Source of the DNA: Nitratiruptor sp. SB155-2
GTDB lineage: Bacteria > Campylobacterota > Campylobacteria > Campylobacterales > Nitratiruptoraceae
Length of the DNA: 64,000 bases
Assembly: GCF_000010325.1 (NCBI RefSeq)
Contig: NC_009662.1
Coordinates: 1,198,501-1,262,500 of the forward strand
Reading direction: 5' to 3'
Positions 1-64,000 of this stretch are shown piece after piece. The notes under the pieces are model-generated. The model was not told where the DNA came from and searched no databases. It saw only the letters and a list, made by a program, of their open reading frames with translations. A program made the translations under genes and the position numbers. Positions within the stretch are counted from its first letter, which is position 1. The number at the start of each line of letters is the position of its first letter.

Positions 1-1467
1 CGTCGCTTTTTCGAACATTTTTCTTCAAAAATTCAGCAAAAGCTTTGAGCACCATATCCCCTACTTCATGTCCATAACTATCATTGATACGCTTGAAAAA
101 ATCGAGGTCGATCATGACCACACTAAGTGGGTAGTTATATCTTTTCGCTTTTTCAAATTCCGATTCGATAAATTTATCTAAATAGTATCGATTGTACAGC
201 TTTGTCAATCCGTCCGTTATCGCCTTTTGAAAAAGATGAGCCTCTTCTTTTTTAATACGGTAAAATTCCCGCTCTTTTGTGAGCATTATCGAAAAGAGTT
301 TCTGTAGGCTTTCCAAGATCTTGATATCTTCTGTTTCGAGCATCTCAGTAGGATCAAAAAGAATAAAGCATAGTCCTATAGTCTGCTCATTCTCATTTTT
401 TGTCACAAAGCGGTATGCTTTATAGTGTTTACCCAATTGTATAGAATAGATTGAATCGAGCGAGAGCAGTTTTGATCCTTGAGAGGAGTAGTTTTCAAGA
501 TCATGCAAAAACTTTTTCAAGGATACTTTTGTGTCAATCGGAAAAGGGACTGCAGAATCGAAACAGATCACACCTTTTTCGTAATATGAAAAACATACAA
601 TACGCTCAATCGGTAGGATCTGTCTCAACATCTCCAAAATCATACCGATATTGTTGTAGTTGCTTTTAGTGGTAAAACTGACCATTTCAAAAAGTTTCGA
701 CAAGGTCTCATGTGCTTTTGCCAATTTTTGAATATGGCTTCCACCTGGATATTCCAAATAGATCCCCACATCCAAATTTTTGAATTTATTGATCAAATAG
801 TGTATAAACTCTTTTTTGATAATAGAACCATGCTGTGGTGCAATTAGATTCATATCATATTGACTAATTTTATTCATGCCATACTCGACAACCTCTTTGC
901 ACGGCATATAATGCATGTGAAAAAGCTTCATCTTTTCAAAATAGTCTCTAGCATCATGTGCAAAAAGTTCAAACTCCTCACTCAATGCACCAAAAATATC
1001 ACTGGAAAATAGAATCTTTTCTTTGGAATAATAGGTACATATATTGCCGGCAAAATGCATATAAGGAGTAAATATAAATTCTAGTTCTATATCTTTGATT
1101 TTCAATTTCCAATCATTTTGTCCACATCGTAAAACTCGATGCCCCAGTTATAATGCTGTAAAAGCATCTTCGTGTGCCAGTGGGTCACCACGAAACGGCC
1201 TTCAATGCCAATTTCATCCAGCAAATCCTCTACAGATGCGACAATATCTGGATCTTGATGATGAGCCACGATATATTTGATATTTTCAAGAGAGATGATG
1301 GACTCTATTTTCTTTCGGGTCACTTCCCATGTAATTTTGGAGCCTGGATCGATAAGGATCGACTCATCGCCGTTTTCTATCAAGTATACATGACACTGGA
1401 AAGGGTCATTTGGAATGACATAACCAACCCACCAGACTCTTGGAGCGATTTCAATGGGCCTGTCCAT
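1..1467 (-). pseudogene. ODP (di-iron metallo-beta-lactamase fold) sensor fused to GGDEF diguanylate cyclase, frameshifted, 3' end outside window
   Basis: The 5' part (start 1467, stop at 1102) encodes a flavodiiron-like beta-lactamase fold with HHQDPD and THWH. In the next frame, open from about 1117 to base 1, the fold continues (HFAGNICTYY, LFSSDIFGA, PQHGSI). A linker domain follows, then the first half of a GGDEF domain (DGLTKLYNRYYLDKF, VVMIDLDFFKRIND, SYGHEVGD). The window ends just before the GGDEF signature. One extra A in the minus-strand AAAA run at 1116-1119 would restore a single frame (reading DKNDWKLKIKDIE). The visible H-x-D-x-D, H, D and H residues match the ligand set of ODP-type di-iron oxygen sensors, so the likely role is an oxygen- or redox-responsive cyclic-di-GMP synthase. 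It lies 27 bp downstream of the rhodanese gene. I saw no strong ribosome binding site. It could be a real mutation, programmed frameshifting or a sequencing error. Confidence 0.75.
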
Positions 1468-1494
1468 TTTTTTATAAGCATAGGAATTTTTATA

Positions 1495-1857
1495 TCATTT
1501 TTGAAGCGGCAAAGAGCGCTTCTTCCAATCCAATATACCATATTTTAGATTATAGACACGTTTGGCGCCCCAGGATTCCAGCATTTTACTCGCTTCGACA
1601 CTTCTGTTACCACTATGACAATAAACCAATATCCTTTTGTCCGCTATTCCTTTGCCACCAAGAAAAAGGTACCGAAACAGCTGAAGGGGGATGAGATTAG
1701 CACCAGGAATGTGACCTTCGAGATACTCTTGAGGGGTTCGAACATCAAGAAGTATCACATCCTTTTGTTGTGCAAGCTTATAAAAGCTTTTGGCATCCAG
1801 GTCGGTGTAGGCAAATAGTGTTACTGTCAAAAAAAGAAAAACAAAAAGGGTTCTCAT
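1495..1857 (-). CDS. Exported single-domain rhodanese-like sulfurtransferase
   Basis: This 120-residue protein starts with a hydrophobic signal peptide ([18 protein letters not shown]), so it should act in the periplasm. One rhodanese domain follows, with the [18 protein letters not shown] segment and the active-site loop YCHSGNRS, whose Cys carries the persulfide in this family. The domain is complete and usual in length. Its ATG overlaps the stop of the upstream DAHP synthase gene as ATGA, which suggests translational coupling. Periplasmic rhodaneses are common in sulfur-metabolising Campylobacterota, but the natural sulfur donor and acceptor cannot be read from the sequence. Confidence 0.88.
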
Positions 1858-3203
1858 TTTTGTAAATCTTTAAATGTCTCAGCAACCATAAATGCAAGCT
1901 CCAGTGCTTGATTTGCGTTCAATCTTGGATCACATTGGGTATGATATCTGCTTTGCAGACCCTCTTCTGTGATGGAAGCACTGATACTTCCCGTACACTC
2001 CGTTACATCACTGCCAGTCATCTCCAAATGCATCCCACCAGGTATTGTACCTTCACTTTGATGGATCTGGATAAACTGTTTGACTTCGCTTAAAATCTTT
2101 TCAAAATCTCTTGTTTTCAGGCCGGATTCTGTTTTATAGGTATTACCGTGCATCGGATCGATACTCCAAACAACCTCTTTACCCGCTTCTTTTACAGCTC
2201 TTAGCAGTGGAGGGAAAATATCGGCAATTTTTTCCGCACCCATACGAACGATCAAAGTCAATCTCCCCGGCTCATTTTCCGGATTGAGCTTATCTATCAG
2301 TGCAAGAAGCTCATCTTTTTGCATAGATGGACCAACTTTGACGCCTATTGGATTTTTTATCCCTCTAAAAAATTCCACATGGGCCCCATCCAATGCCCTT
2401 GTTCTATCACCTATCCACAAAAAGTGGGCACTGCAATCATACCATTCTCCCGTAAAGGAGTCTTTCCTCGTCAATGCCTCTTCATATCCCAAAAGAAGCG
2501 CTTCATGACTTGTATAGAGTGTCGTCTGCTTCAGTTGCGGCGTATTATCCGGATCAACCCCGCAAGCCTCCATAAAATGGAGTGCTTGAGTAATCTTGTC
2601 TGCAAGTTCTTTAAACTTGTTTTCCAGTTCATTCCCTTTTAAAAACTCCAGATTCCACTTGTGAATCGCCCGCAAATCGGCAAATCCACCTCGTGCATAG
2701 GCGCGAATGAGATTTAACGTTGCTGCAGACTTGTAATATGCTTCTAAAAGTTTCTGTGGCTTGGGTTCTCGCGCTTCAGGAGTAAACTCCACATCATTAA
2801 CGATATCTCCTCGGTAACTTGGCAGCTTAATCCCGTTAATCTCTTCAAAATCGCTGCTTCTTGGTTTTGCATACTGGCCTGCTATTCGACCAATTTTGAC
2901 AACAGGTTTTCCCGTGGCATACATCATCACCATATTCATCTGCAGCAGTACTTTAAAAAGTTCCCGGATATTGGCTGCATTGAAATTGGCAAAGCTCTCC
3001 GCGCAATCCCCGCCTTGAAGTAAAATCGCCTCCCCTTTGGCGACTTTGGCGAGCTTCGATTTTAGTTCTCTTGCCTCTCCAGCAAATATAAGAGGGGGGA
3101 ATGTTTTGATCTCCTCTTCGATTTTTCGAAGTAGCTCTTTATCTTTATAATCTGGCTGCTGTTTTATAGGAAAGTTTCTCCAACTGCTTGGACTCCAACT
3201 CAT
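1854..3203 (-). CDS. aroG: Class II (plant-type) 3-deoxy-7-phosphoheptulonate synthase
   Basis: The protein condenses phosphoenolpyruvate and erythrose 4-phosphate, the first step of aromatic amino acid synthesis. It is 449 residues long, the usual size for class II enzymes, and opens with the family-like [19 protein letters not shown]. Conserved blocks include [11 protein letters not shown] near residue 80, [54 protein letters not shown] and GMHLEMTG near the end. The gene sits 49 bp downstream of recR and overlaps the rhodanese gene by four bases. The class assignment is firm. The symbol varies between aroF, aroG and aroH in this phylum. Confidence 0.95.
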
Positions 3204-3252
3204 GATAACCTCTTTTAAAAATTTGGCACATTATACCAAAAAAAGGGGTGAG

Positions 3253-3825
3253 TTATATCTTAACTCTTTCACTTATAGCTTTGGATAGAGAAAGCATGTC
3301 AACATTTTCAAGATGCACCCCAGTAGGTACTCCTTGGGCGATTTTCGTAAAATGGAGATGAAACTCTTGGAGCTGATCTTCGATGTAAAGCATAGTGGCA
3401 TCACTTTGCATAGAGGGAGTAAATGCAAATATAATCTCTTGAACACCGTTGTTTTTGATCATCTCCTTGAGATTAGCAAGGATCCGCTCATTGAGAGATT
3501 CAAAAACAAAATAGAGTCCATGGTACTCTCCACTCTCTTCGATCACGTAGATATCTCGTGCACTCTCTACCAAACACAAAGATGAGCGGTCTCGTAACTC
3601 GTCACTACAGATATAGCATAGCTCATCTTCGCTGAGTCCTCCGCACTGAGTGCACCTGTGAATGGAACTGACCGCATCTTCGATTGCATGGGCAAGTTTC
3701 AATGCATCCATGGGACTGTGTAGGACCATATGGAAAGCCAAACGCCCGGCACTCTTTTTCCCGATGGATGGAAGCGTCTCTAAAGCCTCTACCAGATTGT
3801 AGAATTTTTTGAGTTTTCCCTTCAA
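3253..3825 (-). CDS. recR: Recombination mediator protein RecR
   Basis: RecR works with RecO to load RecA during gap repair. The helix-hairpin-helix (LPSIGKKSAGRLAFH), the four-Cys zinc finger (CTQCGGLSEDELCYIC) and the TOPRIM region (CLVESARDIYVIEE) are all present. An in-frame TTG at 3846 would add seven residues, but a TATAAT box lies at 3853-3848 on this strand, so transcription would begin about there. TTG 3825, just behind GGGGGAG, fits the family's N-terminus better. The start remains uncertain because the ribosome binding site is close to the codon. The gene is divergent from dnaJ and heads a run with aroG and the rhodanese gene. The partner gene recO is at 27036. Confidence 0.93.
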   Translation of the reverse strand: MKGKLKKFYNLVEALETLPSIGKKSAGRLAFHMVLHSPMDALKLAHAIEDAVSSIHRCTQCGGLSEDELCYICSDELRDRSSLCLVESARDIYVIEESGEYHGLYFVFESLNERILANLKEMIKNNGVQEIIFAFTPSMQSDATMLYIEDQLQEFHLHFTKIAQGVPTGVHLENVDMLSLSKAISERVKI

Positions 3826-3847
3826 TACTCCCCCATTTTTTTGCAAA

Positions 3848-3853
3848 ATTATA
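3848..3853 (-). promoter_or_regulatory. recR: Candidate -10 box for recR
   Basis: Minus-strand TATAAT lies 22 bases before the preferred TTG start. No good -35 box is seen at the usual distance, which is normal for the main sigma factor in Campylobacterota. Confidence 0.45.
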
Positions 3854-3929
3854 TCAAAAATTCAACTTTCTATAACGATTCTTTTGATAAACTTAAAGCG
3901 ACTTAAAAATTGCTTAAAAGGAAAGCAGA

Positions 3930-5051
3930 TTGGTTGATATCGATTATTATGAACTCTTGGAAGTAGACAGAAACGCTAGTTTTGAAGAGATTAAAAAAGC
4001 GTATAGAAAACTCGCCCTTAAATACCATCCCGACAGAAACCCCGACAATCCAGAGGCAGAAGAGAAATTCAAACTCATCAATGAAGCCTACCAAGTGCTA
4101 AGCGATGAAGAGAAAAGGGCACTGTATGACCAGTATGGCAAAGCAGGCCTTGAAAATCAGGGTTTTAGCGGCTTCAACCAAAAAAGTTTCGATGATATCA
4201 TGGACTTTTTTGAATCCGTTTTTGGAGAAACTTTCGGGGGAGGTTTTGGAAGCAGAAGACGAAGTGATGAAAAGTATCCTCTCGATCTTTCCATTGAAAT
4301 GGAAATCAGTTTTCAAGAGGCTCTTTTTGGTACACAAAAAGAGGTTCATTACAGTTTCAAGGTCCCATGTAGTGCATGTAAGGGAACCGGAGCGAAAGAT
4401 GGCAAATTGACTGCTTGTCCTGAGTGTCACGGTCGTGGTCAGATCTATTATAGACAAGGCTTCATGACCTTTTCCCAAACATGTCCAAGATGCCATGGCC
4501 AAGGCGAGGTTGCACAAGAGCATTGTGAAGAGTGCAGTGGCAAAGGGTATCGCATCGAAAAAGAGAAAATTACCATCGATATTCCTGAAGGGATCGATAG
4601 TGGTAACAGGATCCGCGCTCAGAGTCGAGGAAATGTCTCCGCTTCTGGAATGAGGGGGGATCTTTACATTACTGTTTTCGTACAAGAAGATGATCACTTT
4701 GTACGATACAACGACGATATCTATATGGAAGTTCCTATATTTTTCACACAAGCTGCTCTGGGAGAAACGATCACCATTCCAACGCCTAGAGGTGAGCGCG
4801 AGCTCCAACTCAATGTAGGTACAAAAGATAAAGAGCAGTTTGTCTTCAAAGGGGAAGGATTTAAAAATGTCCATACGGGTAAAAAAGGCAACTTGATCGC
4901 GCAAGTAAAAATCATCTATCCTACATCGCTCAATGATGAACAAAAAGAACTTTTACATAAACTGCAAGAGAGTTTTGGCGTAGAGAGCAAGCCACACGAA
5001 GAGAAATTCTCATCCATTTTTGAAAAGGTAAAAAACTGGTTTACAAAGTAA
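3930..5051 (+). CDS. dnaJ: Chaperone protein DnaJ
   Basis: This Hsp40 co-chaperone stimulates the DnaK ATPase and delivers unfolded proteins. It has a J domain with HPD at residues 33-35, a Gly/Phe-rich linker (about 75-115), four CxxCxGxG zinc modules ([32 protein letters not shown]) and the C-terminal substrate-binding domains. At 373 residues it is full length. The start is TTG at 3930, supported by AAAAGGA about eight bases upstream; no ATG is better placed. The gene is on the plus strand alone, divergent from recR and convergent with ccsBA, and ends in a hairpin. dnaK and grpE are not in the window. Confidence 0.96.
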
Positions 5052-5068
5052 AGAGCTGAGGCTCTTTA
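5049..5068. terminator. Bidirectional terminator between dnaJ and ccsBA
   Basis: Perfect 8-bp stem TAAAGAGC / GCTCTTTA with loop TGAG. The dnaJ stop codon lies in the left arm and the ccsBA stop follows directly, so one hairpin can serve both convergent genes. No long T run follows. Confidence 0.6.
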
Positions 5069-8000
5069 CTATATCCTCAGATCAATCGCATATTTTCTTT
5101 TCTTCCAATAAGCTAATGCAATAATGATAAATATCAAGCCTATCGCCCAATAGACCCACTCAGGAATAGGCACAGGATCGCCCGAAGCGTAAGAATGCAT
5201 TCCACTCAGGTAAAAATTGACTCCGAAATAGGTCATTATGACGCTAGAGTACCCTAACAGTGAAAGAACGTTATATAAAAAGAGCCTGTTCATTTTTGGA
5301 ATGAGTCTGATATGTTCGATACATGCATATACCAAAATCGTTACAGCAGCCCAAGTCTCTTTGGGATCCCATCCCCAGTATCTTCCCCAGCTCTCGTTTG
5401 CCCAAACACCACCCAAAAAGTTTCCAAGCGTTACCAGCACAAGACCGATAATAAGGCTCATTTCATTGATATAGGTAAGCTCTTTGAATGTAAGTGTCAT
5501 CATCTGCTTATTTTTATCATTGATAAAGATAAAAAGAACCAAAACGATGAAAGCAAGAAGCGCACTCAATCCTAAAAATCCATAACTTGCAGTGATCACT
5601 GAGACGTGAATCATGAGCCAATAGCTCTTCAAAACCGGTACGAGATTTGTTATTTGCGGATCGAGCCAGTTCAGATGGGCTACAAAAAGGATAAGCCCCC
5701 CTAACAAGGCGGTGGCCGCAAATGCGATAGGACTCTTTTTCGCAAAGAAAAAGCCTGCAAAAATCGTCGCCCAGGCGATATAGATCATCGACTCGTATCC
5801 ATCACTCCATGGTGCGTGACCAGCAACATACCATCGTAAAGCCATACCAAAGGTATGAGCCAAAAATCCAAGAGCAATAAGAGCTACGCCTATTTTGACA
5901 GCCGGGCCGATTTTTATTTTCGGATTGACAAGGTTCGCCAGTATCAATATCAAAAGAACGAAACCGATGAGCATATAGTATCCGACGAGACGGTTGAATA
6001 TATCGAGTTTGTTATAAAGAAGTTCCGCTTCAATCTTCGTTTTCGGAGGAATCATCGAAGATCCGTAATAGTGCTGAAGCTCTTTGATCACCTCCAACGA
6101 TTTGTCAGCCTTGCTCCAGTCGCCACTTTTCATCCCTTCATCCACATTTTGAAAATAGCTGGCGATGATGAGTCGTATGAGATTCGCTTCTTTCGGTGGA
6201 AAACTCTTGATCGCATCGACTGGAGAGAGCCATTTCCCATGTTTGTCATGGGGATTGGGAATGATCCGAAGCAGTGCTCCGGTATAGACCATATAGGCAA
6301 CATTGACACGCTCATCTACTTTAAGGACATCCTTGTCAAACTGATTCCTTTGTGCGGGCTTCTTGGCAACAGCCTCTTGAACATAGGGAGCAAGTTTATA
6401 GGGATTGATTTTGTTATTTTGATCAAAAAAATCATCAAAAGAGGCATATTTCTGATTTGTAGGGATACCAATGATTTTTTTAAGCCTTGGATGATGCACA
6501 TAGATCATATCTATTTTTTGGAAAATATCTGGTCGTACCGTCATCCCAAGAAAGTATTGGTTGGCATCAAGTCCATACAGTTCCTCTTTTCTTGCAAGTT
6601 TAGCCAAAACCTCCCTTGCTAATGTATCAGCCGGTTCTATACGTCCACCGTTATCTTGAACTAAAATGTTTGCTCCAAATCTATCGGCATGGGATTTACT
6701 CAGCTTTTTTGCCACGTCGATATAATTATCTGCAGCATGGAGGTGAAAAGCAAAAAACATCAGCAATATTGCCATATTTTGTAAAAGAAGATTTCTCTCT
6801 TCTTGTACCTTCTTTGTCAATCGGGCCAGTTTTTGAAAACGGCTCTGCAGCATAAAAAAGTGCAAGAGCATTCCTAGCCCCAATAGAAAATATCCAATAT
6901 ATGTAACTAAAGTGCCTGGGTCGTGGTTGACTGAAAGTATTGTTCCATGTTCGTCCATATCGTACGAACTTTGAAAAAAACGATATCCTCTATAGTCCAA
7001 AACATGGTTCATATAGATGCGATACGGGAAAACTCTCTTTTGCTCTTTATCGATCACGACTACCTCACTTGCATAGGAACTTGGACTCATGGATCCAGGA
7101 TAACGCTCAAGTTGAAAATCTTTGAGTTTTATTGCAAATGGAAGCTTGATTCGCTTGGCTCCATAGGTTATCGTCACATCCAAATCTCCTACTCGAACAT
7201 GAACAGGTTCTCCTTCCGTTCCGCTTTTACCAAATACCTGGACCTCTTTTTTACTCTTTTTGGTATCTATCTCAAATAGTAACAGATCCGGATGTTCACT
7301 CTTTTTAGCCAAAGGATTTTTGGAAACTATCTTTGTTTGGGCATGAGGTAAAAAGTTTTTCAAAACAATATTGAGTCCCGCTATTTCGTACAGATGCCCT
7401 TTTGAAAAAGGGACGAGTTCATTTGCCTTGTAACGTTTTTTAGACATATCGGCCATACGCAGAGTCTCTATCTCATAGGGAGCTTGAATATAGAGTTTTC
7501 CATTCTTTCGTACAACTTTGATAAGAGGCTTTTTGGAGTCGATAGTGGTATCAAAAGCGATAATGGCATCGCCGATGTCTAGGAATTCCCCATCCTTGAT
7601 GCTCTTTTCGACTCTGCCACTTCCGGCAGCAGATAAAACTACCTGAATGTAAGCTGGTCCATTTTTGGATGGAACCAACTCGACGGACGCATTCGGAAGA
7701 TATTTTTTCAACTTTATATCCACTCTCTCATCGCCAAAACGGATACTTCTTTCCCATCTGTTAGAGCCAAGCTTTGATAAATAGATCGGCTCTTCATACA
7801 GATAGTATTTTCCGTTCTTTTCCAGTTTGACTTGAAGGTAGTTTCGAGCACTGAGGATGGTATCGCTACTTGATCCCTCTCTGATATGCATCGTCCCTTC
7901 ATACCCAAAATATCTCGTAACAGCGGCACCGATGATAATGATGAGAAATGCAAGATGAAAAAGTCCTGTAAAAAACTTCTCTTTTCGGAAAAGCCTGAAT

Positions 8001-8203
8001 TTGAAAATGTTGTACAAAAGATTGAGAGAAAGCAGTACAAGGAGAATCTCAAACCACTTCGCCGTATAAACAAGAGCCCATGCGGTCTGCGAGCCGTAGT
8101 CGTTCTCTATAAAAGTAGCTACGCCGATACTCACAGCAAAAATGAACATCATGATAATCGCGGATTTTATGGAGAAAAAGCCTTTTTGTAGGACTTTGAA
8201 CAT
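5069..8203 (-). CDS. ccsBA: Fused System II cytochrome c synthetase CcsBA (ResB-ResC)
   Basis: This 1044-residue integral membrane protein exports haem and attaches it to CxxCH motifs of periplasmic cytochromes c. The N-terminal part is ResB/Ccs1-like: several membrane segments, then a large periplasmic domain. After a membrane segment near residues 490-510 and another periplasmic stretch comes the CcsA/ResC part, with the Trp-rich haem-handling motif WGRYWGWDPKETWAA and conserved His in HAPWSDGYESM and MIHVSVITASYG. Such single-chain fusions are typical of Campylobacterota. ATG 8203 is preferred over the TTG three bases upstream because of AAAGG at normal distance. The gene lies downstream of polA on the same strand. 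A client cytochrome is encoded at 59657. Confidence 0.95.
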   Translation of the reverse strand: MFKVLQKGFFSIKSAIIMMFIFAVSIGVATFIENDYGSQTAWALVYTAKWFEILLVLLSLNLLYNIFKFRLFRKEKFFTGLFHLAFLIIIIGAAVTRYFGYEGTMHIREGSSSDTILSARNYLQVKLEKNGKYYLYEEPIYLSKLGSNRWERSIRFGDERVDIKLKKYLPNASVELVPSKNGPAYIQVVLSAAGSGRVEKSIKDGEFLDIGDAIIAFDTTIDSKKPLIKVVRKNGKLYIQAPYEIETLRMADMSKKRYKANELVPFSKGHLYEIAGLNIVLKNFLPHAQTKIVSKNPLAKKSEHPDLLLFEIDTKKSKKEVQVFGKSGTEGEPVHVRVGDLDVTITYGAKRIKLPFAIKLKDFQLERYPGSMSPSSYASEVVVIDKEQKRVFPYRIYMNHVLDYRGYRFFQSSYDMDEHGTILSVNHDPGTLVTYIGYFLLGLGMLLHFFMLQSRFQKLARLTKKVQEERNLLLQNMAILLMFFAFHLHAADNYIDVAKKLSKSHADRFGANILVQDNGGRIEPADTLAREVLAKLARKEELYGLDANQYFLGMTVRPDIFQKIDMIYVHHPRLKKIIGIPTNQKYASFDDFFDQNNKINPYKLAPYVQEAVAKKPAQRNQFDKDVLKVDERVNVAYMVYTGALLRIIPNPHDKHGKWLSPVDAIKSFPPKEANLIRLIIASYFQNVDEGMKSGDWSKADKSLEVIKELQHYYGSSMIPPKTKIEAELLYNKLDIFNRLVGYYMLIGFVLLILILANLVNPKIKIGPAVKIGVALIALGFLAHTFGMALRWYVAGHAPWSDGYESMIYIAWATIFAGFFFAKKSPIAFAATALLGGLILFVAHLNWLDPQITNLVPVLKSYWLMIHVSVITASYGFLGLSALLAFIVLVLFIFINDKNKQMMTLTFKELTYINEMSLIIGLVLVTLGNFLGGVWANESWGRYWGWDPKETWAAVTILVYACIEHIRLIPKMNRLFLYNVLSLLGYSSVIMTYFGVNFYLSGMHSYASGDPVPIPEWVYWAIGLIFIIIALAYWKKRKYAIDLRI

Positions 8204-8290
8204 CAATAGACCTTTTATGCAAAATTACTGTATTGTATAGAAATATTGAAAAATTTCATTCATTTTTTTTAATTACAATTTTTATTTAAA

Positions 8291-10957
8291 CTACTTTAAA
8301 TCTCCCCAGTTACGGGCTATCTGAACAGAACACTCTATTGGTACGTTCAAGGGATGGATGGTCTGCATAATCTGTTTAAATTCTTCGGCCAGCTCCTGAG
8401 CTTGATTCTCTTGTACTTCAAAGATGAGTTCGTCGTGTATCTGGAGCAAGATTTTCGCTTCCAATTGTTTTTCATCGATTACATTTTTTATCTTGTTCAT
8501 AGCCATTTTGATCAAGTCCGCTGCACTGCCTTGGAAAACTGTATTTGTCGCCTCTCTCAAATATGCCGCCAATTGTGCGCCGCTTGCATGTGCAAAATCA
8601 AAATATCGCCTTCTTTTCAAAAGCGTTTCAACATATCCGTGTGTTTTTGCAAAATTTTCGACCGATTCAAGATAACTTTTCACCGTTGGAAAAGATGCAA
8701 AATAACTCTCAATTATGGCTTTTGCCTCTTTCGTAGATATACCAAGTGTCTCAGCAAGTTTTCTGCTGCCCATACCATAAATAAGCCCGAAATTGATACT
8801 TTTGGCAATATTTCGTTTCTCTTTCGCATGCTCTTTTCCAAAAAGTTTTATTGCAGTTTCCATATGGATATCTCGACCCTTTTGAAAAGCTTCGAGTAAT
8901 GCCGGGTCTTTGGAAAAGTGCGCAAGGAGTCTCAGCTCTATTTGAGAATAGTCAATACCGATCAGAAGCCTGCCCTCCCCAGCAATAAAACCGTATCGGA
9001 TTTTTCGTCCAAGCTCTGTTTTTATAGGAATGTTTTGCAAGTTTGGATTTTTGCTTGCCAATCTTCCTGTAGCAGTTCCCGTTTGAATAAAACTTGTATA
9101 GATTCTATGCTTCGGATCTCTTTTGGCATAGTTTATCAACGGATCGATATAGGTACTTTTGAGTTTGTACAGTTCACGATACTCTAGAAGCAAAGGAATG
9201 ATCGGATGTTTATCTTTGAGTGCCTGTAATGTCGTTTCGTTCGTACTGTATCCCGATTTTGTCTTTTTGAGTGGCGGAAGTTTCAATTTTTCAAAAAGAA
9301 TTGCCGCAAGCTGTTTTGTAGAGTTGATATTGAATTCGCCTCCTGCATACTCATAAATCTTTTGTGTTATTTCATCAATTCTTTTTTCAAGCGAGCTCTT
9401 CAGTTCTTCAAAAAATGGTATGTCGATTTTGATTCCGGCTTGCTCCATATGAATAAGGGTATTGACAAAGGGAAACTCCACCTTTTTGGCTTCATCGATC
9501 AAATGGGATGCTCCCTGTTTACGCAGAGCATCGAGGAGTTTGAAATAGACCATGTATGTGATGACAGCATCTTCGGATGCATACTTGCAAGCTGCATCGA
9601 TAGAGACTTGTGAAAAGTCCTCCCCTTTTTTGACCGTCTCTTTGTAAGCGATCATATCGTGATCTAAAAACCGCTTTGCAACGCTCTCAAGTCCTACACT
9701 GCTTCCAGGATCTACAAGCCATGCCAGTATCATCGTATCGACTATATCTTTTTTCTCATCGATTCCATATCGGTAGAGCAGTGAGAGATCAAATTTGAGA
9801 TTGTGGCCGATAATAGTGTGTTCAAAGATTTTTGAAATGGCTTCCAGTGCTTTATCCAGGCCAACTTGATCACCTACGCCAAGATAGTTGTGCCCTATGG
9901 GCACATAATAGGCTTTTTCCTCGCTGTATGCAAAACTAAAACCCACCAAATTCGCTTTTTTGGTGTCCAAATCATCTGTTTCGGTATCAAACGCAACCAG
10001 CGCACCCTCTGGGATTGATTGGATAGCTTTGATCAGTTTATCGTAGGTATCGAGACAGATGGCTTCAAACTGTACACTCTGTTTTTTTGATTGCTGCAGT
10101 GGTGCAGCCTTTATTTTTCGAAGTATTGCGGTAATATCATAATCAATCAGCTCGTCCGCTATTTTTATGATAGGATTGATGGATGGCAGATGAAACTGTT
10201 GCAAATTGCAATGATCGAATACATTCTCGTCAAGTTCCACCAACTTTTTACTCAAAAATGCCTTCTCTTTGCCCTCAATAAGGAGTTTTTTAATCCTCTC
10301 TGGCTTCACCTCATCCAAATGTTCATAAATCCCTTCCAAGGAACCAAACTGCTCTAAAAGTTTCACCGCCGTTTTGGGACCTATACCCTTGACACCCGGA
10401 ATATTGTCGGCACTGTCTCCGACTAATGCCAGATAATCTTTGATGAGCTTTGGAGGAATACCAAACTTCTTTGTAGCCTTTTCTTCGTCAATCTCCTCTT
10501 TTTTTATCGGGTCATACAGAACCACTTTCCCATCATCAATGAGCTGATACAGATCTTTATCGTGGCTCACAATTTTTACTTTGATCCCCTGCTCTTTTGC
10601 GCATTTGACAAGAGAAGCGATAATATCATCGGCTTCAAACCCCTCTTTTGCCAACGTCTTAAATCCCATCTCTTGAATCCATTTGATGGCAACGGGAAGC
10701 TGCATTTTTAATTCTTCTGGAGGTTCCGGTCTTTGCGCTTTATACTCTGAATCGATTTTCGCTCGAAAACTAGGACCCTCACTATCTAAAGCAAATACGA
10801 TGTAATCGCTTCTTTCTTCACTCACTAATGAGTTTATGAAATTGATAAAACCGGTTAAAAGACCTGTCGGAAAACCTTTTTTACTTTTGAGTGGTGGTAA
10901 AGCGTAGTAACTTCGAAAGAAAAAGCCAAATGTATCAATGATGGTCAGTGTCTGCAT
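8291..10957 (-). CDS. polA: DNA polymerase I with both exonuclease domains
   Basis: The 888-residue enzyme fills gaps and removes RNA primers. Domains in order are the 5'-3' exonuclease (residues about 1-290, with FEADDIIASL and VGDSADNIPGVKGIGPKTA), a 3'-5' exonuclease (about 300-500) and the polymerase (about 510-888, with DYSQIELRLLAHF, KSINFGLIYGMG and QIHDELIFEV). All three exonuclease motifs look intact (DTETD, IGHNLKFD, YASEDAVITY), so proofreading is predicted to be active. In some bacterial PolA proteins this domain is degenerate. The start has AAGGG upstream. It is divergent from the small exported gene at 11008. Confidence 0.96.
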   Translation of the reverse strand: MQTLTIIDTFGFFFRSYYALPPLKSKKGFPTGLLTGFINFINSLVSEERSDYIVFALDSEGPSFRAKIDSEYKAQRPEPPEELKMQLPVAIKWIQEMGFKTLAKEGFEADDIIASLVKCAKEQGIKVKIVSHDKDLYQLIDDGKVVLYDPIKKEEIDEEKATKKFGIPPKLIKDYLALVGDSADNIPGVKGIGPKTAVKLLEQFGSLEGIYEHLDEVKPERIKKLLIEGKEKAFLSKKLVELDENVFDHCNLQQFHLPSINPIIKIADELIDYDITAILRKIKAAPLQQSKKQSVQFEAICLDTYDKLIKAIQSIPEGALVAFDTETDDLDTKKANLVGFSFAYSEEKAYYVPIGHNYLGVGDQVGLDKALEAISKIFEHTIIGHNLKFDLSLLYRYGIDEKKDIVDTMILAWLVDPGSSVGLESVAKRFLDHDMIAYKETVKKGEDFSQVSIDAACKYASEDAVITYMVYFKLLDALRKQGASHLIDEAKKVEFPFVNTLIHMEQAGIKIDIPFFEELKSSLEKRIDEITQKIYEYAGGEFNINSTKQLAAILFEKLKLPPLKKTKSGYSTNETTLQALKDKHPIIPLLLEYRELYKLKSTYIDPLINYAKRDPKHRIYTSFIQTGTATGRLASKNPNLQNIPIKTELGRKIRYGFIAGEGRLLIGIDYSQIELRLLAHFSKDPALLEAFQKGRDIHMETAIKLFGKEHAKEKRNIAKSINFGLIYGMGSRKLAETLGISTKEAKAIIESYFASFPTVKSYLESVENFAKTHGYVETLLKRRRYFDFAHASGAQLAAYLREATNTVFQGSAADLIKMAMNKIKNVIDEKQLEAKILLQIHDELIFEVQENQAQELAEEFKQIMQTIHPLNVPIECSVQIARNWGDLK

Positions 10958-10981
10958 GTTAGCCCTTGTAAGAATCTTGTG

Positions 10982-10987
10982 TATAAT
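10982..10987 (+). promoter_or_regulatory. Candidate -10 box for the small exported gene
   Basis: TATAAT lies 20 bases before ATG 11008, between polA and the divergent gene. No clear -35 box is visible. Confidence 0.45.
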
Positions 10988-11007
10988 TTTACAAAAAAAG
11001 GATAGTG

Positions 11008-11334
11008 ATGCGTATGCTCTTGCTTGCAGCTCTTTGTTTTACAACTCTTTTTGCAGACTCTTTTCGTCAACAGGAGATAAAGAAAGTCGACTCGGTCATA
11101 TCGATTTTACAGCAAAGAATCATTTGCATGCAAAAATCAAGCGGAAAAGAGTGTTTGAAAAAATATCCACTTGATCCAAAAAGCGATACGAGTGATAAAG
11201 TCTTTCTAATGAGTTTTCCACAAAGCTTCTACGAAGCAAAACTACACCGATCTATTAATCAACTTCAAAAACAGAAAATCTGTATAGGAAAATCATTAAC
11301 AAAAAAAGAGCTCAAGAAGTGCTTTACGCAATGA
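11008..11334 (+). CDS. Small exported protein of unknown function
   Basis: I do not recognise this protein. From ATG 11008 it is 108 residues with a clear signal peptide (MRMLLLAALCFTTLFADS), so the mature form of about 90 residues should be periplasmic. It is helical and Lys/Gln-rich, with Cys in CMQKSSGKECLKK, a further Cys in QKICIGKS and one in KKCFTQ at the end. These even-numbered Cys could form disulfides. ATG 11008 is preferred to GTG 11005 because AAAGGA is then five bases away. It runs divergently from polA and overlaps the HDOD gene tail-to-tail by about 11 bases. Confidence 0.7.
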   Translation: MRMLLLAALCFTTLFADSFRQQEIKKVDSVISILQQRIICMQKSSGKECLKKYPLDPKSDTSDKVFLMSFPQSFYEAKLHRSINQLQKQKICIGKSLTKKELKKCFTQ

Positions 11335-12132
11335 TGGACCGTAACTCTTCCACAGCTTTTGCCAAAATCCCAACGCTCAAGCCATTCTTTTGTGCAATAT
11401 TTTTCGCTATCGTTACACTTGTATCATCCAAAGGCTTATTGATGGGAATTGCTCTTTTGACAATATGCAAAGCCAATGACTCTTCAAAATAGGTATCAGC
11501 CTTTTCATATTTATCTGCATACTCTATTGACAAAACAAGCTCTTTTTCAAAACCCAATAATCAAACATGGCTCCTGTTACTTCAGATGCGCTGGCACCCA
11601 CGAAACTCTTTTCCACATAGGCTACATCATTAGTCATTTCGATCTCGGACCGAAAAGGATAGACCATATCCTCTTGAATGATAATGTCAGCAATAACGAT
11701 TTTTCCAAGCTCTTGCAAAAAGGCGGCCAGTTTTAAAAAACGCGCCTTTGCAGGATTGTGCTTTTTATACCACAGCTCCATCAGTTTCGACTGCATATGT
11801 GAAATGTGGGCAAATCGCTCCGCAGTAATGCCATAAGGTTCCATGTCTATGTTGAAAAGCTTTTTGATCGAGTTTTGCATAACGATTGATCGTACTTCCT
11901 GTATTCCCAGATAGGAGACCGCTCTACCTAAATCCTCGATTTTTTCTCTCAAACCATAAAAAGAGGAGTTGACATATTTCAAAATATCGGCAACGAGCAT
12001 CGGATCTCTTTGCAATATTTCGACAACTTCCTCCAGATCCACATCCTCTTTACCAACCGCTTTTTCAAACTCATCGATCGTTTTTGGTAGTGGAGGTAAT
12101 GATCTGATCCTCTTTATCAAGTCATCTTTCAC
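11324..12132 (-). pseudogene. HDOD-domain signalling protein, frameshifted
   Basis: The upstream part (12132 to stop 11524) has the HDOD fold start: LPPLPKTIDEFEKAV, DPMLVADILKYVNSSFYG, AVSYLGIQEVRSIVMQN. It then runs out of frame after GAMFDYW. The remaining 70 or so residues, GFEKELVLSIEYADKYE onwards, lie in another frame ending at 11324. Adding one base in the run at 11549-11555 (minus GGGTTTT) joins them into a 269-residue protein of normal length. HDOD proteins are catalytically dead HD-domain relatives tied to cyclic-di-GMP, motility and stress signalling; the exact role here is unknown. The gene overlaps the 3' end of uvrA by 11 bases. A mutation or a sequencing error are both possible. 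Confidence 0.8.
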
Positions 12133-14941
12133 GCTTCAACTCTTTCGCTAAAAATTCTCCCGTAAAACTGCCTGTCTCTTTATGTTGTGCAGCAACCTCT
12201 TCCGGAGTCCCCGTTGCAATAACTTTACCCCCGCGAATACCGCCTTCAGGACCCATATCGATGATATAATCCGCATTTTTTATCACGTCAAGATTGTGCT
12301 CAATCACAATGACGCTGTTCCCCAATTCTACCAAATGATGCAAAACTTTGATGAGTCTATCCACATCGGCAAAATGAAGCCCGGTGGTCGGCTCATCCAA
12401 AATGTAGAGTGTATTGCCCGTATCTTTCCGGCTGAGCTCCTTGGCAAGTTTTATTCTCTGTGCTTCCCCTCCGCTCAAAGTCACGGCGTTTTGTCCAAGA
12501 GTAATATATCCAAGACCGACATCTTGCAAGGTTTTGAGTTTTTGATAGATTTTTGGAATGTTTTTGAAAAACTCCAGCGCTTCATCTACGCTCATGGCAA
12601 GAACATCGGCGATATTTTTCCCTTTATAGTGCACTTCTAGCGTCTGTTCATTGTATCGTTTCCCCTTACATGCGTCGCACTTGATCATGATATCGGGCAA
12701 AAAGTGCATTTCGATTTTCAGTTCCCCCTCACCCCGACACTTCTCACATCGACCACCTTTGACGTTGAAACTAAATCTTCCCGGCCCATATCCTCTGATC
12801 TGTGCCTCTTTCGTTTTGGCAAAAAGGGCTCGAATTTCATCCATAACCCCTGTATATGTCGCAGGGTTGCTTCTTGGCGTTCGTCCTATGGGGGATTGAT
12901 CCAGATAGATCACTTTATCGAGATGCTCCAGCCCCTCTATCGTTACACCACTTACTTTTCGAACCTTCTTCGCATGATTCAAAGCCTCTTTCGCTACAGG
13001 CAGAAGGGTTTGCAGAACTAGCGAGCTTTTCCCGCTGCCACTCACTCCAGTAACTGCTACGAGATTTCTTAAAGGAAAGGAAACACTCAAATCTTTGATG
13101 TTATTGATAGTCACGTATTTTACATGAAGCCATTCACTTTGCGGACGTCTATGAAAATACTCTATTTTCTTGGCACCGCTGAGATACCGGGCAGTGAGAG
13201 TAGAACTCTTTTTCAGCTCATCCACACTTCCTGCAAATACAACTTCACCTCCATATTTTCCGGCACCCGGCCCGATATCCACGATGAAATCGGCTGACTC
13301 TATCGTCTCCTTGTCATGTTCCACGACAATGACAGTGTTGCCCTTTTTTTGAAGATTTTTCAGTGTTCGAATAAGTTTGAGCGTATCTCTTTCATGCAAA
13401 CCGATACTTGGTTCATCCAAAACATACATCACACCGGTTAGTCCGCTTCCAATCTGGCTCGCAATCCGGATCCGTTGCGCCTCTCCCCCACTGATGGTTC
13501 GGGCATCCCTTCCCAAAGAGAGATATCCAAGTCCAACATCCACCAAGAAAAAGAGCCGCTCTCGAATCTCTTTTAAAATGGGAGCAGCGATTGCCGCCTT
13601 CTGTTCAGAGAGATAGGAGAAGTTGCTCTCATTAGCAAAAAAATCATACGCCTCTTCTATCGGCATATCCAGGATATCGGCTATCCCCTTTCCGGCAACT
13701 CTAACAGCTAAACTCTCCTGCTTGAGTCTGTGACCGCCACACTTGTCACACACCTTTTCACTCATATATTCGCCAAGCTCTTTTTCATCCCGGAACATAT
13801 CATAGGCAATTTTTACAACGCCTGGCCACTCCCGAACAAGGTTATGGCTTTTCCATCTAAATGAGACCTTTTGTCCCATTCCGTACAAAATCGCTTTTTT
13901 TTGATGTTCAGGCAACTCTTCATAGGCAACAGTTGTATCGATGCCCTCCTGCTCACAAAAAGCCATCAAGAACTTATAGTAGTAGCTTTTGTTATACCCA
14001 TACAAAAACTTGATAGCACCTTTTTCGATCGATTTGTGCTGATCGATGATCTTTTGAAGATCCAGCGTATAGCGAATACCAAGCCCATCACACTCCTCAC
14101 AGGCTCCTTTTGGAGAATTAAACGAAAAGCTCAAAGGCTCCAATGGTTCAAAACTCACTTTACAATCAAAACATGCAAGATGTTCGCTATAGTGAAAATG
14201 CGACTTTATTCCAAGCTCATCCCCATTGAGGATATCGATCTCCACCTCCCCGTAGCTTGTTTGCAAAGCCTTTTCGATATCTTGGGCAATCCTGCTTCGA
14301 TTCTCCTCTTTCATCACCACTCTATCCACAACCGCTTTAATGGTGTGCTTTTTTGTTTTACTCAGCTCTATCTCCTCATCCAATCGCACCATCACACCAT
14401 CGATCATGGCCCGTACATACCCTTTTTGGCGAAGTCCCTCCAAAAGATCGGTAAAGCTTCCCTTCTTCTCTTTAATTAAAGGTGCGGTGATGACCATTTT
14501 GGCACCTTCTGGCAGTTTAAGGACTTCATCTATGATATCTTGTGGATTCATTTGCGAAATAGGTTTGCCACAAAGGTGGCAATGCTGTTGACCGATTCTT
14601 GCATAAAGGAGTCTGAGATAGTCGTAAATCTCGGTGATCGTTCCAACAGTCGAGCGAGGATTTTTACTGGTGGTTTTTTGTTCAATCGCAATTGCAGGCG
14701 TCAGCCCCTCTATTTTATCCACATCAGGTTTATCGAGTCTATCGAGAAACTGTCTTGCATAACTGGAAAGTGATTCTATATATCGCCTCTGGCCTTCAGC
14801 GTAGAGTGTGTCAAAAGCGAGTGTGGACTTTCCGCTTCCTGAAAGTCCTGTAAAGACAACGAGTGCATTTTTTGGAATTTTTAGATCAATATTTTTGAGA
14901 TTGTGCTGCTTGGCTCCAAAAATTTCTATATGATTTTTCAT
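12122..14941 (-). CDS. uvrA: Excinuclease ABC subunit A
   Basis: UvrA scans DNA for bulky lesions and loads UvrB in nucleotide excision repair. The 939-residue protein has two ABC ATPase modules, with Walker A at [15 protein letters not shown] (about residue 33) and [15 protein letters not shown] (about 635), and two ABC signatures ([30 protein letters not shown]). It also has the zinc-binding pairs CFDC/CEEC and CEKC/CDAC. Length and domain order are standard. It starts nine bases after the TSUP transporter gene and overlaps the HDOD gene, so the three are probably co-transcribed. Confidence 0.97.
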
Positions 14942-14950
14942 TGAACTCCT

Positions 14951-15685
14951 CTAAAAAAATATCTTTTTCACAACCAATAACAAAATAATGGAATAGATAA
15001 CGATCAAAGCTTTTTTAAATTTCGCATGGTGTGTCATATGGGCTAGCTTTATACCAAAATAGACCCCAAAAAGGGAAGATACCCCCACAAGCAAACCATC
15101 TTTGTAATCAATATGTCCAAAGAGACTCAAACTCAAAAATCCACTGATGGATGAGAAAATGACAAAAAAGAGTCCCATGGATGCCGCTTTCTTCACATCC
15201 ATATGAAAAAAGCCGACAAGGATTGGTGTAATGAGAATCGACCCGCCAACTCCTATACTGATTGCCAACAATCCAACTACCACTCCCACTCCAAGTATTA
15301 CCAGAGGAGGAATCTCCTTTGCTCCTCCTTCAATAGCGGGGGCTTTGAAAAAGCGATACATCGCAAAAAGAACAAATCCCAAAAACATCCACTCAAGCAC
15401 ACGGCTTGAAACGATACTTAAAAAGTATCCACTGCCTAGAGCGCCTATAAATCCGCCAATGCCAAGAGCCAACCCCTCATGAATCTTGAAAATATTTTTT
15501 TTGAAATTGAGATAGGACCCAAAAAGCGAACTAAATACCATTTGCGTAACTGATATCCCTACAGCCTCTTTAATATCAAATCCAAGATATAAAAGGATAG
15601 GCACCAAAATCGTTCCGCCGCCAATTCCGAAAAAACCTGAAAGAAAACCCACAAGAATACCAACGAGAATCAGTTCCATGCGCAC
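14951..15685 (-). CDS. TSUP-family (TauE/SafE) membrane transporter
   Basis: This 244-residue, highly hydrophobic protein belongs to the TauE/SafE family of anion exporters (sulfite, sulfoacetate, thiosulfate and similar substrates). It has two Gly-rich repeats typical of the family, near the N-terminus (VGFLSGFFGIGGGTILVPIL) and in the middle (AISIGVGGSILITPILVGF), each followed by membrane helices, about eight in total. The substrate cannot be told from the sequence. In a sulfur-oxidising organism a sulfur oxyanion is plausible. It is first in a minus-strand set with uvrA and is divergent from the FliO-like gene. Confidence 0.88.
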   Translation of the reverse strand: MRMELILVGILVGFLSGFFGIGGGTILVPILLYLGFDIKEAVGISVTQMVFSSLFGSYLNFKKNIFKIHEGLALGIGGFIGALGSGYFLSIVSSRVLEWMFLGFVLFAMYRFFKAPAIEGGAKEIPPLVILGVGVVVGLLAISIGVGGSILITPILVGFFHMDVKKAASMGLFFVIFSSISGFLSLSLFGHIDYKDGLLVGVSSLFGVYFGIKLAHMTHHAKFKKALIVIYSIILLLVVKKIFF

Positions 15686-15750
15686 ACTTTTTTTTCTCGG
15701 ATTATATCGAAACTTAGAGAAATTTTATGCAGGATTTATCAAAATCAAAC

Positions 15751-15756
15751 TATAAT
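15751..15756 (+). promoter_or_regulatory. Candidate -10 box for the FliO-like gene
   Basis: TATAAT lies 26 bases before the TTG start at 15782, inside the 96-bp divergent gap. No convincing -35 box is seen. Confidence 0.4.
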
Positions 15757-15781
15757 TGGTAAAACCTCTCAGGAGTGAGCA

Positions 15782-16564
15782 TTGAAAAAAATTATACTTT
15801 TCCTATTTCTTACGCTCCAACTTTTTGCAACGATGATCCTTAACCTCAATGTAAAAGAGACGAAAAGAGGAATCGATCTTTTGCTCAATTTTGATATTCC
15901 TTTTGATGGCAAGATCATCGAAAGACACGAAAAGGACAAGACTATACTTTATCTTGAGGACGTTAAAATCCTAACCCCATGGCAAAAAAAACTGCACAAT
16001 CCAAATGTGTATCAAATCGATGTTTTACCGGCCAAAAACGGATCCAACGTAATCATCTACTCCACAAAAAAGATCAAACTGCGTGCAGCGAAATCCAAAG
16101 ATGGATTCAGCCTTAAAATTGAAATTTATGCACCAACCCAAACGCTTGCAAAAACAGTCCACAAAAGTACAGATACCGGTATATGGATATTGATTTCTAT
16201 CGGCGGTTTCGTTGTACTGATCATGTTGGCCGTTGCGATAAAACTCTCTTCGGCAAACAAAGTAGCAAAGAAAAAGGTGATCGTTCCAAAACAGGAAGAG
16301 GAGTTTACGATCAAATTTGAAAAGCCTTTGGATGAACACAATAAAATCGCCCTCATCTCCTTTAAAGGAATCGATTATCTTGTTTTGATAGGAAGCACCA
16401 ACGTTCTTCTTGGAAAATACAAAGAGGGGGAAATCGAATCGATGGAGGCCTTTGAGAGTGCCATTGAAAACCACAATATCGAACCAACCAAACAAATACA
16501 AGAAAAAGAGGAGATCTTCACGACGATAGAAGAGTATAAAAGAAAAGCGAGTGGAAAGTTTTAG
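15782..16564 (+). CDS. fliO: FliO-like flagellar export membrane protein (candidate)
   Basis: The 260-residue protein has a signal-like N-terminus (MKKIILFLFLTLQLFATM) and a periplasmic beta-rich domain (about 20-120). One membrane helix follows (GIWILISIGGFVVLIMLAVAI cut to about residues 133-155), then a cytoplasmic part with KIALISFKGIDYLVLIGSTN, resembling the FliO core. Large FliO proteins with an N-terminal periplasmic domain are described in Helicobacter pylori. FliO assists assembly of the FliPQR export gate. The start is TTG with AGGAG six bases upstream. No other flagellar gene is adjacent, so the call rests on architecture. It is convergent with dusB, overlapping by four bases. Confidence 0.55.
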   Translation: MKKIILFLFLTLQLFATMILNLNVKETKRGIDLLLNFDIPFDGKIIERHEKDKTILYLEDVKILTPWQKKLHNPNVYQIDVLPAKNGSNVIIYSTKKIKLRAAKSKDGFSLKIEIYAPTQTLAKTVHKSTDTGIWILISIGGFVVLIMLAVAIKLSSANKVAKKKVIVPKQEEEFTIKFEKPLDEHNKIALISFKGIDYLVLIGSTNVLLGKYKEGEIESMEAFESAIENHNIEPTKQIQEKEEIFTTIEEYKRKASGKF

Positions 16565-17487
16565 AAAAAATCTTTTATCATCTGCTCCATCTCTTCAGGA
16601 TTTTCCACTTCGTTGATTTTCGTTCGAAACTGGGTAGCACCGGGATATCCTTTGGAATAGGTATGCAGATGTTTTCGAAAAAGTACCGCACCATACGTTC
16701 CATAAAAACGGATCATTTGGTGGAAATGCTCTAATATGATCTCTTTTTTCAAGGATGCATCCACATCCTCTTTGCCATGTTTTAACTGGTAAAATATCCA
16801 CGGTTTTCCTATAGCACCGCGTCCTATCATGACACCATCTGCCTTTGTGATGAAGAGAACCTCTTGCGTCTTTTGAAAATTTGTAATGTCGCCATTGGCG
16901 ATAACCGGAATGGATACGCTCTCTTTAGCTCGTGCGATCGCCTCGTAATCTACAGGAGCTTTGAATCCACCACTTCTCGTTCTACCATGAATCGTGATAA
17001 AATCGGCTCCCGCTTCCTCCAGAACCTTTACGATTTCGACTACTCTGTTTTCGGTAAATCCCAAGCGAATTTTGACACTGGTATAGTTTTTTTCGGAGGT
17101 CTCCTTGATAGTCTGGACAATTTTACCGAGTCTATCGAGATCGTCAAGAAGTGCACTTCCGGCTCCCTGTTTTACCACTTTTGGGACGGGACATCCACAA
17201 TTGAGATCGATCCCATCAATCCCTTCTATTTCGTTGAGTCTTTCCACAGCCTCTTTGACAATCAACGGATCACCTCCAGCGATCTGTACAAAGTAGGGAT
17301 TTTCCTCGGGTGATTTTTCAAGCATTTTATAGGTTTTTTTACTATCGTAGACAAGGGCATTGGAGCTGATCATCTCACTGATGGTCAGATCGGCCCCGAA
17401 CTTTTTTACCACACTTCGAAAAGGCAGATCTGTATACCCTGCCAGTGGCGCTAAAACATACAAAGGCTTCGAAAAATCCAGTTTCAT
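16561..17487 (-). CDS. dusB: tRNA-dihydrouridine synthase (DusB-like)
   Basis: This FMN enzyme reduces uridines in the tRNA D-loop. The TIM-barrel part has the start APLAGYTDLPFRSVV, the catalytic Cys loop LNCGCPVPKVVKQGAGSALL, SVKIRLGF and the phosphate-binding end IPVIANGDI / DGVMIGRGAIGKPW. A helical C-terminal domain completes 308 residues, the normal length. It is the last gene of the gltB run, starting one base after the membrane-protein gene. The exact DUS subgroup (A, B or C) is inferred from length and motif style. Confidence 0.92.
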   Translation of the reverse strand: MKLDFSKPLYVLAPLAGYTDLPFRSVVKKFGADLTISEMISSNALVYDSKKTYKMLEKSPEENPYFVQIAGGDPLIVKEAVERLNEIEGIDGIDLNCGCPVPKVVKQGAGSALLDDLDRLGKIVQTIKETSEKNYTSVKIRLGFTENRVVEIVKVLEEAGADFITIHGRTRSGGFKAPVDYEAIARAKESVSIPVIANGDITNFQKTQEVLFITKADGVMIGRGAIGKPWIFYQLKHGKEDVDASLKKEIILEHFHQMIRFYGTYGAVLFRKHLHTYSKGYPGATQFRTKINEVENPEEMEQMIKDFF

Positions 17488-18492
17488 CTATACGAACAGC
17501 TCCAACGGATAGTTTTTACCACACTCTTTGAGTTCCAGATAGGCTTTGAACTCTTGTAACTCCTCTTCGTTGGTCGTTTCAAGAAACTCTCTTGCTTTTT
17601 CGATCATTTCAAGATCGAGCAGTGTATACAGATAGGCTGCTTCACTCTTTTCATCCTCTTCTTTAAGCAGTTCAAACAGTTTCAATCGCTCATCAGGTGC
17701 CAAAATATCCTTTATTTCTTTTGCTATGGCGATATAATCTTTGGCATTCAACTGCATACGCGCTTGCTGAATGATATATAGGATATCTTGATATTCCAAG
17801 GATCTATTCTCTTTTTTCGCATATGCTATAAGGTGCAGTAACGATTCGATATCAAAAAGTGATGCATACTCTTTTATTTTCGCGATATCACTAAATTCCA
17901 TAAAGATCAAAAGGGCCTTTTTACAAAGCTCTTTTGGATACTCTTTGCAGTTTTTCAAAACAACACCGCTGTATGTGGGCTCCTCTTTCATCCTGTTCTC
18001 TATATTTTGCAAAAGGATCGGATTTTTTGATGAGAGTTTTACGCCATCAATCTCTACATACATGCCGTTGTGTATATCTTTGAGGGTATCGATCACTTTT
18101 CGTAATCGCTCATCTTTTGTATCGATTTTGAAGTGCTGCGGAATCATGTGGGATGCATCGCAGACAGCCCCCAGATTTTTCGCCTCTTTGGATTTGTACT
18201 GAAGTGGTCTTGGTTCCCGATACAAAGCGTTCACAAATGAAGCTATAAGGGTATCGTAATCTTTTTTGTAGCGTTTGAGTCGCATGAAATTGATAAAGGA
18301 GTAGTATGCCATATGGAAAAAAGAGGCTAAAAACATCAAAAACATCGGGAGCACAACCCAAACGGCTATTGGCAACGTCACAGGAATACCAAGCACTTCC
18401 AACGTATAGGTCTGTTCTGTCTGAGTATAGATCAGGCCTCCCACCAAGCCCATCAAGATGAGGCTAAACAGAATATATTTCTTTAAACGCAT
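17488..18492 (-). CDS. Two-helix membrane protein with helical cytoplasmic domain, unknown function
   Basis: I do not recognise a named family. ATG 18492, with GGAG seven bases upstream, gives 334 residues and removes an overlap with rlmH that a start at 18579 would create. Two membrane segments (about residues 6-24 and 43-66) resemble the small LapA-like hairpin module (VTLPIAVWVVLPMFLMFLAS). The remaining 265 residues are charged, helical and Leu-rich, perhaps an alpha-solenoid, with EFSDIAKIKEYASLFDIES-type repeats. It is tightly packed between rlmH and dusB. A link to envelope or ribosome-associated functions would be guesswork. Confidence 0.75.
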   Translation of the reverse strand: MRLKKYILFSLILMGLVGGLIYTQTEQTYTLEVLGIPVTLPIAVWVVLPMFLMFLASFFHMAYYSFINFMRLKRYKKDYDTLIASFVNALYREPRPLQYKSKEAKNLGAVCDASHMIPQHFKIDTKDERLRKVIDTLKDIHNGMYVEIDGVKLSSKNPILLQNIENRMKEEPTYSGVVLKNCKEYPKELCKKALLIFMEFSDIAKIKEYASLFDIESLLHLIAYAKKENRSLEYQDILYIIQQARMQLNAKDYIAIAKEIKDILAPDERLKLFELLKEEDEKSEAAYLYTLLDLEMIEKAREFLETTNEEELQEFKAYLELKECGKNYPLELFV

Positions 18493-18505
18493 AATTACTC
18501 CTCTT

Positions 18506-18967
18506 TCATTTATGATACGGATGGTTGTGTATGATCGAAAGTCCTCTGAATAGCTGTTCCAATAACACCATTTTCGCAATTTTATGGCTCATTGTCAATG
18601 GACTCAAACTCAAAGCCATATCGCAAGATTGTACAAAAGATCTTTCCAATCCGTACGCTCCACCGATAAAGAACGCTAATTTCGTATGCTCTTTCAAAAG
18701 ATTTGCAAATGCGAAGGAGTCCAAACATTTTCCTTCAGGATCCAATGCGATGTTGAAGCCGTCGCTGAGTATAAAAGGCTTGAAAGTGTCACTATAGGCT
18801 TTCATGGCTTTTTGTGCATCGCTTTGTGCCGCATTGATCTTTTTATTGAAAACATTCTTCGTCTCGATAAGGGCAAATTTTTTGCTATTTTTGATCAAAT
18901 CCTCGTAAATGGCCTCATAGCACTTCTCATCTTTTTTACCGATCGAGTAGATTGCAATCCTATGCAA
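18506..18967 (-). CDS. rlmH: 23S rRNA (pseudouridine-1915-N3) methyltransferase RlmH
   Basis: RlmH is a SPOUT methyltransferase that methylates pseudouridine 1915 on the assembled 70S ribosome. The 153-residue protein has the SAM-binding knot elements FILSDGFNIALDPEGK, KLAFFIGGAYGLE and LSLSPLTMSHKIAKMVLLEQ with the family's ending IIHNHPYHK. Length matches the family. Its start overlaps thiE by eight bases, so it is likely translated from the same message. Confidence 0.95.
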   Translation of the reverse strand: MHRIAIYSIGKKDEKCYEAIYEDLIKNSKKFALIETKNVFNKKINAAQSDAQKAMKAYSDTFKPFILSDGFNIALDPEGKCLDSFAFANLLKEHTKLAFFIGGAYGLERSFVQSCDMALSLSPLTMSHKIAKMVLLEQLFRGLSIIHNHPYHK

Positions 18968-19559
18968 ATGTAAGCCCTTTTATCAAAAGATCGCTCCCTA
19001 TGGCTCTGAGCCAGACATTTTCGATCGGCTCAAACAGCCGAATACCTCCGATAGCCACTACCTTATGTTTTGATCGTAATGCTATATCGCTGAGTCTCTC
19101 TCCCAATACATATTGCACATCTTTTGTCGTGCTGCTTCGATACGCTCCCAAGCCCACATATTCCAGATCTAGCTCATTGGCTTCTCGAATCTCTTGTAAT
19201 GTATGGGTGGAAAGGCCTACTATCTTCGCACCATAAAGCTTTTTTATGATACTCAGCGCTTCATTTTTTGACTGGATACCAAAAGATACCATCAGCCTGT
19301 CCAAATCCTCCTGACCGATATGGACACCGTCGCACAAAGATGCCAAAGCCAGTTCATCATTGACGATGAGTATTCCCTTCCATCCTTTTCGAAGATATTG
19401 TAGATCCTTTTTTTTCTCTTCGATATCGTCAGACTTATTACGATACTGGACAATTTTGGCTCCAAATCTTTGGGCGATGGATAAAAATCCATCAAGATCT
19501 ATATCGAATCGTTTGAGCAAAGATCTATCACACAGTGCATACAGGTCATTCGGATACAA
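18960..19559 (-). CDS. thiE: ThiE/TenI-family thiamine phosphate synthase-like protein
   Basis: The 199-residue TIM barrel shows the ThiE pattern: YALCDRSLL at the start, [60 protein letters not shown] and VVAIGGI. ThiE joins HMP pyrophosphate and thiazole phosphate to make thiamine phosphate. TenI relatives are aminohydrolases or isomerases, and the short length and some changed residues (YRNKS rather than LRxK) leave TenI possible. It overlaps accD by 14 bases. No other thiamine genes are nearby. Confidence 0.8.
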
Positions 19560-20403
19560 CGTTTTCCTCTTTCCACAATATTTTCAGCAAATCTGCAATC
19601 GTTTTTTTCATAGAGGGTCTTTCAACAATCATATCGATCAAACCGTGCTCTAGCAAAAATTCGCTTCGCTGGAAACCTTCTGGCAGATCGGCTCCAATAG
19701 TCTGCTTGATAACCCGTTGCCCCGCAAATCCGATGAGAGCGCCAGGTTCGGCCATAATGATATCGCCGATCATGGCAAAAGAGGCACTCACTCCCCCCAT
19801 CGTAGGATCTGTCAATACGGAAATATAAGGGAGTTTTTCCTGGTGAAGCTTTGCAAGTGCTGCACATGTCTTGCTCATCTGCATGAGACTGAAAGTACTC
19901 TCTTGCATCCTCGCTCCACCGCTGGCACTCACAATCACCAAAGGTTGCCTCTTTTGTATAGCTCTATTGACGGCACGAACAATCTTTTCTCCTTCCACAG
20001 AACCAAGGCTGCCTCCCATGAAAGCAAAATCAAAAACCACGATCTGCGTTGGGACCCCTTCTATCGTGCATTCACCACTTATGGCGGAACTGGCTCTTCC
20101 TGTCTTTTTCTTGCCCTCTTCGATACGCTTTTTGTAGCTCTTTTTATCGACAAATTTGAGTGGATCCACCGGTTCCAACTCGGCATCGAATTCGACAAAA
20201 CTTCCTTCATCACACAGTATCTCGATCCGTTCCTGTGCACCTATACGGAAATGGTACCCACATTTTGGACAGACATTGTAGCGATTCTGCACCTCTTTGT
20301 AGTACATAAGTGCATTACAACTGGGACATTTTATCCAGTGACTCGGTTGTTCCTTTGTACTTGGCTGAGAGCGACGTATTTTAAAAAAATCGCTGATCCC
20401 CAC
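19546..20403 (-). CDS. accD: Acetyl-CoA carboxylase carboxyltransferase subunit beta
   Basis: AccD with AccA transfers the carboxyl group to acetyl-CoA, the first committed step of fatty acid synthesis. The 285-residue protein has the N-terminal zinc ribbon [20 protein letters not shown] followed by PKC (two CxxC pairs). The crotonase-like core includes [49 protein letters not shown] and [10 protein letters not shown]. Its start directly abuts the IMPase stop. accA is not in the window. Confidence 0.96.
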
Positions 20404-21125
20404 TACTCATCCTTTAAAACTATTTCTTTAATCTTATCAAAAATTGCTTTGTCCTTACTGACTATTATTCTGGTGGTATCCTGATAGATATGACAATCAC
20501 TACATAGATGCAAACCGGCTGCGATATCATACTCCCTGATCTTGCCTACAAACAAGACATACTTGACCGCATAGGCATACGCCAGTGAAAGAGCAACAGC
20601 TCCCGGACTTCGAAATTTCAGACCATTGGCGTTGAGTCTTGCAACGATCTGGGGATTGGCATAGGCCTTTTCAAAGAGACCTATTTTGGAAAAGGGATGG
20701 TACCGGATAGGTTTCATATCTGATTCGAGAATATTCCCTTTGAAAAAGCCTGCATCATGTTTGATAAAAAGATCTCCGTTTGCGAAGTTGGCAACACAAG
20801 ATAGAAGCATCTCCCCATCTTTTTGTACAGCAATAGAAGTACCATAGTAGGGAAAAGATGAAAGAAGATTATCGCTTCCGTCAATGGGATCGATAATCAG
20901 TTTCCACTCCCCATTTCCGATGATTCCAGACTCTTCAGATATTATCTGACCATAGCGCGAAAGATGTTTTACGTAGATTTTTTCTGCAAGCAGATCCACG
21001 TTTGATGAAAGGTCTCCTCCGGCCCCGTATCCGTTGTATTGATAGAGTTCATCGATCATATCGTACCGTACGGTACGATAGATCTCTTTTAGTGCCGATC
21101 GCAGATCACTGATAAACGATTGCAC
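20403..21125 (-). CDS. Inositol monophosphatase-family phosphatase
   Basis: The 240-residue protein belongs to the lithium-sensitive, magnesium-dependent sugar phosphatase family. Metal ligands are visible in ISEESG and [21 protein letters not shown], and near the end in [12 protein letters not shown] (the family's W/Y-D-x-A-A-G). The C-terminus has a CSDC pair. The substrate could be inositol phosphate, 3'-phosphoadenosine 5'-phosphate or another sugar phosphate. The start is GTG, overlapping the gltD stop as TAGTG. A perfect 22-bp palindrome lies in codons 16-22. Confidence 0.88.
21059..21080. repeat. Perfect 22-bp palindrome inside the IMPase gene
   Basis: TATCGTACCGT / ACGGTACGATA is its own reverse complement with no loop. 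It sits 45-66 bases downstream of the IMPase start, within codons for Y-R-T-V-R-Y. Whether it is an operator or a chance match cannot be told. Confidence 0.6.
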
Positions 21126-22504
21126 TATCCAATCAACTTTCTCACAATCGATTTTGCAGCCTCTCTACCATCGTACGCCGCAGTCACAACCAGATGTGCC
21201 CCTCTATAGCAGTCACCACCGGCAAATACACCGGGCTTTGTGGTTTCATAGTTTTGATCAATTTTCACTGCACCCCACTGATTGGTCTCGATTCCATGTT
21301 TCGAGAGAAATTCAAGGGGCGTGTTTTCAAAACCAAGAGCAAAAATAACAACATCTGCTTCCATTGTAAACTCGCTGTTTTTGATCGTCTCCAATTTTCT
21401 AGATCCATCTTTGGACACAGTGGAAATCGTTTTGACAAACTCCACACCGATCACTTTATTCTCTTCATCCGTCAAAATCTTCGTCGGAGCAACATTGTAG
21501 ACAAATTCTGCTCCCTCTTCCTGGGCATTTTTCACCTCTTTTTTGCTTCCTGGCATACTGGCAGCATCTCTTCTATATGCACAGATCGCTTTGGCAGCAC
21601 CTTCACGAAGCGAAGTTCTCACGCAATCCATTGCTGTATCGCCACCACCGATAACGATCACCCGCTTATCTTTTACCTCCATAGAGCTGTCATACGCGTC
21701 ACCAAACACTTTTCTTTGTACGTTAGTCAAAAAATCCATCGCCATAAAAGCGCCTTTGGCATCTTCACCAGGAATATTCGCTCGTCTCGCCTTGGTAGCC
21801 CCGATTCCCAAAAAGACGGCATCATAATTTTCCAGGAGCTCTTCAAAATCGATATTTTTTCCTACTTCGATATTAAGGTTGAGTTTCATACCCGCTTCTA
21901 TAAGCCAGTCGATCCTTCTTTGTACAACCTTTTTGTCCAGTTTAAAATTAGGAATACCATAAGTTAACAAGCCACCGGCTCTATCAGCGCGCTCATACAC
22001 ATGCGGCTCGATGCCATATCGTAGCAGATAGGTAGCACAGCTCAGTCCTGCCGGTCCGCTTCCAACAATCGCTACTTTTTTGCCTGTCTTTTTCTTTTCA
22101 AACTCCGGTCTAAGCCCTCTTTTAAACCCCTCTTCACTTATAAAAGTCTCAATGGCTCCAATGGTGATAGCTCCATACCCTTCATTGAGAGTACATGCAC
22201 CCTCGCAAAGTCTATCTTGAGGACATACCCGTCCCATGATTTCTGGAAACGGAGAAGATTCGTTGGAGATTTTGAAAGCAAGCTCAAGATCTTTCTCTGC
22301 CACCGTTTTAAGCCAGTGAGGGATGAAGTTGTGCAAAGGACAGGCGTTGTGACAGTACGGGTCTCCACACTGCACACACCTGTCTGCCTGGGTGGCAGCT
22401 TCATTGGGATTGTAAATCTCATAAATTTCTCGAAAATCTTTGATTCGTTCATTGACTGATCGTTTTTTCGGTTCGATTCGTTCATTGAAAATAAAATTTT
22501 GCAT
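21125..22504 (-). CDS. gltD: Glutamate synthase small (beta) subunit
   Basis: GltD supplies electrons from NADPH to GltB for glutamate synthesis. The 459-residue protein has the N-terminal iron-sulfur domain with CVQCGDPYCHNACPLHN and CPQDRLCEGACTL. FAD and NADPH Rossmann motifs follow, VAIVGSGPAGLSCATYLLR (about residue 147) and RVIVIGGGDTAMDCVRTSLR (about 285), then VFAGGDCYRGAHLVVTAAYD near the end. It begins one base after gltB ends, so the two are co-translated. Confidence 0.96.
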   Translation of the reverse strand: MQNFIFNERIEPKKRSVNERIKDFREIYEIYNPNEAATQADRCVQCGDPYCHNACPLHNFIPHWLKTVAEKDLELAFKISNESSPFPEIMGRVCPQDRLCEGACTLNEGYGAITIGAIETFISEEGFKRGLRPEFEKKKTGKKVAIVGSGPAGLSCATYLLRYGIEPHVYERADRAGGLLTYGIPNFKLDKKVVQRRIDWLIEAGMKLNLNIEVGKNIDFEELLENYDAVFLGIGATKARRANIPGEDAKGAFMAMDFLTNVQRKVFGDAYDSSMEVKDKRVIVIGGGDTAMDCVRTSLREGAAKAICAYRRDAASMPGSKKEVKNAQEEGAEFVYNVAPTKILTDEENKVIGVEFVKTISTVSKDGSRKLETIKNSEFTMEADVVIFALGFENTPLEFLSKHGIETNQWGAVKIDQNYETTKPGVFAGGDCYRGAHLVVTAAYDGREAAKSIVRKLIG

Positions 22505-22505
22505 A

Positions 22506-25500
22506 TTATTCCCCTTCCTCTAGGTTCAAAGGCACTTTTCGAAGCTCTTTTGGCCGTACCATCCAAAAATTTCGTATCTCCATTCTGAAGTTGTTCAAGA
22601 TAAATTTGGCTTTTTTGCTTCCTGTCTCATCATAAAAAGATTGAAGCAGCTTTTTAAGATAGTGTCGTGCCTCGTCAAACTCGTCGATATCGATTCGTCT
22701 AGCCTCGATGAGTTCTTGGTTGATTTTCTCGATAAATGTGTGGTGCGTATCATACACAAATGCAAGACCTCCAGTCATACCCGCACCAAAATTGATACCC
22801 GTATCACCAAGAATTACTACGATCCCGCCAGTCATATATTCACAGGCATGATCACCTGTACCTTCCACCACTGCCAAGGCTCCTGAGTTTCGTACAGCAA
22901 ATCGCTCACCCACTTCTCCGGCAACAAACAGCGTTCCTCCTGTTGCACCATACAAACAGGTATTTCCAGCAAGACTCAAGCCTTCATTGTGTGTTTTAGA
23001 TGTTATGACGATCTTACCGCCATTCATTCCTTTTCCTACATAGTCGTTTCCTGCACCCACAAGATTGATTGTCACACCATTAATCAAAAAGGCTCCAAGG
23101 CTCTGTCCTGCAACCCCTTGAAGGTTGATTCGGATACTATCTTCTTTCAACCCCTCATCGCCATAATATTTTGCAATCTCGCCACTGATTCTGGCTCCAA
23201 AACTTCTGTTGACATTGGTGATGGTTTTATTGACAATCACTTGCTTTCCAGGATTTTCAATCGCTGGATAGACCTCTTTCAAAATCTCTTTTTCATATTC
23301 GTTACTGTCAAACGGCTCGTTGGATGGAACTTGACAGGTATCTACGCCATCGAGTCGCATGAGTACAGAGCTAAAATCGAATTTTTTCGCAAGTTCATTT
23401 TCTACAACTCTCAAAAGATCCGTTCGTCCGATAATCTCTTCAAGTTTTGTATAGCCTAAACTCGCCAATATTTTTCTCACATCTTCTGCAATCAAAGTAA
23501 AGTAGTTGATGAGTCTATCCACAGTTCCAACATAGTGCTCACGCAAAAACTCGTTTTGTGTCGCAATACCTACTGTACATCGGTTCAAATGACATACTCG
23601 CAAAATCTTACACCCAATGATAGTGAGCACACCTGTACCAAAAGCATAGCTCTCAGCTCCCAAAATTGCCGCTTTAACAATATCAAGACCGGTTTTGAGT
23701 CCACCATCCGTTTGAAGCTGTACGAACTCTCTTAAGTGGTTGGCTTTGAGCGCGTTGTGCGCTTCGCTAAGCCCAAGTTCCCAAGGGTTTCCGGCAAATT
23801 TGATGGAAGTAAGTGGAGCTGCTCCCGTACCGCCATCACCGCCACTGATGATGATCTTGTCTGCATAGGCTTTCGCAACACCTGTGGCGATGGTACCAAC
23901 GCCCGCTGTGGAGACAAGTTTTACGGCCACTCTCGCATCAGGATTGACCTGTTTGAGATCGAAGATAAGTTGTGCCAGATCCTCGATAGAGTAGATATCA
24001 TGGTGTGGTGGAGGTGAGATGAGGGTGACTCCCGGCATGGTATGTCTCAATTTTGCTATGAGCGCCGTTACTTTGTGTCCTGGAAGCTGACCCCCCTCGC
24101 CCGGTTTCGCTCCTTGAGCGATTTTGATCTGAATCTCTTCGGCGCTTCTGAGATACGCAGGCGTCACGCCAAATCGACCACTTGCAACCTGCTTGATTTT
24201 GGAGTTTTTGATGGTTCCAAAGCGGCTGGCATCCTCACCACCTTCACCCGAGTTGCTTTGCGCACCTATTTTATTCATCGCTTCGGCGATACACTCATGC
24301 GCTTCTGGTGAAATGGACCCCAAACTCATAGCCGCACTGTCAAATCGCTTGAAGATATTTTCAATCGGCTCTACCTCATCAAGGCTTACTGGCTTTCGAT
24401 CGCTTTGAAATTCGAAAAAGTCTCGGATAAATCGAAAACCTCTTCCATCCACCATCTTTTTGAGCTGCTCATAATCGCTCCAGTCTCCGGTAATCGAGAC
24501 TTTATGGATCTGATTGACGGTATTTGGATTGAAGTCGTGATACTCGCTGCCGTCGATATATTTGTAGTAACCTCCAAGTTCCAGTGGAAAGATTCTTTTT
24601 TCTATATCGATCTCATACGCTTTTTCATGATACCTACTGAGCCGCTCTTCTATGTCTTCATAGGTTAGTCCTGGAAGAAGACAAGCTGAGTTGGAAAAGC
24701 ATTCATTCACGATCTCCTCACTCAAGCCCAAAACATCGAAAAGTCCCGAGTTTCTATAGGATGCAATAGTAGAGATACCCATCTTGGACATGATTTTCAA
24801 AAATCCGGCGTTCAATGCATTGACCACGTTTTTAAATTTGTTTCGAAGTTCAAAAGGAGTGAGATCCTCTTTTTTCAGTTTCTCATAGACTGTGGCAAAA
24901 AGTAGATATGGATAGACTGCACTTGCACCATACCCTACCATAACCGCTGCAGAATGGGAGTCATACACTTCGCCGGTGATTGCAACGGTAGAGACAAGAT
25001 GCCGAACCTTGGCTTCCAGCAAGCGTTTATTGAGCCGGCCTATCACCATCGCCATAGGCATCGTTTTTTTGTGCGGACTGAGTTCCCTGTCATCCAAGAC
25101 GATGATTCGCACCCCTTCGTTGACAACGGCGTCGATCACCTCATCACACAGTTTTTCAAGGCTTGCCTTGAGATCTTTTTCGAACGCTGTGGAAAAGATC
25201 TTGTTTTTAAAACAGGCCTGATACCTTGGATGCTTCGGATCGCCATAGGAAAGAAGGACATCCAGTTTTTCCCGAATCAAAATAGGTGATACCGCTTTGA
25301 GTCGAATGGCATGGTTTGGATCTTCATCCAAGATGTTGTGAATCTCTCCAAAACCTGTATTGAGACTCATAACGATCTTTTCTCGAATAGGATCGATCGG
25401 CGGGTTCGTTACTTGCGCAAATTTTTGTTTGAAAAAATCTACAAAGGCTCTCTGTTTTTGGCTAAAGGCCGCCATAGGCGTATCGTCCCCCATGGATCCG

Positions 25501-26930
25501 ACAGCCTCTTTGCCCTCCTTGATCATCGGCTCAATCACCTGTTCTACAAGCTCGTGTGTTATATTGTAGTATCTCTGTTTGTGAACGATATCATCGATTT
25601 TGTAATCATCCACATTGCTAAATGGCGTTTCGATATGCTCTTGCAGGTAAACCATATTTTCATTGAGCCATTGGGCATACGGGTTGGAGTTTTTGAGGTA
25701 ATCGTTGATGTCTTCGTTTTTGAGAATAACACCATATTTGAGGTCAAGGGCTATCATCTCACCACTTTGGAGTCTTCCCCGCTCCAAAATGTTTTCTTCT
25801 GGAACACCCAAAATACCATATTCGCTGGCGATGATCAATCGTCTATCTTTAGTGATAATGTATTTTGCCGGGCGAAGACCGTTTCTATCCAGAACACATC
25901 CGATATAGCGACCATCGGTCATACTCACAGCAGCCGGTCCGTCCCAAGCCTCAAAGCAGGTACTGGAATATTCATAATAGGCCCTGAGGTGCGCATCCAT
26001 ATGCGGAGCGTTCTGCCAAGGAGCCGGAATAAGGGCGCGAGCCGCTTTGAAAAACTCCATACCGTTGACAATCAAAAATTCAAAAAAGTTATCCAGGCTT
26101 TTACTGTCACTCGCCTCTTTTTCAAGAACCGGTAGGATCCGATCTATCTCTTCTGGACTGAAAACCTCGCTTTTAAGTGATTCGCATTTGGCCAGAACGT
26201 TGTATCTGTTGGCTGAAACGGAGTTGATCTCACCATTGTGTGCAATCATTCTAAAAGGTTGGGCAAGCTTCCATTTTGGCAACGTATTGGTGGAGAATCG
26301 CTGATGGAAAAGAACAAAACTCGCTTCAAAATCCTCATCTTGGAGATCTGGATAGAACATTTTGATGTATGTGGGCATAACAAGCCCTTTATAGGAGACC
26401 GTTTTACTCGAAAAACTTGGAATATAAAAATCTTCATCATCTTCCAAAGCGTGTTCGATCTCTCTTCGTGTCAGATACAAAAGGGCTTCGAACCGTTTCG
26501 TCGCGATCAAAGAGTTTGGAGCAACAAAGATCTGAACGATATTTGGAAGGGTTTTGAGCGCCAACTCTCCAAGTGCTTCGGTATTGAGGGGGACCTCCCT
26601 GATATGAAGGACTTTGAGGTCGTTCTTTTTACACTGCTCTTTGATAACTGTGATGTTTTCCTCATTTTTGTAAAAAACCATCGCTACAGCATATACCGAA
26701 GGCAGAACAAAGCCCTCCTCTTTTGCGATTTTTTTAAAAAATCTGTGGGGCATGGAAAAAAGTAGTCCGCTTCCGTCACCACTCTTTCCATCTGCTGCAA
26801 TGGCACCTCTGTGCATCATTCTCTCAAGCGACTGAATCGCGTCATTCACATTTTTGTGGGAAGGTTTGTTATCGATACTGGCAAGTAGACCAAACCCACA
26901 GTTGTCTTTGTAGGAAGTTAAAAAATCCAT
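22506..26930 (-). CDS. gltB: Glutamate synthase large (alpha) subunit
   Basis: GltB moves the amide nitrogen of glutamine to 2-oxoglutarate, giving two glutamates. At 1474 residues it is full length. A ten-residue propeptide (MDFLTSYKDN) precedes Cys11, which should become the N-terminal nucleophile (CGFGLLASIDNK). The FMN/synthase domain has SNSGEGGEDASRF and GQLPGHKV, and the 3Fe-4S ligands are in CKILRVCHLNRC. The Gly-rich beta-helix domain (GAGNDYVGKGMNGGKIVI) follows. The gene leads the eight-gene run to dusB. The start has AAGGTGG upstream. Confidence 0.97.
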   Translation of the reverse strand: MDFLTSYKDNCGFGLLASIDNKPSHKNVNDAIQSLERMMHRGAIAADGKSGDGSGLLFSMPHRFFKKIAKEEGFVLPSVYAVAMVFYKNEENITVIKEQCKKNDLKVLHIREVPLNTEALGELALKTLPNIVQIFVAPNSLIATKRFEALLYLTRREIEHALEDDEDFYIPSFSSKTVSYKGLVMPTYIKMFYPDLQDEDFEASFVLFHQRFSTNTLPKWKLAQPFRMIAHNGEINSVSANRYNVLAKCESLKSEVFSPEEIDRILPVLEKEASDSKSLDNFFEFLIVNGMEFFKAARALIPAPWQNAPHMDAHLRAYYEYSSTCFEAWDGPAAVSMTDGRYIGCVLDRNGLRPAKYIITKDRRLIIASEYGILGVPEENILERGRLQSGEMIALDLKYGVILKNEDINDYLKNSNPYAQWLNENMVYLQEHIETPFSNVDDYKIDDIVHKQRYYNITHELVEQVIEPMIKEGKEAVGSMGDDTPMAAFSQKQRAFVDFFKQKFAQVTNPPIDPIREKIVMSLNTGFGEIHNILDEDPNHAIRLKAVSPILIREKLDVLLSYGDPKHPRYQACFKNKIFSTAFEKDLKASLEKLCDEVIDAVVNEGVRIIVLDDRELSPHKKTMPMAMVIGRLNKRLLEAKVRHLVSTVAITGEVYDSHSAAVMVGYGASAVYPYLLFATVYEKLKKEDLTPFELRNKFKNVVNALNAGFLKIMSKMGISTIASYRNSGLFDVLGLSEEIVNECFSNSACLLPGLTYEDIEERLSRYHEKAYEIDIEKRIFPLELGGYYKYIDGSEYHDFNPNTVNQIHKVSITGDWSDYEQLKKMVDGRGFRFIRDFFEFQSDRKPVSLDEVEPIENIFKRFDSAAMSLGSISPEAHECIAEAMNKIGAQSNSGEGGEDASRFGTIKNSKIKQVASGRFGVTPAYLRSAEEIQIKIAQGAKPGEGGQLPGHKVTALIAKLRHTMPGVTLISPPPHHDIYSIEDLAQLIFDLKQVNPDARVAVKLVSTAGVGTIATGVAKAYADKIIISGGDGGTGAAPLTSIKFAGNPWELGLSEAHNALKANHLREFVQLQTDGGLKTGLDIVKAAILGAESYAFGTGVLTIIGCKILRVCHLNRCTVGIATQNEFLREHYVGTVDRLINYFTLIAEDVRKILASLGYTKLEEIIGRTDLLRVVENELAKKFDFSSVLMRLDGVDTCQVPSNEPFDSNEYEKEILKEVYPAIENPGKQVIVNKTITNVNRSFGARISGEIAKYYGDEGLKEDSIRINLQGVAGQSLGAFLINGVTINLVGAGNDYVGKGMNGGKIVITSKTHNEGLSLAGNTCLYGATGGTLFVAGEVGERFAVRNSGALAVVEGTGDHACEYMTGGIVVILGDTGINFGAGMTGGLAFVYDTHHTFIEKINQELIEARRIDIDEFDEARHYLKKLLQSFYDETGSKKAKFILNNFRMEIRNFWMVRPKELRKVPLNLEEGE

Positions 26931-27035
26931 CCATCCACCTTTCTTACTTTAAACGACTTTTAATATTTTTTTTAGTATAAGTTGAAATTATTTTATCCTA
27001 ATTTTCGTTAAAAACCACTTATAAATGAGCTGTTG

Positions 27036-27650
27036 ATGCAAGGATTCATACTCAATATTACCAAAGTAAAAAGTGAGGACCTCATCGTCAAAGTCCTTAC
27101 CCGATCAAAGATTTACACACTCTATCGCTTTTATGGAGCAAGGCACAGTACGATCAATTTGGGCTACAAAGTGGACTTTGAAATCGAACAGGATTTGGGC
27201 TATCTTCCCAAAATGCGGCACATCACCCATTTAGGTACGCCCTGGCTCAAATCGATGCAAACAACACTACTTTGGCAAAAATTTATCAAACTGTTACATA
27301 CTCATCTGTTCGACATAGAAGCGATCGATTCCTTTTACTATGATCTGCTTTGCGATACATCGAAATATCTGGAAAAACAAAACCCCAAAAGAGCATTGAT
27401 AGAGAACTATCTGAGACTCCTTCATTTTGAGGGCAGACTCCATACGGAACCGATCTGTTTCGTGTGTGAAACGAAAATTGAGAAAGATCCCGTTTTAGTA
27501 CGCGCCTTTCTACAAGCACACAGTGAATGTATTCCTAAAAGAAGTTTTGATCAAAAAAAGATAGAGCATCTTTTTACCCATTGCGATACACAATTTTTTG
27601 AAGAGGATGAGATAGAGGCTCTATGGAGCCTCATCGAAGAGGGACTATAA
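27036..27650 (+). CDS. recO: Recombination protein RecO, epsilon type
   Basis: RecO pairs with RecR to load RecA on SSB-coated gaps. The 204-residue protein has an N-terminal OB-like domain (MQGFILNITKVKSEDLIVKV) and a helical C-terminal part (LLWQKFIKLLHTHLFDIEA, ALIENYLRLLHFEGRL). It has one zinc-finger-like CFVC pair and a distant C. It is shorter and more divergent than E. coli RecO, as is usual in Campylobacterota. ATG 27036 is preferred to TTG 27033. It is divergent from gltB and convergent with the CheW gene. Confidence 0.82.
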   Translation: MQGFILNITKVKSEDLIVKVLTRSKIYTLYRFYGARHSTINLGYKVDFEIEQDLGYLPKMRHITHLGTPWLKSMQTTLLWQKFIKLLHTHLFDIEAIDSFYYDLLCDTSKYLEKQNPKRALIENYLRLLHFEGRLHTEPICFVCETKIEKDPVLVRAFLQAHSECIPKRSFDQKKIEHLFTHCDTQFFEEDEIEALWSLIEEGL

Positions 27651-27653
27651 TAC

Positions 27654-29006
27654 TTATTCATTCTTTTGTAATTGTTTTACTATCCAGTTGGTATTGATAA
27701 TATTGAAAACCTCATCATGATAGTCAACAGTTCCTTTGATAAAATGATCTTTTTGAGATAAAACGATATAAACATCATCTTTTGGTACTTGAATAATCTC
27801 GTCAATATTGCCTATAAGCAATGCAAAGTCAAACAGTTTTCCATCCAAATCTGTTTGTATTATAAGAATCAATCGTTCCCCTTTTTGAATTTCCCCTTTT
27901 TCACTTGCCAAATATTCTAAGTCAAAAAGAAGATAACTTCTTGAATCTATAGCAACAATTCCTTCAATGCCCTCTTTATGTTCTAAAGATCTTGTAATGT
28001 GAACATCCTGCTCTTCATGGATACCCTTTATATATTCCATTTTTATAGCAAAACGATCTCCATCCACTCTAACAATTAAAAACTCTTCATATTCAGTTGT
28101 TCCCCTTGAAACTTCATCCTTATTATTTGATGTAATGCCATATTCTTCAATAAGTTTTTCCAAGTATTTATTGTCAATAATAGAAATAATTTGGTTGTGA
28201 TAGATAAAGAAACGATTTAGAATCTCCTCACCCCTTGCAATATTGATATGTTCTGTTTGTATATTAACAATATTAAGAATTTTTCCAACTGATAATCCCA
28301 GGTGAAGATTCTCTTTTTTTAAGATAAAAATATTTTCACCTAGTTGTTTATCAACATGTAACAGTTTTCCTAAATTGACAATGTGCAATAATCTATTTTT
28401 AACTAAATAAACTCCTTCAATAAACTCCTCTTTTGGAATATAAACCCCTTTTTTTGCATCCTCAAAGACTTCAACAAATTGTACGATAGAAGCATCAATG
28501 GCAAATATCTCTTTCCCAAGTTTAAATAGAATCAAACTTATCTCATCTTGTGTTGTTTCAACTACACTTTGTAAAAGTTTGTCTTTTTGTTTTTGAAATG
28601 TTGGTTTAATAGTTGGAACATCTACATTACTATAAAAAAAATCCTCTTTTAAAATTTCCACGACTTCTTCATCTAGATTGATTACCTCGATTTTGTCATT
28701 ATTATATTTAATATGCTCAATCTCTTCTATCTTATGTATTTCATCTATAAGAATCGCAAAGTCTTTATCTTTAATGCTCAAGATAATAGCACTTTTATTC
28801 TTTATATCGCCACATTCCCCAAGTTTCAAAATTTTTTTGAGACAAACTAAAAAATAGATATCACCATTTTGTTTAATTTCTCCTACTATATACTCGGGCA
28901 TAAATTCTACATCATACACTTTTTCTACATCAACTATCCATTTTACATTGTCTACATTGACACCAAATATAGAATCGTTAACTTTAAATGTACATACCGA
29001 AACCAT
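27654..29006 (-). CDS. Protein of three tandem CheW-like domains
   Basis: The 450-residue protein has no membrane segment. It reads as three CheW-like folds: about 1-125 (VCTFKVNDSIFGVNVDNVKW, YFLVCLKKILKL), 155-290 (ILFKLGKEIFAIDASIVQFV, LLHIVNLGKLL) and 306-448 (FLIVRVDGDRFAIKMEYIKG, YLLFDLEYLA). CheW couples chemoreceptors to the kinase CheA. The usual consensus in the third strand is weak in all three copies, so partner specificity probably differs. Its ATG overlaps the stop of the double-MCP gene as TAATG, so the two products are likely made together. Lys/Ile/Glu-rich AT-biased codons set it apart from neighbouring genes. No CheA, CheR or CheB is in the window. Confidence 0.85.
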   Translation of the reverse strand: MVSVCTFKVNDSIFGVNVDNVKWIVDVEKVYDVEFMPEYIVGEIKQNGDIYFLVCLKKILKLGECGDIKNKSAIILSIKDKDFAILIDEIHKIEEIEHIKYNNDKIEVINLDEEVVEILKEDFFYSNVDVPTIKPTFQKQKDKLLQSVVETTQDEISLILFKLGKEIFAIDASIVQFVEVFEDAKKGVYIPKEEFIEGVYLVKNRLLHIVNLGKLLHVDKQLGENIFILKKENLHLGLSVGKILNIVNIQTEHINIARGEEILNRFFIYHNQIISIIDNKYLEKLIEEYGITSNNKDEVSRGTTEYEEFLIVRVDGDRFAIKMEYIKGIHEEQDVHITRSLEHKEGIEGIVAIDSRSYLLFDLEYLASEKGEIQKGERLILIIQTDLDGKLFDFALLIGNIDEIIQVPKDDVYIVLSQKDHFIKGTVDYHDEVFNIINTNWIVKQLQKNE

Positions 29007-30886
29007 TACTCTTCTCCAGACAATACTGATGCAATCTCAAAAAGTTTTGCAGAGAGCTCTTTCATATCCCGACTAATCTTTAAGATAATATTTGCCGCTT
29101 CTCTCGACTCTGAAGCATTTTTGTGAGAAATATTTGCCGCTTCTAAAATCTGTTCTGCAGCAATTTTACTCTGTTCGAGAGCTTGAAAAATATGTTCAAC
29201 TCGTGTCACACCTTTTTCCACAGCTTCTAAAACTTTGATGAGGTTCTCTTTATTATTAGCAAGCTCATACTCTATACGATCTAGTTTCTCATTTTCTGCT
29301 CGCTGAGTCAAAATGATATTATTGACTAACACATTGATTTGATCATTCTCCTCTTTTACTTTATTAATTGTCTTGATAACTTTATCTAGATTCTCTTCTG
29401 AACTATTCGCAAGCTCTTTTATATCGCGGCTAACTTCACTAAAACCATTGCCAAATTCACCTGCTCGTATCGCCTCTACCGAACCATTGATAGAAAGGGC
29501 AGAAATTTGAACAATGGAGAGCTCAATTTTACGAATCATATCGTTAAGTGCATTGATTTTTGAATTAATAAAATCGAGAGCTGGTATTACATCTTCAGAT
29601 GATTTGGTATTCTCTAATGCCATAGATTTTATTTTTTTAAGATCTTGTATAACACCTTCAAATATTTGATCGATTTTTTTGATGTTTTCAAAAAGTTCAT
29701 GTAACAAATCTTTTGCACGGGCTGCTTCTTGCAACGTTTGATGTGCCACTTGTTCCGCTTTTTTAGCATCTTCTTTAGCAATATTGGCTGCCTCTTCTAT
29801 CTGTTCTAAAGCTTCAACAGTCTGTTCCATCGAACGTTCAATCTCCTCATTGGTACTTGTGAGCTCTTCTGAAGCAGAAGCCAACTCATCCACAACAGCT
29901 TTTTTATCGTTTCCTTCCAACTTATCGACAAGATTCTTGATCATTTTCGCTGCAACTTCTGCTTGTGCAAAGGCTTCAACCTGCTGTGAGATTGTATTAG
30001 TGATCTCACTGACTGCACTAGCACTCTCTTCAGCAGCACTAGCAATAATTTCCGCACTTCTATGTAGAGCATTTACCTCTTTTGCCGTTCGTTTCACTGC
30101 ATCCACAACAGTTAATGTCAGTTTGTTTGATTCTTGAATTAGATTCATGATATAGTGCATATTATTTGAGCTGTCAAGAGCAATTTTTTCCGCTTCCTGC
30201 ATCGAAGTATGGAGTTTATTCATCACATCTTTTGCTACGCCAATCTTTTCTTGCGTTATTTGAACAATATCTTTAATGTTAACAACGTATCTATTGGATT
30301 TTGATGCAATCTGACGGATTTCAGAAGCCATAATGGTGAAGCTTTTTCCTTTTTCTTTTGCCCTTGCAGCTTCTATCGCTGCATTAAGAGCTAACAAAGA
30401 GGTTTTTTTCGCAAGTTTTGTAATCAAGTTAACTGCATTATCTATCTCTTTAGATGAATCATATAATATATTTGCTTTATTGGCTATCTCTTCAGCTAAA
30501 CCTGCCGTAACACGCATTTTTTCTTTATCTTCCAATATACTTTGATTTGCACCCTTTATGAGTTCCATAAATTTTTCAGAAATATCTAAAATAAGATTGC
30601 TATCATTTTCTAATATTTGTGCGTTTTTATTAATCTCATCTATTGCACTTAGACTCTCCTCAGCCGCCCCTGCATTCTCTTCTGCTGCTGCGGCAATTTG
30701 TTCCATCGTCCCTTTTATCTCTTCGATAGCTGCTAAACCATCTGCAGTTCTCTCATTTAGTTTTTGTGCTATCTCTTCAATACTTGCAGTATTCAGATCC
30801 AAATCTAAACCATGCTTATCACTTTTTTGAGTATTTTTCTCTTCAACAGACATCTGTTTGTCTAAGTGTTTTTTGATAAAACCCAT
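29006..30886 (-). CDS. Soluble protein with two tandem MCP signalling hairpins
   Basis: The 626-residue protein lacks signal peptide, membrane helices and any recognisable sensor or HAMP domain. It is almost wholly coiled coil. Two receptor tips are visible. Tip 1, about residues 160-198, reads TSLLALNAAIEAARAKEKGK then FTIMASEIRQIASKSN. Tip 2, about 459-497, is degenerate but clear: ISALSINGSVEAIRAGEFGN then GFSEVSRDIKELANSS. Matching coiled-coil arms flank each tip (61-85 with 279-302; 334-370 with 564-605). Tips of this kind bind CheW and CheA. The gene has a strong AAAGGAG and lies 18 bp after the PAS-GGDEF-EAL gene, coupled to the triple-CheW gene. How it senses anything is unknown. A scaffold or cytoplasmic signalling role is inferred. 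Confidence 0.88.
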   Translation of the reverse strand: MGFIKKHLDKQMSVEEKNTQKSDKHGLDLDLNTASIEEIAQKLNERTADGLAAIEEIKGTMEQIAAAAEENAGAAEESLSAIDEINKNAQILENDSNLILDISEKFMELIKGANQSILEDKEKMRVTAGLAEEIANKANILYDSSKEIDNAVNLITKLAKKTSLLALNAAIEAARAKEKGKSFTIMASEIRQIASKSNRYVVNIKDIVQITQEKIGVAKDVMNKLHTSMQEAEKIALDSSNNMHYIMNLIQESNKLTLTVVDAVKRTAKEVNALHRSAEIIASAAEESASAVSEITNTISQQVEAFAQAEVAAKMIKNLVDKLEGNDKKAVVDELASASEELTSTNEEIERSMEQTVEALEQIEEAANIAKEDAKKAEQVAHQTLQEAARAKDLLHELFENIKKIDQIFEGVIQDLKKIKSMALENTKSSEDVIPALDFINSKINALNDMIRKIELSIVQISALSINGSVEAIRAGEFGNGFSEVSRDIKELANSSEENLDKVIKTINKVKEENDQINVLVNNIILTQRAENEKLDRIEYELANNKENLIKVLEAVEKGVTRVEHIFQALEQSKIAAEQILEAANISHKNASESREAANIILKISRDMKELSAKLFEIASVLSGEE

Positions 30887-30904
30887 TTACGCTCCTTTAA
30901 TAAA

Positions 30905-32592
30905 TTAATGTATTTCAGGCCGTCCAAAATAGAATCCTTGAAAAATGTCTACTCCAATTTCTTCAAGAATTTGCAACTGCTCTCTTGTCTCAACGCCTTC
31001 TGCAACAACTTTTAAATCAAAAATGTGACCAATTTTTGTTATTGCTTCAACTATTGCATAATCATTAGAATTATCGACAACATTTTTTACAAATATTTTA
31101 TCGATCTTAAGTTCAGCCAATGGTAATGTTTTCAAATACTCAAAGGAAGAAAAACCTGTACCAAAATCATCGATACTAAACGAAATACCGATATTTTTCA
31201 ATTGTTTTATTTTGCTAATAGCTTCATCTATATTTTCCAGCAATATATTTTCTGTTATTTCAAAGATGAGATTATTAGGATTTATGTTATATTTATTTAT
31301 TATGTTTATAACTCTTTTAACAAATAAATCATCTTCAAACTGTTTAGGACTAATATTGACAGAAATTTTTTCATTATATTTTTGAAGATACGAACAGACT
31401 TTCTGTAATATATATGAACCAATTTCTATGATCAAACCATTCTCTTCGGCTATAGGAATGAATTTATCTGGAGGAATAATCTGTCCATTTAGTTCCCATC
31501 GAACAAGAGCCTCATATCCTACAACAACAGGAGTTTGATTTTCTAATCGCACCTTTTTTTGAAAAGCTAAAAAGAACTGATCGTTTTTAAGCCCCTCTTT
31601 GATTTTTTCTTTTATTTTGCTTTTTTCTTTCAATGTTTTAAAATATTTGGAATTAAAAAAAATAATACGACTTTTTCGATTCTCTTTGGCATTATATAAT
31701 GCAATATCTGCTTGTCGCAACAATAATGCAATATCCAAATTTGGTTCAATCAGTGCAATGCCAATACTAATTGTGATATTAATTTCTTGATCATCAATCA
31801 CATACAGTTTTTCCAACTCTTTTTTTAATCGCCCAGCGAAACTAGAACTAAAAATGCGGACTTTTTCTCTATCTTTTTCTTTTAAATCACAAAAAAGAAG
31901 AAATTCATCACCTCCGACTCTTGCTATCAAAGACTCTTTTCGAACAGTAGTTTTTAGTCTCTTGGCAATCTCTTTTAAAAGAAGATCTCCCACTTCATAT
32001 CCACGAATCTCATTGATCTCTCTAAAATTATCAATATCAATAAAAAAAAGTGCACCATATAAAGAATGGGTTGAATAATAAGGAAAGACTTCTTGAATAA
32101 ATTCCAAAAAATACTTTCTATTATAAAGACCTGTTAAAAAATCATAATTGGATAGAAAATCGATCATTTTATCTTTTTCAACAATTTCAGAAATATCGAA
32201 AATGGCAACCATGCGTAAAGGTGTATCCCAAAGCTGAATACTTGTACCTTTAACCAAAATCCAAGCACTTGTACCATCTCTTTTTTTAACCTTTACTTTG
32301 TAGGGTTTTTTATATTTTTTTTTATATTATTTTGAACAGTTTTTTTACAATTTGCAGCAACAAAATCATAGATACTTTTACCAACAAGCTCTTTTTTACT
32401 ATATCCCACTATATTAGCGGCACTGCTATTGGCATATAAAATCATTCCACCGATTTCTATGAAAATAATTCCTTCGAATATATTTTCGAAGAAATTGGCG
32501 ATATACTCTTGAAGTTGCTGATCGATAGTTTGCAACGTATTCAAATCCTTAAATAAAATATTTTCATTCATAAACATAAATGAAAAAATCAT
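30905..32592 (-). pseudogene. PAS-GGDEF-EAL cyclic-di-GMP enzyme, frameshifted in the PAS domain
   Basis: The first frame (32592 to stop 32293) carries an N-terminal helix and half a PAS domain (NIFEGIIFIEIGGMILYANS, IVGYSKKELVGKSIYDF). One extra A in the six-A run at 32306-32311 continues into KPYKVKVKKRDGTSAWILVK and the rest of the PAS, giving 562 residues. GGDEF follows (LYNRKYFLEF, IARVGGDEFLLF), without the RxxD inhibitory site. The EAL domain is complete (GYEALVRW, NISPKQFED, FEITENIL, DDFGTGFSSFEYLK, VVAEGVET, QGFYFGRP). Both catalytic motifs look active, so the restored protein could make and degrade cyclic-di-GMP. It is first in the AT-rich signalling operon. Confidence 0.82.
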
Positions 32593-32704
32593 AACTAAAC
32601 TACCTTAAAATCTCTTTACTAAATTTAAATATTGGGATTGTATCAAAGACATTTATCAAAAACCGTTCATTTTTTAAACAAAATCTAAAGAAGTAATGAA
32701 GAGA

Positions 32705-32721
32705 GTCCTCTAAGAGAGGAC
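32705..32721 (-). terminator. Candidate terminator downstream of the acidic unknown gene
   Basis: Six-bp stem GTCCTC / GAGGAC with a five-base loop, 32 bases past the stop at 32753 and followed on the minus strand by a T-rich stretch. It lies in the 160-bp gap before the signalling operon, which otherwise holds only AT-rich sequence. Confidence 0.45.
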
Positions 32722-32752
32722 ATGAAGAATTTTATATATAAAGTATATAGCA

Positions 32753-33436
32753 CTAATTCAATTCAAAATCGTCCACTATCATATCCGTTCCACTCAGCAT
32801 TCTTCCTCCATAATCGATTTTTTGCAACACTTTAATATCGCCGACTGGATCTTTCTTCACTATATACAGCTGTCCATAACTCTGGACAGGATGGAAAACA
32901 AAATCTTGCAATTGCACAGGCGCATCGTCTACTTTTAATCTTTCAGGAAGAAGGGTATCGCATACGACATCGAGATAACCCTCCCGTAAAATGTCGTATT
33001 GATCAAAAAGAAGTGAACAATCCACGTATCCAAATTCTACCTCATTGGGCTGTGCGCTCTCCACATCCACTTCCAAATCCCATCGTCCATCACCCTCTTG
33101 GGCGACAACGAAAAAGATATCACCAACCTCTGCTTCTTGGATGGAAGAGACAAGATCGACTACACTCTCATTTTTCAGTGTCACATCGTCGGTGTAGTAC
33201 GTTTTCGAATTGATCTCTATGGAAGATTCGTCCGGATCGGCGCAATGTATCTCCTGGGGTGGTTCGAGGATGTCCGCTTCTGAACTCTCTACATATTCTC
33301 TGGCAATTTCAAAAAGCTCTTTGACATCTTCTGCGGACTCCAAATCAAACTCATCCCACTCCATACCTTCCATTTCAAGTCGTGACAAATTATATATTTT
33401 TACAATTTTTGCTTTTCCTGCGACTGATACGTTCAT
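32753..33436 (-). CDS. Acidic cytoplasmic protein of unknown function, in the fliK-flhX operon
   Basis: I do not recognise this 227-residue protein. It is rich in Asp and Glu, has no signal peptide or membrane helix, and looks beta-rich (GDIFFVVAQEGDGRWDLEVD, GQLYIVKKDPVGDIKVLQ). The N-terminal 60 residues are helical and very acidic (EMEGMEWDEFDLESAEDVKE). It overlaps flhX by four bases (ATGA) and closes the run mtnN-ttcA-fliK-flhX, so a flagellar or secretion-linked role is the first guess from context only. Confidence 0.75.
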   Translation of the reverse strand: MNVSVAGKAKIVKIYNLSRLEMEGMEWDEFDLESAEDVKELFEIAREYVESSEADILEPPQEIHCADPDESSIEINSKTYYTDDVTLKNESVVDLVSSIQEAEVGDIFFVVAQEGDGRWDLEVDVESAQPNEVEFGYVDCSLLFDQYDILREGYLDVVCDTLLPERLKVDDAPVQLQDFVFHPVQSYGQLYIVKKDPVGDIKVLQKIDYGGRMLSGTDMIVDDFELN

Positions 33437-33690
33437 CTTCTCTCCTTTTTCTTTCGATAAATATAGGCCAATAACTTGGCTACCGCCACATAGAGTTTCT
33501 GCGGTATCTCCTCATGTAACTCAACTTTTGAAAGAACCTCAACCAAATCGGGATCTTCATAGAGTTCAATACCGTATTCATGTGCCAGTTCGATTATTTT
33601 TTGTGCCCTGTACCCTTCACCTTTTGCAATAACCTTTGGCGCATTCGAACTTTTTTTCTCATATCGAAGCGCCACTGCCTTTTTTTTCAT
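33433..33690 (-). CDS. flhX: FlhB C-terminal-domain paralogue (FlhX-like)
   Basis: The 85-residue protein matches only the cytoplasmic C-terminal fragment of the flagellar export switch FlhB: VALRYEKKSSNAPKVIAKGE, then AHEYGIELYEDPDLVEVLSK and IPQKLYVAVAKLLAYIYR. It lacks the membrane part and the NPTH autocleavage site, starting just after it. A comparable FlhX (HP1575) in Helicobacter pylori can stand in for the cleaved FlhB tail. It overlaps fliK (ATGA) and the downstream unknown gene, so it is made with a hook-length protein it may contact. Confidence 0.88.
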   Translation of the reverse strand: MKKKAVALRYEKKSSNAPKVIAKGEGYRAQKIIELAHEYGIELYEDPDLVEVLSKVELHEEIPQKLYVAVAKLLAYIYRKKKERR

Positions 33691-35114
33691 ACTGAAATAT
33701 CGACTCCACCTGTTGTAGTATAACGCTTTTTTTCGTTCCCTTGTGATACAAAAGTCACAAAAACATCCTCAAAATCTTTCAAATCTTCTTTCAGCTCCGC
33801 AAGACCCTCTTTGAGTATTTCGCGAAAAAGAGTATCTTCTATAAAAAATTCCACTTTAAGACTATTATGTATCATCAAAAGATTCGCTTGCGCTTTGCCA
33901 ATATCTTCGAAATTGAGTTCTATCTGACAAAAGTAGTGCTGTTTATCTGCCCAAATGCGCAACGAACCTTCATTGAGGTCCTGCCAAACTACCGGCAGAT
34001 AGGCATATATCATGCCACTAACCAATGAATAGAGTTGAAAATTTTGGAGATGATTATAGAGCATCGATACTTTTTGATCATCTCCTAACGATTCTCGCAT
34101 TTGTGCCATCAGTGCTTTGAGGTCGTGGGTTATGGTCTCCTCAGCTTTCGTATGAAGAGTCTGAAGAGCCTGTTTCAGCAGAGTCTGCAAAGATTCACCC
34201 TTCGCATCTTTAAAAATAGATTTTATCTTTTCATCCAATATGGTTGCGTTGAGTAGATACTCTTTTATCTCTTTGGGATCCTTGAGCTCAAGCTCTTCTT
34301 GAACATTTTGCAAAAGGGCAAACTGTTTGACAATAGTATCGAGTTTCTTTTCCAAAAAAGTCCCGCTATTGAAAATCAGTTGCTGAAGATCTTCTCCCTC
34401 CATCCTCTCAAGCTGTTCGGCCGGTAGAAAAATATCATTGATCTGCTCAAATCGTTGCACGAGTGTTTGCGCATCATTGGCACGTACTATAAAACGCAGA
34501 AGTGGAGTATCGGCATTTTTGAGTTGAGGGAGTTCCTTGATAGTTCGCAGAACTTCTGAAAGTTCGTTTTTTGCACCTGCTTCGATCAACTCTTTTGCCT
34601 GAGCAATGAGCATCTTGACATCTTGTGAGGAGGATAGGGATACGAAACTTTGTGGTTTGAGTGTTTGAATGATCTCTTTGTTCATCCGTTGCAGCTGTTC
34701 ATTGAGTCCTTTTTGGAGTAAAACCTGCATCGTTTTGTCATCTTTGCTTCCAAGAGCTATTCGCAGGGCGAATTGAAGATCTTTTGTCAGATCCAAAGAT
34801 TGCAGTTTTTTTTCAACTTTCTCTTTTTTGGTATCAAGGATTTCAAGAAGTTGGAGTTTTATCGCTTTTTCGCTGCCAGGCATTCCAAGAACTTTGAGAA
34901 GCAGCGTCGTATCTTTTTGCAAAGGAATCTCTGTTCGTATCTCAAGCTCTTGACCATTGATACGAACCAAAACGGAACCGCTTGGTAGCACGTCGACTAC
35001 CTCGGCTCGTACAGTTCCGTTGACTTTGAGATTGAGCGAGGCCTGCGGCAGTTTGAAAAATGTCTGTTCTTTGAGAACATTCTCCACATTGAGTGGAGGC
35101 AGATGGGGTTGCAT
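33687..35114 (-). CDS. fliK: FliK-like flagellar hook-length control protein
   Basis: The 475-residue protein opens with a beta-barrel-like stretch (KVNGTVRAEVVDVLPSGSVL, VRINGQELEIRTEIPLQKDT). A long, mostly helical middle follows, then a Flg_hook-like C-terminal domain (about 385-475: SLRIWADKQHYFCQIELNFE, KAQANLLMIHNSLKVEFFIE). FliK measures the hook and tells FlhB to switch export substrates. The match is by layout and by the overlapping FlhB-type gene rather than by a strong motif. The start is two bases past the ttcA stop. Confidence 0.72.
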   Translation of the reverse strand: MQPHLPPLNVENVLKEQTFFKLPQASLNLKVNGTVRAEVVDVLPSGSVLVRINGQELEIRTEIPLQKDTTLLLKVLGMPGSEKAIKLQLLEILDTKKEKVEKKLQSLDLTKDLQFALRIALGSKDDKTMQVLLQKGLNEQLQRMNKEIIQTLKPQSFVSLSSSQDVKMLIAQAKELIEAGAKNELSEVLRTIKELPQLKNADTPLLRFIVRANDAQTLVQRFEQINDIFLPAEQLERMEGEDLQQLIFNSGTFLEKKLDTIVKQFALLQNVQEELELKDPKEIKEYLLNATILDEKIKSIFKDAKGESLQTLLKQALQTLHTKAEETITHDLKALMAQMRESLGDDQKVSMLYNHLQNFQLYSLVSGMIYAYLPVVWQDLNEGSLRIWADKQHYFCQIELNFEDIGKAQANLLMIHNSLKVEFFIEDTLFREILKEGLAELKEDLKDFEDVFVTFVSQGNEKKRYTTTGGVDISV

Positions 35115-35115
35115 A

Positions 35116-35877
35116 TCAGACCTTCAGACGCTCTTTATCGAAAAAAGTATCGTCATGAATATGACGAAATGAGGCTTTGATATATTTTACCACATCACGA
35201 AATCGACCCTCTAACTCTGAAACAAATGCTTTCATATTTTCACGAACATAAGGCTCTTTGATATCAAATCGCATGGCAGGACACATCTCATCCCCAATGG
35301 CCATAAAACCGTTACGCTCTACAAATCCTCGAAGCTGTTTTTCACGGGTCTCGATCAATGGTCGAATGACATAGAGTCCTTTTGAGCTCTTGTAGATTGG
35401 AGGCATCGAACGCATCGCCCCGTTATAGAACATATTCATAAAAAAACTCTCGATCGCATCATCGAGATGGTGGCCAAGAGCCAGTTTGTTAAAGCCGTTT
35501 TGCAACGCATAGGTGTATAAAGCACCCCGCCTCATTCTCGAAAAGAAACTGCAATAGGATGAGTTGGTTCGGATCTTCTCTTTGGCTAGATCAAAAATCT
35601 CCGTCTCATACACTGTATGCTCGATTCCGTACTCTTCGCAGTGCTTCGTTAAAAAGTCATAATTTTCCCCCATGCCATAGCTGATCGTCACAGCTTTGAA
35701 GGTAAAATCATAGGGTGCCACTCTTTGGATATGTTTGAGGGCATGCACAAGCGTCAAAGAGTCTTTGCCTCCGCTCAGACCCACTAAGACTCTATCGCCC
35801 TCTTTGAGTAGTTCAAACTCCACATTCGTCCGAGCAATCTGTTTGATCAGCTTTTTCGTAAATTCTGCCCGCTTCAT
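35116..35877 (-). CDS. ttcA: TtcA-like PP-loop tRNA thiolation protein with altered cysteine motif
   Basis: TtcA makes 2-thiocytidine 32 in tRNA using ATP and a 4Fe-4S cluster. The 253-residue protein has the PP-loop VLVGLSGGKDSLTLVHAL, LALGHHLDDAIESFFMNMFY and SMPPIYKSSKGLYVIRPLIE. In E. coli TtcA two cluster Cys lie in CSLCSRLRRG; here the stretch reads CSFFSRMRRG, so the second Cys is missing. The later Cys appears to be in GDEMCPAMRF. It may be a family variant with another sulfur-handling mode. It overlaps mtnN by four bases. Confidence 0.82.
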   Translation of the reverse strand: MKRAEFTKKLIKQIARTNVEFELLKEGDRVLVGLSGGKDSLTLVHALKHIQRVAPYDFTFKAVTISYGMGENYDFLTKHCEEYGIEHTVYETEIFDLAKEKIRTNSSYCSFFSRMRRGALYTYALQNGFNKLALGHHLDDAIESFFMNMFYNGAMRSMPPIYKSSKGLYVIRPLIETREKQLRGFVERNGFMAIGDEMCPAMRFDIKEPYVRENMKAFVSELEGRFRDVVKYIKASFRHIHDDTFFDKERLKV

Positions 35878-36617
35878 TGGATAATCGCATCCACCATTTT
35901 TAAGATAAATTCTGCGCTTCGCTTGGATGAACTTTTCAAAAATGTATCAAAATCAAAGCTCGCATCCATATCCGCCGCATCACTGATGGAACGGAGGATA
36001 AAAAAAGGTATATCAAAAGCATCACATACAACTGCCACAGCGGCGCCCTCCATCTCCAAAGCGTCCGCATCAAAGGTTTTTTGAATCCATTCTTTTCTTT
36101 TGGGATCGGCTATAAACTGATCACCTGTTGCGATGGTGCCCTCTTTCAAAGGAACTTGCATCTGCTTTGCCACATCTTTTGCGATCTCTCGTAAAACGGG
36201 ATCACTTTCCACATACACTTTGCCTTCTGGAACATATCCGTACGGATGACCAAAGGCCGTGATATCCAGATCATGCTGGCACAGTCTCTTGGCCATGATA
36301 AGATCGCCAATGTGCAAATCTTCGCTGATAGCTCCGGCAACACCACTGAAAAGGAGTTTCTCGACCTTGAAATGCTGTATCAATACGTTTGCTGTCAAAG
36401 AAGCGTAGACTTTTCCTATCTTGCTGTATGCAACGATAATCTCATGGCCCTTGTACTTCGCTTCAAAATATCTGTTGCCGGCGATATAGTGCAGTTTGAT
36501 ATTTTGCATATGTTCGATGATATACTCAAGAGGCTCATCCGTACTGAATGTGGAGTCGAGCCTGCTTAAAATCGGCTCAATCTCCTCTATCATAGCGCCC
36601 ATGATCGCTATTTTCAT
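35874..36617 (-). CDS. mtnN: MTA/SAH nucleosidase (probably also aminofutalosine nucleosidase)
   Basis: The enzyme cleaves adenine from 5'-methylthioadenosine and S-adenosylhomocysteine. In Campylobacterota it also acts on aminofutalosine in menaquinone synthesis. Motifs are MKIAIMGAMIEEIEPIL at the start, FSGVAGAISEDLHIGDLIMA, ATGDQFIADPKRKEWIQ and the catalytic region DALEMEGAAVAVVCD, FFILRSISDAADM. ATG 36617, with TTGGAGA just upstream, gives 247 residues; the TTG at 36629 overlaps that ribosome binding site. It leads the ttcA-fliK-flhX run. Confidence 0.94.
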   Translation of the reverse strand: MKIAIMGAMIEEIEPILSRLDSTFSTDEPLEYIIEHMQNIKLHYIAGNRYFEAKYKGHEIIVAYSKIGKVYASLTANVLIQHFKVEKLLFSGVAGAISEDLHIGDLIMAKRLCQHDLDITAFGHPYGYVPEGKVYVESDPVLREIAKDVAKQMQVPLKEGTIATGDQFIADPKRKEWIQKTFDADALEMEGAAVAVVCDAFDIPFFILRSISDAADMDASFDFDTFLKSSSKRSAEFILKMVDAIIQ

Positions 36618-36664
36618 GATATTCTCCAACTTTTTTGGTAGATTGTAGCAAAGAAGGGGATAAG

Positions 36665-36680
36665 GAGGGCTTAAACCCTC
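36665..36680 (-). terminator. Candidate terminator after the unknown exported gene
   Basis: GAGGG / CCCTC stem with a six-base loop directly after the stop codon at 36681. A modest hairpin with T-rich sequence after it. Confidence 0.4.
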
Positions 36681-37280
36681 TTATTTCCACATATTATTCC
36701 ATTTGCAAAAACTTCTTTTATCAAAATGGTAGATAGAGTGGGTATTGGCACGTTCACCATTTTTGTAGACAATGTAGCTCGCTTTGAGATGCTTATTGTT
36801 ATTGGAGAGTTCCAAAATGATATGATGCACATGCGATTCGTCACTGTCGCACACCTCGCTTCGCTCTTCGTCACAGTCAAACACCAATTTTTTTGGCGTG
36901 CTCTCCTCTTCGTTAAATACAAAACTGGGCTGATTCTTCTTTGCACAGTAGTGCGTCGCCAATAGTTTGTTGCATTCGGGATAGTGATCACAGTGATACA
37001 TAGTCACCATCCATCGAATGGTGTCTGGCAAAAGCTCCTCTTTTATCGCGGAACCTGATCCAATCACCGTATATTCTACCCCTGTTTTGTCTGTTCCAAG
37101 AAGTCTTTTTACCGCTGGATGGTTATGGGCACCGGTTGTCCCGATCTGTTTGCTTGCAGGTGAAAGTGTCCATTGACCTGGAAGAACCTCTTTCATATAG
37201 TTAAACGCCTCTTTTGAACTCATATGTGCAAAAGCCGCAATTGAGCCAAGCAGCATCATACCAACAGCAAACTTTTTCAT
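36681..37280 (-). CDS. Exported His- and Cys-rich protein of unknown function
   Basis: The 199-residue protein has a signal peptide (MKKFAVGMMLLGSIAAFAHM). The mature part has TTGAHNHPAVKRLLG, GSGSAIKEELLPDTIRWMVT, MYHCDHYPECNKLLATHYCA and FDCDEERSEVCDSDESHVHH. The six Cys and many His suggest metal or disulfide chemistry in the periplasm. I do not recognise a family. It has its own gap upstream (110 bp after fabD) and a hairpin downstream, so it is probably transcribed alone. Confidence 0.8.
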   Translation of the reverse strand: MKKFAVGMMLLGSIAAFAHMSSKEAFNYMKEVLPGQWTLSPASKQIGTTGAHNHPAVKRLLGTDKTGVEYTVIGSGSAIKEELLPDTIRWMVTMYHCDHYPECNKLLATHYCAKKNQPSFVFNEEESTPKKLVFDCDEERSEVCDSDESHVHHIILELSNNNKHLKASYIVYKNGERANTHSIYHFDKRSFCKWNNMWK

Positions 37281-37368
37281 TTACACTCCTTTTTTTAAGA
37301 ATAGTAACGAATTTCAAATAATAACCCTTTGAAAAGATAGATTAGTTTTCATTATGTTTTTTATAACA

Positions 37369-37387
37369 TGGTGCGAAGAACGCACCA
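37369..37387 (-). terminator. Candidate terminator after fabD
   Basis: Seven-bp perfect stem TGGTGCG / CGCACCA with loop AAGAA, four bases past the fabD stop. It is preceded on the minus strand by TTTT but not followed by a long T run. Confidence 0.5.
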
Positions 37388-37390
37388 AAA

Positions 37391-38320
37391 TCAGAGGAGT
37401 TTTTGGAGGGTTTCTTCGAGGCACTTCATATCTTTGACACAAAGCGTAGGTACTTTTGTTACCCTTCTATTGATACCGCTGAGTACGCATCCTTCACCCA
37501 GTTCGATGAAAAGATCGTTCTCATTTTCGATCGATTTGATCGATTGTTTGTATAAAACGGGTTTAACCAGCTGCTCATCAAGTTTTTGAATGGCATCGGC
37601 TTTCGTACTGTATGGTTTTGCATCTACATTTGCGATGACCGGGATCTCAAAAGCGTTTCGGATAAACTTTTCAAGATATTCCCTCAAGGGCTCCCTTGCA
37701 GGCTCCATCAACGGACAGTGACTCGCTACGCTCATATTGAGAAGAAGTGCTCTTTTTGCACCTTTTTCTTTAAATATCGGAGCGACTGCATTCAAATCAG
37801 CCTTGATGCCAGCCACAACAATCTGGCCATCGCTATTGTAATTTGCAGGCCAAACCCTCTTGCCTTGTAATCTGGCCTCTTCGCATACCGCTTCTACAGT
37901 AGCATCATCCAAACCCATCACAACCATCATGCCGCCATCTGCCTCTTTCGCGGCTTCTTGCATGAACTTCCCTCTCATATACACCAGCTCCACCGCATCG
38001 ATAGGATCGAGGGCCCCTGAAGCGACGAGTGCACTGAATTCGCCCAAAGAGTGCCCTAATGTATATTTCGGTTTTTTTTCACAGTTGGATCGAAAGAGTG
38101 CATGAGCGATGGTACTGACAAGCAAAATAGCGGGTTGCGTATATTGGGTCTGATTGATAAGATCGTTTTGTTCGAAAAGCAGCTTTTGAAAATCGACTTG
38201 CAGGCGATCACTCGCTGCCTCTACAAGTTCCTTCGCCATGGGAGAGTGTTCGACAAAATCTTTTCCCATGCCAATTTTTTGGCTGCCTTGTCCTGGAAAT
38301 AAAAAAGTGAAATGTTGCAT
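37391..38320 (-). CDS. fabD: Malonyl-CoA:ACP transacylase
   Basis: FabD moves malonyl groups to acyl carrier protein for fatty acid elongation. The 309-residue protein starts with FLFPGQGSQKIGMGKDF. The active-site Ser is in YTLGHSLGEFSALVASGAL, the conserved Arg in LVYMRGKFMQEA and the catalytic His in NMSVASHCPLMEPA. Length is normal. It follows slyD after 77 bp holding two hairpins, the second enclosing its own ribosome binding site. Confidence 0.96.
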   Translation of the reverse strand: MQHFTFLFPGQGSQKIGMGKDFVEHSPMAKELVEAASDRLQVDFQKLLFEQNDLINQTQYTQPAILLVSTIAHALFRSNCEKKPKYTLGHSLGEFSALVASGALDPIDAVELVYMRGKFMQEAAKEADGGMMVVMGLDDATVEAVCEEARLQGKRVWPANYNSDGQIVVAGIKADLNAVAPIFKEKGAKRALLLNMSVASHCPLMEPAREPLREYLEKFIRNAFEIPVIANVDAKPYSTKADAIQKLDEQLVKPVLYKQSIKSIENENDLFIELGEGCVLSGINRRVTKVPTLCVKDMKCLEETLQKLL

Positions 38321-38322
38321 AG

Positions 38323-38345
38323 ATACTCCTCTTTTTGAGGAGTAT
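38323..38345 (-). promoter_or_regulatory. fabD: Hairpin enclosing the fabD ribosome binding site
   Basis: In the mRNA, ATACTCCTC pairs perfectly with GAGGAGTAT around a loop of five A. The right arm contains AGGAG, which ends about five bases before the fabD ATG. The left arm is its exact complement. Such an arrangement can block translation until opened by heat, a ribosome, a protein or another RNA. Confidence 0.6.
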
Positions 38346-38378
38346 TATATCAAGGGGATCTTTTGGAAGTGTTTAAAT

Positions 38379-38391
38379 GGGGCAAAGCCCC
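38379..38391 (-). terminator. Candidate attenuator between slyD and fabD
   Basis: Five-bp GC stem GGGGC / GCCCC with a three-base loop, six bases past the slyD stop. There is no T run, so any termination would be partial. Confidence 0.35.
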
Positions 38392-38397
38392 GAAAGA

Positions 38398-38904
38398 TTA
38401 GTGACTACAGCCGCAGCTGCCGCTTCCGCAGTGCTCTTCTTCTTGGACTTGTCCCGTCATAACCTCTTCTGGAGTTGCTTCTCGAACCTCTTTGATAGCT
38501 ACAGTAAACATAAGATCTTTTCCAGCCAATGGATGGTTGAAATCAATAGTAACTTCGTTATCGTTAAAAGATTTTACAGTAACTTGAACAGTTTCTCCAT
38601 TTTCTCCCTGTCCATAGAGCGTCATTCCCTCTTGAAGATCAATTCCTTGGAACTGCTCTCTTGGAAGAGTCTGGACAGCATTTTCATCTTTTTGACCATA
38701 TGCTTCTTCCGCTTGTACAAGAACATCTGCGTTTTCGCCTACATTCATCTCTTTGATTTTTGATTCGAGTCCTGGAATAATTTGGCCTTTCCCGGTTATA
38801 AATCGTAATGGCTTTTGACCGACATTACTGTCAATCACTTCACCAGTCTTAGCATCTTTTACTGTATATTCGATGCCTACTACATTATTATCTTGAATCG
38901 CCAT
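38398..38904 (-). CDS. slyD: SlyD-type FKBP peptidyl-prolyl isomerase
   Basis: The 168-residue protein folds proline bonds and binds nickel in hydrogenase or urease maturation in relatives. The FKBP part is split by the insert-in-flap domain (VGIEYTVKDAKTGEVIDSNV, GQKPLRFITGKGQIIPGLES, VTIDFNHPLAGKDLMFTVAI). A short metal-binding tail ends EEEHCGSGSCGCSH. ATG 38904 follows AAGGAC and fits the family; an upstream in-frame start at 38961 would add 19 unlikely residues. Confidence 0.93.
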   Translation of the reverse strand: MAIQDNNVVGIEYTVKDAKTGEVIDSNVGQKPLRFITGKGQIIPGLESKIKEMNVGENADVLVQAEEAYGQKDENAVQTLPREQFQGIDLQEGMTLYGQGENGETVQVTVKSFNDNEVTIDFNHPLAGKDLMFTVAIKEVREATPEEVMTGQVQEEEHCGSGSCGCSH

Positions 38905-38985
38905 GTATTGTCCTTTTGTGAAATTGCAATGTAGATTGTAACAAAATAAACTTGATACCACTTTAATGGTACCTACTAGTTGTAT

Positions 38986-39828
38986 CTATTTTAGCTTTTT
39001 CTTTGCTATCTTGGCAGCTTTGCTCTTAGGATAGAGGCTCACAAGATTTCTATAAAACTTCTTTGCCTCTTTCTTCCTTCCAAGTTTCTCCAATGAAATG
39101 GCAGTATGGAGCAAAAGGGTCGGCATATAGGATGCTTTTTGATATAATGAGGCGCTCTTTTTATAGTGCTTCACAGCGCATCCATAGTTTTTTTGATAAT
39201 AGCACGACTCAGCTATATAAAAATTGCTCGTCGCAGGTTTATAGTGTTTTTGAATGGCATATGAAAATAGCTCTTTTGCTTTTTCATACTCCTTTTTTCG
39301 AAAACTATGTAAAGCCTCTTTAAAAAGCTGCGCTCCACTTTTTTTGCTTACATTTTGCTTTTTGATCAATGCATAGATTTTAGAAAGTTCCGATTTGAGC
39401 TCATCTTTCGTCACATATGTGGAGTTGATCTGATCTATGAGAGACGAAAGCTCTTTAAGGATTTTTTTGATCTGCTCAAAATTCTCTTTTTGTATATTCA
39501 TCGAAGCATTGAGCTCTCTTTGAAGCTGCGCGATCTTTTCATCATTACCGCTTTTTTCTTTCAATCTTTTTTTGAGATCGCGAACATTTTCGTCCAATCC
39601 TTCTACGATGCTCTCCAGTCCTTTGACTCTTTCATCGATTCTCTCAACTTTCGATTGGACCGTATAGAGACTGTTTTGTAATCTTTTGATAGCTTTCTTG
39701 TTTTGCAGGATATGTTTCTCACTCTGGGTCAATCCGTACGGCTGATCAGAATCAAGATTGCCCGCTTCAAATACCGATGGCTCTGCAGCCATAAGTATTG
39801 AAGCAAGAAAGAGAACTAAATATCGCAC
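38986..39828 (-). CDS. cpoB: Tol-Pal system protein CpoB/YbgF
   Basis: The 280-residue periplasmic protein has a signal peptide (MRYLVLFLASILMAAEPS). A long coiled coil follows (about 45-155, NLYTVQSKVERIDERVKGLE-like heptads), then TPR repeats (LFKEALHSFRKKEYEKAKEL, SNFYIAESCYYQKNYGCAVK, HTAISLEKLGRKKEAKKFYR). CpoB coordinates outer membrane constriction with peptidoglycan synthesis. The order tolB-pal-cpoB is the usual one, with nine bases between pal and this gene. Confidence 0.9.
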   Translation of the reverse strand: MRYLVLFLASILMAAEPSVFEAGNLDSDQPYGLTQSEKHILQNKKAIKRLQNSLYTVQSKVERIDERVKGLESIVEGLDENVRDLKKRLKEKSGNDEKIAQLQRELNASMNIQKENFEQIKKILKELSSLIDQINSTYVTKDELKSELSKIYALIKKQNVSKKSGAQLFKEALHSFRKKEYEKAKELFSYAIQKHYKPATSNFYIAESCYYQKNYGCAVKHYKKSASLYQKASYMPTLLLHTAISLEKLGRKKEAKKFYRNLVSLYPKSKAAKIAKKKLK

Positions 39829-39837
39829 GAAACACCT

Positions 39838-40386
39838 TTATGGAATGAGTTCAAATTCAACGCGTCTATTTTTCGCCCAACACTCTTTCGTATGTTCTGT
39901 ACAGACAGGATTGGATTCTCCATAGCTGATAAGCGTCATTCGATCTTTCGCAACGCCTCTTGCAGCAAGGGCATCTCGCACACTTTTGGCTCGTTTGAGG
40001 CCAAGAGCATAGTTGTACTCATCTGTTCCCCATTCGTCACAATTTCCTTCCACCTTGATATTGAAAGGTTTCGCTTCGTCGGAATTGAACAATTTCGCAT
40101 CAAATTCAACTCTTGGCTGTTGATCTGGACGGATATTGTACTTGTCAAAATCGAAATAGATCTTTTTGCTTTGGGCTTCTATCGCTTTCATTTTTCTTAA
40201 CTTCGCTTCTTCTATCATCTCTTGATCGTTTCCGATTGTCTGAATACCTGATCCTTCCGTTACTTCGGTAGCCTCCTGCTGCTGTGTAGCTTGTGTTTGA
40301 GGAGCTTCAACTTCAACCTTTTTTGCACAACCAGTGATTAAAAAGCCAATCACGACAGCTGAAGTGAGTATATGTCTTGCCTTCAT
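39838..40386 (-). CDS. pal: Peptidoglycan-associated lipoprotein Pal
   Basis: Pal ties the outer membrane to peptidoglycan and interacts with TolB. The 182-residue precursor has a lipoprotein signal ending LITGC, a Gln/Thr/Glu-rich linker and an OmpA-type domain (IYFDFDKYNIRPDQQPRVEF, CDEWGTDEYNYALGLKRAKS, AKNRRVEFELIP). ATG 40386, after AAGGATGG, is preferred to the TTG-type start at 40404. It is downstream of tolB. Confidence 0.95.
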   Translation of the reverse strand: MKARHILTSAVVIGFLITGCAKKVEVEAPQTQATQQQEATEVTEGSGIQTIGNDQEMIEEAKLRKMKAIEAQSKKIYFDFDKYNIRPDQQPRVEFDAKLFNSDEAKPFNIKVEGNCDEWGTDEYNYALGLKRAKSVRDALAARGVAKDRMTLISYGESNPVCTEHTKECWAKNRRVEFELIP

Positions 40387-40452
40387 GTACCATCCTTTTT
40401 CCAAATTTTCGATATTGTATCAATATTTTACTTAAAAAGTGTTACCAAAGTA

Positions 40453-41676
40453 TTACCAATCGATCGACTGTATCTTACCGACATGAAGCGGATAAATATA
40501 ACTTTTGTTATATTGAAGCCGTATAACACCCAGCGCGCTTTGACGTTTGAACATTTTGATAAACAGAATCGTCTCTCCATCTGCGGCAAAACGCGGAAAG
40601 ATATTGACACCATTTGCCGTCAATCTTCGTATGTAATCGCTCGTTGTGGAAGTGAGATAGAGATTGAATGTGTTACTGCCAAAGGCGTTGTCCGTTTCTC
40701 TACTGGAATAGACCACATAATCTTTATATGTGGTACAAGCGCTGTTGTTTTTCCCATGATAGACCACTCTCTCCACCGCCTTAGATCCGATCCGTTTAGC
40801 AAATATTGTAGGATTGCCGAGCCTGTCCGAGACAAAAACGATACGTCTGCCATCTTCAACATAATTGCCGTTTACATCGATACCAGGATAGGTAGTGAGA
40901 CGTCTGAGAGTTTTTTTTGTAAGATCCAGCTCATAAATATCGGGCTGATAATTTGGTGCCATAGTGAGTAAAAGTTTTTTCCCATCCTTGCTCACATCAG
41001 AACATACCAACATTCCTTCGCTCTGAATGATTTTGGTTCGTGTGCCTTTATAGATGTCTACTTTATACAGAGTCGGAACCTTTTGCATGGAGGTATAATA
41101 AAAGGCTCTTTGTGTTCTGTCTGCCCATTTTGGAAAAATATTGAGCCCTCCGTGCACAACCGTCTTTTGATATGTCAATGTGTAATCGCTGATGACGATA
41201 TCGGCTCTTCTTGGGCCAACATATTTTGAAAAGACGACAAAACTTTTCAAAAAAGAGACATCTGGCAGATGGAGTTTGGCATTGATGTCATACACGATTC
41301 TGTGGGCTAAGAAAGGATAGCGGTCGTTATCTGAAATTTTATACCGTTTTTTGAGTAGAATAACCTTTTGTACGAGATCTGCAAAAAGTATCTCTGCACA
41401 CAGATGACCGTAATCATCGTACATCAGTTCATATTTTAAAAGATATCCTTCATTGTGGACACCACTCTCATCTTTGAGAACATCAAAATGAGAAGTCACC
41501 TCCAAATCTGCATTGATCAGCTTTAAAAATTTTTTTCTGAGCATATAGTTGATGTTTGAGGAGTGATCTTCAACCACAATTTTCGGTCTGTTTCCCACAT
41601 CTTTTACGATTTCAAGCGTCATATCCTGTGCATATAGCGTCAAGCTCAGAAGTACGAAGAAAATAAGTCTTGCCAT
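40453..41676 (-). CDS. tolB: Tol-Pal system beta-propeller protein TolB
   Basis: The 407-residue protein has a signal peptide (MARLIFFVLLSLTLYAQDM), an N-terminal alpha/beta domain and a C-terminal beta-propeller. The propeller has repeated blades such as DVSKDGKKLLLTMAPNYQPD and VEDGRRIVFVSDRLGNPTIF. TolB acts in the periplasm between Pal and TolA. It lies 44 bp after tolA. Sequence divergence from enterobacterial TolB is high, but gene order fixes the call. Confidence 0.92.
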   Translation of the reverse strand: MARLIFFVLLSLTLYAQDMTLEIVKDVGNRPKIVVEDHSSNINYMLRKKFLKLINADLEVTSHFDVLKDESGVHNEGYLLKYELMYDDYGHLCAEILFADLVQKVILLKKRYKISDNDRYPFLAHRIVYDINAKLHLPDVSFLKSFVVFSKYVGPRRADIVISDYTLTYQKTVVHGGLNIFPKWADRTQRAFYYTSMQKVPTLYKVDIYKGTRTKIIQSEGMLVCSDVSKDGKKLLLTMAPNYQPDIYELDLTKKTLRRLTTYPGIDVNGNYVEDGRRIVFVSDRLGNPTIFAKRIGSKAVERVVYHGKNNSACTTYKDYVVYSSRETDNAFGSNTFNLYLTSTTSDYIRRLTANGVNIFPRFAADGETILFIKMFKRQSALGVIRLQYNKSYIYPLHVGKIQSIDW

Positions 41677-41720
41677 GCAGTCCTCTTTTTTCCAAAGATT
41701 TTATCATAACTTCTTTAACA

Positions 41721-42422
41721 TCAATCTTTGGCTACAAAAAGTACTGTCAGCTCCCTTTTTTGTGCTGGTTTTGGAAAATGTTCGGATTTCATGGTCTGCA
41801 GATACTCATCAAGTTCTTCATTGAATGTTTCGTTGTTGGAATATTGCAAGACCTGATAATCAAAATTGCCTTTGGTGTCGATGATTATTTTCACTTTTGC
41901 CTGTGCTCCCGCACTCTCTTTGGATGGTATCCAGTAGGTGTAAAGAATCTTATAGACCTTTTCAAGATAAGGATCTTTTTTGCCTTCAACAGACTTTATA
42001 GATTTTTCATGAGCGGGTTGAAACTCTTTGAGTTGCAACTTTTCCAGAAGTTTTTGCGCTTTTTTACCGCCTTTGCCCCTAAATTTACTGACTTCGGCCG
42101 ATTTTTGTTTTGGCGTCTTTGTTTGCAAAGATCTTGTATCCAGTGAAGCGAAAAGATTTTTGATGTTTGCTCTTTTTTTTGGAGATTGTGAGCCACTCTT
42201 TCTGCTTTTTTTCGGTATACGCTTTTTTTCTACTCTCTTCTTGGCAACGACTTTTTTAAGCTCTTTTTTTGGCTCACTGATCATGACATCGATACTTTGC
42301 GCTTTTATGGAAATCTTTGTTGGATTTTCTTCATTGAAAAAATGAAACAAGCCCAACACAATGAGAAGATAGATGGCGACAGAGAGAGTGAAAGAGAAGA
42401 GCCCCAGTGTAAATCTATCCAT
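41721..42422 (-). CDS. tolA: TolA/TonB-like periplasmic energy transducer
   Basis: The 233-residue protein has one N-terminal membrane helix (FSFTLSVAIYLLIVLGLFHF) and a Lys/Arg-rich helical stalk. A TonB/TolA-type C-terminal domain follows (YLEKVYKILYTYWIPSKESA, KVKIIIDTKGNFDYQVLQYS). It should transmit proton-motive energy from TolQR across the periplasm. It is much shorter than E. coli TolA because the stalk is reduced. It overlaps tolR by eight bases. Confidence 0.87.
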   Translation of the reverse strand: MDRFTLGLFSFTLSVAIYLLIVLGLFHFFNEENPTKISIKAQSIDVMISEPKKELKKVVAKKRVEKKRIPKKSRKSGSQSPKKRANIKNLFASLDTRSLQTKTPKQKSAEVSKFRGKGGKKAQKLLEKLQLKEFQPAHEKSIKSVEGKKDPYLEKVYKILYTYWIPSKESAGAQAKVKIIIDTKGNFDYQVLQYSNNETFNEELDEYLQTMKSEHFPKPAQKRELTVLFVAKD

Positions 42423-42804
42423 TTGTTATAAGCGACACCTTTGAAAATCCAGCTTCCTTCACAACTTTGAGAACATACATGATATCACCGTAGCGCAATG
42501 ACTTGTCCGCAGCAATATATACTGGTGTTTTTCTATCGAATCTGTTCGCAAGCATGATGAAGCTGTCGGCAAAATTTTTGTAATTCAATCTCTCTTTTCC
42601 AACGGTAATCGTTTTATCCTTTGTAATCTTTATCTGAATGCTTTTCACTTTTTGGTAGCTTTTTGTTTTCGATCCCTGGGGAAGATTGATATCTTCTTGA
42701 TAGACAATAGCAGGTGCAGCCACCATCAAAATAGCCAAGAGTACCAACATTACATCGACAAGGGGTGTTATATTGAGTTCAGGTTTTTCGTCCCAATCAA
42801 ACAT
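42415..42804 (-). CDS. tolR: ExbD/TolR-type proton channel subunit
   Basis: The 129-residue protein has a short cytoplasmic start, one membrane helix with the key Asp (LNITPLVDVMLVLLAILMVA), and a periplasmic domain (PVYIAADKSLRYGDIMYVLK). With TolQ it forms the proton channel that energises TolA. The start directly abuts the tolQ stop. Confidence 0.94.
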   Translation of the reverse strand: MFDWDEKPELNITPLVDVMLVLLAILMVAAPAIVYQEDINLPQGSKTKSYQKVKSIQIKITKDKTITVGKERLNYKNFADSFIMLANRFDRKTPVYIAADKSLRYGDIMYVLKVVKEAGFSKVSLITNG

Positions 42805-43364
42805 TATCGATCCATTATAAGATCTAACTGCATGGAGAGTGTTGTCACCAGTTCATAGGCTTTTCTTTTTAAAATAAGATGATAGCTATATGCAAAGACA
42901 GCTACAAAAATCCCTGCTGCAGTCGCCACCAGAGCTTCACCGATAGAAGAGGATATGGTGGAGATGCTGGCTTTTGTAGAACCTAGAACATAAAAGGTCT
43001 CCAATATTGATACAACGGTACCAAAAAGACCTATAAAAGGAGATGTAGAGGCGGCTATGGATAAAAAAGTAAGACCGCTGGTTGCCTCTTTCGTACCGTT
43101 TTGTATGCAAAAATCCTGCGTTGTTTTCGTGATCTTGCTTTTACCTAAACATGTTTGTAAAAATGAGTTTGGCGCTGGACGATTACTGCCCATGTTGATC
43201 GTCTGTAAAGAGTTCTTTTCTCTATTTTGCCAAAAAAGAAGATAAAGATAGCGATAGAAAAAGAGCCAATTCACCAATAGAAAGTAGAGTGACAGCAGTG
43301 CAAGGACTGCTATCGTTATAGTATTGCTTTTTTGCAGGTAGGCAAGAATAAGATCGAAACCCAT
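42804..43364 (-). CDS. tolQ: ExbB/TolQ-type proton channel subunit
   Basis: The 186-residue protein has three membrane helices (about residues 17-37, 105-125 and 140-162). The MotA/TolQ/ExbB core reads TFLSIAASTSPFIGLFGTVV and ISSSIGEALVATAAGIFVAV. It pairs with TolR. Its start is one base past the atpC stop, so the Tol genes are joined directly to the ATP synthase operon. Confidence 0.94.
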   Translation of the reverse strand: MGFDLILAYLQKSNTITIAVLALLSLYFLLVNWLFFYRYLYLLFWQNREKNSLQTINMGSNRPAPNSFLQTCLGKSKITKTTQDFCIQNGTKEATSGLTFLSIAASTSPFIGLFGTVVSILETFYVLGSTKASISTISSSIGEALVATAAGIFVAVFAYSYHLILKRKAYELVTTLSMQLDLIMDR

Positions 43365-43365
43365 G

Positions 43366-43755
43366 TTAAACGATTTTCGCCGCTTTTTCTATTCGAGCTT
43401 CCACTGTTGCAAGTGCCGCTTTGTTTTCGCTTGCACTTTCGATAAGTTTTTTTGCCTCTTCTATTTTTTTTGCTATTTCGCTCTCAGTGGTACCTTCTAA
43501 CGGCACAGCACCCTCAACAAGAGCAGTAGCCTGATTTTCAGAGACATTGACATGCCCCCAGTTGATTACGATAGACTCTTTCTTTCCATCGGGAAGCTCT
43601 ATTTCAATCACGCCGGGTTTGAGAAGAGAGAGTAAAGAGGCATGCTTTGGCAAAACACCAAACTCACCCTCTTCTCCCGGAAATGTTACGCTTTTCACAT
43701 CTCCTTGAAATATGAGACCTTCAGGCGTAACTATTTCAAGCTTCAATGTATCCAT
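43366..43755 (-). CDS. atpC: ATP synthase epsilon subunit
   Basis: The 129-residue protein has the N-terminal beta-sandwich (LEIVTPEGLIFQGDVKSVTF, GEFGVLPKHASLLSLLKPGV) and the C-terminal two-helix part. It belongs to the F1 central stalk and can restrain ATP hydrolysis. It is the last atp gene here, 29 bp after atpD. Confidence 0.95.
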   Translation of the reverse strand: MDTLKLEIVTPEGLIFQGDVKSVTFPGEEGEFGVLPKHASLLSLLKPGVIEIELPDGKKESIVINWGHVNVSENQATALVEGAVPLEGTTESEIAKKIEEAKKLIESASENKAALATVEARIEKAAKIV

Positions 43756-43784
43756 TCAAATCCTTTTATCGAAGCCTTGCTTCG

Positions 43785-45209
<1,425 letters not shown>

Positions 45210-46094
45210 TTATTTCATAGCTTCCATACCACTGATAATCTCAATAAGCTCAGTGGTGATAGATTCTTGTCGTGCTTTGTTGTACGAAATGGTGAGTGAT
45301 CGGACCATCTCTTTTGCGTTGTTCGTTGCCGCATCCATAGCTTGCATTCGTGCACTGTGTTCTGCTGCCAGTGAATCAATCAAAGCATAGTACATATTAA
45401 ATTCGATATATTTGTTAAGAAGCGATTCAAGAACCTTTTCGCTCTCATCCGGTTCCATTTCAAGCATCGATCCGTCTACCTCTTCGGTATATTTGCTGAT
45501 ATCGATCGGCAAAAGTTGAATCGCTTTCATCTCCTGGGTAATCATATTTTTGTATCCGTTATGAATCAAGATAACTTTATCGGTCTTTCCTTCGAGGAAA
45601 TCCCCGACGGATTTCAATATATAATTCTTCGCTTCCTCATAGTTTGGTGAGGAACTAAGCCCCACAACGGAATCGTTGAGTTCATATCCTTGAAAATTGA
45701 AAAATTCTATCCCTTTTTTACCGACTGCTCGAAGTCTGACTTTCGCACCTTTTGACTGATACTCTTCAAGCAGCGATCGGACAGTTTTGATCGTTTGGTA
45801 GTTAAAACCGCCGCACAAGCCTTTATCGGCAGTAATAAAGATAATATCTACAACTGCTACTGCTTCAGGCTCTTCAAAATATCGTCCTTTGATTCCGCCA
45901 ACTTTATATTTTTTTATTGAAGAGGCGATTTGTCGCAATGTGGCATTGATCGCATCTTCAAAATATTTCGTTCTTTTTGCAAGCTCTTCCGTTCTGCGAA
46001 GCTTCGCAGTGGAAACAAGCTTCATGGCTCGGGTGGTCTTCTGGGTATTTTTGACACTCCCGATCTTTCGCTTGATATCTTTTAAATTTGCCAT
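45210..46094 (-). CDS. atpG: ATP synthase gamma subunit
   Basis: The rotating central stalk, 294 residues. The N-terminal helix has IKRKIGSVKNTQKTTRAMKL, the core FITADKGLCGGFNYQTIKTV and the C-terminal helix MQAMDAATNNAKEMVRSLTI with YNKARQESITTELIEIISG. It sits between atpA and atpD. Confidence 0.97.
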   Translation of the reverse strand: MANLKDIKRKIGSVKNTQKTTRAMKLVSTAKLRRTEELAKRTKYFEDAINATLRQIASSIKKYKVGGIKGRYFEEPEAVAVVDIIFITADKGLCGGFNYQTIKTVRSLLEEYQSKGAKVRLRAVGKKGIEFFNFQGYELNDSVVGLSSSPNYEEAKNYILKSVGDFLEGKTDKVILIHNGYKNMITQEMKAIQLLPIDISKYTEEVDGSMLEMEPDESEKVLESLLNKYIEFNMYYALIDSLAAEHSARMQAMDAATNNAKEMVRSLTISYNKARQESITTELIEIISGMEAMK

Positions 46095-46103
46095 TTTTTA
46101 TCC

Positions 46104-47621
46104 TTATTCGGCACTAAAGCTTGCCTTGAACTCTTCGATAGCTTTGTTGAGCAACTCTTTTATCTCGTCATCGAGTGCTTTTCTCTCTCGAATAAGCTCG
46201 AAAATCTGTGGATATTTCGCTTCAATGAAGCTATAAAGTTCATACTCAAATTTTCCAATAGCACTCACTTCGATGTCGTCAAGGAAACCGTTGGCTCCTG
46301 CATAGATGATAACAACCTGCTTTTCTACTGGCAATGGTGAATAAGGAGGCTGCTTAAGGATCTCGACCATTCTCATACCACGTTCCAGCTGCTTACGACT
46401 CGCCTCATCCAAATCACTAGCAAACTGTGCAAAGGCTTCCAGTTCTCGATACTGAGCAAGGTCGAGTCGGAGCGTACCAGCAACCTGTTTCATCGCTTTG
46501 ATCTGTGCGGCACCACCAACCCGTGATACAGAGATACCAACATTGATCGCAGGTCGGATACCAGCATTGAACAGATCAGACTCCAAGAAAATCTGTCCAT
46601 CTGTAATAGAGATAACATTCGTTGGAATATATGCAGAAACGTCACCTGCCTGTGTTTCAATGATAGGCAATGCCGTCAAACTACCTGCACCGAGCTTGTC
46701 ATTGAGCTTCGCAGCTCTCTCAAGCAGTCTTGAGTGTAGATAAAATACATCTCCAGGATACGCTTCCCGTCCAGGAGGTCTTCTGAGAATCAATGACATT
46801 TCTCGGTAAGCAACCGCGTGTTTACTCAAATCATCGTAAACGATAAGTGCGTGCTTACCGTTGTCTCTGAAATATTCTCCGATTGTTACACCGGTATATG
46901 GAGCCAAGAATTGAAGTGCAGCTGGTTCGCTGGCTCCCGCGTTTACCACGATGGTATAATCCATCGCTCCATGCTCTTCAAGTTTTTTCACAACCTGTGC
47001 CACAGTAGACTGCTTTTGCCCTACTGCAACATAGATACAAACAACATCTTGGCCTTTTTGATTGATGATCGTATCGATAGCGACGGTCGTTTTACCAGTC
47101 TGTCTGTCACCAATGATAAGCTCCCGCTGCCCTCTACCGATTGGAACGAGTGCGTCGATCGCTTTGATACCGGTTTGTAGTGGTTCATGAACAGATTTTC
47201 TTGCCATAATGCCAGGCGCTTTCTCTTCTACATATCGGTACTCAGTTGCTTCGATAGGACCTTTACCATCGATTGGCTCACCGATAGCGTTGATAACACG
47301 ACCCACAAGCGCCTCGCCAACCGGAGCTTTCAAAAGCTGACCGAGTCGTTTTACACTGCTTCCCTCACGAATACCTTCACCACGTCCTAGAACAACAACA
47401 CCTACATTTGTCTCTTCCAGGTTAAGAGCCATACCCTTGTCGCCATTGTCAAATTCAAGCATCTCTCCAGCCATAACGTTGTTAAGGCCGAATACTTTCG
47501 CAACTCCATCACCGAAAGAGATAACTTTTCCTGTTTCCTCTACATCGATTTTCAGTTCGAAATCTTCTATCCTCTCTTTTATGATAGAGCTGATCTCATC
47601 TGCTTGTAGTTTTTGTGCCAC
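46104..47621 (-). CDS. atpA: ATP synthase alpha subunit
   Basis: The 505-residue non-catalytic nucleotide-binding F1 subunit. It has the P-loop [60 protein letters not shown] and the [20 protein letters not shown] region. Complete and standard in length. Confidence 0.98.
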
Positions 47622-47633
47622 AGTTTCTCCTTT

Positions 47634-48164
47634 CTATATTGCTTTCAAAATATTTTCAATAAGCTGTTTTTTGATTTTACTTTTGGAAAATTCGATTTCT
47701 ATTCCTACTGTATTGACTTCTACCTTTATTCCGTCATACGGCTCTTTACCTTGATGCAGAACAACTTCTCCATTCACCTTTTTCGAAAGTGCCTCAGCGA
47801 TCTTTTTCAATTCGTTGTCTGAAAGTTTGAATTCCGAATAGACCACGCCATCGAACTTTCGCTCTTTCAATGCTCTTTGAATTTTCAGTTCATTGGCGAG
47901 GGCAGGGATAATTTCGAGCCTGTCCTTCTCTGCTAACAACTTGATGAGATGTACAAACTTCTTTCCGGCATCTTTAAAAGGAGCGAGCAGGATCTCCTCT
48001 TTTGCCGATTTTTCAACTTCAGGCGAGATGATGAACTCTTTGACTTTCCAGTCACGAAATAGCGCTGCTATAGCCACAAGGGCATCCTCTATTGCCTGAA
48101 GTTCCTTTTCACTGCAACTCTCCATTAATGCTTTTGCATACCGTTTGGCAATCAACTCTTCCAT
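47634..48164 (-). CDS. atpH: ATP synthase delta subunit
   Basis: The 176-residue stator subunit at the top of F1. The N-terminal helical domain reads IAKRYAKALMESCSEKELQA and the C-terminal conserved segment VNGEVVLHQGKEPYDGIKVE is visible. It is encoded between atpF and atpA, starting at the atpF stop. Confidence 0.93.
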   Translation of the reverse strand: MEELIAKRYAKALMESCSEKELQAIEDALVAIAALFRDWKVKEFIISPEVEKSAKEEILLAPFKDAGKKFVHLIKLLAEKDRLEIIPALANELKIQRALKERKFDGVVYSEFKLSDNELKKIAEALSKKVNGEVVLHQGKEPYDGIKVEVNTVGIEIEFSKSKIKKQLIENILKAI

Positions 48165-48682
48165 CAGGCCACCTTCTTCACGATAAGATTGACGAATTTC
48201 TCTTTTTCAAGTTCAAGTGCCTTCTCTTCAAAAAGCTCTTCAAGGACCTCTTTCGTTATAGCTCGAACTCGTTTCCTTTTCTCGAGTTCCATACTCTCTT
48301 CAAAACTCTTTTCAAGCATTTCGATCTCTTGTTTCGCCTGCTCTTTAATCTCTTTTGTCAAGATCTCGATCTCTTGTTTTGCTGTCTCGACAATCTCTTG
48401 AGCCAACTCTTTTGCTTTTTTCAATTCGGCTTCAGCCTGAGCCTTCTCCTCTTTCGCTTCTTTCAGCTTCGCTTCAACTTCCTCAAGACGTTTTGCGATG
48501 CCCTCTTTTCTTTCTTGAAAAAAACGCTTGATAGGTTCTGCAGCGAGATAATATAAAATAGCTGCAAATATCAAGAAGTTAACGGTTCTTGGAATGATAT
48601 CCGTTCCACCGCTTGCAGCCGCTTCATTGGCAAACAACGAAACGGAGCCTAGCAGTAGAAGCATCAGAAGTTTTTGCTTCAC
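48164..48682 (-). CDS. atpF: ATP synthase b subunit with signal-like N-terminus
   Basis: The 172-residue stator b subunit. Unlike most b subunits it begins with a signal-peptide-like stretch (MKQKLLMLLLLGSVSLFANE) before the usual membrane helix (TVNFLIFAAILYYLAAEPIK) and the long charged helix. I recall the same layout in other Campylobacterota. Preceded by a b' gene, it would form a b/b' heterodimer. Confidence 0.93.
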   Translation of the reverse strand: MKQKLLMLLLLGSVSLFANEAAASGGTDIIPRTVNFLIFAAILYYLAAEPIKRFFQERKEGIAKRLEEVEAKLKEAKEEKAQAEAELKKAKELAQEIVETAKQEIEILTKEIKEQAKQEIEMLEKSFEESMELEKRKRVRAITKEVLEELFEEKALELEKEKFVNLIVKKVA

Positions 48683-48694
48683 ACCCTCTCCTTC

Positions 48695-49117
48695 TTACAG
48701 TTTGTTAAATTTGGCTTTCAAAGCCTCTTTGAAAAGTGGCATTTGAGAAATCAAAGCGCTCTTAATGCTTTTTTCTTCTTCTGCCAACTCTTGCAAAAAT
48801 GCAGTCTGTTTCTCTTCAAGCTCCACTCTTTTTTGGGCAATCAATTGTGCCATCTCGTTTTTCACCTTTGCGACTGCGTCACTTTTCATGCTGTTTGCCT
48901 GCGCTTTTGCTTCAGACACGATCGCTTTTGCTTCAGCCAATATGTGTTGCGAACCGGACTCATTCTCTTTTGCTTTTTCCAGATCTTCCTGAATGCTTCG
49001 CTCACGCTCTTGCATATACTCCATCAATGGTCGATAGAGCCAGGAGTTGAGAAGGAAAACAAGCACGAAAAAGACCGCAGCGGTCAGGACAATCAATCCA
49101 AAACTGATATCTAACAT
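48695..49117 (-). CDS. atpF': ATP synthase b' subunit
   Basis: The 140-residue protein has one N-terminal membrane helix (FGLIVLTAAVFFVLVFLLNS) and a charged coiled coil (YMQERERSIQEDLEKAKENE). It is the second stator b-type subunit, first gene of the F1/stator cluster and 70 bp after parB. The ring and a-subunit genes are not in the window, as is usual in this phylum. Confidence 0.9.
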   Translation of the reverse strand: MLDISFGLIVLTAAVFFVLVFLLNSWLYRPLMEYMQERERSIQEDLEKAKENESGSQHILAEAKAIVSEAKAQANSMKSDAVAKVKNEMAQLIAQKRVELEEKQTAFLQELAEEEKSIKSALISQMPLFKEALKAKFNKL

Positions 49118-49187
49118 CGTACTCCCTTTTTAATTTTGTTCGGATTTTATCATACGTATCTATATAAAAAGTTTAAAGCAAAGAAAC

Positions 49188-50033
49188 TCATTTCAACAAA
49201 TCGATAAAACGTTTCACTTCTTCATCGTTGTCAAATGCAATGAGTACGCCGTCTTTTTTGATTTTTGCAGTAAAACCAAGCTCTGTAAGCCTCGTTTTGA
49301 GACCATTCAAGTCGATTTCGTTTTTTCTTGTTTTGGTACCTTTTGAAACACTTTTTTTCTTATTCTGTATGTACTTTTCAACATCTCGCACGCTCAATCT
49401 CTGGCCTATGATTGAATCAACCATAATCTGTTGTTCTTTCTCATCAAGGCCAACAATCACTTTTGCATGTCCAAAGGTTATTTTCCCTTCACCAAGTGCC
49501 TTTTGTGCGTAATCACTCAGCTGCAAAAGTCTGAGAGTATTGGTGATATGGGTCCTGCTTTTTTTGACTATATTGGCAAGTTCTTCATGGGTTATGCCGT
49601 ACTCTTCGATGAGTTCTTTGTAACTTTGAGCGAGTTCAAGTGGAGTAAGGTTCTCTCTTTGGATATTTTCTATGAGTGCAAATTCGCGATACTTGTTTTT
49701 ATCGACTTTGGCTACGATCGCTTTGATCGTTTTAAGACCTGCGAGTTTGCTTGCCCGAAGTCTTCGCTCCCCTGCTATGAGCATAAAACCATCGATATCC
49801 TCTATAACCACAATAGGCTGCAGCAGGCCATGGGACCGGATCGATTCGGCAAGTTCATGCAGCGCTTTTTCATCAAAATATCGTCTTGGCTGATAGGGGT
49901 TTTTTCGGATTTGATCAATCTCGATCTCTACAACCTCCTCATTTTGTGGAAGTTCTTTCTCATAGGCTTCGGCAACCTCTCCCAAAATGGAGCCAAGCCC
50001 TTTGCCGAGACTCTTCTTTTTACTCATGGGCAT
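49188..50033 (-). CDS. parB: Chromosome partitioning protein ParB
   Basis: The 281-residue CTP-dependent DNA clamp binds parS and, with ParA, segregates the origin. It has the N-terminal ParA-contact tail ([17 protein letters not shown]), the ParB/Srx domain ([40 protein letters not shown]), the arginine motif and a helix-turn-helix ([20 protein letters not shown]). A C-terminal dimer domain closes it. It overlaps parA by 14 bases. I found no convincing parS site in the window. Confidence 0.96.
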
Positions 50034-50811
50034 TTTCCAAGATTATTTTTGCCAAAGTCTTGTAGGCAATGGAGCCAGTGGAGTTCTTGTCATATTCGAT
50101 AACAGGTTTTCCAAAGCTAGGGCTCTCGGCAAGTTTGACATTTCTTGGAATGACAATATATGCCGCACTCTCTTTGTCTTTGAAAAGCTTGTCGTTGAAA
50201 TGATGGGTCAGATCCGCAAGCACCTGCTTGGAAAGGTTGTTCTGTCTGCTGTACATTGTCGGGAGAAAGCCTTTGATCTTCAATCCTGGATTAATCGTTT
50301 TTCGAATGAGGCGGATAGTATTCAAAAGCTGCGCAAGACCCTCAAGGGCAAAAAACTCACACTGAATGGGAATAATAACCGAGTGAGCTGCACTTAAAGC
50401 GTTTATCGTCATAGGTCCAAGAGCGGGAGGAGAATCGATGATTACGTAATCATACTCGGCAATTATTTCGGATATCGCTTCTTTGAGCATCAGTTCTCGT
50501 TTATTGCCACTGTTGTAGAACTCTTTTTCTATGCCTACCAAACCTATATTGGAAGGGGCTAAAAAGAGATTGTCCACATCGGTATCCAAGATAATCTGGG
50601 AAAGTTTTTTCGTACCGATCATCACGTGGTAGATATTGAACTCATAATCGTTTCTGCTATAGCCAAGGCTTGTTGTCGCATTCGCCTGGGGATCCGCATC
50701 GATCAAAAGAACATTTTTCCCCTCTTTCGCTAAGGATGCAGAGAGATTGACTGCCGTCGTCGTTTTCCCTACGCCGCCTTTTTGATTTGCTATAGCTATG
50801 ATCTCTTTCAT
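50020..50811 (-). CDS. parA: Chromosome partitioning ATPase ParA/Soj
   Basis: The 263-residue deviant Walker A ATPase has [40 protein letters not shown] and [20 protein letters not shown]. There is no N-terminal DNA-binding domain, as in chromosomal Soj proteins. Its ATG overlaps the birA stop by four bases. Confidence 0.96.
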
Positions 50812-51443
50812 CGATACGAATACACCCTTTCTCCGCTTATTATCAACGCCCCATCCTCTGCAAGTTCGGCATTTTCAAGCAGGATCTCTTTGTCTTCAAT
50901 ATGTGTCCTGTAGGATTTGCTTTTATGAAATTCTAGCTTATATTTGCTAAAAATTTGCTTCCATGAAATTTTTTGCTCAATATGCGCAAAATAATCCCGC
51001 AAAAAAGGTTCTGCTTCTATTTCTATATCCAAAACGGCAAAACCTTTTGGCGCCTTTTTTGTATTGATCCCTATTCCGCAAACGATTACATCACCTACTT
51101 TGTTCGTTATGCAGCCTCCACACTTCTTCTCTTCTAGATAAAGATCATTTGGCCATTTGAGCCATACGCGCGATCCTTTTTGTTCCAATACCGTTTTTAG
51201 CTGATACATAAAATAGATGGCGATCGATTGCAGTGGCAGATCCTTGGGTAATTGGGAAGATTCCAGAGCGAATGAGAGAAAAAAGTTCCCCTCTTCACCG
51301 ATCCACTCATTCCCTCTGCTTCCGACACCGCGGGTTTGCAACGTAGTAAAATAGGCAACGGGTGCAAAGACTTTCCGGTTTTTTAAATCTTCCAGTAACG
51401 CCGTTTGTGTCGAATCAATCTTTTCAAAAAAATGTATCTCCAA
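50808..51443 (-). CDS. birA: Biotin--[acetyl-CoA-carboxylase] ligase, catalytic type
   Basis: The enzyme attaches biotin to the carrier subunit of acetyl-CoA carboxylase. Motifs are [60 protein letters not shown] and [18 protein letters not shown]. It lacks the N-terminal repressor domain of E. coli BirA. I prefer TTG 51443 (211 residues), which leaves a short overlap with fmt; the earlier in-frame start at 51509 would lie deep inside fmt. Confidence 0.9.
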
Positions 51444-52332
51444 CCTTGAGCCTTTTTCCTCGAAGATATGCCACTGCTTCCATCGCTTTTTTTGATGGGG
51501 GCTGAACACTCTTGATGCAAATCGATCCTCTCCTGCAACCCACTACAACACCTGCATCTGAAATTTCTAAAATTTTGCCCTCTTCATGTGTATTATCCGT
51601 TTCAACCAGGTCAATCTCTTTGAGTTTCAACCCGTTTTCCAAAAAGATACCTGGCCAAACAATAAAAGCTCTATACTTATTCCAAATAACTTTGGCATCG
51701 CTAAAGCGTATCTGGCCATCTTGTTTTCGAATCTTTTTGCAGTAACTTGCATCCACATCATGTTGTGCTATAGGAGCGATGTTTTCAAATGATTGAAGAA
51801 CTTTTGGCGTCAACTCCTTTGCAAGATGGCTCAGCTTTTCAAAGAGCGTGATCGCATTGTCACTATTTTGGATATCGATCACATCGTAAGCCAAAATATC
51901 GCCCGTATCGAGACCTTCATCCATAAGCATTGCCGTGACGCCCGTGACAGTGTCGCCATTGAGCAGAGCATGCTGGATAGGGCTTGCACCACGATATTTC
52001 GGCAGGAGTGATGCGTGCAGGTTGATACAGGGAGCCAGTTGCAAAATCTCTTTTGGCAAAATCTGCCCGTAGGCAGCTACCACGATAAAATCTGGTGCGA
52101 GTGTGTGAAGCTGCTCATAAACTTCTTCACTTTTAAGTGTAGATGGCTGGAAAATCGGGATATCTACATTTTTCTCTATCAAAAACTTTTTCACATGCGG
52201 CGGTGTTACAACCTGTTTCCTGCCAACCGGTTTGTCTGGCTGCGTAAACACACCAACCACTTCAAACTTTTCAAGCAAGCCTTCTAAAATGGTCGTTGCA
52301 TAATCGGGAGTTCCCATAAAAACAATTCTCAT
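51424..52332 (-). CDS. fmt: Methionyl-tRNA formyltransferase
   Basis: The 302-residue enzyme formylates initiator Met-tRNA, whose gene is at 56440 in this window. It has the start [20 protein letters not shown], the catalytic region CINLHASLLPKYRGASPIQH, TGVTAMLMDEGLDTGDILA and a C-terminal OB-like domain. It overlaps truD by four bases. Confidence 0.96.
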   Translation of the reverse strand: MRIVFMGTPDYATTILEGLLEKFEVVGVFTQPDKPVGRKQVVTPPHVKKFLIEKNVDIPIFQPSTLKSEEVYEQLHTLAPDFIVVAAYGQILPKEILQLAPCINLHASLLPKYRGASPIQHALLNGDTVTGVTAMLMDEGLDTGDILAYDVIDIQNSDNAITLFEKLSHLAKELTPKVLQSFENIAPIAQHDVDASYCKKIRKQDGQIRFSDAKVIWNKYRAFIVWPGIFLENGLKLKEIDLVETDNTHEEGKILEISDAGVVVGCRRGSICIKSVQPPSKKAMEAVAYLRGKRLKVGDTFF

Positions 52333-53288
52333 ACAAATCCTTTATAGCTCATCGGCTTCTTAGCAAGATTTTCGAGAAAAATGGTAGCATAACTTCCTTT
52401 TGGGAGCGTAAATTCCAACAAAACGCCATCCCACTCTCTTTTGATATCCAAAATTTTGGGATAGACTATAGCATCGCGCCTTTCGCCTCTAAGAGGCAGC
52501 AGTGCATCATATTTCCTTTCTATTACTTTGGCTTCACCCTTTGCACGAAGCACTCTATTCCCTGGCAAAAGCCCTGTGGGAACGATCTCTTTTTGCAAAA
52601 AGGGCTCTTGTAAAATTGTATCCGAAACAAAAAATTTCTTACCTTTTCTATACACTTCTCCCGATAACAGCCTGAAGCCATTGCTGCTTTTTCGAACTCG
52701 CTCATCGAGCCATCTGTTGAAAAGGTCGCTCTGATAGATAAAAAGCAAAAACTTTTGCATCTTTTTATCTTTGGTGAAATAGTCTTCTTCTACAAAAGTT
52801 TTCGCTTTTTGCAAACCCTCTCTTCCAAAACGCTGATGACCAAAATAGTTCGGCATTCCGTGTTTTGCAGTCCAATAAGCAAGTTCTTGTAGTTTTTGGA
52901 AATCAGAAACATTATGCACTCGCATTATAAATCTATTACCAATCAAATCGCCCATATTGATCGGTCTATCATGCAGCGTCGTTGAAACAATTTTAATGGA
53001 TGGATGTTTGAATCGCTTCAGTGATTTGGAAAAGTTTTTATGGAGAGAAATATATTGGATTGTGGTGGCGTATTTGTCTTTGAGCCCTGCATACCCGATT
53101 TTCACATCACCAAGTTCTCTTTTGAAAATAGTGATCAAATCCCATGTAGAAAGACCCTTTTTCTCTATTTTCAAAACAAGATATCCCCCCTTACCTTTCC
53201 ACTGCAAGGGGATCTCTTCAACGAAAAAATCTTCGACGGAAGGACGGAACCGAAATCCGACACTCTCTTTGGTTAAGTAGCTTCGCAT
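52329..53288 (-). CDS. truD: tRNA pseudouridine-13 synthase TruD
   Basis: The 319-residue protein has the TruD N-terminal [19 protein letters not shown], the catalytic Asp in [20 protein letters not shown] and [20 protein letters not shown]. It pseudouridylates U13 in tRNA-Glu. It overlaps proB by 16 bases and fmt by four. Confidence 0.94.
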
Positions 53289-54049
53289 TGTCTGGGTACA
53301 AAAAGAGTTCCACCAAGATGCTCGCCTTGGAGCAAAAAACGGCTCGCATCATCAAGGTCAAATCCGCTTGCAAGATACATCGGAACGCCCCGTTCCATCA
53401 AAAACTGTGCCGCTTTGAGTTTCGTGACGATCCCTCCTGTTGCGAAAGAGTAGTTTGGATTGCACTGTTGTTGAAGAAGATCTTCAGGTATGGAATCCAC
53501 CTCTTTTAAAAGTTTTGCATCGTCACTTCTTTTGGGATCTTTGTCATACAATCCATCGATATCACTGAGAATTGCTAAAAGATCGGCATCAAAATAGTAT
53601 GCCACATGGGCTGAAAGCTGGTCATTGTCTCCAAACACGAGCTCTTCTGTGGCAGTCACATCGTTTTCATTGATGATGGGGATCACTCTGTTTTTCAGAA
53701 GAGTCTCGATAGCATTTTTCGCATGTGCTGTTCGCTTTCTACTGTCAAAATCGTCAGCACTCAAAAGCACCTGAGCAACATGTATACCAAATTTTTCAAA
53801 TTTTTTATGATAACTTCGCATCAAAAGCGGTTGTCCGATCGCTGCAAGAGCCTGTTTGTTGGCAATGTTTGATTTGTCCAGTTTCAAAAGAGTGTATCCG
53901 GCTGCCACTGCACCGGAACTTACCAAGATCACTTCATATTTTTCATGCAGCTGACTCAAGAACTGGACTAGATTTGCCATTCGCTCTTTTGCAAGCCTGT
54001 TTTGTTCCGTTAAAACGGCACTGCCGACTTTAATCACTATTCGCTTCAC
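53273..54049 (-). CDS. proB: Glutamate 5-kinase without PUA domain
   Basis: ProB makes glutamyl phosphate, the first step to proline. The amino acid kinase fold is complete ([79 protein letters not shown]). The C-terminal PUA domain of longer ProB is missing, giving about 258 residues instead of some 370. I recall the short form in Campylobacterota. GTG 54049, behind AAGGA, is preferred to ATG 54082. Confidence 0.93.
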
Positions 54050-55133
54050 TACGTTCCTTCTTGACCAGATCATAGAGTGCATATTTCAGTGCATCGATAT
54101 TTATCCGTGCCACTGCCGAAATAGAGACAACAAAAAACGGTTTTGAAGAATCGTACGCATAGATATCTTGGATAAAATAGGGATAGCGCTCCTCCAATCC
54201 GTATCTATTATCTCCGCCTCTATTCAGATGCAAATCTTCAATAAATTTTTCTATTTTCTCTTTTGCTTCATCCTCTTGCAACGCATCGATCTTCGTCAAC
54301 GCTATGGCAAAACTTCTTTTGGCAAGCTCTTCGCTGAAATTTTTCAGCTCTTTTTGAAGCGTTTTATACTGGGTCAATGGATCTCTGTAACTGGACATAT
54401 CGATCATATACAAAAGAGACTTCGTTCTTTCTATATGTTTGAGAAACTGCAGTCCCAGACCCTTGCCTTCGCTTGCTCCACCAATGATACCCGGGATATC
54501 CGCCATCACGAAACTCTCAAATTCACTTACTCGCACTACTCCAAGTTTTGGCGTGAGCGTGGTGAATTCGTAGTTGGCAACTTCGGGTTTTGCATTGGAA
54601 ATGGTGGAGATAAGTGTTGATTTTCCTACATTTGGAAATCCCACAAGTCCCACATCCGCTATCAGTTTGAGTTCCAGACGTATCTGGACCACTTTTCCAG
54701 GAAGTCCCGGCTGTGCATAGGTTGGTCGTTGATTGGAAGCACTTTTGAAGTGCCAGTTTCCTTTACCGCCTTTGCCTCCCTGTAAAAAGAGAACCTTTTG
54801 CCCATCTTCTACAAGATCAAAAATAAGCTCTCCGCTTTGGGCATCATATACCTGGGTTCCGGGAGGTACAATGAGGATAAGATCTTCCCCCTTTTTCCCA
54901 TGTTTTCTTCGCCCCTCTCCTGGACGTCCGTTTTGTGCTTTTAAAACTTTTTTGCCTTTAAAGTGGGAAAGCGTATGGGTATTTTTATCTACAAGAAAAT
55001 AGACATTGCCGCCATCACCGCCATCACCACCGTCAGGACCCCCTTTGGGAACAAACTTTTCTCTTCGAAAACTAACAGCGCCTTGTCCACCTTTTCCAGA
55101 ATGGACGGTAAGCTCTACATTGTCGATAAACAT
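54030..55133 (-). CDS. obgE: GTPase ObgE/CgtA
   Basis: The 367-residue ribosome-assembly GTPase has the Gly-rich Obg fold ([40 protein letters not shown]) and the G domain with [40 protein letters not shown] and ALTKIDALQ. It follows rpmA after an 87-bp gap containing a 10-bp hairpin and overlaps proB. Confidence 0.96.
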
Positions 55134-55198
55134 CTATTTTCCTTTGTGACGTTGGACGTCGAATGCTTGAAGAGATTGCAGAAGAATGAATTTGAAAC

Positions 55199-55222
55199 AA
55201 TTTTGGGCGGGTGCCCAAAATT
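55199..55222 (-). terminator. Hairpin (terminator or attenuator) between rpmA and obgE
   Basis: Perfect 10-bp stem AATTTTGGGC / GCCCAAAATT with a four-base loop, beginning inside the rpmA stop codon. It probably lowers read-through from the ribosomal protein genes into obgE. Confidence 0.6.
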
Positions 55223-55478
55223 ATTCTACTGGATACACAGAAACTTTTTGACGATCTTTTCCGTATCGCTCAAATTTTACAACGCCGTCAATGAGCGCAA
55301 AGATCGTATGATCTTTTCCAAGACCAACATTGTTTCCAGGGTGAACTTTTGTTCCTCTTTGTCGGATGATAATGTTTCCGGCTCGGACAAACTCACCACC
55401 GAATTTTTTTACGCCTAATCTACGACCCGCACTGTCGCGGTTATTCTGAGTACTACCCTGACCCTTCTTGTGTGCCAT
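55221..55478 (-). CDS. rpmA: 50S ribosomal protein L27
   Basis: The 85-residue protein starts [20 protein letters not shown] and continues [20 protein letters not shown] and [21 protein letters not shown]27 sits at the peptidyl transferase centre. The N-terminus has no cleavable extension of the Firmicutes type. It follows rplU by 12 bases. Confidence 0.98.
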
Positions 55479-55490
55479 TTCTTCTCCTTA

Positions 55491-55799
55491 TTATGCGTTG
55501 ATAGCAGTGATTTTCACTCGCGTGAAGTCTCTTCTGAAACCTCTTTTGACTTTAGAGTCTTTTCTTCTTCTTTTTTTGAAGATGATAACTTTCTTACCTC
55601 GCCCCTCGTTGATCACTTCGCCCTCTACTACAGCACCTTCAACAAAAGGAGTACCAACTTTAAGCTCTCCATTGTCTACTGCAAGAACTTCTTTAAATTC
55701 AACTTTCGTTTTGGGCTCCAATCCCATTTTATCAAAGCAGATTATATCCCCTTCTTTGACCTTGTACTGCTTTCCGCCATTTTTGATGATTGCATACAT
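55491..55799 (-). CDS. rplU: 50S ribosomal protein L21
   Basis: The 102-residue protein reads [20 protein letters not shown] at the start and [20 protein letters not shown] near the end, the L21 pattern. ATG 55799 has AAAGGA upstream; a TTG three codons earlier overlaps that site. It is the first gene of the long minus-strand block toward fabD. Confidence 0.97.
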
Positions 55800-55861
55800 C
55801 TTCGCCAATCCTTTGCCGATTTTTAGTTGCGAATGATATCAAAGAGGAGTTTAAAATTTGT

Positions 55862-56239
55862 TTAAACTTTTGCTATAGCATCTATCTCGACTAGTGCATT
55901 TTTTGGCAGGGTCTTGACTGCAACCGTACTGCGTGCCGGTTTATGATTTCCAAAAGCCTCTTCATATACCTGATTCACCGTTGCAAAATCATTCATATCG
56001 GCTAAAAAGATTGTGGTTTTTATCACTTTATCCATCCCAGAGCCCGCCGCTTCCAAAACATTTTTGAGATTTTGCAAAACCTGTTTTGCTTGCGTGGCGA
56101 CATCTTTTGATAAAAGTTCATCACTGCCATCTGGCAAAAGCGCGATCTGACCCGAAGTATAGACCATACCATCGACAACCATTGCTTGAGAATATGGGCC
56201 AATTGCTTGTGGCGCATTAGAGGTTTGTATAGAATGCAT
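55862..56239 (-). CDS. ridA: RidA-family enamine/imine deaminase
   Basis: The 125-residue protein hydrolyses reactive 2-aminoacrylate-type intermediates made by PLP enzymes. It shows SNAPQAIGPYSQAMVVDGMV, YTSGQIALLPDGS, LADMNDFATVNQVYEEAF and PARSTVAVKTLPKNALVEID, in which the Arg binds the substrate carboxylate. Normal length. It lies between rplU and the tRNA genes and is probably transcribed separately. Confidence 0.95.
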   Translation of the reverse strand: MHSIQTSNAPQAIGPYSQAMVVDGMVYTSGQIALLPDGSDELLSKDVATQAKQVLQNLKNVLEAAGSGMDKVIKTTIFLADMNDFATVNQVYEEAFGNHKPARSTVAVKTLPKNALVEIDAIAKV

Positions 56240-56313
56240 TGCAACTCCTTATTATAAAAATTTTTGCTCTTATTGAACACAATGAGACAGTTTCGTTATT
56301 ATATCTACAGCTC

Positions 56314-56342
56314 TTGACATTTGCAAATCAACATATTATAAT
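56314..56342 (+). promoter_or_regulatory. Canonical sigma-70 promoter for the tRNA genes
   Basis: TTGACA at 56314-56319, a 17-base spacer and TATAAT at 56337-56342 match the consensus exactly. Transcription would start about 8-10 bases before tRNA-Gln. It is the strongest promoter by eye in the window. Confidence 0.9.
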
Positions 56343-56357
56343 TTCGCCTGAATTTAT

Positions 56358-56432
56358 TGGGGTGTCGCCAAGCGGTAAGGCAGCGGGTTTTGGTCCCGCC
56401 ATTCGGGGGTTCGAATCCTCCCACCCCAGCCA
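56358..56432 (+). tRNA. tRNA-Gln (TTG)
   Basis: The 75-base cloverleaf has acceptor stem TGGGGTG / CACCCCA, anticodon stem GCGGG / CCCGC with loop TTTTGGT (anticodon TTG), T-loop TTCGAAT and an encoded CCA end. It is the first of two tRNAs behind the consensus promoter. Confidence 0.96.
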
Positions 56433-56439
56433 CTTCTGA

Positions 56440-56516
<77 letters not shown>

Positions 56517-56615
56517 AAAACCCCACAATTTTGCCACAATTCATCCTTTTTGATTAAACTTTCTTCAAATTTGATTATGATACAATCTTTGCAAAACACC
56601 ATATAAGGATGAAGC

Positions 56616-57449
56616 ATGGGACCAGCCGAACTGCTCAACTCAATCAAGCTTCCTTTTGAGATACCACTGTTGTTGCACCCACCAATCGTGCATTTTGCCA
56701 TTGCAATTCCGGTCATTGTACTGCTGCTTGAAATTGCAAATCTCATTGTCAAACGAAAATGTGTGGGAGTGATCTCATCTTTACTTTTGCTGTTGGCAAC
56801 ATTGATCTATTTCGCAGCCTTTTTTACGGGAAAAACAGATGGATCAGAAGCTTTCTCTCTTCTTTCGCACGATGGCCAAGCCGAACTTAAAGAGCATAAG
56901 CTTTTGGGAACCTACCTGGTGTATGGAATCACTATACTTTTTATACTGAAACTGATCATAGCAGCCATCAACAACAAAATAGCCAAAATTGTCTTTACGC
57001 TTCTTGTCGCGATCTTTGTAGGATTTGCTTTGAAACAGGGAAAAGATGGCGGTGAGCTTGTGTATAAATATGGCGCAAATGTTCAAGCAGTCAGTGCCAT
57101 GGATGACAAGATCATGGAACTTGAAGACGAACTCGACAGCTGTAAAAGCGAACTCGAAAAAGCCAAAGAGACAAAACCCGCTCCTACGCAGCCACAGCCA
57201 GCAGCAGCTGCACCAAAAGCTGAAGAAAATGCACCAAAACAGACTACACCGGTAGAACAAAAAGAGACTACACCGGCTCCTGCAGAGCAAAAAGAGGCAG
57301 CACCGGCAACGCAAAGTGAGTCCTCAACGATTGAAGAAAAAGCGCAGGAAGCACTCAAACAGATCAAAGGTGAGATCGAAAAAGCAACCGAAGAAAACAG
57401 CACAGAAAATACACAAGAAAGCAATACTACTGAGCAAGAGGGACATTGA
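56616..57449 (+). CDS. DUF2231-type membrane protein with coiled coil and Pro/Ala/Glu-rich tail
   Basis: The 277-residue protein has four membrane helices in its first 145 residues with the DUF2231 features LLHPPIVHFAIAIPVIVLLL and GGELVYKYGANVQ. A short coiled coil (DDKIMELEDELDSCKSELEK) follows, then about 100 residues of low complexity rich in Pro, Ala, Glu, Gln and Thr. DUF2231 proteins are of unknown function and often sit near cytochromes. The tail is probably periplasmic or cytoplasmic and disordered; topology is not certain. It is convergent with dapE. Confidence 0.82.
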   Translation: MGPAELLNSIKLPFEIPLLLHPPIVHFAIAIPVIVLLLEIANLIVKRKCVGVISSLLLLLATLIYFAAFFTGKTDGSEAFSLLSHDGQAELKEHKLLGTYLVYGITILFILKLIIAAINNKIAKIVFTLLVAIFVGFALKQGKDGGELVYKYGANVQAVSAMDDKIMELEDELDSCKSELEKAKETKPAPTQPQPAAAAPKAEENAPKQTTPVEQKETTPAPAEQKEAAPATQSESSTIEEKAQEALKQIKGEIEKATEENSTENTQESNTTEQEGH

Positions 57450-57458
57450 TCCCTCTTG
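57435..57458. terminator. Bidirectional terminator between the DUF2231 gene and dapE
   Basis: Perfect nine-bp stem CAAGAGGGA / TCCCTCTTG with loop CATTGA, which contains the TGA stop of the plus-strand gene. The dapE stop follows directly. Confidence 0.65.
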
Positions 57459-58553
57459 TTAAAAACTTCGTATCACCTCTTTAAAAACAAGGTACAGTTT
57501 TTCCACTTCCTCTTTTGATGTTCTCTCATTTGGCGCATGAATCGTATCGTTTTTCACACCAAACTCTATCGTTTTTACGCCATATTCAGCAAAAAATCGT
57601 GCATCACTTGTCCCACCGGCGGTAGAGTGTTTGGGTGTAATTCCTGTCATTTTTTTGATCGCTTGATCGATCACCTGTACCACTTTCGAGTTAGGATCGG
57701 TTAAAAACGGTTTTGCACTTTGACTCAGTTTCAGTGTATAGTTCATCCCATCAAAATATCGATGCACAAAACGTTCCACGTCCTGCATAGTCGTTTTTGT
57801 ATTGTTCCGGACATTGAACATCATCTTCAGTCTGCCGGGCGTCACGTTTGTCACTTCCATCCCTGCCCTGATATCGGTAATGACAAACTTGCTCGGCGCA
57901 AAATACTCATCGCCACTGTCAAGATCGACTCCTGCCATTTTTGGTAAAACTTGAGCCACTTTGTGGATAGGGTTGACAGCTTTTTCAGGGTACGCTGCAT
58001 GTCCTTGTTTGCCAATCTTTTCTATCACGCCGTTTATCGAACCTCTTCGGCCAATCTTTATCGCATCGCCAAAGCGCTCTTCGCATGTTGGCTCAGCAAC
58101 GATGGCATACTGAGGAGTCATATGCATTCGCTCGAGTTCTTCCAAAGCATATTTCGTGCCCCACTTCGCCTCACCCTCTTCATCGCTTGTAAGAAGCAAC
58201 GAAAGAGTTCCATGGAACACTTTTGCCTCTTTGACCGCCTGCACAAAAGCGGCAACACCACTTTTCATATCCTGCGCGCCTCGTGCATAGATAAAACCAT
58301 CTTTTTCCAAAGGTTCAAATGGATCACTCTCCCATCCATCTCCCGGCGGAACCACATCCACATGGCCTGCAAAGCATAGATGCTCCCCTTCGCCAAACTT
58401 TTTGTACAGAAAGAGATTTTTCACGCCATGTTTATTGAACCACAGAGCGTGAAAGTCTGAGAGATACTCCCTGATAAACTCCAAACTCCCCGCATCATCA
58501 GGAGTGATACTGGGAAAAGAGAGCAGTTTCTTAAACAGATCGATGACTTCCAT
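57459..58553 (-). CDS. dapE: Succinyl-diaminopimelate desuccinylase
   Basis: This dinuclear zinc hydrolase acts in lysine and peptidoglycan precursor synthesis. The 364-residue M20-family protein has [60 protein letters not shown] and [20 protein letters not shown]. It overlaps the esterase gene upstream by 23 bases. Confidence 0.95.
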
Positions 58554-59094
58554 TTCCCTCCCTAAATCGTTTGATCATACAAAGGTAATCCTCAATGTTT
58601 TCAAAACGGTGATTACCTCCATATTCTACAATTCGGCGCTGATTTTCATACTTTTTCAAAGCAATGCGATAATCCAACACCTCGTCACCCGTTTGCAGCA
58701 AGACCAGAAAGAGGTGCTTTTTGAGATTGTTCGTATCGTAATTGAAAAGCTCTTTTATATACTCCTCTTTCCATTCAAACATATCTTCATCACAAAATCG
58801 CTCCTGCCATCCAATGTATGGCTTTAACGTCTCAAAAGGTCTCGTCGATGGGTTGATCAAAACTGCCTTGATATCATACTTTTGTCCTAAATAGGTGGCG
58901 TAGTATCCACCCAAAGAGGAGCCGACCAAAAGATCCACTTCACTTGATTGGATAATTTTTTCAAGTTCATGTATCGCTTTGGATGGCGATGGTGGTAAAT
59001 CTGGCGCTACAACGTCACCAAAGTAGCTTTGCAACGCTCTTGATTTATTTCCCCGACCGCAACTTTTGAATCCGTGAATATACAAAATCATCAC
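58531..59094 (-). CDS. YqiA/YcfP-like alpha/beta hydrolase
   Basis: The 187-residue protein has the short esterase pattern [34 protein letters not shown] and the nucleophile elbow [19 protein letters not shown]. The closing Asp/His region reads [18 protein letters not shown] and [20 protein letters not shown]. Substrate unknown. It overlaps both neighbours (lipoprotein gene and dapE), so the three may be one message. Confidence 0.9.
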
Positions 59095-59432
59095 GGATGC
59101 TCATAAAAAAGATAAGGTGTGGAGTAGTCGCTAAATTCAAAATAGATCTTTTTGCGTCTCTCTTCTTTTTGCAAAATCCCATCTAGATTCGCATCAAGAT
59201 AGCCATAGCCATATCGGTATGGTCTTGGACGACTGTCGTCTGTTCCATAGGCGGTGGAGATTTTATCGATATGCATGATTCTTTTTACCACTTTCCCACC
59301 GCTGTATATCTCAAGCACTCCGTTTGTTCCCGTCCAGTTGACGATAGCACGTCCCAGTTTGTTCTGTGTCTCCTGAGTACACCCGGTCAAGAAAAATGCT
59401 ATAATTGGCACCAAGAGCAAGAGCTTTTTCAT
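59091..59432 (-). CDS. Small lipoprotein of unknown function
   Basis: From ATG 59432, behind AAAAAGGA, the protein has 113 residues. A lipoprotein signal ends FFLTGC. The mature part has NWTGTNGVLEIYSGGKVVKR and a short acidic motif LDANLDGILQKEERRKK that resembles an EF-hand-like loop. A longer reading to 59771 lacks a ribosome binding site and contains unlikely sequence. Function unknown. Confidence 0.78.
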   Translation of the reverse strand: MKKLLLLVPIIAFFLTGCTQETQNKLGRAIVNWTGTNGVLEIYSGGKVVKRIMHIDKISTAYGTDDSRPRPYRYGYGYLDANLDGILQKEERRKKIYFEFSDYSTPYLFYEHP

Positions 59433-59472
59433 CGTTGTCCTTTTTCTTTGAATTATAGCAAAAAGGAGTTTT

Positions 59473-59664
59473 ATGAGCGGTTGGACCTGTTCGCACCAAA
59501 TCGGTGAATACTGTGATCTTTTGAAAAAGCCATGTGATCCGGGAGATAAAGGGTGTGTATTGTATGGAAAAGCACTCTTTAGCAATCCCCAGACACCGAG
59601 TAACGAAGCGTTGAGAAGAAGAGAAGAAATAGCCAAAAAACGGAAGGAGCGTGGATATGAATAG
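59473..59664 (+). CDS. Cys4 mini-protein coupled to a multihaem cytochrome
   Basis: The 63-residue protein has four Cys spaced C-x7-C-x6-C-x6-C (WTCSHQIGEYCDLLKKPC, then DPGDKGCVLYG) and a basic helical tail ending KKRKERGYE. There is no signal peptide. The AAAAGGAG before its ATG is strong. Its stop overlaps the ATG of the cytochrome gene. I recall similar small CDPGxKGCVL proteins in this phylum, without a known role. Metal or Fe-S binding is inference. Confidence 0.75.
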   Translation: MSGWTCSHQIGEYCDLLKKPCDPGDKGCVLYGKALFSNPQTPSNEALRRREEIAKKRKERGYE

Positions 59665-60745
59665 AGTATGGTTGATAATTGCCTCGGCCTGTGCCCTTTT
59701 TGCCTCCCAGTTCGCACCCAACAGTGCCTGCAAAGAGTGCCACCCACTGATCTACAAAGAGTATCAAACAAGTCAGCATGCCAATGCCACGATCTTTAAA
59801 GATCCTATCCACGCAGCGGTCTGGAAGAAAAATCCTTTGCATAAAAAAGGGGCCTACAAATGTGCCAAATGTCACACTCCAGCTGCGAATAACTTCAAAC
59901 AGCTCGTTCAACCAAACGGTATAGGTCCTGATCCAAAAAATCCGACACAAAATGACGCGGTAGCCTGTGCATACTGCCACCGAATCAAAGGGATCAAAGA
60001 GGGCCTCAAAACAAATCACAATATCATCAGTAAAACACCAAAAAAATATTTTGGCACAAGAAAAGACCACATCAAATCACCATTTCATGAAATCGACACA
60101 TCCAATAAAACTTTCTTGCAGGGCAACGTCTGTATGGGATGCCACTCCCACAAACGAAACAAATTTGGCCTCAACGTCTGTTCTACCAATCCTCACAGGG
60201 AAATAGAAAACGCCAACTGCGTCAGCTGCCACATGCCAAAAGTACCAGGAAGCGTTTCGACAATGAAAGAGAGGCAGATGCACACATTCCACGGATTTCC
60301 CGGAGCCCATGTTCATACTAAAATGCTTGCGCAATATGTGGATATCGAGTTTTTACCACATCTCAAAGGTTTTGAAGTCGCCATCAACTCAAAACTCCCT
60401 CATGATTTTTTGCTCCATCCTGCGCGTGTAGCATTTGCAAAAACGGTTGTCAAAAGAGATGGAAAAACAGTGTTTCAAAAAACGCAAATTCTCGTTCGCA
60501 TCCTGGGAAGTGATGGAAAACCGACACCACCGTGGCTTGCCAAAGAGGTCGTCAAAGACACGATGCTCAAAGCAAATGAAAAAAGAGTCTTCAAATACGG
60601 CTTTGCGCTCAAAAAAGGAGATAAAGTCATAGTAGCTCTTGGATATAGACTTGTTAAACCTCCACTTGCCAAAAAACTTGGAATCAAAGCTCCTGAAGCC
60701 ACAAAACCTATCATTTTCAAAAAAGAGGTCTTTACAGTGAAGTAG
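59657..60745 (+). CDS. Exported pentahaem cytochrome c
   Basis: The 362-residue protein has a signal peptide (VWLIIASACALFASQ) and five CxxCH haem sites: CKECH, CAKCH, CAYCH, CMGCH and CVSCH, all within the first 195 residues. The remaining 165 residues lack haem sites and look like a beta-sandwich (LRVILGSDGKP-type strands, PHDFLLHPARVAFAKTVVKR). It resembles the cytochrome c554 and multihaem electron-transfer group; partner and substrate are unknown. ATG 59657 lies seven bases after AAGGAG. CcsBA (5069-8203) should attach its haems. Confidence 0.9.
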   Translation: MNRVWLIIASACALFASQFAPNSACKECHPLIYKEYQTSQHANATIFKDPIHAAVWKKNPLHKKGAYKCAKCHTPAANNFKQLVQPNGIGPDPKNPTQNDAVACAYCHRIKGIKEGLKTNHNIISKTPKKYFGTRKDHIKSPFHEIDTSNKTFLQGNVCMGCHSHKRNKFGLNVCSTNPHREIENANCVSCHMPKVPGSVSTMKERQMHTFHGFPGAHVHTKMLAQYVDIEFLPHLKGFEVAINSKLPHDFLLHPARVAFAKTVVKRDGKTVFQKTQILVRILGSDGKPTPPWLAKEVVKDTMLKANEKRVFKYGFALKKGDKVIVALGYRLVKPPLAKKLGIKAPEATKPIIFKKEVFTVK

Positions 60746-60761
60746 GCTCGGCCTTCTTCAC
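60737..60761. terminator. Bidirectional terminator after the cytochrome gene
   Basis: Stem GTGAAG-T-AGGC / GCCT-T-CTTCAC with a three-base loop: ten pairs and one T-T mismatch. It spans the stop codons of the convergent cytochrome and thioredoxin-like genes. Confidence 0.65.
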
Positions 60762-61087
60762 GAAAAGTAAAGATCATACACCTTTTGCACCTTTTCTTGC
60801 ATAAGCTGTAAACTCACATTGCGTCCCTCACGTAAAAACTCCTTTCCATCAAAAAAGAGCAGCATTGCCGGAGCGGAAAAGATATTGAATTTCCCAGAGA
60901 TTTCAGGAATTTCGGCGACGTTCGCCTCTACCAAAACAACTTTTGGAAAATTTTTGGAAAAAAGCTCTTTCACTTTCTCTTTCAAGACGTCACAAACATT
61001 ACAGTTTGGAGCACTGATATACAAAAGCACGGCTTCATTTGATTCGATAGCATTTTGTACTTCCTCAATTCTTTGCAGTCTCTTCAT
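60758..61087 (-). CDS. Thioredoxin-like protein with CNVC motif
   Basis: The 109-residue protein has a thioredoxin fold (VLLYISAPNCNVCDVLKEKV, FPKVVLVEANVAEIPEISGK, FSAPAMLLFFDGKEFLREGR). The active site is CNVC instead of CGPC and the cis-Pro is in SAPAML. No signal peptide, so it is cytoplasmic. ATG 61087, behind GGAGGAG, overlaps the helicase end. The redox partner is unknown. Confidence 0.88.
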   Translation of the reverse strand: MKRLQRIEEVQNAIESNEAVLLYISAPNCNVCDVLKEKVKELFSKNFPKVVLVEANVAEIPEISGKFNIFSAPAMLLFFDGKEFLREGRNVSLQLMQEKVQKVYDLYFS

Positions 61088-63245
61088 CGCTCTCCTCCCA
61101 TTCAATATATTTACCCTCTTTTTTCACATACTCCAAAAAAGCTTTATAGGTCTCATCATGTATCAAAGTTGAAGCATCCCCTATGCAGATAAGTTTTCGC
61201 TTGGCCCTTGTGATCGCGACATTGAGACGTCTGAGATCTTTTAAAAAACCAATTTTCCCATTTTCATTGGAGCGAACAAAACTGATGATGATCACCTCTT
61301 TTTCTCTGCCTTGAAAGCCATCGACTGTTTTGACTTCAATGATACGCTCATCTGTTTCTACTAGCTTCTTGATTCTTTTTACCTGCGCTGCATAGGGGGA
61401 GATGATGCCGATATCCTCTGTTTTCAAACCCATTGATAGAAGCTCCTCACTCAATGCACTAACGATTTTTGCCTCTTTTTCATTCTCATAGCTGGTACTA
61501 CGCTGAGCCAACATCTCTTTGGCTTCCACTCCTTTTGTATCCACAAATACCAAAGGCTCGCAACCCAGTATGGCCTCAAATCTTTTAGGCTCTTTTAGCT
61601 CAAAATCACAAATGGTGTGGTGTTTGACACTTGCATCAGCTATCAGTTTACCCTCATAAAACTGCTCATTGCTAAATTGCATGATCTTTTCATGCATTCT
61701 GTACTGTATGCGAAGCATGGAAGCATTTTTCGGATACTGTATAATCAGTTTTTCAAACAAAGACTCTTTCAGCTCTTTTGAGTCACTCACAACAGTTGGC
61801 GGAAGCTGCTTGTGATCTCCGGCAATGATAAATCGATTGGCATGCATGATGGGAATCAGGGTAGATGGGATGATCTGCTGACTTCCTTCATCGATCACCG
61901 CCACATCAAAATGAAAATTTTTGAGCATATCGGACATGATCATTCCATTGGTCGAAAGAACCACGTCTGCATTTTCGATGATATTTTTGTACACCCGCTC
62001 CTCTTCAAACCTTAAATTTTTGATAAGCGAATCGATCTTTCGATCCAGTTTTATCCATTTGGCCATAGACTGCATCGTCGCTACACTGACACCTCGCATA
62101 CTCTTACCTCTTGCGGCCAATGTCATGATGCGATCATGACTCATTCCTCTCGCTCTTGCCTGGGTTGGCTTGGAGTGCTGTTCTCGCTCTTTCACCAACA
62201 CTCCTATCTCTTCCCACCCCTTTTTTATCGCCTCGGCTTCCAGACTCTTCTCATACTTTGCATGGATGCTGAACTCTTCCAGTTCATACAGGATTCTAGC
62301 AGGATGGCCGATACGAACAAGGCTGATGTCATGACTGGCAAGACGTTGCAGCATATTGTCAACGGCAGTGTTTGAGTCCGCCGTGGCTAAAACTTTGTTG
62401 CCCCGCTTTACTTCTTGTAAGATAAGTTCGATCAAAGTTGACGTTTTTCCGGTTCCCGGAGGTCCGTGGATCAAAAAAACTTCACTCCCTAAAGCCTTCT
62501 GTACAGCTTCATTTTGCGATTCATTGAGTTTCGTAACAACTTCAAAACTCTGTTTTTTAGGCTCTTTTGGCTCCCATATGCCAAGAGCGAAGTTTCGCAT
62601 ACGCCTTTGCACGCCGGTAGCATGCTGCAAGAGATGAAGATTTTCTTCCATCCTTTTAAATGTTACATCATTGATATATAGATCGATTCGAATGCCATCT
62701 CCGTAAACCCACTTTGGAGGTTTCTCTTCAAAAGCTACTGTGATAAAGTTTTTTCTCACTTCACTCACTGTACCAGTAACATCACTTTTAAGAGGCTCTC
62801 CACGTGAAATAAGCACGATGTCTCCAGAACCGATCTCCGTATCGATGATACGGCTTCTTCCAAATTTGACAAAATAGAGATTGAGCCGACTGGGCTCCTT
62901 GGAGCCTCTAAGCCCCAAAATCGCTCTACCGTAGATTTCACGCTCAGCTCCGCTTAATGCCTTTATCTCCCCTATAGTCGCTTCGATCTCCGCTCTTCTT
63001 TCGGTATTGATCAAATATCGGTACCGCTCACAAAACTCATGGATCTCTTTGATCTCGGCTTCCTCTTCTCGTGAGGGGAAAAGGGATTTATCCAGCCTCT
63101 TTTTGACCCGTTTTTTCAGGCACAGCAGCGTTTTACCATTTGCATAGTAGCTCTTTTTGATATCGGAGAGCTTGATGCCAATCTTTTTTAAAGCTTTTTG
63201 CAGGTCACTTCCACTCAAAACTTTTGGTACAATGAAACAGCTCAA
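61065..63245 (-). CDS. UPF1/IGHMBP2-like superfamily 1 helicase
   Basis: The 726-residue protein has an N-terminal region with a barrel (SGDIVLISRGEPLKSDVTGT), then the helicase motifs FLIHGPPGTGKTSTLIELIL, VAVIDEGSQQ, AGDHKQLPPTV, LRIQYRMHEKIMQFSNEQFY, VKTVDGFQGREKEVIIISFV and RRLNVAITRAKRKLICIGDA. UPF1-like enzymes unwind DNA or RNA; substrate unknown here. The start is TTG 63245 with AAGGAGG five bases upstream. Confidence 0.93.
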   Translation of the reverse strand: MSCFIVPKVLSGSDLQKALKKIGIKLSDIKKSYYANGKTLLCLKKRVKKRLDKSLFPSREEEAEIKEIHEFCERYRYLINTERRAEIEATIGEIKALSGAEREIYGRAILGLRGSKEPSRLNLYFVKFGRSRIIDTEIGSGDIVLISRGEPLKSDVTGTVSEVRKNFITVAFEEKPPKWVYGDGIRIDLYINDVTFKRMEENLHLLQHATGVQRRMRNFALGIWEPKEPKKQSFEVVTKLNESQNEAVQKALGSEVFLIHGPPGTGKTSTLIELILQEVKRGNKVLATADSNTAVDNMLQRLASHDISLVRIGHPARILYELEEFSIHAKYEKSLEAEAIKKGWEEIGVLVKEREQHSKPTQARARGMSHDRIMTLAARGKSMRGVSVATMQSMAKWIKLDRKIDSLIKNLRFEEERVYKNIIENADVVLSTNGMIMSDMLKNFHFDVAVIDEGSQQIIPSTLIPIMHANRFIIAGDHKQLPPTVVSDSKELKESLFEKLIIQYPKNASMLRIQYRMHEKIMQFSNEQFYEGKLIADASVKHHTICDFELKEPKRFEAILGCEPLVFVDTKGVEAKEMLAQRSTSYENEKEAKIVSALSEELLSMGLKTEDIGIISPYAAQVKRIKKLVETDERIIEVKTVDGFQGREKEVIIISFVRSNENGKIGFLKDLRRLNVAITRAKRKLICIGDASTLIHDETYKAFLEYVKKEGKYIEWEESDEETAKN

Positions 63246-63292
63246 TGAGCCTCCTTGATTTTTAAACGCATTTTAGTACAAAGGGAAAGAAT

Positions 63293-64000
63293 ATGCAAAA
63301 ATCTGTCTTTGTAGCCGGATGGGAAGATTTTATGACAAAAAAGTTTTTGGCTATCACTTTTGTTCCATTTTTTTTGACACTTTTGCTTTTTACAGCCATT
63401 TTCTATGGCGGTGGACAGGAAATCCTTCACATGCTTGAGCAACTTGCACAAAGTCCTAACGCTATTAACGATCCCTCACTTGCCCTTTTTGCAAAAGAGC
63501 ATCCTATCCTTGCATGGCTTGCAAGCAATTCCGTTACCCATTTCATTATCGCTACGTTGTTAACCGTTCTTGGAGTGCTGTTTGCTATTTTGCTCTCCAC
63601 TGCCACCGCTACGATCATCATGGGATTTTTCACTCCCTATATCATCAAAGAGATCCATAAACGTCACTACAGCCACTTAGATATTGGCAAAGGACTTGGG
63701 ATCATCGAGTACATGGTACTGATGGCAAAGATCATCGTAAAAAGTATAGGACTCTTTTTGCTCTCTTTTATACTCTACTTCATCCCTCTGCTCAATGCCA
63801 TTGCACTCAATATCCCTTTTTACTATCTTTTCCACTCCTTTTTGAGTCTCGATGTGGGAGGAGAGATCATGAGCAAAGAGGAGTTAGAAAATATTGTAAA
63901 GAAGTATCGTTTCAAGATTATGGGAACGACGGGAGTACTCTATCTCATCACTCTCATACCGATGGCCGGTATGATACTGCAGGTCTATTTTGTAAGCGTT
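63293..64000 (+). CDS. EI24/CysZ-like integral membrane protein, 3' end outside window
   Basis: The visible 236 residues hold several membrane helices: FLAITFVPFFLTLLLFTAIF, THFIIATLLTVLGVLFAILL, IIVKSIGLFLLSFILYFIPL and a last one at the window edge. The segment SLDVGGEIMSKEELENIVKK and the overall layout match EI24-domain proteins (CysZ-like, sulfate uptake in E. coli; often of unknown substrate elsewhere). ATG 63293 follows AAAGGGAAAG. It is divergent from the helicase gene by 47 bases. Confidence 0.8.
   Translation, partial: MQKSVFVAGWEDFMTKKFLAITFVPFFLTLLLFTAIFYGGGQEILHMLEQLAQSPNAINDPSLALFAKEHPILAWLASNSVTHFIIATLLTVLGVLFAILLSTATATIIMGFFTPYIIKEIHKRHYSHLDIGKGLGIIEYMVLMAKIIVKSIGLFLLSFILYFIPLLNAIALNIPFYYLFHSFLSLDVGGEIMSKEELENIVKKYRFKIMGTTGVLYLITLIPMAGMILQVYFVSV

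Follow-up and report, generated by a model that had tools for sequence, protein, structure and literature searches.

A cluster of three genes between recO and the gene for a 227-aa protein in Nitratiruptor sp. SB155-2 raises two questions: how a chemoreceptor-like protein and its adaptor came to stand behind a gene for cyclic-di-GMP (c-di-GMP) turnover, and what such a set could do with no histidine kinase gene beside it. The window analysed here is a stretch of 64,000 nt (contig NC_009662.1, nt 1,198,501 – 1,262,500), and positions are those of the window unless another locus is named. The cluster is likely to represent a second, inserted partial F9 module, i.e. a cytoplasmic two-layer scaffold that would borrow the CheA of the F14 system, with the c-di-GMP enzyme as its probable input or output. 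The relevant features are as follows.

30905..32592, minus strand: PAS-GGDEF-EAL gene (c-di-GMP synthesis/degradation), frameshifted; from frame reading, Pfam and orthologues
29006..30886, minus strand: dosM-type receptor gene, 626 aa; from Pfam (two MCPsignal stretches), alignments and model
27654..29006, minus strand: cheW3, 450 aa, three concatenated CheW domains; from Pfam and relation to solved CheW structures
32315..32323, minus strand: A9 run (T9 on the plus strand); from the count of A/T runs in the window
32593..32752, minus strand: stretch that separates the cassette from the 227-aa flanking gene, with the short hairpin GTCCTCTCTTAGAGGAC and presumably the promoter inside

The receptor and adaptor pair

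Transcription on the minus strand runs from the PAS-GGDEF-EAL gene through dosM to cheW3. The enzyme gene and dosM are separated by 18 bp, and dosM and cheW3 overlap by one base at TAATG, exactly as in the original prediction. Its domain calls (PAS, GGDEF and EAL; two MCPsignal stretches; three CheW domains) were upheld by Pfam and the three genes are real, except that the enzyme gene is split by a frameshift and is not the single open frame that had been assumed (see below). A promoter scan was uninformative (36 sites vs 27 expected) and was dropped as evidence.

In the account of Mo et al. (2022; PMC9321776), the F9 class is marked by a pair of proteins, a soluble receptor (DosM) that has two signalling domains and a concatenated triple CheW. 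The window receptor carries two MCPsignal stretches in tandem in one chain, and the gene abutting it encodes three CheW stretches, so that on domain content the pair is assigned to this described class. The pair had been proposed as possibly undescribed; as the F9 pair is already reported from Nitratiruptor in the text cited, it is rare rather than undescribed. CheW3 matches solved CheW proteins, and its structural model, being of low confidence (mean pLDDT 68), was used only for recognising the CheW fold.

The glutamates at the two receptor tips are residues 178 and 477, a spacing of 299 residues or 42.7 heptads. Neither a transmembrane segment nor a HAMP or sensor domain was found in the receptor, for which Pfam gave MCPsignal alone and the model is helical. 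This agrees with the prediction of a cytoplasmic signalling scaffold, as does the fact that DosM and CheW3 build cytoplasmic arrays in Vibrio cholerae (PMC7534058). The AlphaFold model of DosM is nearly all helix from residue 21 to 622 (mean pLDDT 89, pTM 0.64) and is that of a monomer, so the tip directions are not fixed by it. The first hairpin matches the Thermotoga maritima soluble receptor domain 2ch7 by sequence (residues 34–308), and the model matches the same structure in fold over 300 columns (TM-score 0.84 by target); other long helical proteins returned by the fold search were set aside as coiled-coil matches. The two hairpins probably lie end to end.

Both tips align with receptors from other phyla whose genes directly precede one for a multi-CheW protein, namely those of an acidobacterium, a Paenibacillus bin, two bradyrhizobia and a Denitrovibrio bin. 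The scan behind this comparison covered one genome collection with a pattern (ALNAAIEA) that was too general and returned mostly ordinary receptors, among which were five loci (L082–L085, L110) with a multi-CheW gene directly behind a long receptor gene. The second tip of the window receptor reads ING, where the other-phyla receptors have VNG or VSG; ordinary first tips have LNA. The conserved Glu/Arg core is retained in both tips, and methylation-like helices remain in the alignments.

Two further observations concern related receptors. The paralogous DosM of the same genome (L043:11050-12942) and the DosM of the relative G003 have four residues fewer in the first tip than the window copy. 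Beside the F14 genes, a 476-aa protein (L058:6148-7578) with a PAS-like N-terminal part has the tip-like motifs LSLNASIES and IHINGMIES, and judged by these motifs may be a further, PAS-bearing double-tip receptor.

Probable insertion at an otherwise empty site

In all 12 other relatives examined (G002–G006, G009, G014 and G016–G020), recO and the 227-aa flanking gene adjoin each other in convergent orientation, at a distance of 2 to 30 bases as measured between the ends of protein matches; junction sequences are available for eight. Only in the window genome (G000) and in G001 does the 5-kb cassette stand between them. Since the site is empty in the other 12, the cassette was probably inserted in the common ancestor of these two species. 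A plasmid origin was rejected, as tblastn found no CheW3 homologue in 72,556 plasmid records.

The empty site is better evidence of transfer than base composition, from which the original prediction had proposed a transferred or fast-evolving unit. The four G/C counts given there (14 and 10 of 60 within the cluster, 33 and 27 of 60 outside it) are exact. Against 1-kb windows of the genome (mean GC 0.393, sd 0.036; N-masked sample, n=933), the contrast stands for the two outer genes, both with a GC of 0.29 (only 0.6% of 1-kb windows are as low), and is weak for the receptor gene (0.36; 15% are as low); the 5-kb block as a whole falls in the lowest 1.1%. The transfer that had been proposed is thus borne out as the insertion of an AT-rich block between genes that adjoin in 12 relatives. 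An argument from composition alone was rejected, because an equal AT-richness is found in the F14 chemotaxis genes and in several further blocks. Chemotaxis genes of F14 (cheV, cheY and receptor genes) show the same AT shift and a similar divergence, so that composition by itself is no proof of a separate, later transfer. Across L058:6148-10861 the F14 receptors, cheY, cheV and cheW are AT-rich with a GC3 of 0.21–0.25, and those compared have strongly diverged synonymously from G001; a paper of 2007 had already remarked on an atypical G+C content of the flagellar cluster (PMC2147049).

Between the window genome and G001, dS of the cassette genes is 1.3–1.9, compared with a median of 0.63 (95th percentile 1.47) for 157 gene pairs, a median that is somewhat low because shadow frames with artificially low dS are among the pairs; most real genes of the window have values of 0.4–1.1. 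The cassette has a GC3 of 0.20–0.27 vs 0.34–0.38 in G001. All three genes have a dN/dS of only 0.06–0.09 against G001, so the label of fast evolution suits their synonymous sites and not their proteins. Identity between the two genomes jumps from 0.74 to 0.89 at the recO end; sharp recombination edges were rejected, the other side having no clear edge.

The broken enzyme gene and its probable link to the pair

The PAS frame (32293–32592) ends with a stop at 32293, while GGDEF and EAL are read in a different frame, from 30905 to about 32311. In comparison with G001 and G020, which have intact orthologues of 557 and 550 aa, the window genome lacks one base within the stretch ATAAAAAAAAATATAAAAAACCC. 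The break adjoins the A9 run (32315–32323) between PAS and GGDEF, and the gene as it stands therefore has no continuous frame for a bifunctional c-di-GMP enzyme. The part downstream of the break has 450 codons without a stop, the signature motifs of GGDEF and EAL (RVGGDEF, YEALVRW, DDFGTG and EGVE are present in the translation), Pfam scores of 126 bits (GGDEF) and 228 bits (EAL), and a dN/dS of 0.086 vs G001. From the open codons, the motifs and the low dN/dS it follows that the break is recent, is bypassed or is a sequencing error. Transcriptional slippage at homopolymer runs is known from other bacteria. In the window genome the enzyme has probably been newly lost, or is made solely by slippage at the A9 run.

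Two readings of the whole locus start from this break. One, which we regard as somewhat unlikely, is that a transferred module is decaying in this genome, with the enzyme already a pseudogene and the composition drifting towards A+T. The one-base deficit would fit, as would the depressed GC3 and raised dS of the cassette; the long stop-free frame and the low dN/dS of all three genes do not, the receptor and adaptor are intact, and the F14 cheV, cheY and receptor genes, presumably in use, show the same AT shift. The other reading makes the A9 run an on-off or leak switch, at which slippage or phase variation would yield both a PAS-only product and the full-length enzyme. The run is the sole A/T run of at least nine in the 64-kb window (eight such runs occur in a separate 395 kb sampled from the genome), it lies right beside the frame break, and the frame downstream is under purifying selection. 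The matching run, however, has only 6 A in G001 and 8 A in G020, where the gene is in frame, so a switch would not be conserved. Homopolymers are, moreover, common sites of mutation and prone to sequencing error; a switch is distinctly improbable.

Whether the enzyme gene belongs with the receptor and adaptor at all is a separate matter. With 35 GGDEF matches in the window genome, adjacency in a single genome may be due to chance and is weak evidence. Orthologues of the G001 enzyme (at least 52% identity; the next best match has 39%) occur in only three of 60 genomes, G000, G001 and G020, in each directly upstream of dosM-cheW3, and no orthologue was found away from the pair in any of the 60. 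The three genes have the same order and short gaps in all three genomes, with protein identities of 52–75%, and the flanks of the G020 cassette differ from those in G000 and G001. This order, common to two genera, is stronger evidence than adjacency in one genome and is the sole argument against chance. In the trees the window copy groups with G001, followed by G002 and G020; in the receptor tree G002 branches between G020 and the G000/G001 pair (support 0.98). The G002 pair has cheB-X-cheR, X being a gene described below, and the neighbourhood read holds no GGDEF-EAL gene. Since it branches inside the cassette group, the link to the enzyme has been lost or gained more than once.

An unrelated passenger, upstream of the pair by chance at the time of its move, would fit the many GGDEF matches of the genome and the G002 pair without the enzyme gene; the order kept in different surroundings and the constant company of orthologue and pair speak against it, and we consider it unlikely. 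A c-di-GMP coupling of the enzyme to the receptor scaffold is most likely, as suggested by gene order. The joining of c-di-GMP to chemosensory arrays that had been predicted thus gains from the shared order in G001 and G020 and loses from the frameshift, on account of which the link may not operate in this strain. In a separate case, the full F9 cluster of G208 has a GGDEF-EAL-like gene (L164:3762-6230) that shares the strand of dosM and precedes it by 577 bp; the low score of this gene speaks against orthology with the enzyme in the window.

Sister copies, the single CheA and known systems

A paralogous pair is present in the same genome at 267–271 kb, its receptor 41% and its adaptor 27% identical to the window copies, and adjoins cheB, a 180-aa gene (X) and cheR. 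CheW3 matches were found in 11 of 397 Campylobacterota genomes (E <= 1e-20), to which the search of relatives added G002 and G020. Three arrangements were seen. The pair accompanied by X (and by cheB and cheR where the contig reaches) is present in G000, G001, G002, G003, G019, G075 and G328; the pair with cheA nearby in G208, G295, G370, G384 and G388; and GGDEF-EAL-dosM-cheW3 without cheBR in the window genome, G001 and G020.

In the partial F9 sets read, cheB and cheR are accompanied by this gene of about 180 aa, which has no Pfam match. It may encode an unrecognised F9 accessory protein.

L043:8390-8932, L047:4216-4776, L050:9694-10236, L162:10206-10730: ~180-aa gene X

In three genomes partial F9 clusters adjoin tRNA genes (L043:7171-7244, L047:3305-3381, L170:2986-3063), with tRNA-Arg before cheB, tRNA-Asp touching cheR and tRNA-Pro at the start of dosM, which fits elements inserting at tRNA genes.

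All eight genomes with partial sets have one CheA each, the five whose sets are full have two to four, and in the neighbourhoods read no CheA lies next to the window copy or to any other partial set. The single CheA of the window genome is encoded near 604 kb among the flagellar genes (F14). CheA, CheB, CheR and CheY are indeed missing near the window copy, as had been observed, and all four are present elsewhere in the genome. In V. cholerae, DosM and CheW3 form a purely cytoplasmic array, a pair of opposed receptor layers enclosed by two base plates; DosM seems to be required for its assembly and CheA is not, and no phenotype was detected under standard conditions when the F9 CheA was deleted (PMC7534058). 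By analogy, the Nitratiruptor DosM would form a cytoplasmic lattice of receptors between two base plates, with CheW3 as base-plate protein. With one CheA in the genome, this lattice would need the F14 kinase for any signalling, and such borrowing from another class is what Mo et al. propose for partial F9 sets (PMC9321776, main text). The PAS-GGDEF-EAL enzyme would then most likely link the lattice to the c-di-GMP pool, as input or as output.

A kinase-free lattice might instead do no signalling itself and tune the F14 array as a store or decoy, a scaffold on which CheA, cytoplasmic receptors or the c-di-GMP enzyme are kept within a cytoplasmic body. The absence of CheA beside any partial set, the single CheA per genome, arrays forming without their CheA in V. 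cholerae (PMC7534058), the lack of cheB and cheR beside the window copy and, in the main text of PMC9321776, the absence of sensor domains from most DosM would all suit such a role. The Glu/Arg core conserved in both tips, the methylation-like helices, and cheB and cheR beside the sister copies argue against it, leaving it doubtful, about on a par with decay. More doubtful still is that the cassette is a distinct, mobile form of F9 devoid of CheA and methylation genes, in which the enzyme would be docked on a lattice serving c-di-GMP signalling and not taxis. We thus retain the reading of an inserted partial F9 module that borrows the F14 CheA. The role of cytoplasmic F9 arrays is poorly understood, and a cassette of one enzyme, one receptor and one adaptor in genomes with one CheA provides a small test case, which could show whether such lattices borrow the kinase of another system and whether c-di-GMP is input or output.

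Among known systems, cluster I of V. cholerae (DosM VC1403, triple CheW VC1402, CheA VC1397; PMC7534058) shares the soluble receptor with two signalling domains and the triple CheW, a likeness drawn between a published description of its DosM and a module known from its genes. In contrast to that cluster, the window copy has no CheA, CheY, CheB or CheR, and a PAS-GGDEF-EAL gene stands upstream instead; with neither cheA nor cheY in the cluster, it is not a full F9 set. The 2ch7 domain of T. maritima resembles the first hairpin in fold and sequence, but has one hairpin where the window DosM has two. Closest are the partial F9 sets which, in the main text of Mo et al. (PMC9321776), consist of dosM, cheW3 and cheBR without cheA and occur in 8 of 2,781 species, among them two Nitratiruptor and one Nautilia species. 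Like these, the window copy has dosM and cheW3 but no cheA of its own, and the single CheA of its genome belongs to a different class. The 267-kb paralogue also has the cheB and cheR of the published sets, whereas the window copy lacks them and lies behind a GGDEF-EAL gene. The passages of its main text consulted here make no mention of the order GGDEF-EAL-dosM-cheW3 without cheBR in that paper. As far as checked, the second copy, this order and the insertion at an otherwise empty site appear to be new.

Follow-up and report, generated by a model that had tools for sequence, protein, structure and literature searches.

A probable second, reduced DosM scaffold receptor with its own triple-CheW partner in Nitratiruptor sp. 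SB155-2

Genes at the locus

The stretch of DNA analyzed here, referred to as the window, comprises 64,000 nucleotides of Nitratiruptor sp. SB155-2 (contig NC_009662.1, positions 1,198,501 to 1,262,500). On its minus strand lie a gene for a soluble protein with two tandem methyl-accepting chemotaxis protein (MCP) signalling hairpins, which we call dosM-B, and a gene for a protein with three CheW domains, cheW3-B (Table 1). The dosM-B frame opens with ATG, and cheW3-B follows downstream, its start overlapping the dosM-B stop by one base. In genome G001 dosM-B is found in the same place with the same flanking genes. Unlike the locus of its paralogue, DosM-A, the dosM-B locus has neither cheB nor cheR beside it.

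A gene for cyclic di-GMP metabolism lies directly upstream. A DNA alignment with G001 placed a 1-base frameshift between its PAS and GGDEF-EAL parts, in an A-rich run at about positions 32315-32325, and this may be a real break, a slippage site or an assembly error. In G001 and G020 the same PAS-GGDEF-EAL gene lies directly upstream of dosM-B as one unbroken frame; it was not found upstream of dosM-B in G002 and G019, which complete the five-member clade. The GGDEF-EAL part still has a dN/dS of 0.086. That this gene belongs to the dosM-B unit and ties it to cyclic di-GMP is a guess from gene order.

Table 1. Features of the dosM-B locus, in window coordinates
Feature	Position	Strand	Basis
dosM-B, 626-aa soluble tandem MCP	29006..30886	-	ORF; two MCPsignal matches; DosM family alignment
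Hairpin 1, residues 27-323	29918..30808	-	AlphaFold helices 27-175 and 177-323; ungapped 2ch7 profile match over 130-325
Tip 1, residues 156-200, canonical LLALNAAIEAAR	30287..30421	-	Alignment of homologues
Inter-hairpin linker, residues 324-327	29906..29917	-	Helix break in AlphaFold model; tip-to-tip gaps fall there or adjacent
Hairpin 2, residues 328-623	29018..29905	-	Residues 324-626 superpose on 2ch7_B; 44.5 bits MCPsignal alone
Tip 2, residues 455-499, family-specific SINGSVEAIRAGE	29390..29524	-	Homologue alignment; dN/dS
cheW3-B, 450 aa, three CheW domains	27654..29006	-	Pfam CheW, 3 stretches; paralogue comparison
CheW domain 1 of cheW3-B	28716..28997	-	Pfam CheW
CheW domain 2 of cheW3-B	28173..28535	-	Pfam CheW
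CheW domain 3 of cheW3-B	27675..28085	-	Pfam CheW
GGDEF-EAL part of upstream c-di-GMP gene	30905..32257	-	Pfam; 18 bases upstream of dosM-B
PAS part of upstream c-di-GMP gene	32293..32592	-	Pfam PAS; DNA alignment with G001

Domain architecture of DosM-B

A preliminary description of this DNA had read the dosM-B frame as a protein of 626 residues holding two tandem receptor hairpins, with no membrane segment or input domain, and the profile searches and structure prediction bear out this reading. The whole protein gives two Pfam MCPsignal matches. When the profile was run on each half alone, residues 1-327 scored 78.2 bits and residues 328-626 scored 44.5 bits, both above the Pfam gathering cut-off of 34.6 bits. 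A genome-wide scan found two separate MCPsignal regions above the cut-off only in DosM-B and its paralogue. The highest Kyte-Doolittle mean over 19 residues is 1.05, which indicates no membrane segment, no sensor or other domain rises above the Pfam cut-off, and NCBIfam at its own cut-off assigns the protein to no named family.

The AlphaFold model of DosM-B (pLDDT 86.8, pTM 0.63) consists of helices at residues 27-175, 177-323 and 328-623. As in the model of a DosM from the genus Vibrio (pLDDT 87.6, pTM 0.62), the two hairpins are separated by a short break at which the helices stop and restart. The second half, residues 324-626, superposes on the entire hairpin of 2ch7_B, a solved soluble MCP, over 303 residues with an rmsd of 3.5. 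An ordinary MCP chemoreceptor is ruled out by the presence of two hairpins, and the alternative of one single long hairpin is ruled out by the two Pfam matches together with the full hairpin match of the second half alone. The arms measure 20.6-21.6 heptads in the AlphaFold model, near the 22 per arm of the 44-heptad class, an estimate made without a class-specific model. Resemblance to pore-forming toxins, TTYH channels and SMC proteins among the Foldseek and VIA rows reflects long helices and not kinship. A sequence search of solved structures found no double-hairpin MCP.

Conservation and spacing of the two tips

The key residues of the tips are N168/E172/R175/E178 in tip 1 and N467/E471/R474/E477 in tip 2, in keeping with the tip cores that had been placed at about residues 160-198 and 459-497. 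Tip 1 is canonical across 26 homologues. In the same 26 sequences the residues that never vary in tip 2 are I454, Q460, G468, E471, G479, G481, F482, V485, D488, I489 and L492. In Tsr numbering, these 26 tips carry G at the usual A382, E at E385 and D in place of E402, and nearly always R at the R388 position. The form seen in the window, SINGSVEAIRAGE, is the normal one within its clade.

In the comparison of the two closest species, tip 1 has a dN of 0 and a dS of 1.4, and tip 2 a dN of 0.009 and a dS of 0.75. By these sequence comparisons both tips are under purifying selection, which is strong at tip 2. The second tip had earlier been called degenerate with its E and R positions kept; those positions are indeed kept, as is the N, whereas the invariant residues and the low dN mark the tip as divergent, conserved and family-specific rather than degenerate.

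The spacing from the N of one tip to the N of the other is exactly 300 residues in 17 of the 26 homologues, 293-299 in the other nine, and 299 in DosM-B. Three Vibrio-genus proteins, whose genomes are not necessarily V. cholerae, also have a spacing of 300. In the family alignment most of the length variation between the tips falls in the linker region or next to it. In three genomes DosM-A (L009:7050-8942) is missing four residues directly ahead of LIALNAAIEAS, a loss that the other arm does not mirror, so the helix register at tip 1 of those proteins should shift.

Distribution of DosM

DosM was found in 16 of 397 genomes sampled from the phylum of the window and in 6 of 22 genomes of its family, with both copies in only two. 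None of four genomes reached by way of other loci contained a DosM, and no full-length relative was found on the plasmids searched. In the tree, sequences from the family of the window and from family f16 form one group, and DosM-A and DosM-B form separate clades; branches are long and the deeper joins unsure. A gene with a CheW domain adjoins DosM in every Campylobacterota neighbourhood examined, and many of the other DosM genes sit in full clusters with cheB, cheR, cheY and cheA.

A profile built without Vibrio members recovered full-length DosM in 3 of 148 Vibrio-genus genomes (E about 1e-150, positions 1-631 of 633), together with a fourth match covering only residues 32-302 of the profile. 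A contig scan with the family alignment returned mostly ordinary MCPs because its pattern was the common ALNAAIEA, and only four of its rows (L039-L042) were accepted as DosM and carried forward.

Identity and proposed role

DosM, with tandem double signalling domains, and CheW3, a concatenated triple CheW, are the signature of the F9 class of chemosensory systems (PMC9321776). The pairing is a known one, though the preliminary description had not recognized it, and has been described in V. cholerae and explicitly in Nitratiruptor (PMC7534058, PMC9321776); the latter genus is reported to carry a partial F9 set (dosM, cheW3 and cheBR) together with a complete F14 class and a single cheA (PMC9321776). 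DosM-B is probably a DosM, that is, a double-signalling-domain scaffold receptor of the F9 class, present here as a second, reduced copy with its own CheW3. A full F9 system has its own CheA and CheY clustered with dosM and cheW3. In this genome the sole CheA belongs to another cluster, so the genes are classed as a partial F9 set, which is a subclass already in the literature (PMC9321776), and not as full F9.

A scaffold role is most likely for DosM in this organism, by analogy with the family. Its tips would dock into baseplates of CheW3 and CheA, and the protein would tie two opposed receptor layers together, stabilizing an array free of the membrane. Since DosM has no input domain, signals would enter through other cytoplasmic receptors or sensors. 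Output would run through the single CheA of the flagellar cluster. Neither DosM copy has an F9 CheA or CheY beside it, so the array in this organism stays a proposal.

Packing of the hairpins and the length of the array

The solved Tsr hairpin (303 residues) aligns to positions 32..606 of the DosM-B model with an rmsd of 5.2, and to positions 46..620 of the Vibrio-genus model with an rmsd of 3.4. The match thus runs from the first helix to the last in both models, which suggests that the hairpins of a DosM monomer pack side by side with their tips at one end; this packing is deduced from the aligned ranges alone, on models of lone chains. According to reviews, the F9 arrays of V. cholerae consist of two baseplates of CheA and triple CheW set 35 nm apart, DosM appears to be essential for them, and cryo-tomography shows it in every other trimer as an elongated rod that carries one signalling domain at either end (PMC7534058, PMC7184735). 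A straight rod of 299 residues at 0.148-0.150 nm each would be 44-45 nm long. Against a baseplate spacing of 35 nm, either the reading of the rod, the overlap or the fold needs revision. The disagreement of predicted packing and rod length with the rod seen by tomography is the one interesting conflict.

One way out, which the preliminary description had raised in part and which we hold tentatively, is that DosM is a closed, single-chain counterpart of a receptor dimer, with both hairpins in one four-helix bundle, both tips at the same end, and one DosM replacing one receptor dimer in a trimer. Such a molecule would present one canonical and one specialized tip, and the two layers would join by overlapping at their far ends; it would be another fold for the DosM family, not another family. 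The range of the Tsr alignment spans both hairpins in both models, as if helix 1 were antiparallel to the last helix, and the linker is only a short helix break in each. Two layers of 22 nm with an overlap of about 9 nm would give 35 nm, much as layers overlap in the 31-nm sandwich of Tar fragments (PMC3964821), and natural soluble single-chain MCPs have been interpreted in the same way (PMC4692393). AlphaFold, however, tends to meet dimer contacts within a lone chain, the pTM values are only 0.62-0.63, and by published tomography the V. cholerae protein is a rod with one tip per end (PMC7534058).

A domain-swapped antiparallel rod would reconcile the contacts of the models with the rod of the tomograms (PMC7534058), though we consider it doubtful. 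Two chains would open up at their linkers and exchange hairpins; either end would then pair the first hairpin of one chain with the second hairpin of its partner, and the contacts between hairpins would be kept while the pair spanned two baseplates. Subunit swapping has been observed in engineered single-chain Tsr (PMC4692393), but the expected length of about 44 nm does not agree with the measured 35 nm. A broader proposal, speculative and on balance unlikely, is that DosM is a built-in receptor heterodimer, whether as a closed bundle or a swapped rod. Its canonical and specialized tips would be forced to pair, and the axis and periphery roles of a trimer would be split between the two hairpins; in this lineage one such scaffold would share an operon with a cyclic di-GMP enzyme and depend on the flagellar CheA.

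Two DosM/CheW3 pairs and one CheA

The genome holds two DosM/CheW3 pairs and one CheA, the latter in the flagellar cluster. The other pair lies at about 268-271 kb, beside cheB and cheR. DosM-A and DosM-B are 42-44% identical, and CheW3-A and CheW3-B 28%. The same pair of species gives dS values of 0.15-0.26 for dosM-A and cheW3-A (L009 against L137) and 1.3-1.9 for the dosM-B operon (the window against L136), where most neighbouring genes fall at about 0.3-1.1. The contrast may be due either to a recent exchange or conversion event at one of the loci or to rapid change at the other.

That DosM-B and CheW3-B are the non-working leftovers of a decaying duplicate without CheA, CheB or CheR of its own is very improbable: the absent cheB and cheR, the frameshifted upstream gene and a dS above that of the neighbours would fit decay, but both frames are open with a dN/dS of 0.06 each, tip 1 is unchanged at the amino-acid level and tip 2 nearly so, and the pair is present in related species.

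Two further genes were observed. A 180-aa gene between cheB and cheR of the DosM-A locus (L009:4390-4932, plus strand) has no Pfam match, and its homologues occur in the partial F9 sets of G001, G003, G019 and G075. At about 599-600.6 kb of the genome (L010:7149-8579, minus strand), adjoining the cluster in which the sole cheA of the genome is found, is a gene whose 476-aa product combines a PAS domain with an apparent pair of short MCP-like tips, LSLNASIESYK and FIHINGMIESAH. The tips are about 140 residues apart and nearly invariant in 20 genomes, and the second scores weakly at 8.2 bits. This protein could be a shorter, sensor-bearing double-tip receptor.

DosM-B and CheW3-B provide a rare partial F9 system with a second DosM/CheW3 pair, one that lacks cheB and cheR. 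Because the two tips keep a conserved signature and stand about 300 residues apart with little variation in several phyla, the placement of DosM in the array can be tested directly. Being soluble and free of the membrane, and having a triple adaptor to match, the scaffold would also lend itself to the assembly of arrays in vitro.

Comparison with known systems

The DosM of V. cholerae (VC1403; cluster I, or F9) is likewise soluble, with tandem MCP domains and no sensor, and its gene is clustered with one for a triple CheW. Vibrio-genus DosM and DosM-B have tip spacings of 300 and 299, but their overall identity is only about 22%. The locus described here differs from the V. cholerae cluster in having no F9 CheA or CheY, in the presence of two DosM copies in the genome, and in the cyclic di-GMP gene upstream. 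A further known system is the partial F9 set of Nitratiruptor and Nautilia (PMC9321776), which the DosM-A locus at about 269,000 matches exactly, with dosM, cheW3, cheB and cheR together and one cheA elsewhere; DosM-B differs from that set in having no cheB or cheR. The soluble MCP of Thermotoga maritima (2ch7) matches hairpin 1 by an ungapped profile and hairpin 2 by fold, but has one hairpin per chain. Two receptor subunits are fused in one chain in engineered Tsr~Tsr and in a soluble tandem Tar (PMC4692393), as in DosM. Those constructs are man-made and symmetric, and Tsr~Tsr is bound to the membrane, whereas DosM joins one canonical tip to one that is specific to its family.

Follow-up and report, generated by a model that had tools for sequence, protein, structure and literature searches.

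The window, by which we mean the whole 64,000-nucleotide stretch of the Nitratiruptor sp. SB155-2 genome analyzed here, carries a gene pair (dosM and cheW3) that is the second of two kinase-less loci of chemosensory class F9 in this genome and that probably specifies an array scaffold and sensor hub no longer regulating CheA in the classical way. We infer this from the lack of an F9 CheA or CheY gene at the locus, the presence of one CheA in the genome, and the loss of a Glu–Arg pair from all three CheW domains. Well-understood chemosensory arrays act by controlling CheA; if our reading is true, arrays can do something else. In the clade to which the locus belongs, selection maintains the components of the array and, in many cases, the enzymes of adaptation, whereas the kinase gene and mostly the tuning residues are gone. 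This clade offers a natural test of two questions: whether the Arg62–Glu38 bridge serves signaling rather than assembly, and whether an array can pass its signal straight to cyclic-di-GMP. What is new here is the comparative part, i.e., the clade, its residue losses, the damage to CheB, and the adjacency of cyclic-di-GMP genes.

A three-domain CheW protein and a double-tip receptor

The open reading frame of cheW3 (copy A; 27654..29006, minus strand) begins with ATG and encodes 450 amino acids. Its product matches the Pfam CheW family (PF01584) in three stretches, with 108 bits for the whole protein. When the whole window genome (one contig, 1,877,931 bases) was searched, the three domains (residues ~2-127, ~155-289, and ~306-448) appeared as separate matches of 53.8, 34.1, and 35.3 bits, all above the gathering score of 23.5 bits; a fourth match (23.8 bits) spans domains 2 and 3 and is not an extra domain. 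The AlphaFold2 model (18 rows; mean pLDDT = 81.6, pTM = 0.57) consists of three alike beta-rich units beginning at about residues 2, 155, and 306, with linkers of pLDDT <50 at 144-153 and 294-303, so that the spacing of about 150 residues given in the initial annotation is correct. All 18 PDB matches of this model at E <= 0.001 (Foldseek) were to CheW, CheA, or their complexes. Profile scores, model, and structural matches thus agree on the three CheW-like folds that the annotation had claimed, all three segments (not one or two) scoring as CheW in the per-segment check that it had proposed. Its description of a weak consensus is borne out by the scores above, against 103.9 bits for the single CheW of the genome. 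The predicted fold of the units is the same as that of single-domain CheW from E. coli and T. maritima (PDB 2ch4, 6s1k, 2ho9), but the window protein has three units per chain, none of them with both the Arg62 and the Glu38 equivalents.

The partner gene, dosM (copy A; 29006..30886, minus strand), shares one base with the frame of cheW3 and encodes a double-tip receptor of 626 amino acids with two MCPsignal stretches (Pfam), which supports the annotated coupling to a two-tip receptor. AlphaFold2 predicts four long helices (33-175, 180-322, 328-474, and 481-622, of 143, 143, 147, and 142 residues), with tips at ~176-179 and ~475-480 and a break at ~323-327; Foldseek returned only MCP models and long-helix look-alikes. 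On the minus strand, the order is a PAS fragment (32293-32592), a GGDEF-EAL frame (30905-32257), dosM, and cheW3, followed by a recO-like gene on the opposite strand. No kinase gene adjoins the pair. A profile search of the locus found no CheW or HATPase match nearby except cheW3 itself, and reading of the ORFs found no CheY-like gene from 18 to 40 kb of the window and no cheBR at the locus.

Relation to class F9

DosM and CheW3 are the marks of class F9 (Mo et al. 2022; PMC9321776). The annotation had implied an unstudied oddity; the F9 papers, however, describe this pair in V. cholerae (PMC7534058) and Nitratiruptor (PMC9321776), and the architecture of triple CheW plus two-tip receptor is therefore already known. 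The annotated interpretation is thus partly supported: the window protein is a true three-CheW adaptor, coupled to a two-tip receptor with no adjoining kinase gene, and may be the stoichiometric linker suggested there, but the pair is not the unstudied oddity that was implied. In V. cholerae, F9 is cluster I, with DosM (VC1403), the triple CheW (VC1402), and CheA (VC1397); its array is reported to be double-layered, cytoplasmic, and 35 nm high, with DosM spanning both layers, and CheA is not essential, arrays without it still forming in smaller number (PMC7534058). Compared with this published description, the window locus likewise has a double-tip receptor and a concatenated triple CheW, but it has no F9 CheA or CheY gene, lacks the salt-bridge residues in CheW3, and has a PAS-GGDEF-EAL gene upstream. 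CheA proteins with three CheW domains have been reported (PMC10542144); the available text of that paper and of PMC7666581 does not describe CheW3.

Mo et al. (2022) reported F9 as partial in 8 and full in 64 of 2781 species, the partial clusters of two Nitratiruptor species and one Nautilia having dosM, cheW3, and cheBR without cheA or cheY (PMC9321776). The window locus has two features of full F9 (two tandem tips in DosM, and CheW3 adjoining it) but not the third, its own CheA and CheY in the cluster. Its genes and organism group are those of the partial form, to which it very probably belongs; it differs from the published partial clusters in that cheBR is not in the cluster but at the second copy in the genome, on the facing strand. 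The terms 'GGDEF', 'c-di-GMP', and 'diguanylate' are absent from the main text of PMC9321776, and we found no mention of a loss of CheW coupling residues in the available text of that paper. Literature searches for multiple CheW domains and for chemosensory systems with CheW and GGDEF but without CheA returned nothing.

By analogy with V. cholerae F9, DosM and CheW3 are expected to form the core of a double-layered cytoplasmic array, in which the DosM tips would be the receptor heads and CheW3 the base plate, its CheW domains occupying positions otherwise held by the P5 domain of CheA. In the kinase-less clade, CheW3 would fill the base plate alone, with DosM holding the two layers, and methylation enzymes (for the window, those of the sister locus) would tune the array. 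That cyclic-di-GMP enzymes read or feed it is speculation from gene order.

The second copy and the single CheA

The second copy (locus B, L011) has cheW3 at 8743-10047, following a double-tip receptor gene at 10050-11942. Facing them on the opposite strand are cheB, a gene encoding 180 aa, and cheR. The two CheW3s are 27% and the two DosMs 44% identical, and the DosM tree places the two receptors in separate regions; we therefore rejected a recent duplication as the origin of the two copies. The copy-B DosM lacks four residues just before the conserved ALNAAIEA of its first tip, a gap shared by both of the other copy-B genes encountered (L030 and L032).

CheW matches in the genome are limited to the two triple proteins and to the CheA, CheW, and CheV of one further cluster (L012). 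The genome has one CheA match, in a cluster other than either F9 locus, its HATPase being among 18 HATPase matches. A single CheA match was likewise found in each of 11 same-family genomes checked (12/12 with the window genome) and in 3/3 f16 genomes. Exactly one match at E <= 0.01 was found in 20/24 further genomes, the exceptions being G543 (a second match below the cut-off, inside its DosM), G459 (two), G461 (three), and G453 (no match; a metagenome draft). Three kinase-less genomes (G457, G459, and G461) encode, in addition, a CheA as long as those of F9 (914-924 aa), so full and kinase-less F9 may share one cell there, which weighs against the scaffold reading.

A solitary CheA is what would be expected of a hybrid array, in which the one CheA of the genome (class F14; Mo et al. 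2022) is recruited by DosM and CheW3 and relays their signal to CheY and the flagellum. Mo et al. suggested that partial F9 borrows an F14 or F3 CheA, but reported no residues mediating that interaction (PMC9321776). We consider such recruitment unlikely, given the residue losses described below.

A kinase-less clade in two phyla

The comparison rests on several searches: CheW3 at E <= 1e-12 (matches in 14/149 genomes of the order); the second DosM tip at E <= 1e-20 in the phylum, where at least 16/397 genomes matched among the best eight or fewer candidates scored per genome (six kinase-less by scores and loci, ten full-class); the same tip search in Aquificota (28/136 genomes; the phylum of G452 by the label of L050); and 21 loci taken from named contigs. 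Having dropped duplicates (L033, L034, L035, L037, L055), a locus with no CheW3 (L065), and three that are not F9 (L077, L103, L104), we retained 35 kinase-less and 33 full-class loci (L038-L044, L066-L076, L088-L102). The DosM core was found in 32 of the 33 full-class loci; the exception is L076, which comes from the same genome as L038. We counted L038 and L039 as full-class: G030 has a CheA of F9 type on a different contig (L076), and G044 (L039) has two CheAs, neither adjoining L039 and at least one (L077) not F9-like.

None of the 35 kinase-less loci has cheA in the fetched stretch, six of these stretches (L045, L054, L056, L060, L086, L087) ending at contig ends, which further supports the annotated interpretation on this point. 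A pattern search of the genome contigs with the two CheW3 proteins found no relative. A quick maximum-likelihood tree of 60 DosMs has a branch (SH-aLRT 99) that separates all 32 kinase-less proteins from the rest, the root being at midpoint and the program having warned of long branches meeting. Their loci are labelled Nitratiruptoraceae, Nautiliaceae, Sulfurimonadaceae, other Campylobacterota, Hydrogenothermaceae, and Desulfurobacteriaceae; a neighbor of the window protein in the DosM tree, L045, is labelled Nitratiruptor. At the first tip, 20 of 23 aligned kinase-less rows read K-K/R-T-S/G (KKTS in the window) vs. DQTN in the four aligned full-class rows, all from Campylobacterota; L051 reads KRIS, and the copy-B proteins L011 and L032 are without these four residues.

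A quick tree of 78 domains (25 CheW3s plus three others) grouped them by position in the protein (5 label changes in total; minimum 2, shuffled mean 35.9). This tree was the check that the initial annotation had proposed on internal duplication vs. separate origin: the triplication is old, and recent copying inside the window protein is rejected. The domains of four full-class CheW3s (L043, L088, L092, L102) cluster apart from all others, so that the tree does not establish a single origin of all CheW3s.

A few loci depart from the common layout. In L062 and L064, the hairpin turn of the second DosM tip is four residues longer and its usual GExGxGF pattern is lost. In L066 and L073, DosM adjoins CheA and a CheW-like protein of ~260 aa instead of CheW3. 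Directly before dosM, the full clusters L040, L041, L044, L067-L072, L074, and L075 have a gene of 135-162 aa, identified as PAS by Pfam in L040, L041, and L044 and from its resemblance to these in the remaining clusters. Its product is a candidate sensor for DosM, which has no sensor of its own. Its place is held in the window by the PAS-GGDEF-EAL gene.

Loss of the Glu–Arg pair

Arg62 of CheW bonds Glu38, and the R62A protein keeps its affinity for receptor and CheA and impairs chemotaxis, the bridge being reported as needed for the function of the signaling complex, not for its assembly (PMC3828127). We cut 61 CheW3s (29 full-class, 32 kinase-less) into domains and aligned them. Arg occupies the R62-equivalent position of domains 1, 2, and 3 in 16/29, 29/29, and 29/29 full-class proteins, respectively, vs. 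0/32, 8/32, and 6/32 kinase-less ones; Glu occupies the E38-equivalent position in 15/29, 29/29, and 29/29 vs. 1/32, 7/32, and 13/32. The window protein has N, K, and D at the first position and W, F, and G at the second. Most kinase-less CheW3s have thus lost residues reported to matter for signaling rather than assembly, and the absence of both from all three window domains argues against the recruitment of a CheA. Three observations weigh against an uncoupling from CheA: all seven Sulfurimonas-type kinase-less CheW3s retain Arg in domain 2; both residues are often absent from domain 1 of full F9 as well; and in the single CheW of the window genome the Arg is present while Lys replaces the Glu, which shows that not every CheW needs the pair.

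Pfam scores also differ between the two groups. Seven full-class CheW3s scored 65.5-92.3, 67.2-95.4, and 100.3-117.8 bits in domains 1 to 3, whereas ten kinase-less ones scored 45.2-71.3 in domain 1 and 33.6-56.0 in domain 3, and their domain 2 scored 34.1-60.1 in seven, 13.7 in one, and had no match in two. Within these two sets, the proteins' mean pairwise identity was lower in kinase-less than in full-class proteins for domain 3 (0.312 vs. 0.362) but higher for domain 1 (0.365 vs. 0.298), so constraint seems to have shifted between domains.

The CheB receiver

All five residues of the CheB receiver pocket are present in 25/25 full-class and 17/27 kinase-less proteins, and the pocket is damaged in 10/27 vs. 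0/25 (Fisher's exact test ignoring kinship: P = 7e-4); the catalytic His is kept in 52/52. Damaged pockets occur in Nautiliaceae (L036, assigned by tree, L052, L053, and L054), in Aquificota (L051, L083, L084, L085), and in other Campylobacterota (L059, L061), and speak against a hybrid array there. The CheB of the window genome, at locus B, has a complete pocket, as have 17/27 kinase-less loci overall, so such systems may still receive phosphate from a CheA, as a hybrid array would have it. Class F3 CheBs are reported to be without a receiver by nature, though F3 has a kinase (PMC9321776), so receiver loss alone proves little and supports kinase independence only partly. Among kinase-less loci, cheB lies on the facing strand in L011, L030, L032, L051, L083, L084, and L085.

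Cyclic-di-GMP genes beside the array genes

The GGDEF-EAL part of the PAS-GGDEF-EAL gene (30905..32257, minus strand) lies 18 bp upstream of dosM and has the GGDEF, EAL, and DDFGTG motifs. Alignment with relatives places its PAS part in another frame (32293..32592, minus strand), a change of frame close to nine consecutive A (~32315-32323) dividing the gene. The gene is uninterrupted in G036 (557 aa, same place) and, by BLAST, in G148 (550 aa); the break in the window may be a sequencing error, slippage, or real.

A gene for GGDEF and/or EAL adjoins the dosM/che genes in a same-strand run (gaps of up to 250 bases) at 16/35 kinase-less loci, vs. 4/40 ordinary MCP loci (4/51 same-strand neighbors; Fisher's exact test ignoring kinship among loci: P = 6e-4). 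It lies upstream of dosM in the window, L031, L046, L062, L083, and L084, and after cheR in L047, L048, L050, L059, L078-L082, and L087 (L087 counted from gene tables, the script having found no complete DosM there). Where Aquificota loci have the gene after cheR (nine loci), its frame overlaps that of cheR in L048, L078-L082, and L087, seven in all, and the gaps are 6 bases in L047 and 3 bases in L050. When CheW3s were clustered at 40% identity, 6/9 clusters held such a gene. The GGDEF and EAL profiles used to score adjacency derive from proteins encoded at these loci, and the same profiles were run on test and control regions. The latter comprised 40 regions of 8 genomes, hand-picked MCP matches mostly outside cheA clusters, with most G461 and all G458 MCP matches left out, and among the four control positives, L106 and L112 appear to represent a single gene from a pair of species.

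This adjacency, together with the overlapping frames and the motifs of the window copy, would fit an array that is tuned by CheR/CheB methylation and controls the GGDEF-EAL enzyme of its own operon, a possibility that we regard as less likely than not and that is compatible with the scaffold reading. Against it, the full class also has such a gene in the run at 6/32 loci (in five with one or two genes intervening), so that kinase-less loci are not alone in the link, and neither Nautiliaceae, nor locus B, nor most Sulfurimonas-type loci showed an adjoining GGDEF/EAL gene. The window copy is interrupted, and the GGDEF motif is changed in L059 and in all three of the Aquificota copies inspected (L047, L048, L050, with ETL, EAL, and EAL, respectively, as their EAL motifs); in addition, the loci lack independence, and each of 21 genomes contains 10-41 GGDEF domains. 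The fuller proposal of a kinase-free array, which would retain tips, CheW3 base plate, and CheR/CheB, have lost its coupling to the kinase, and be read out by the cyclic-di-GMP enzymes of the same operon, is in our view doubtful. In L083 (8496-15148), an EAL-only protein overlaps the start of dosM by 68 bases and is preceded by a GGDEF-EAL gene.

Selection on the window genes

The loss of the kinase and the response regulators, the low Pfam scores, and the interrupted PAS-GGDEF-EAL gene would all fit a functionless, decaying remnant of full F9. Comparison with G036, however, gave dN/dS of 0.059 for cheW3 and 0.060 for dosM (0.018 for the comparison gene gltB), i.e., purifying selection on both, and the frames are open in two phyla with shared tip changes. 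We therefore rejected the remnant on dN/dS as highly improbable, and retain the scaffold and sensor hub as the best reading of the window locus.

Between the window genome and G036, dS was 1.3-1.9 at the window locus, far above the 0.5 of nearby gltB and the 0.15-0.34 of locus B, so the two genomes may hold copies of the window locus with a longer separate history.
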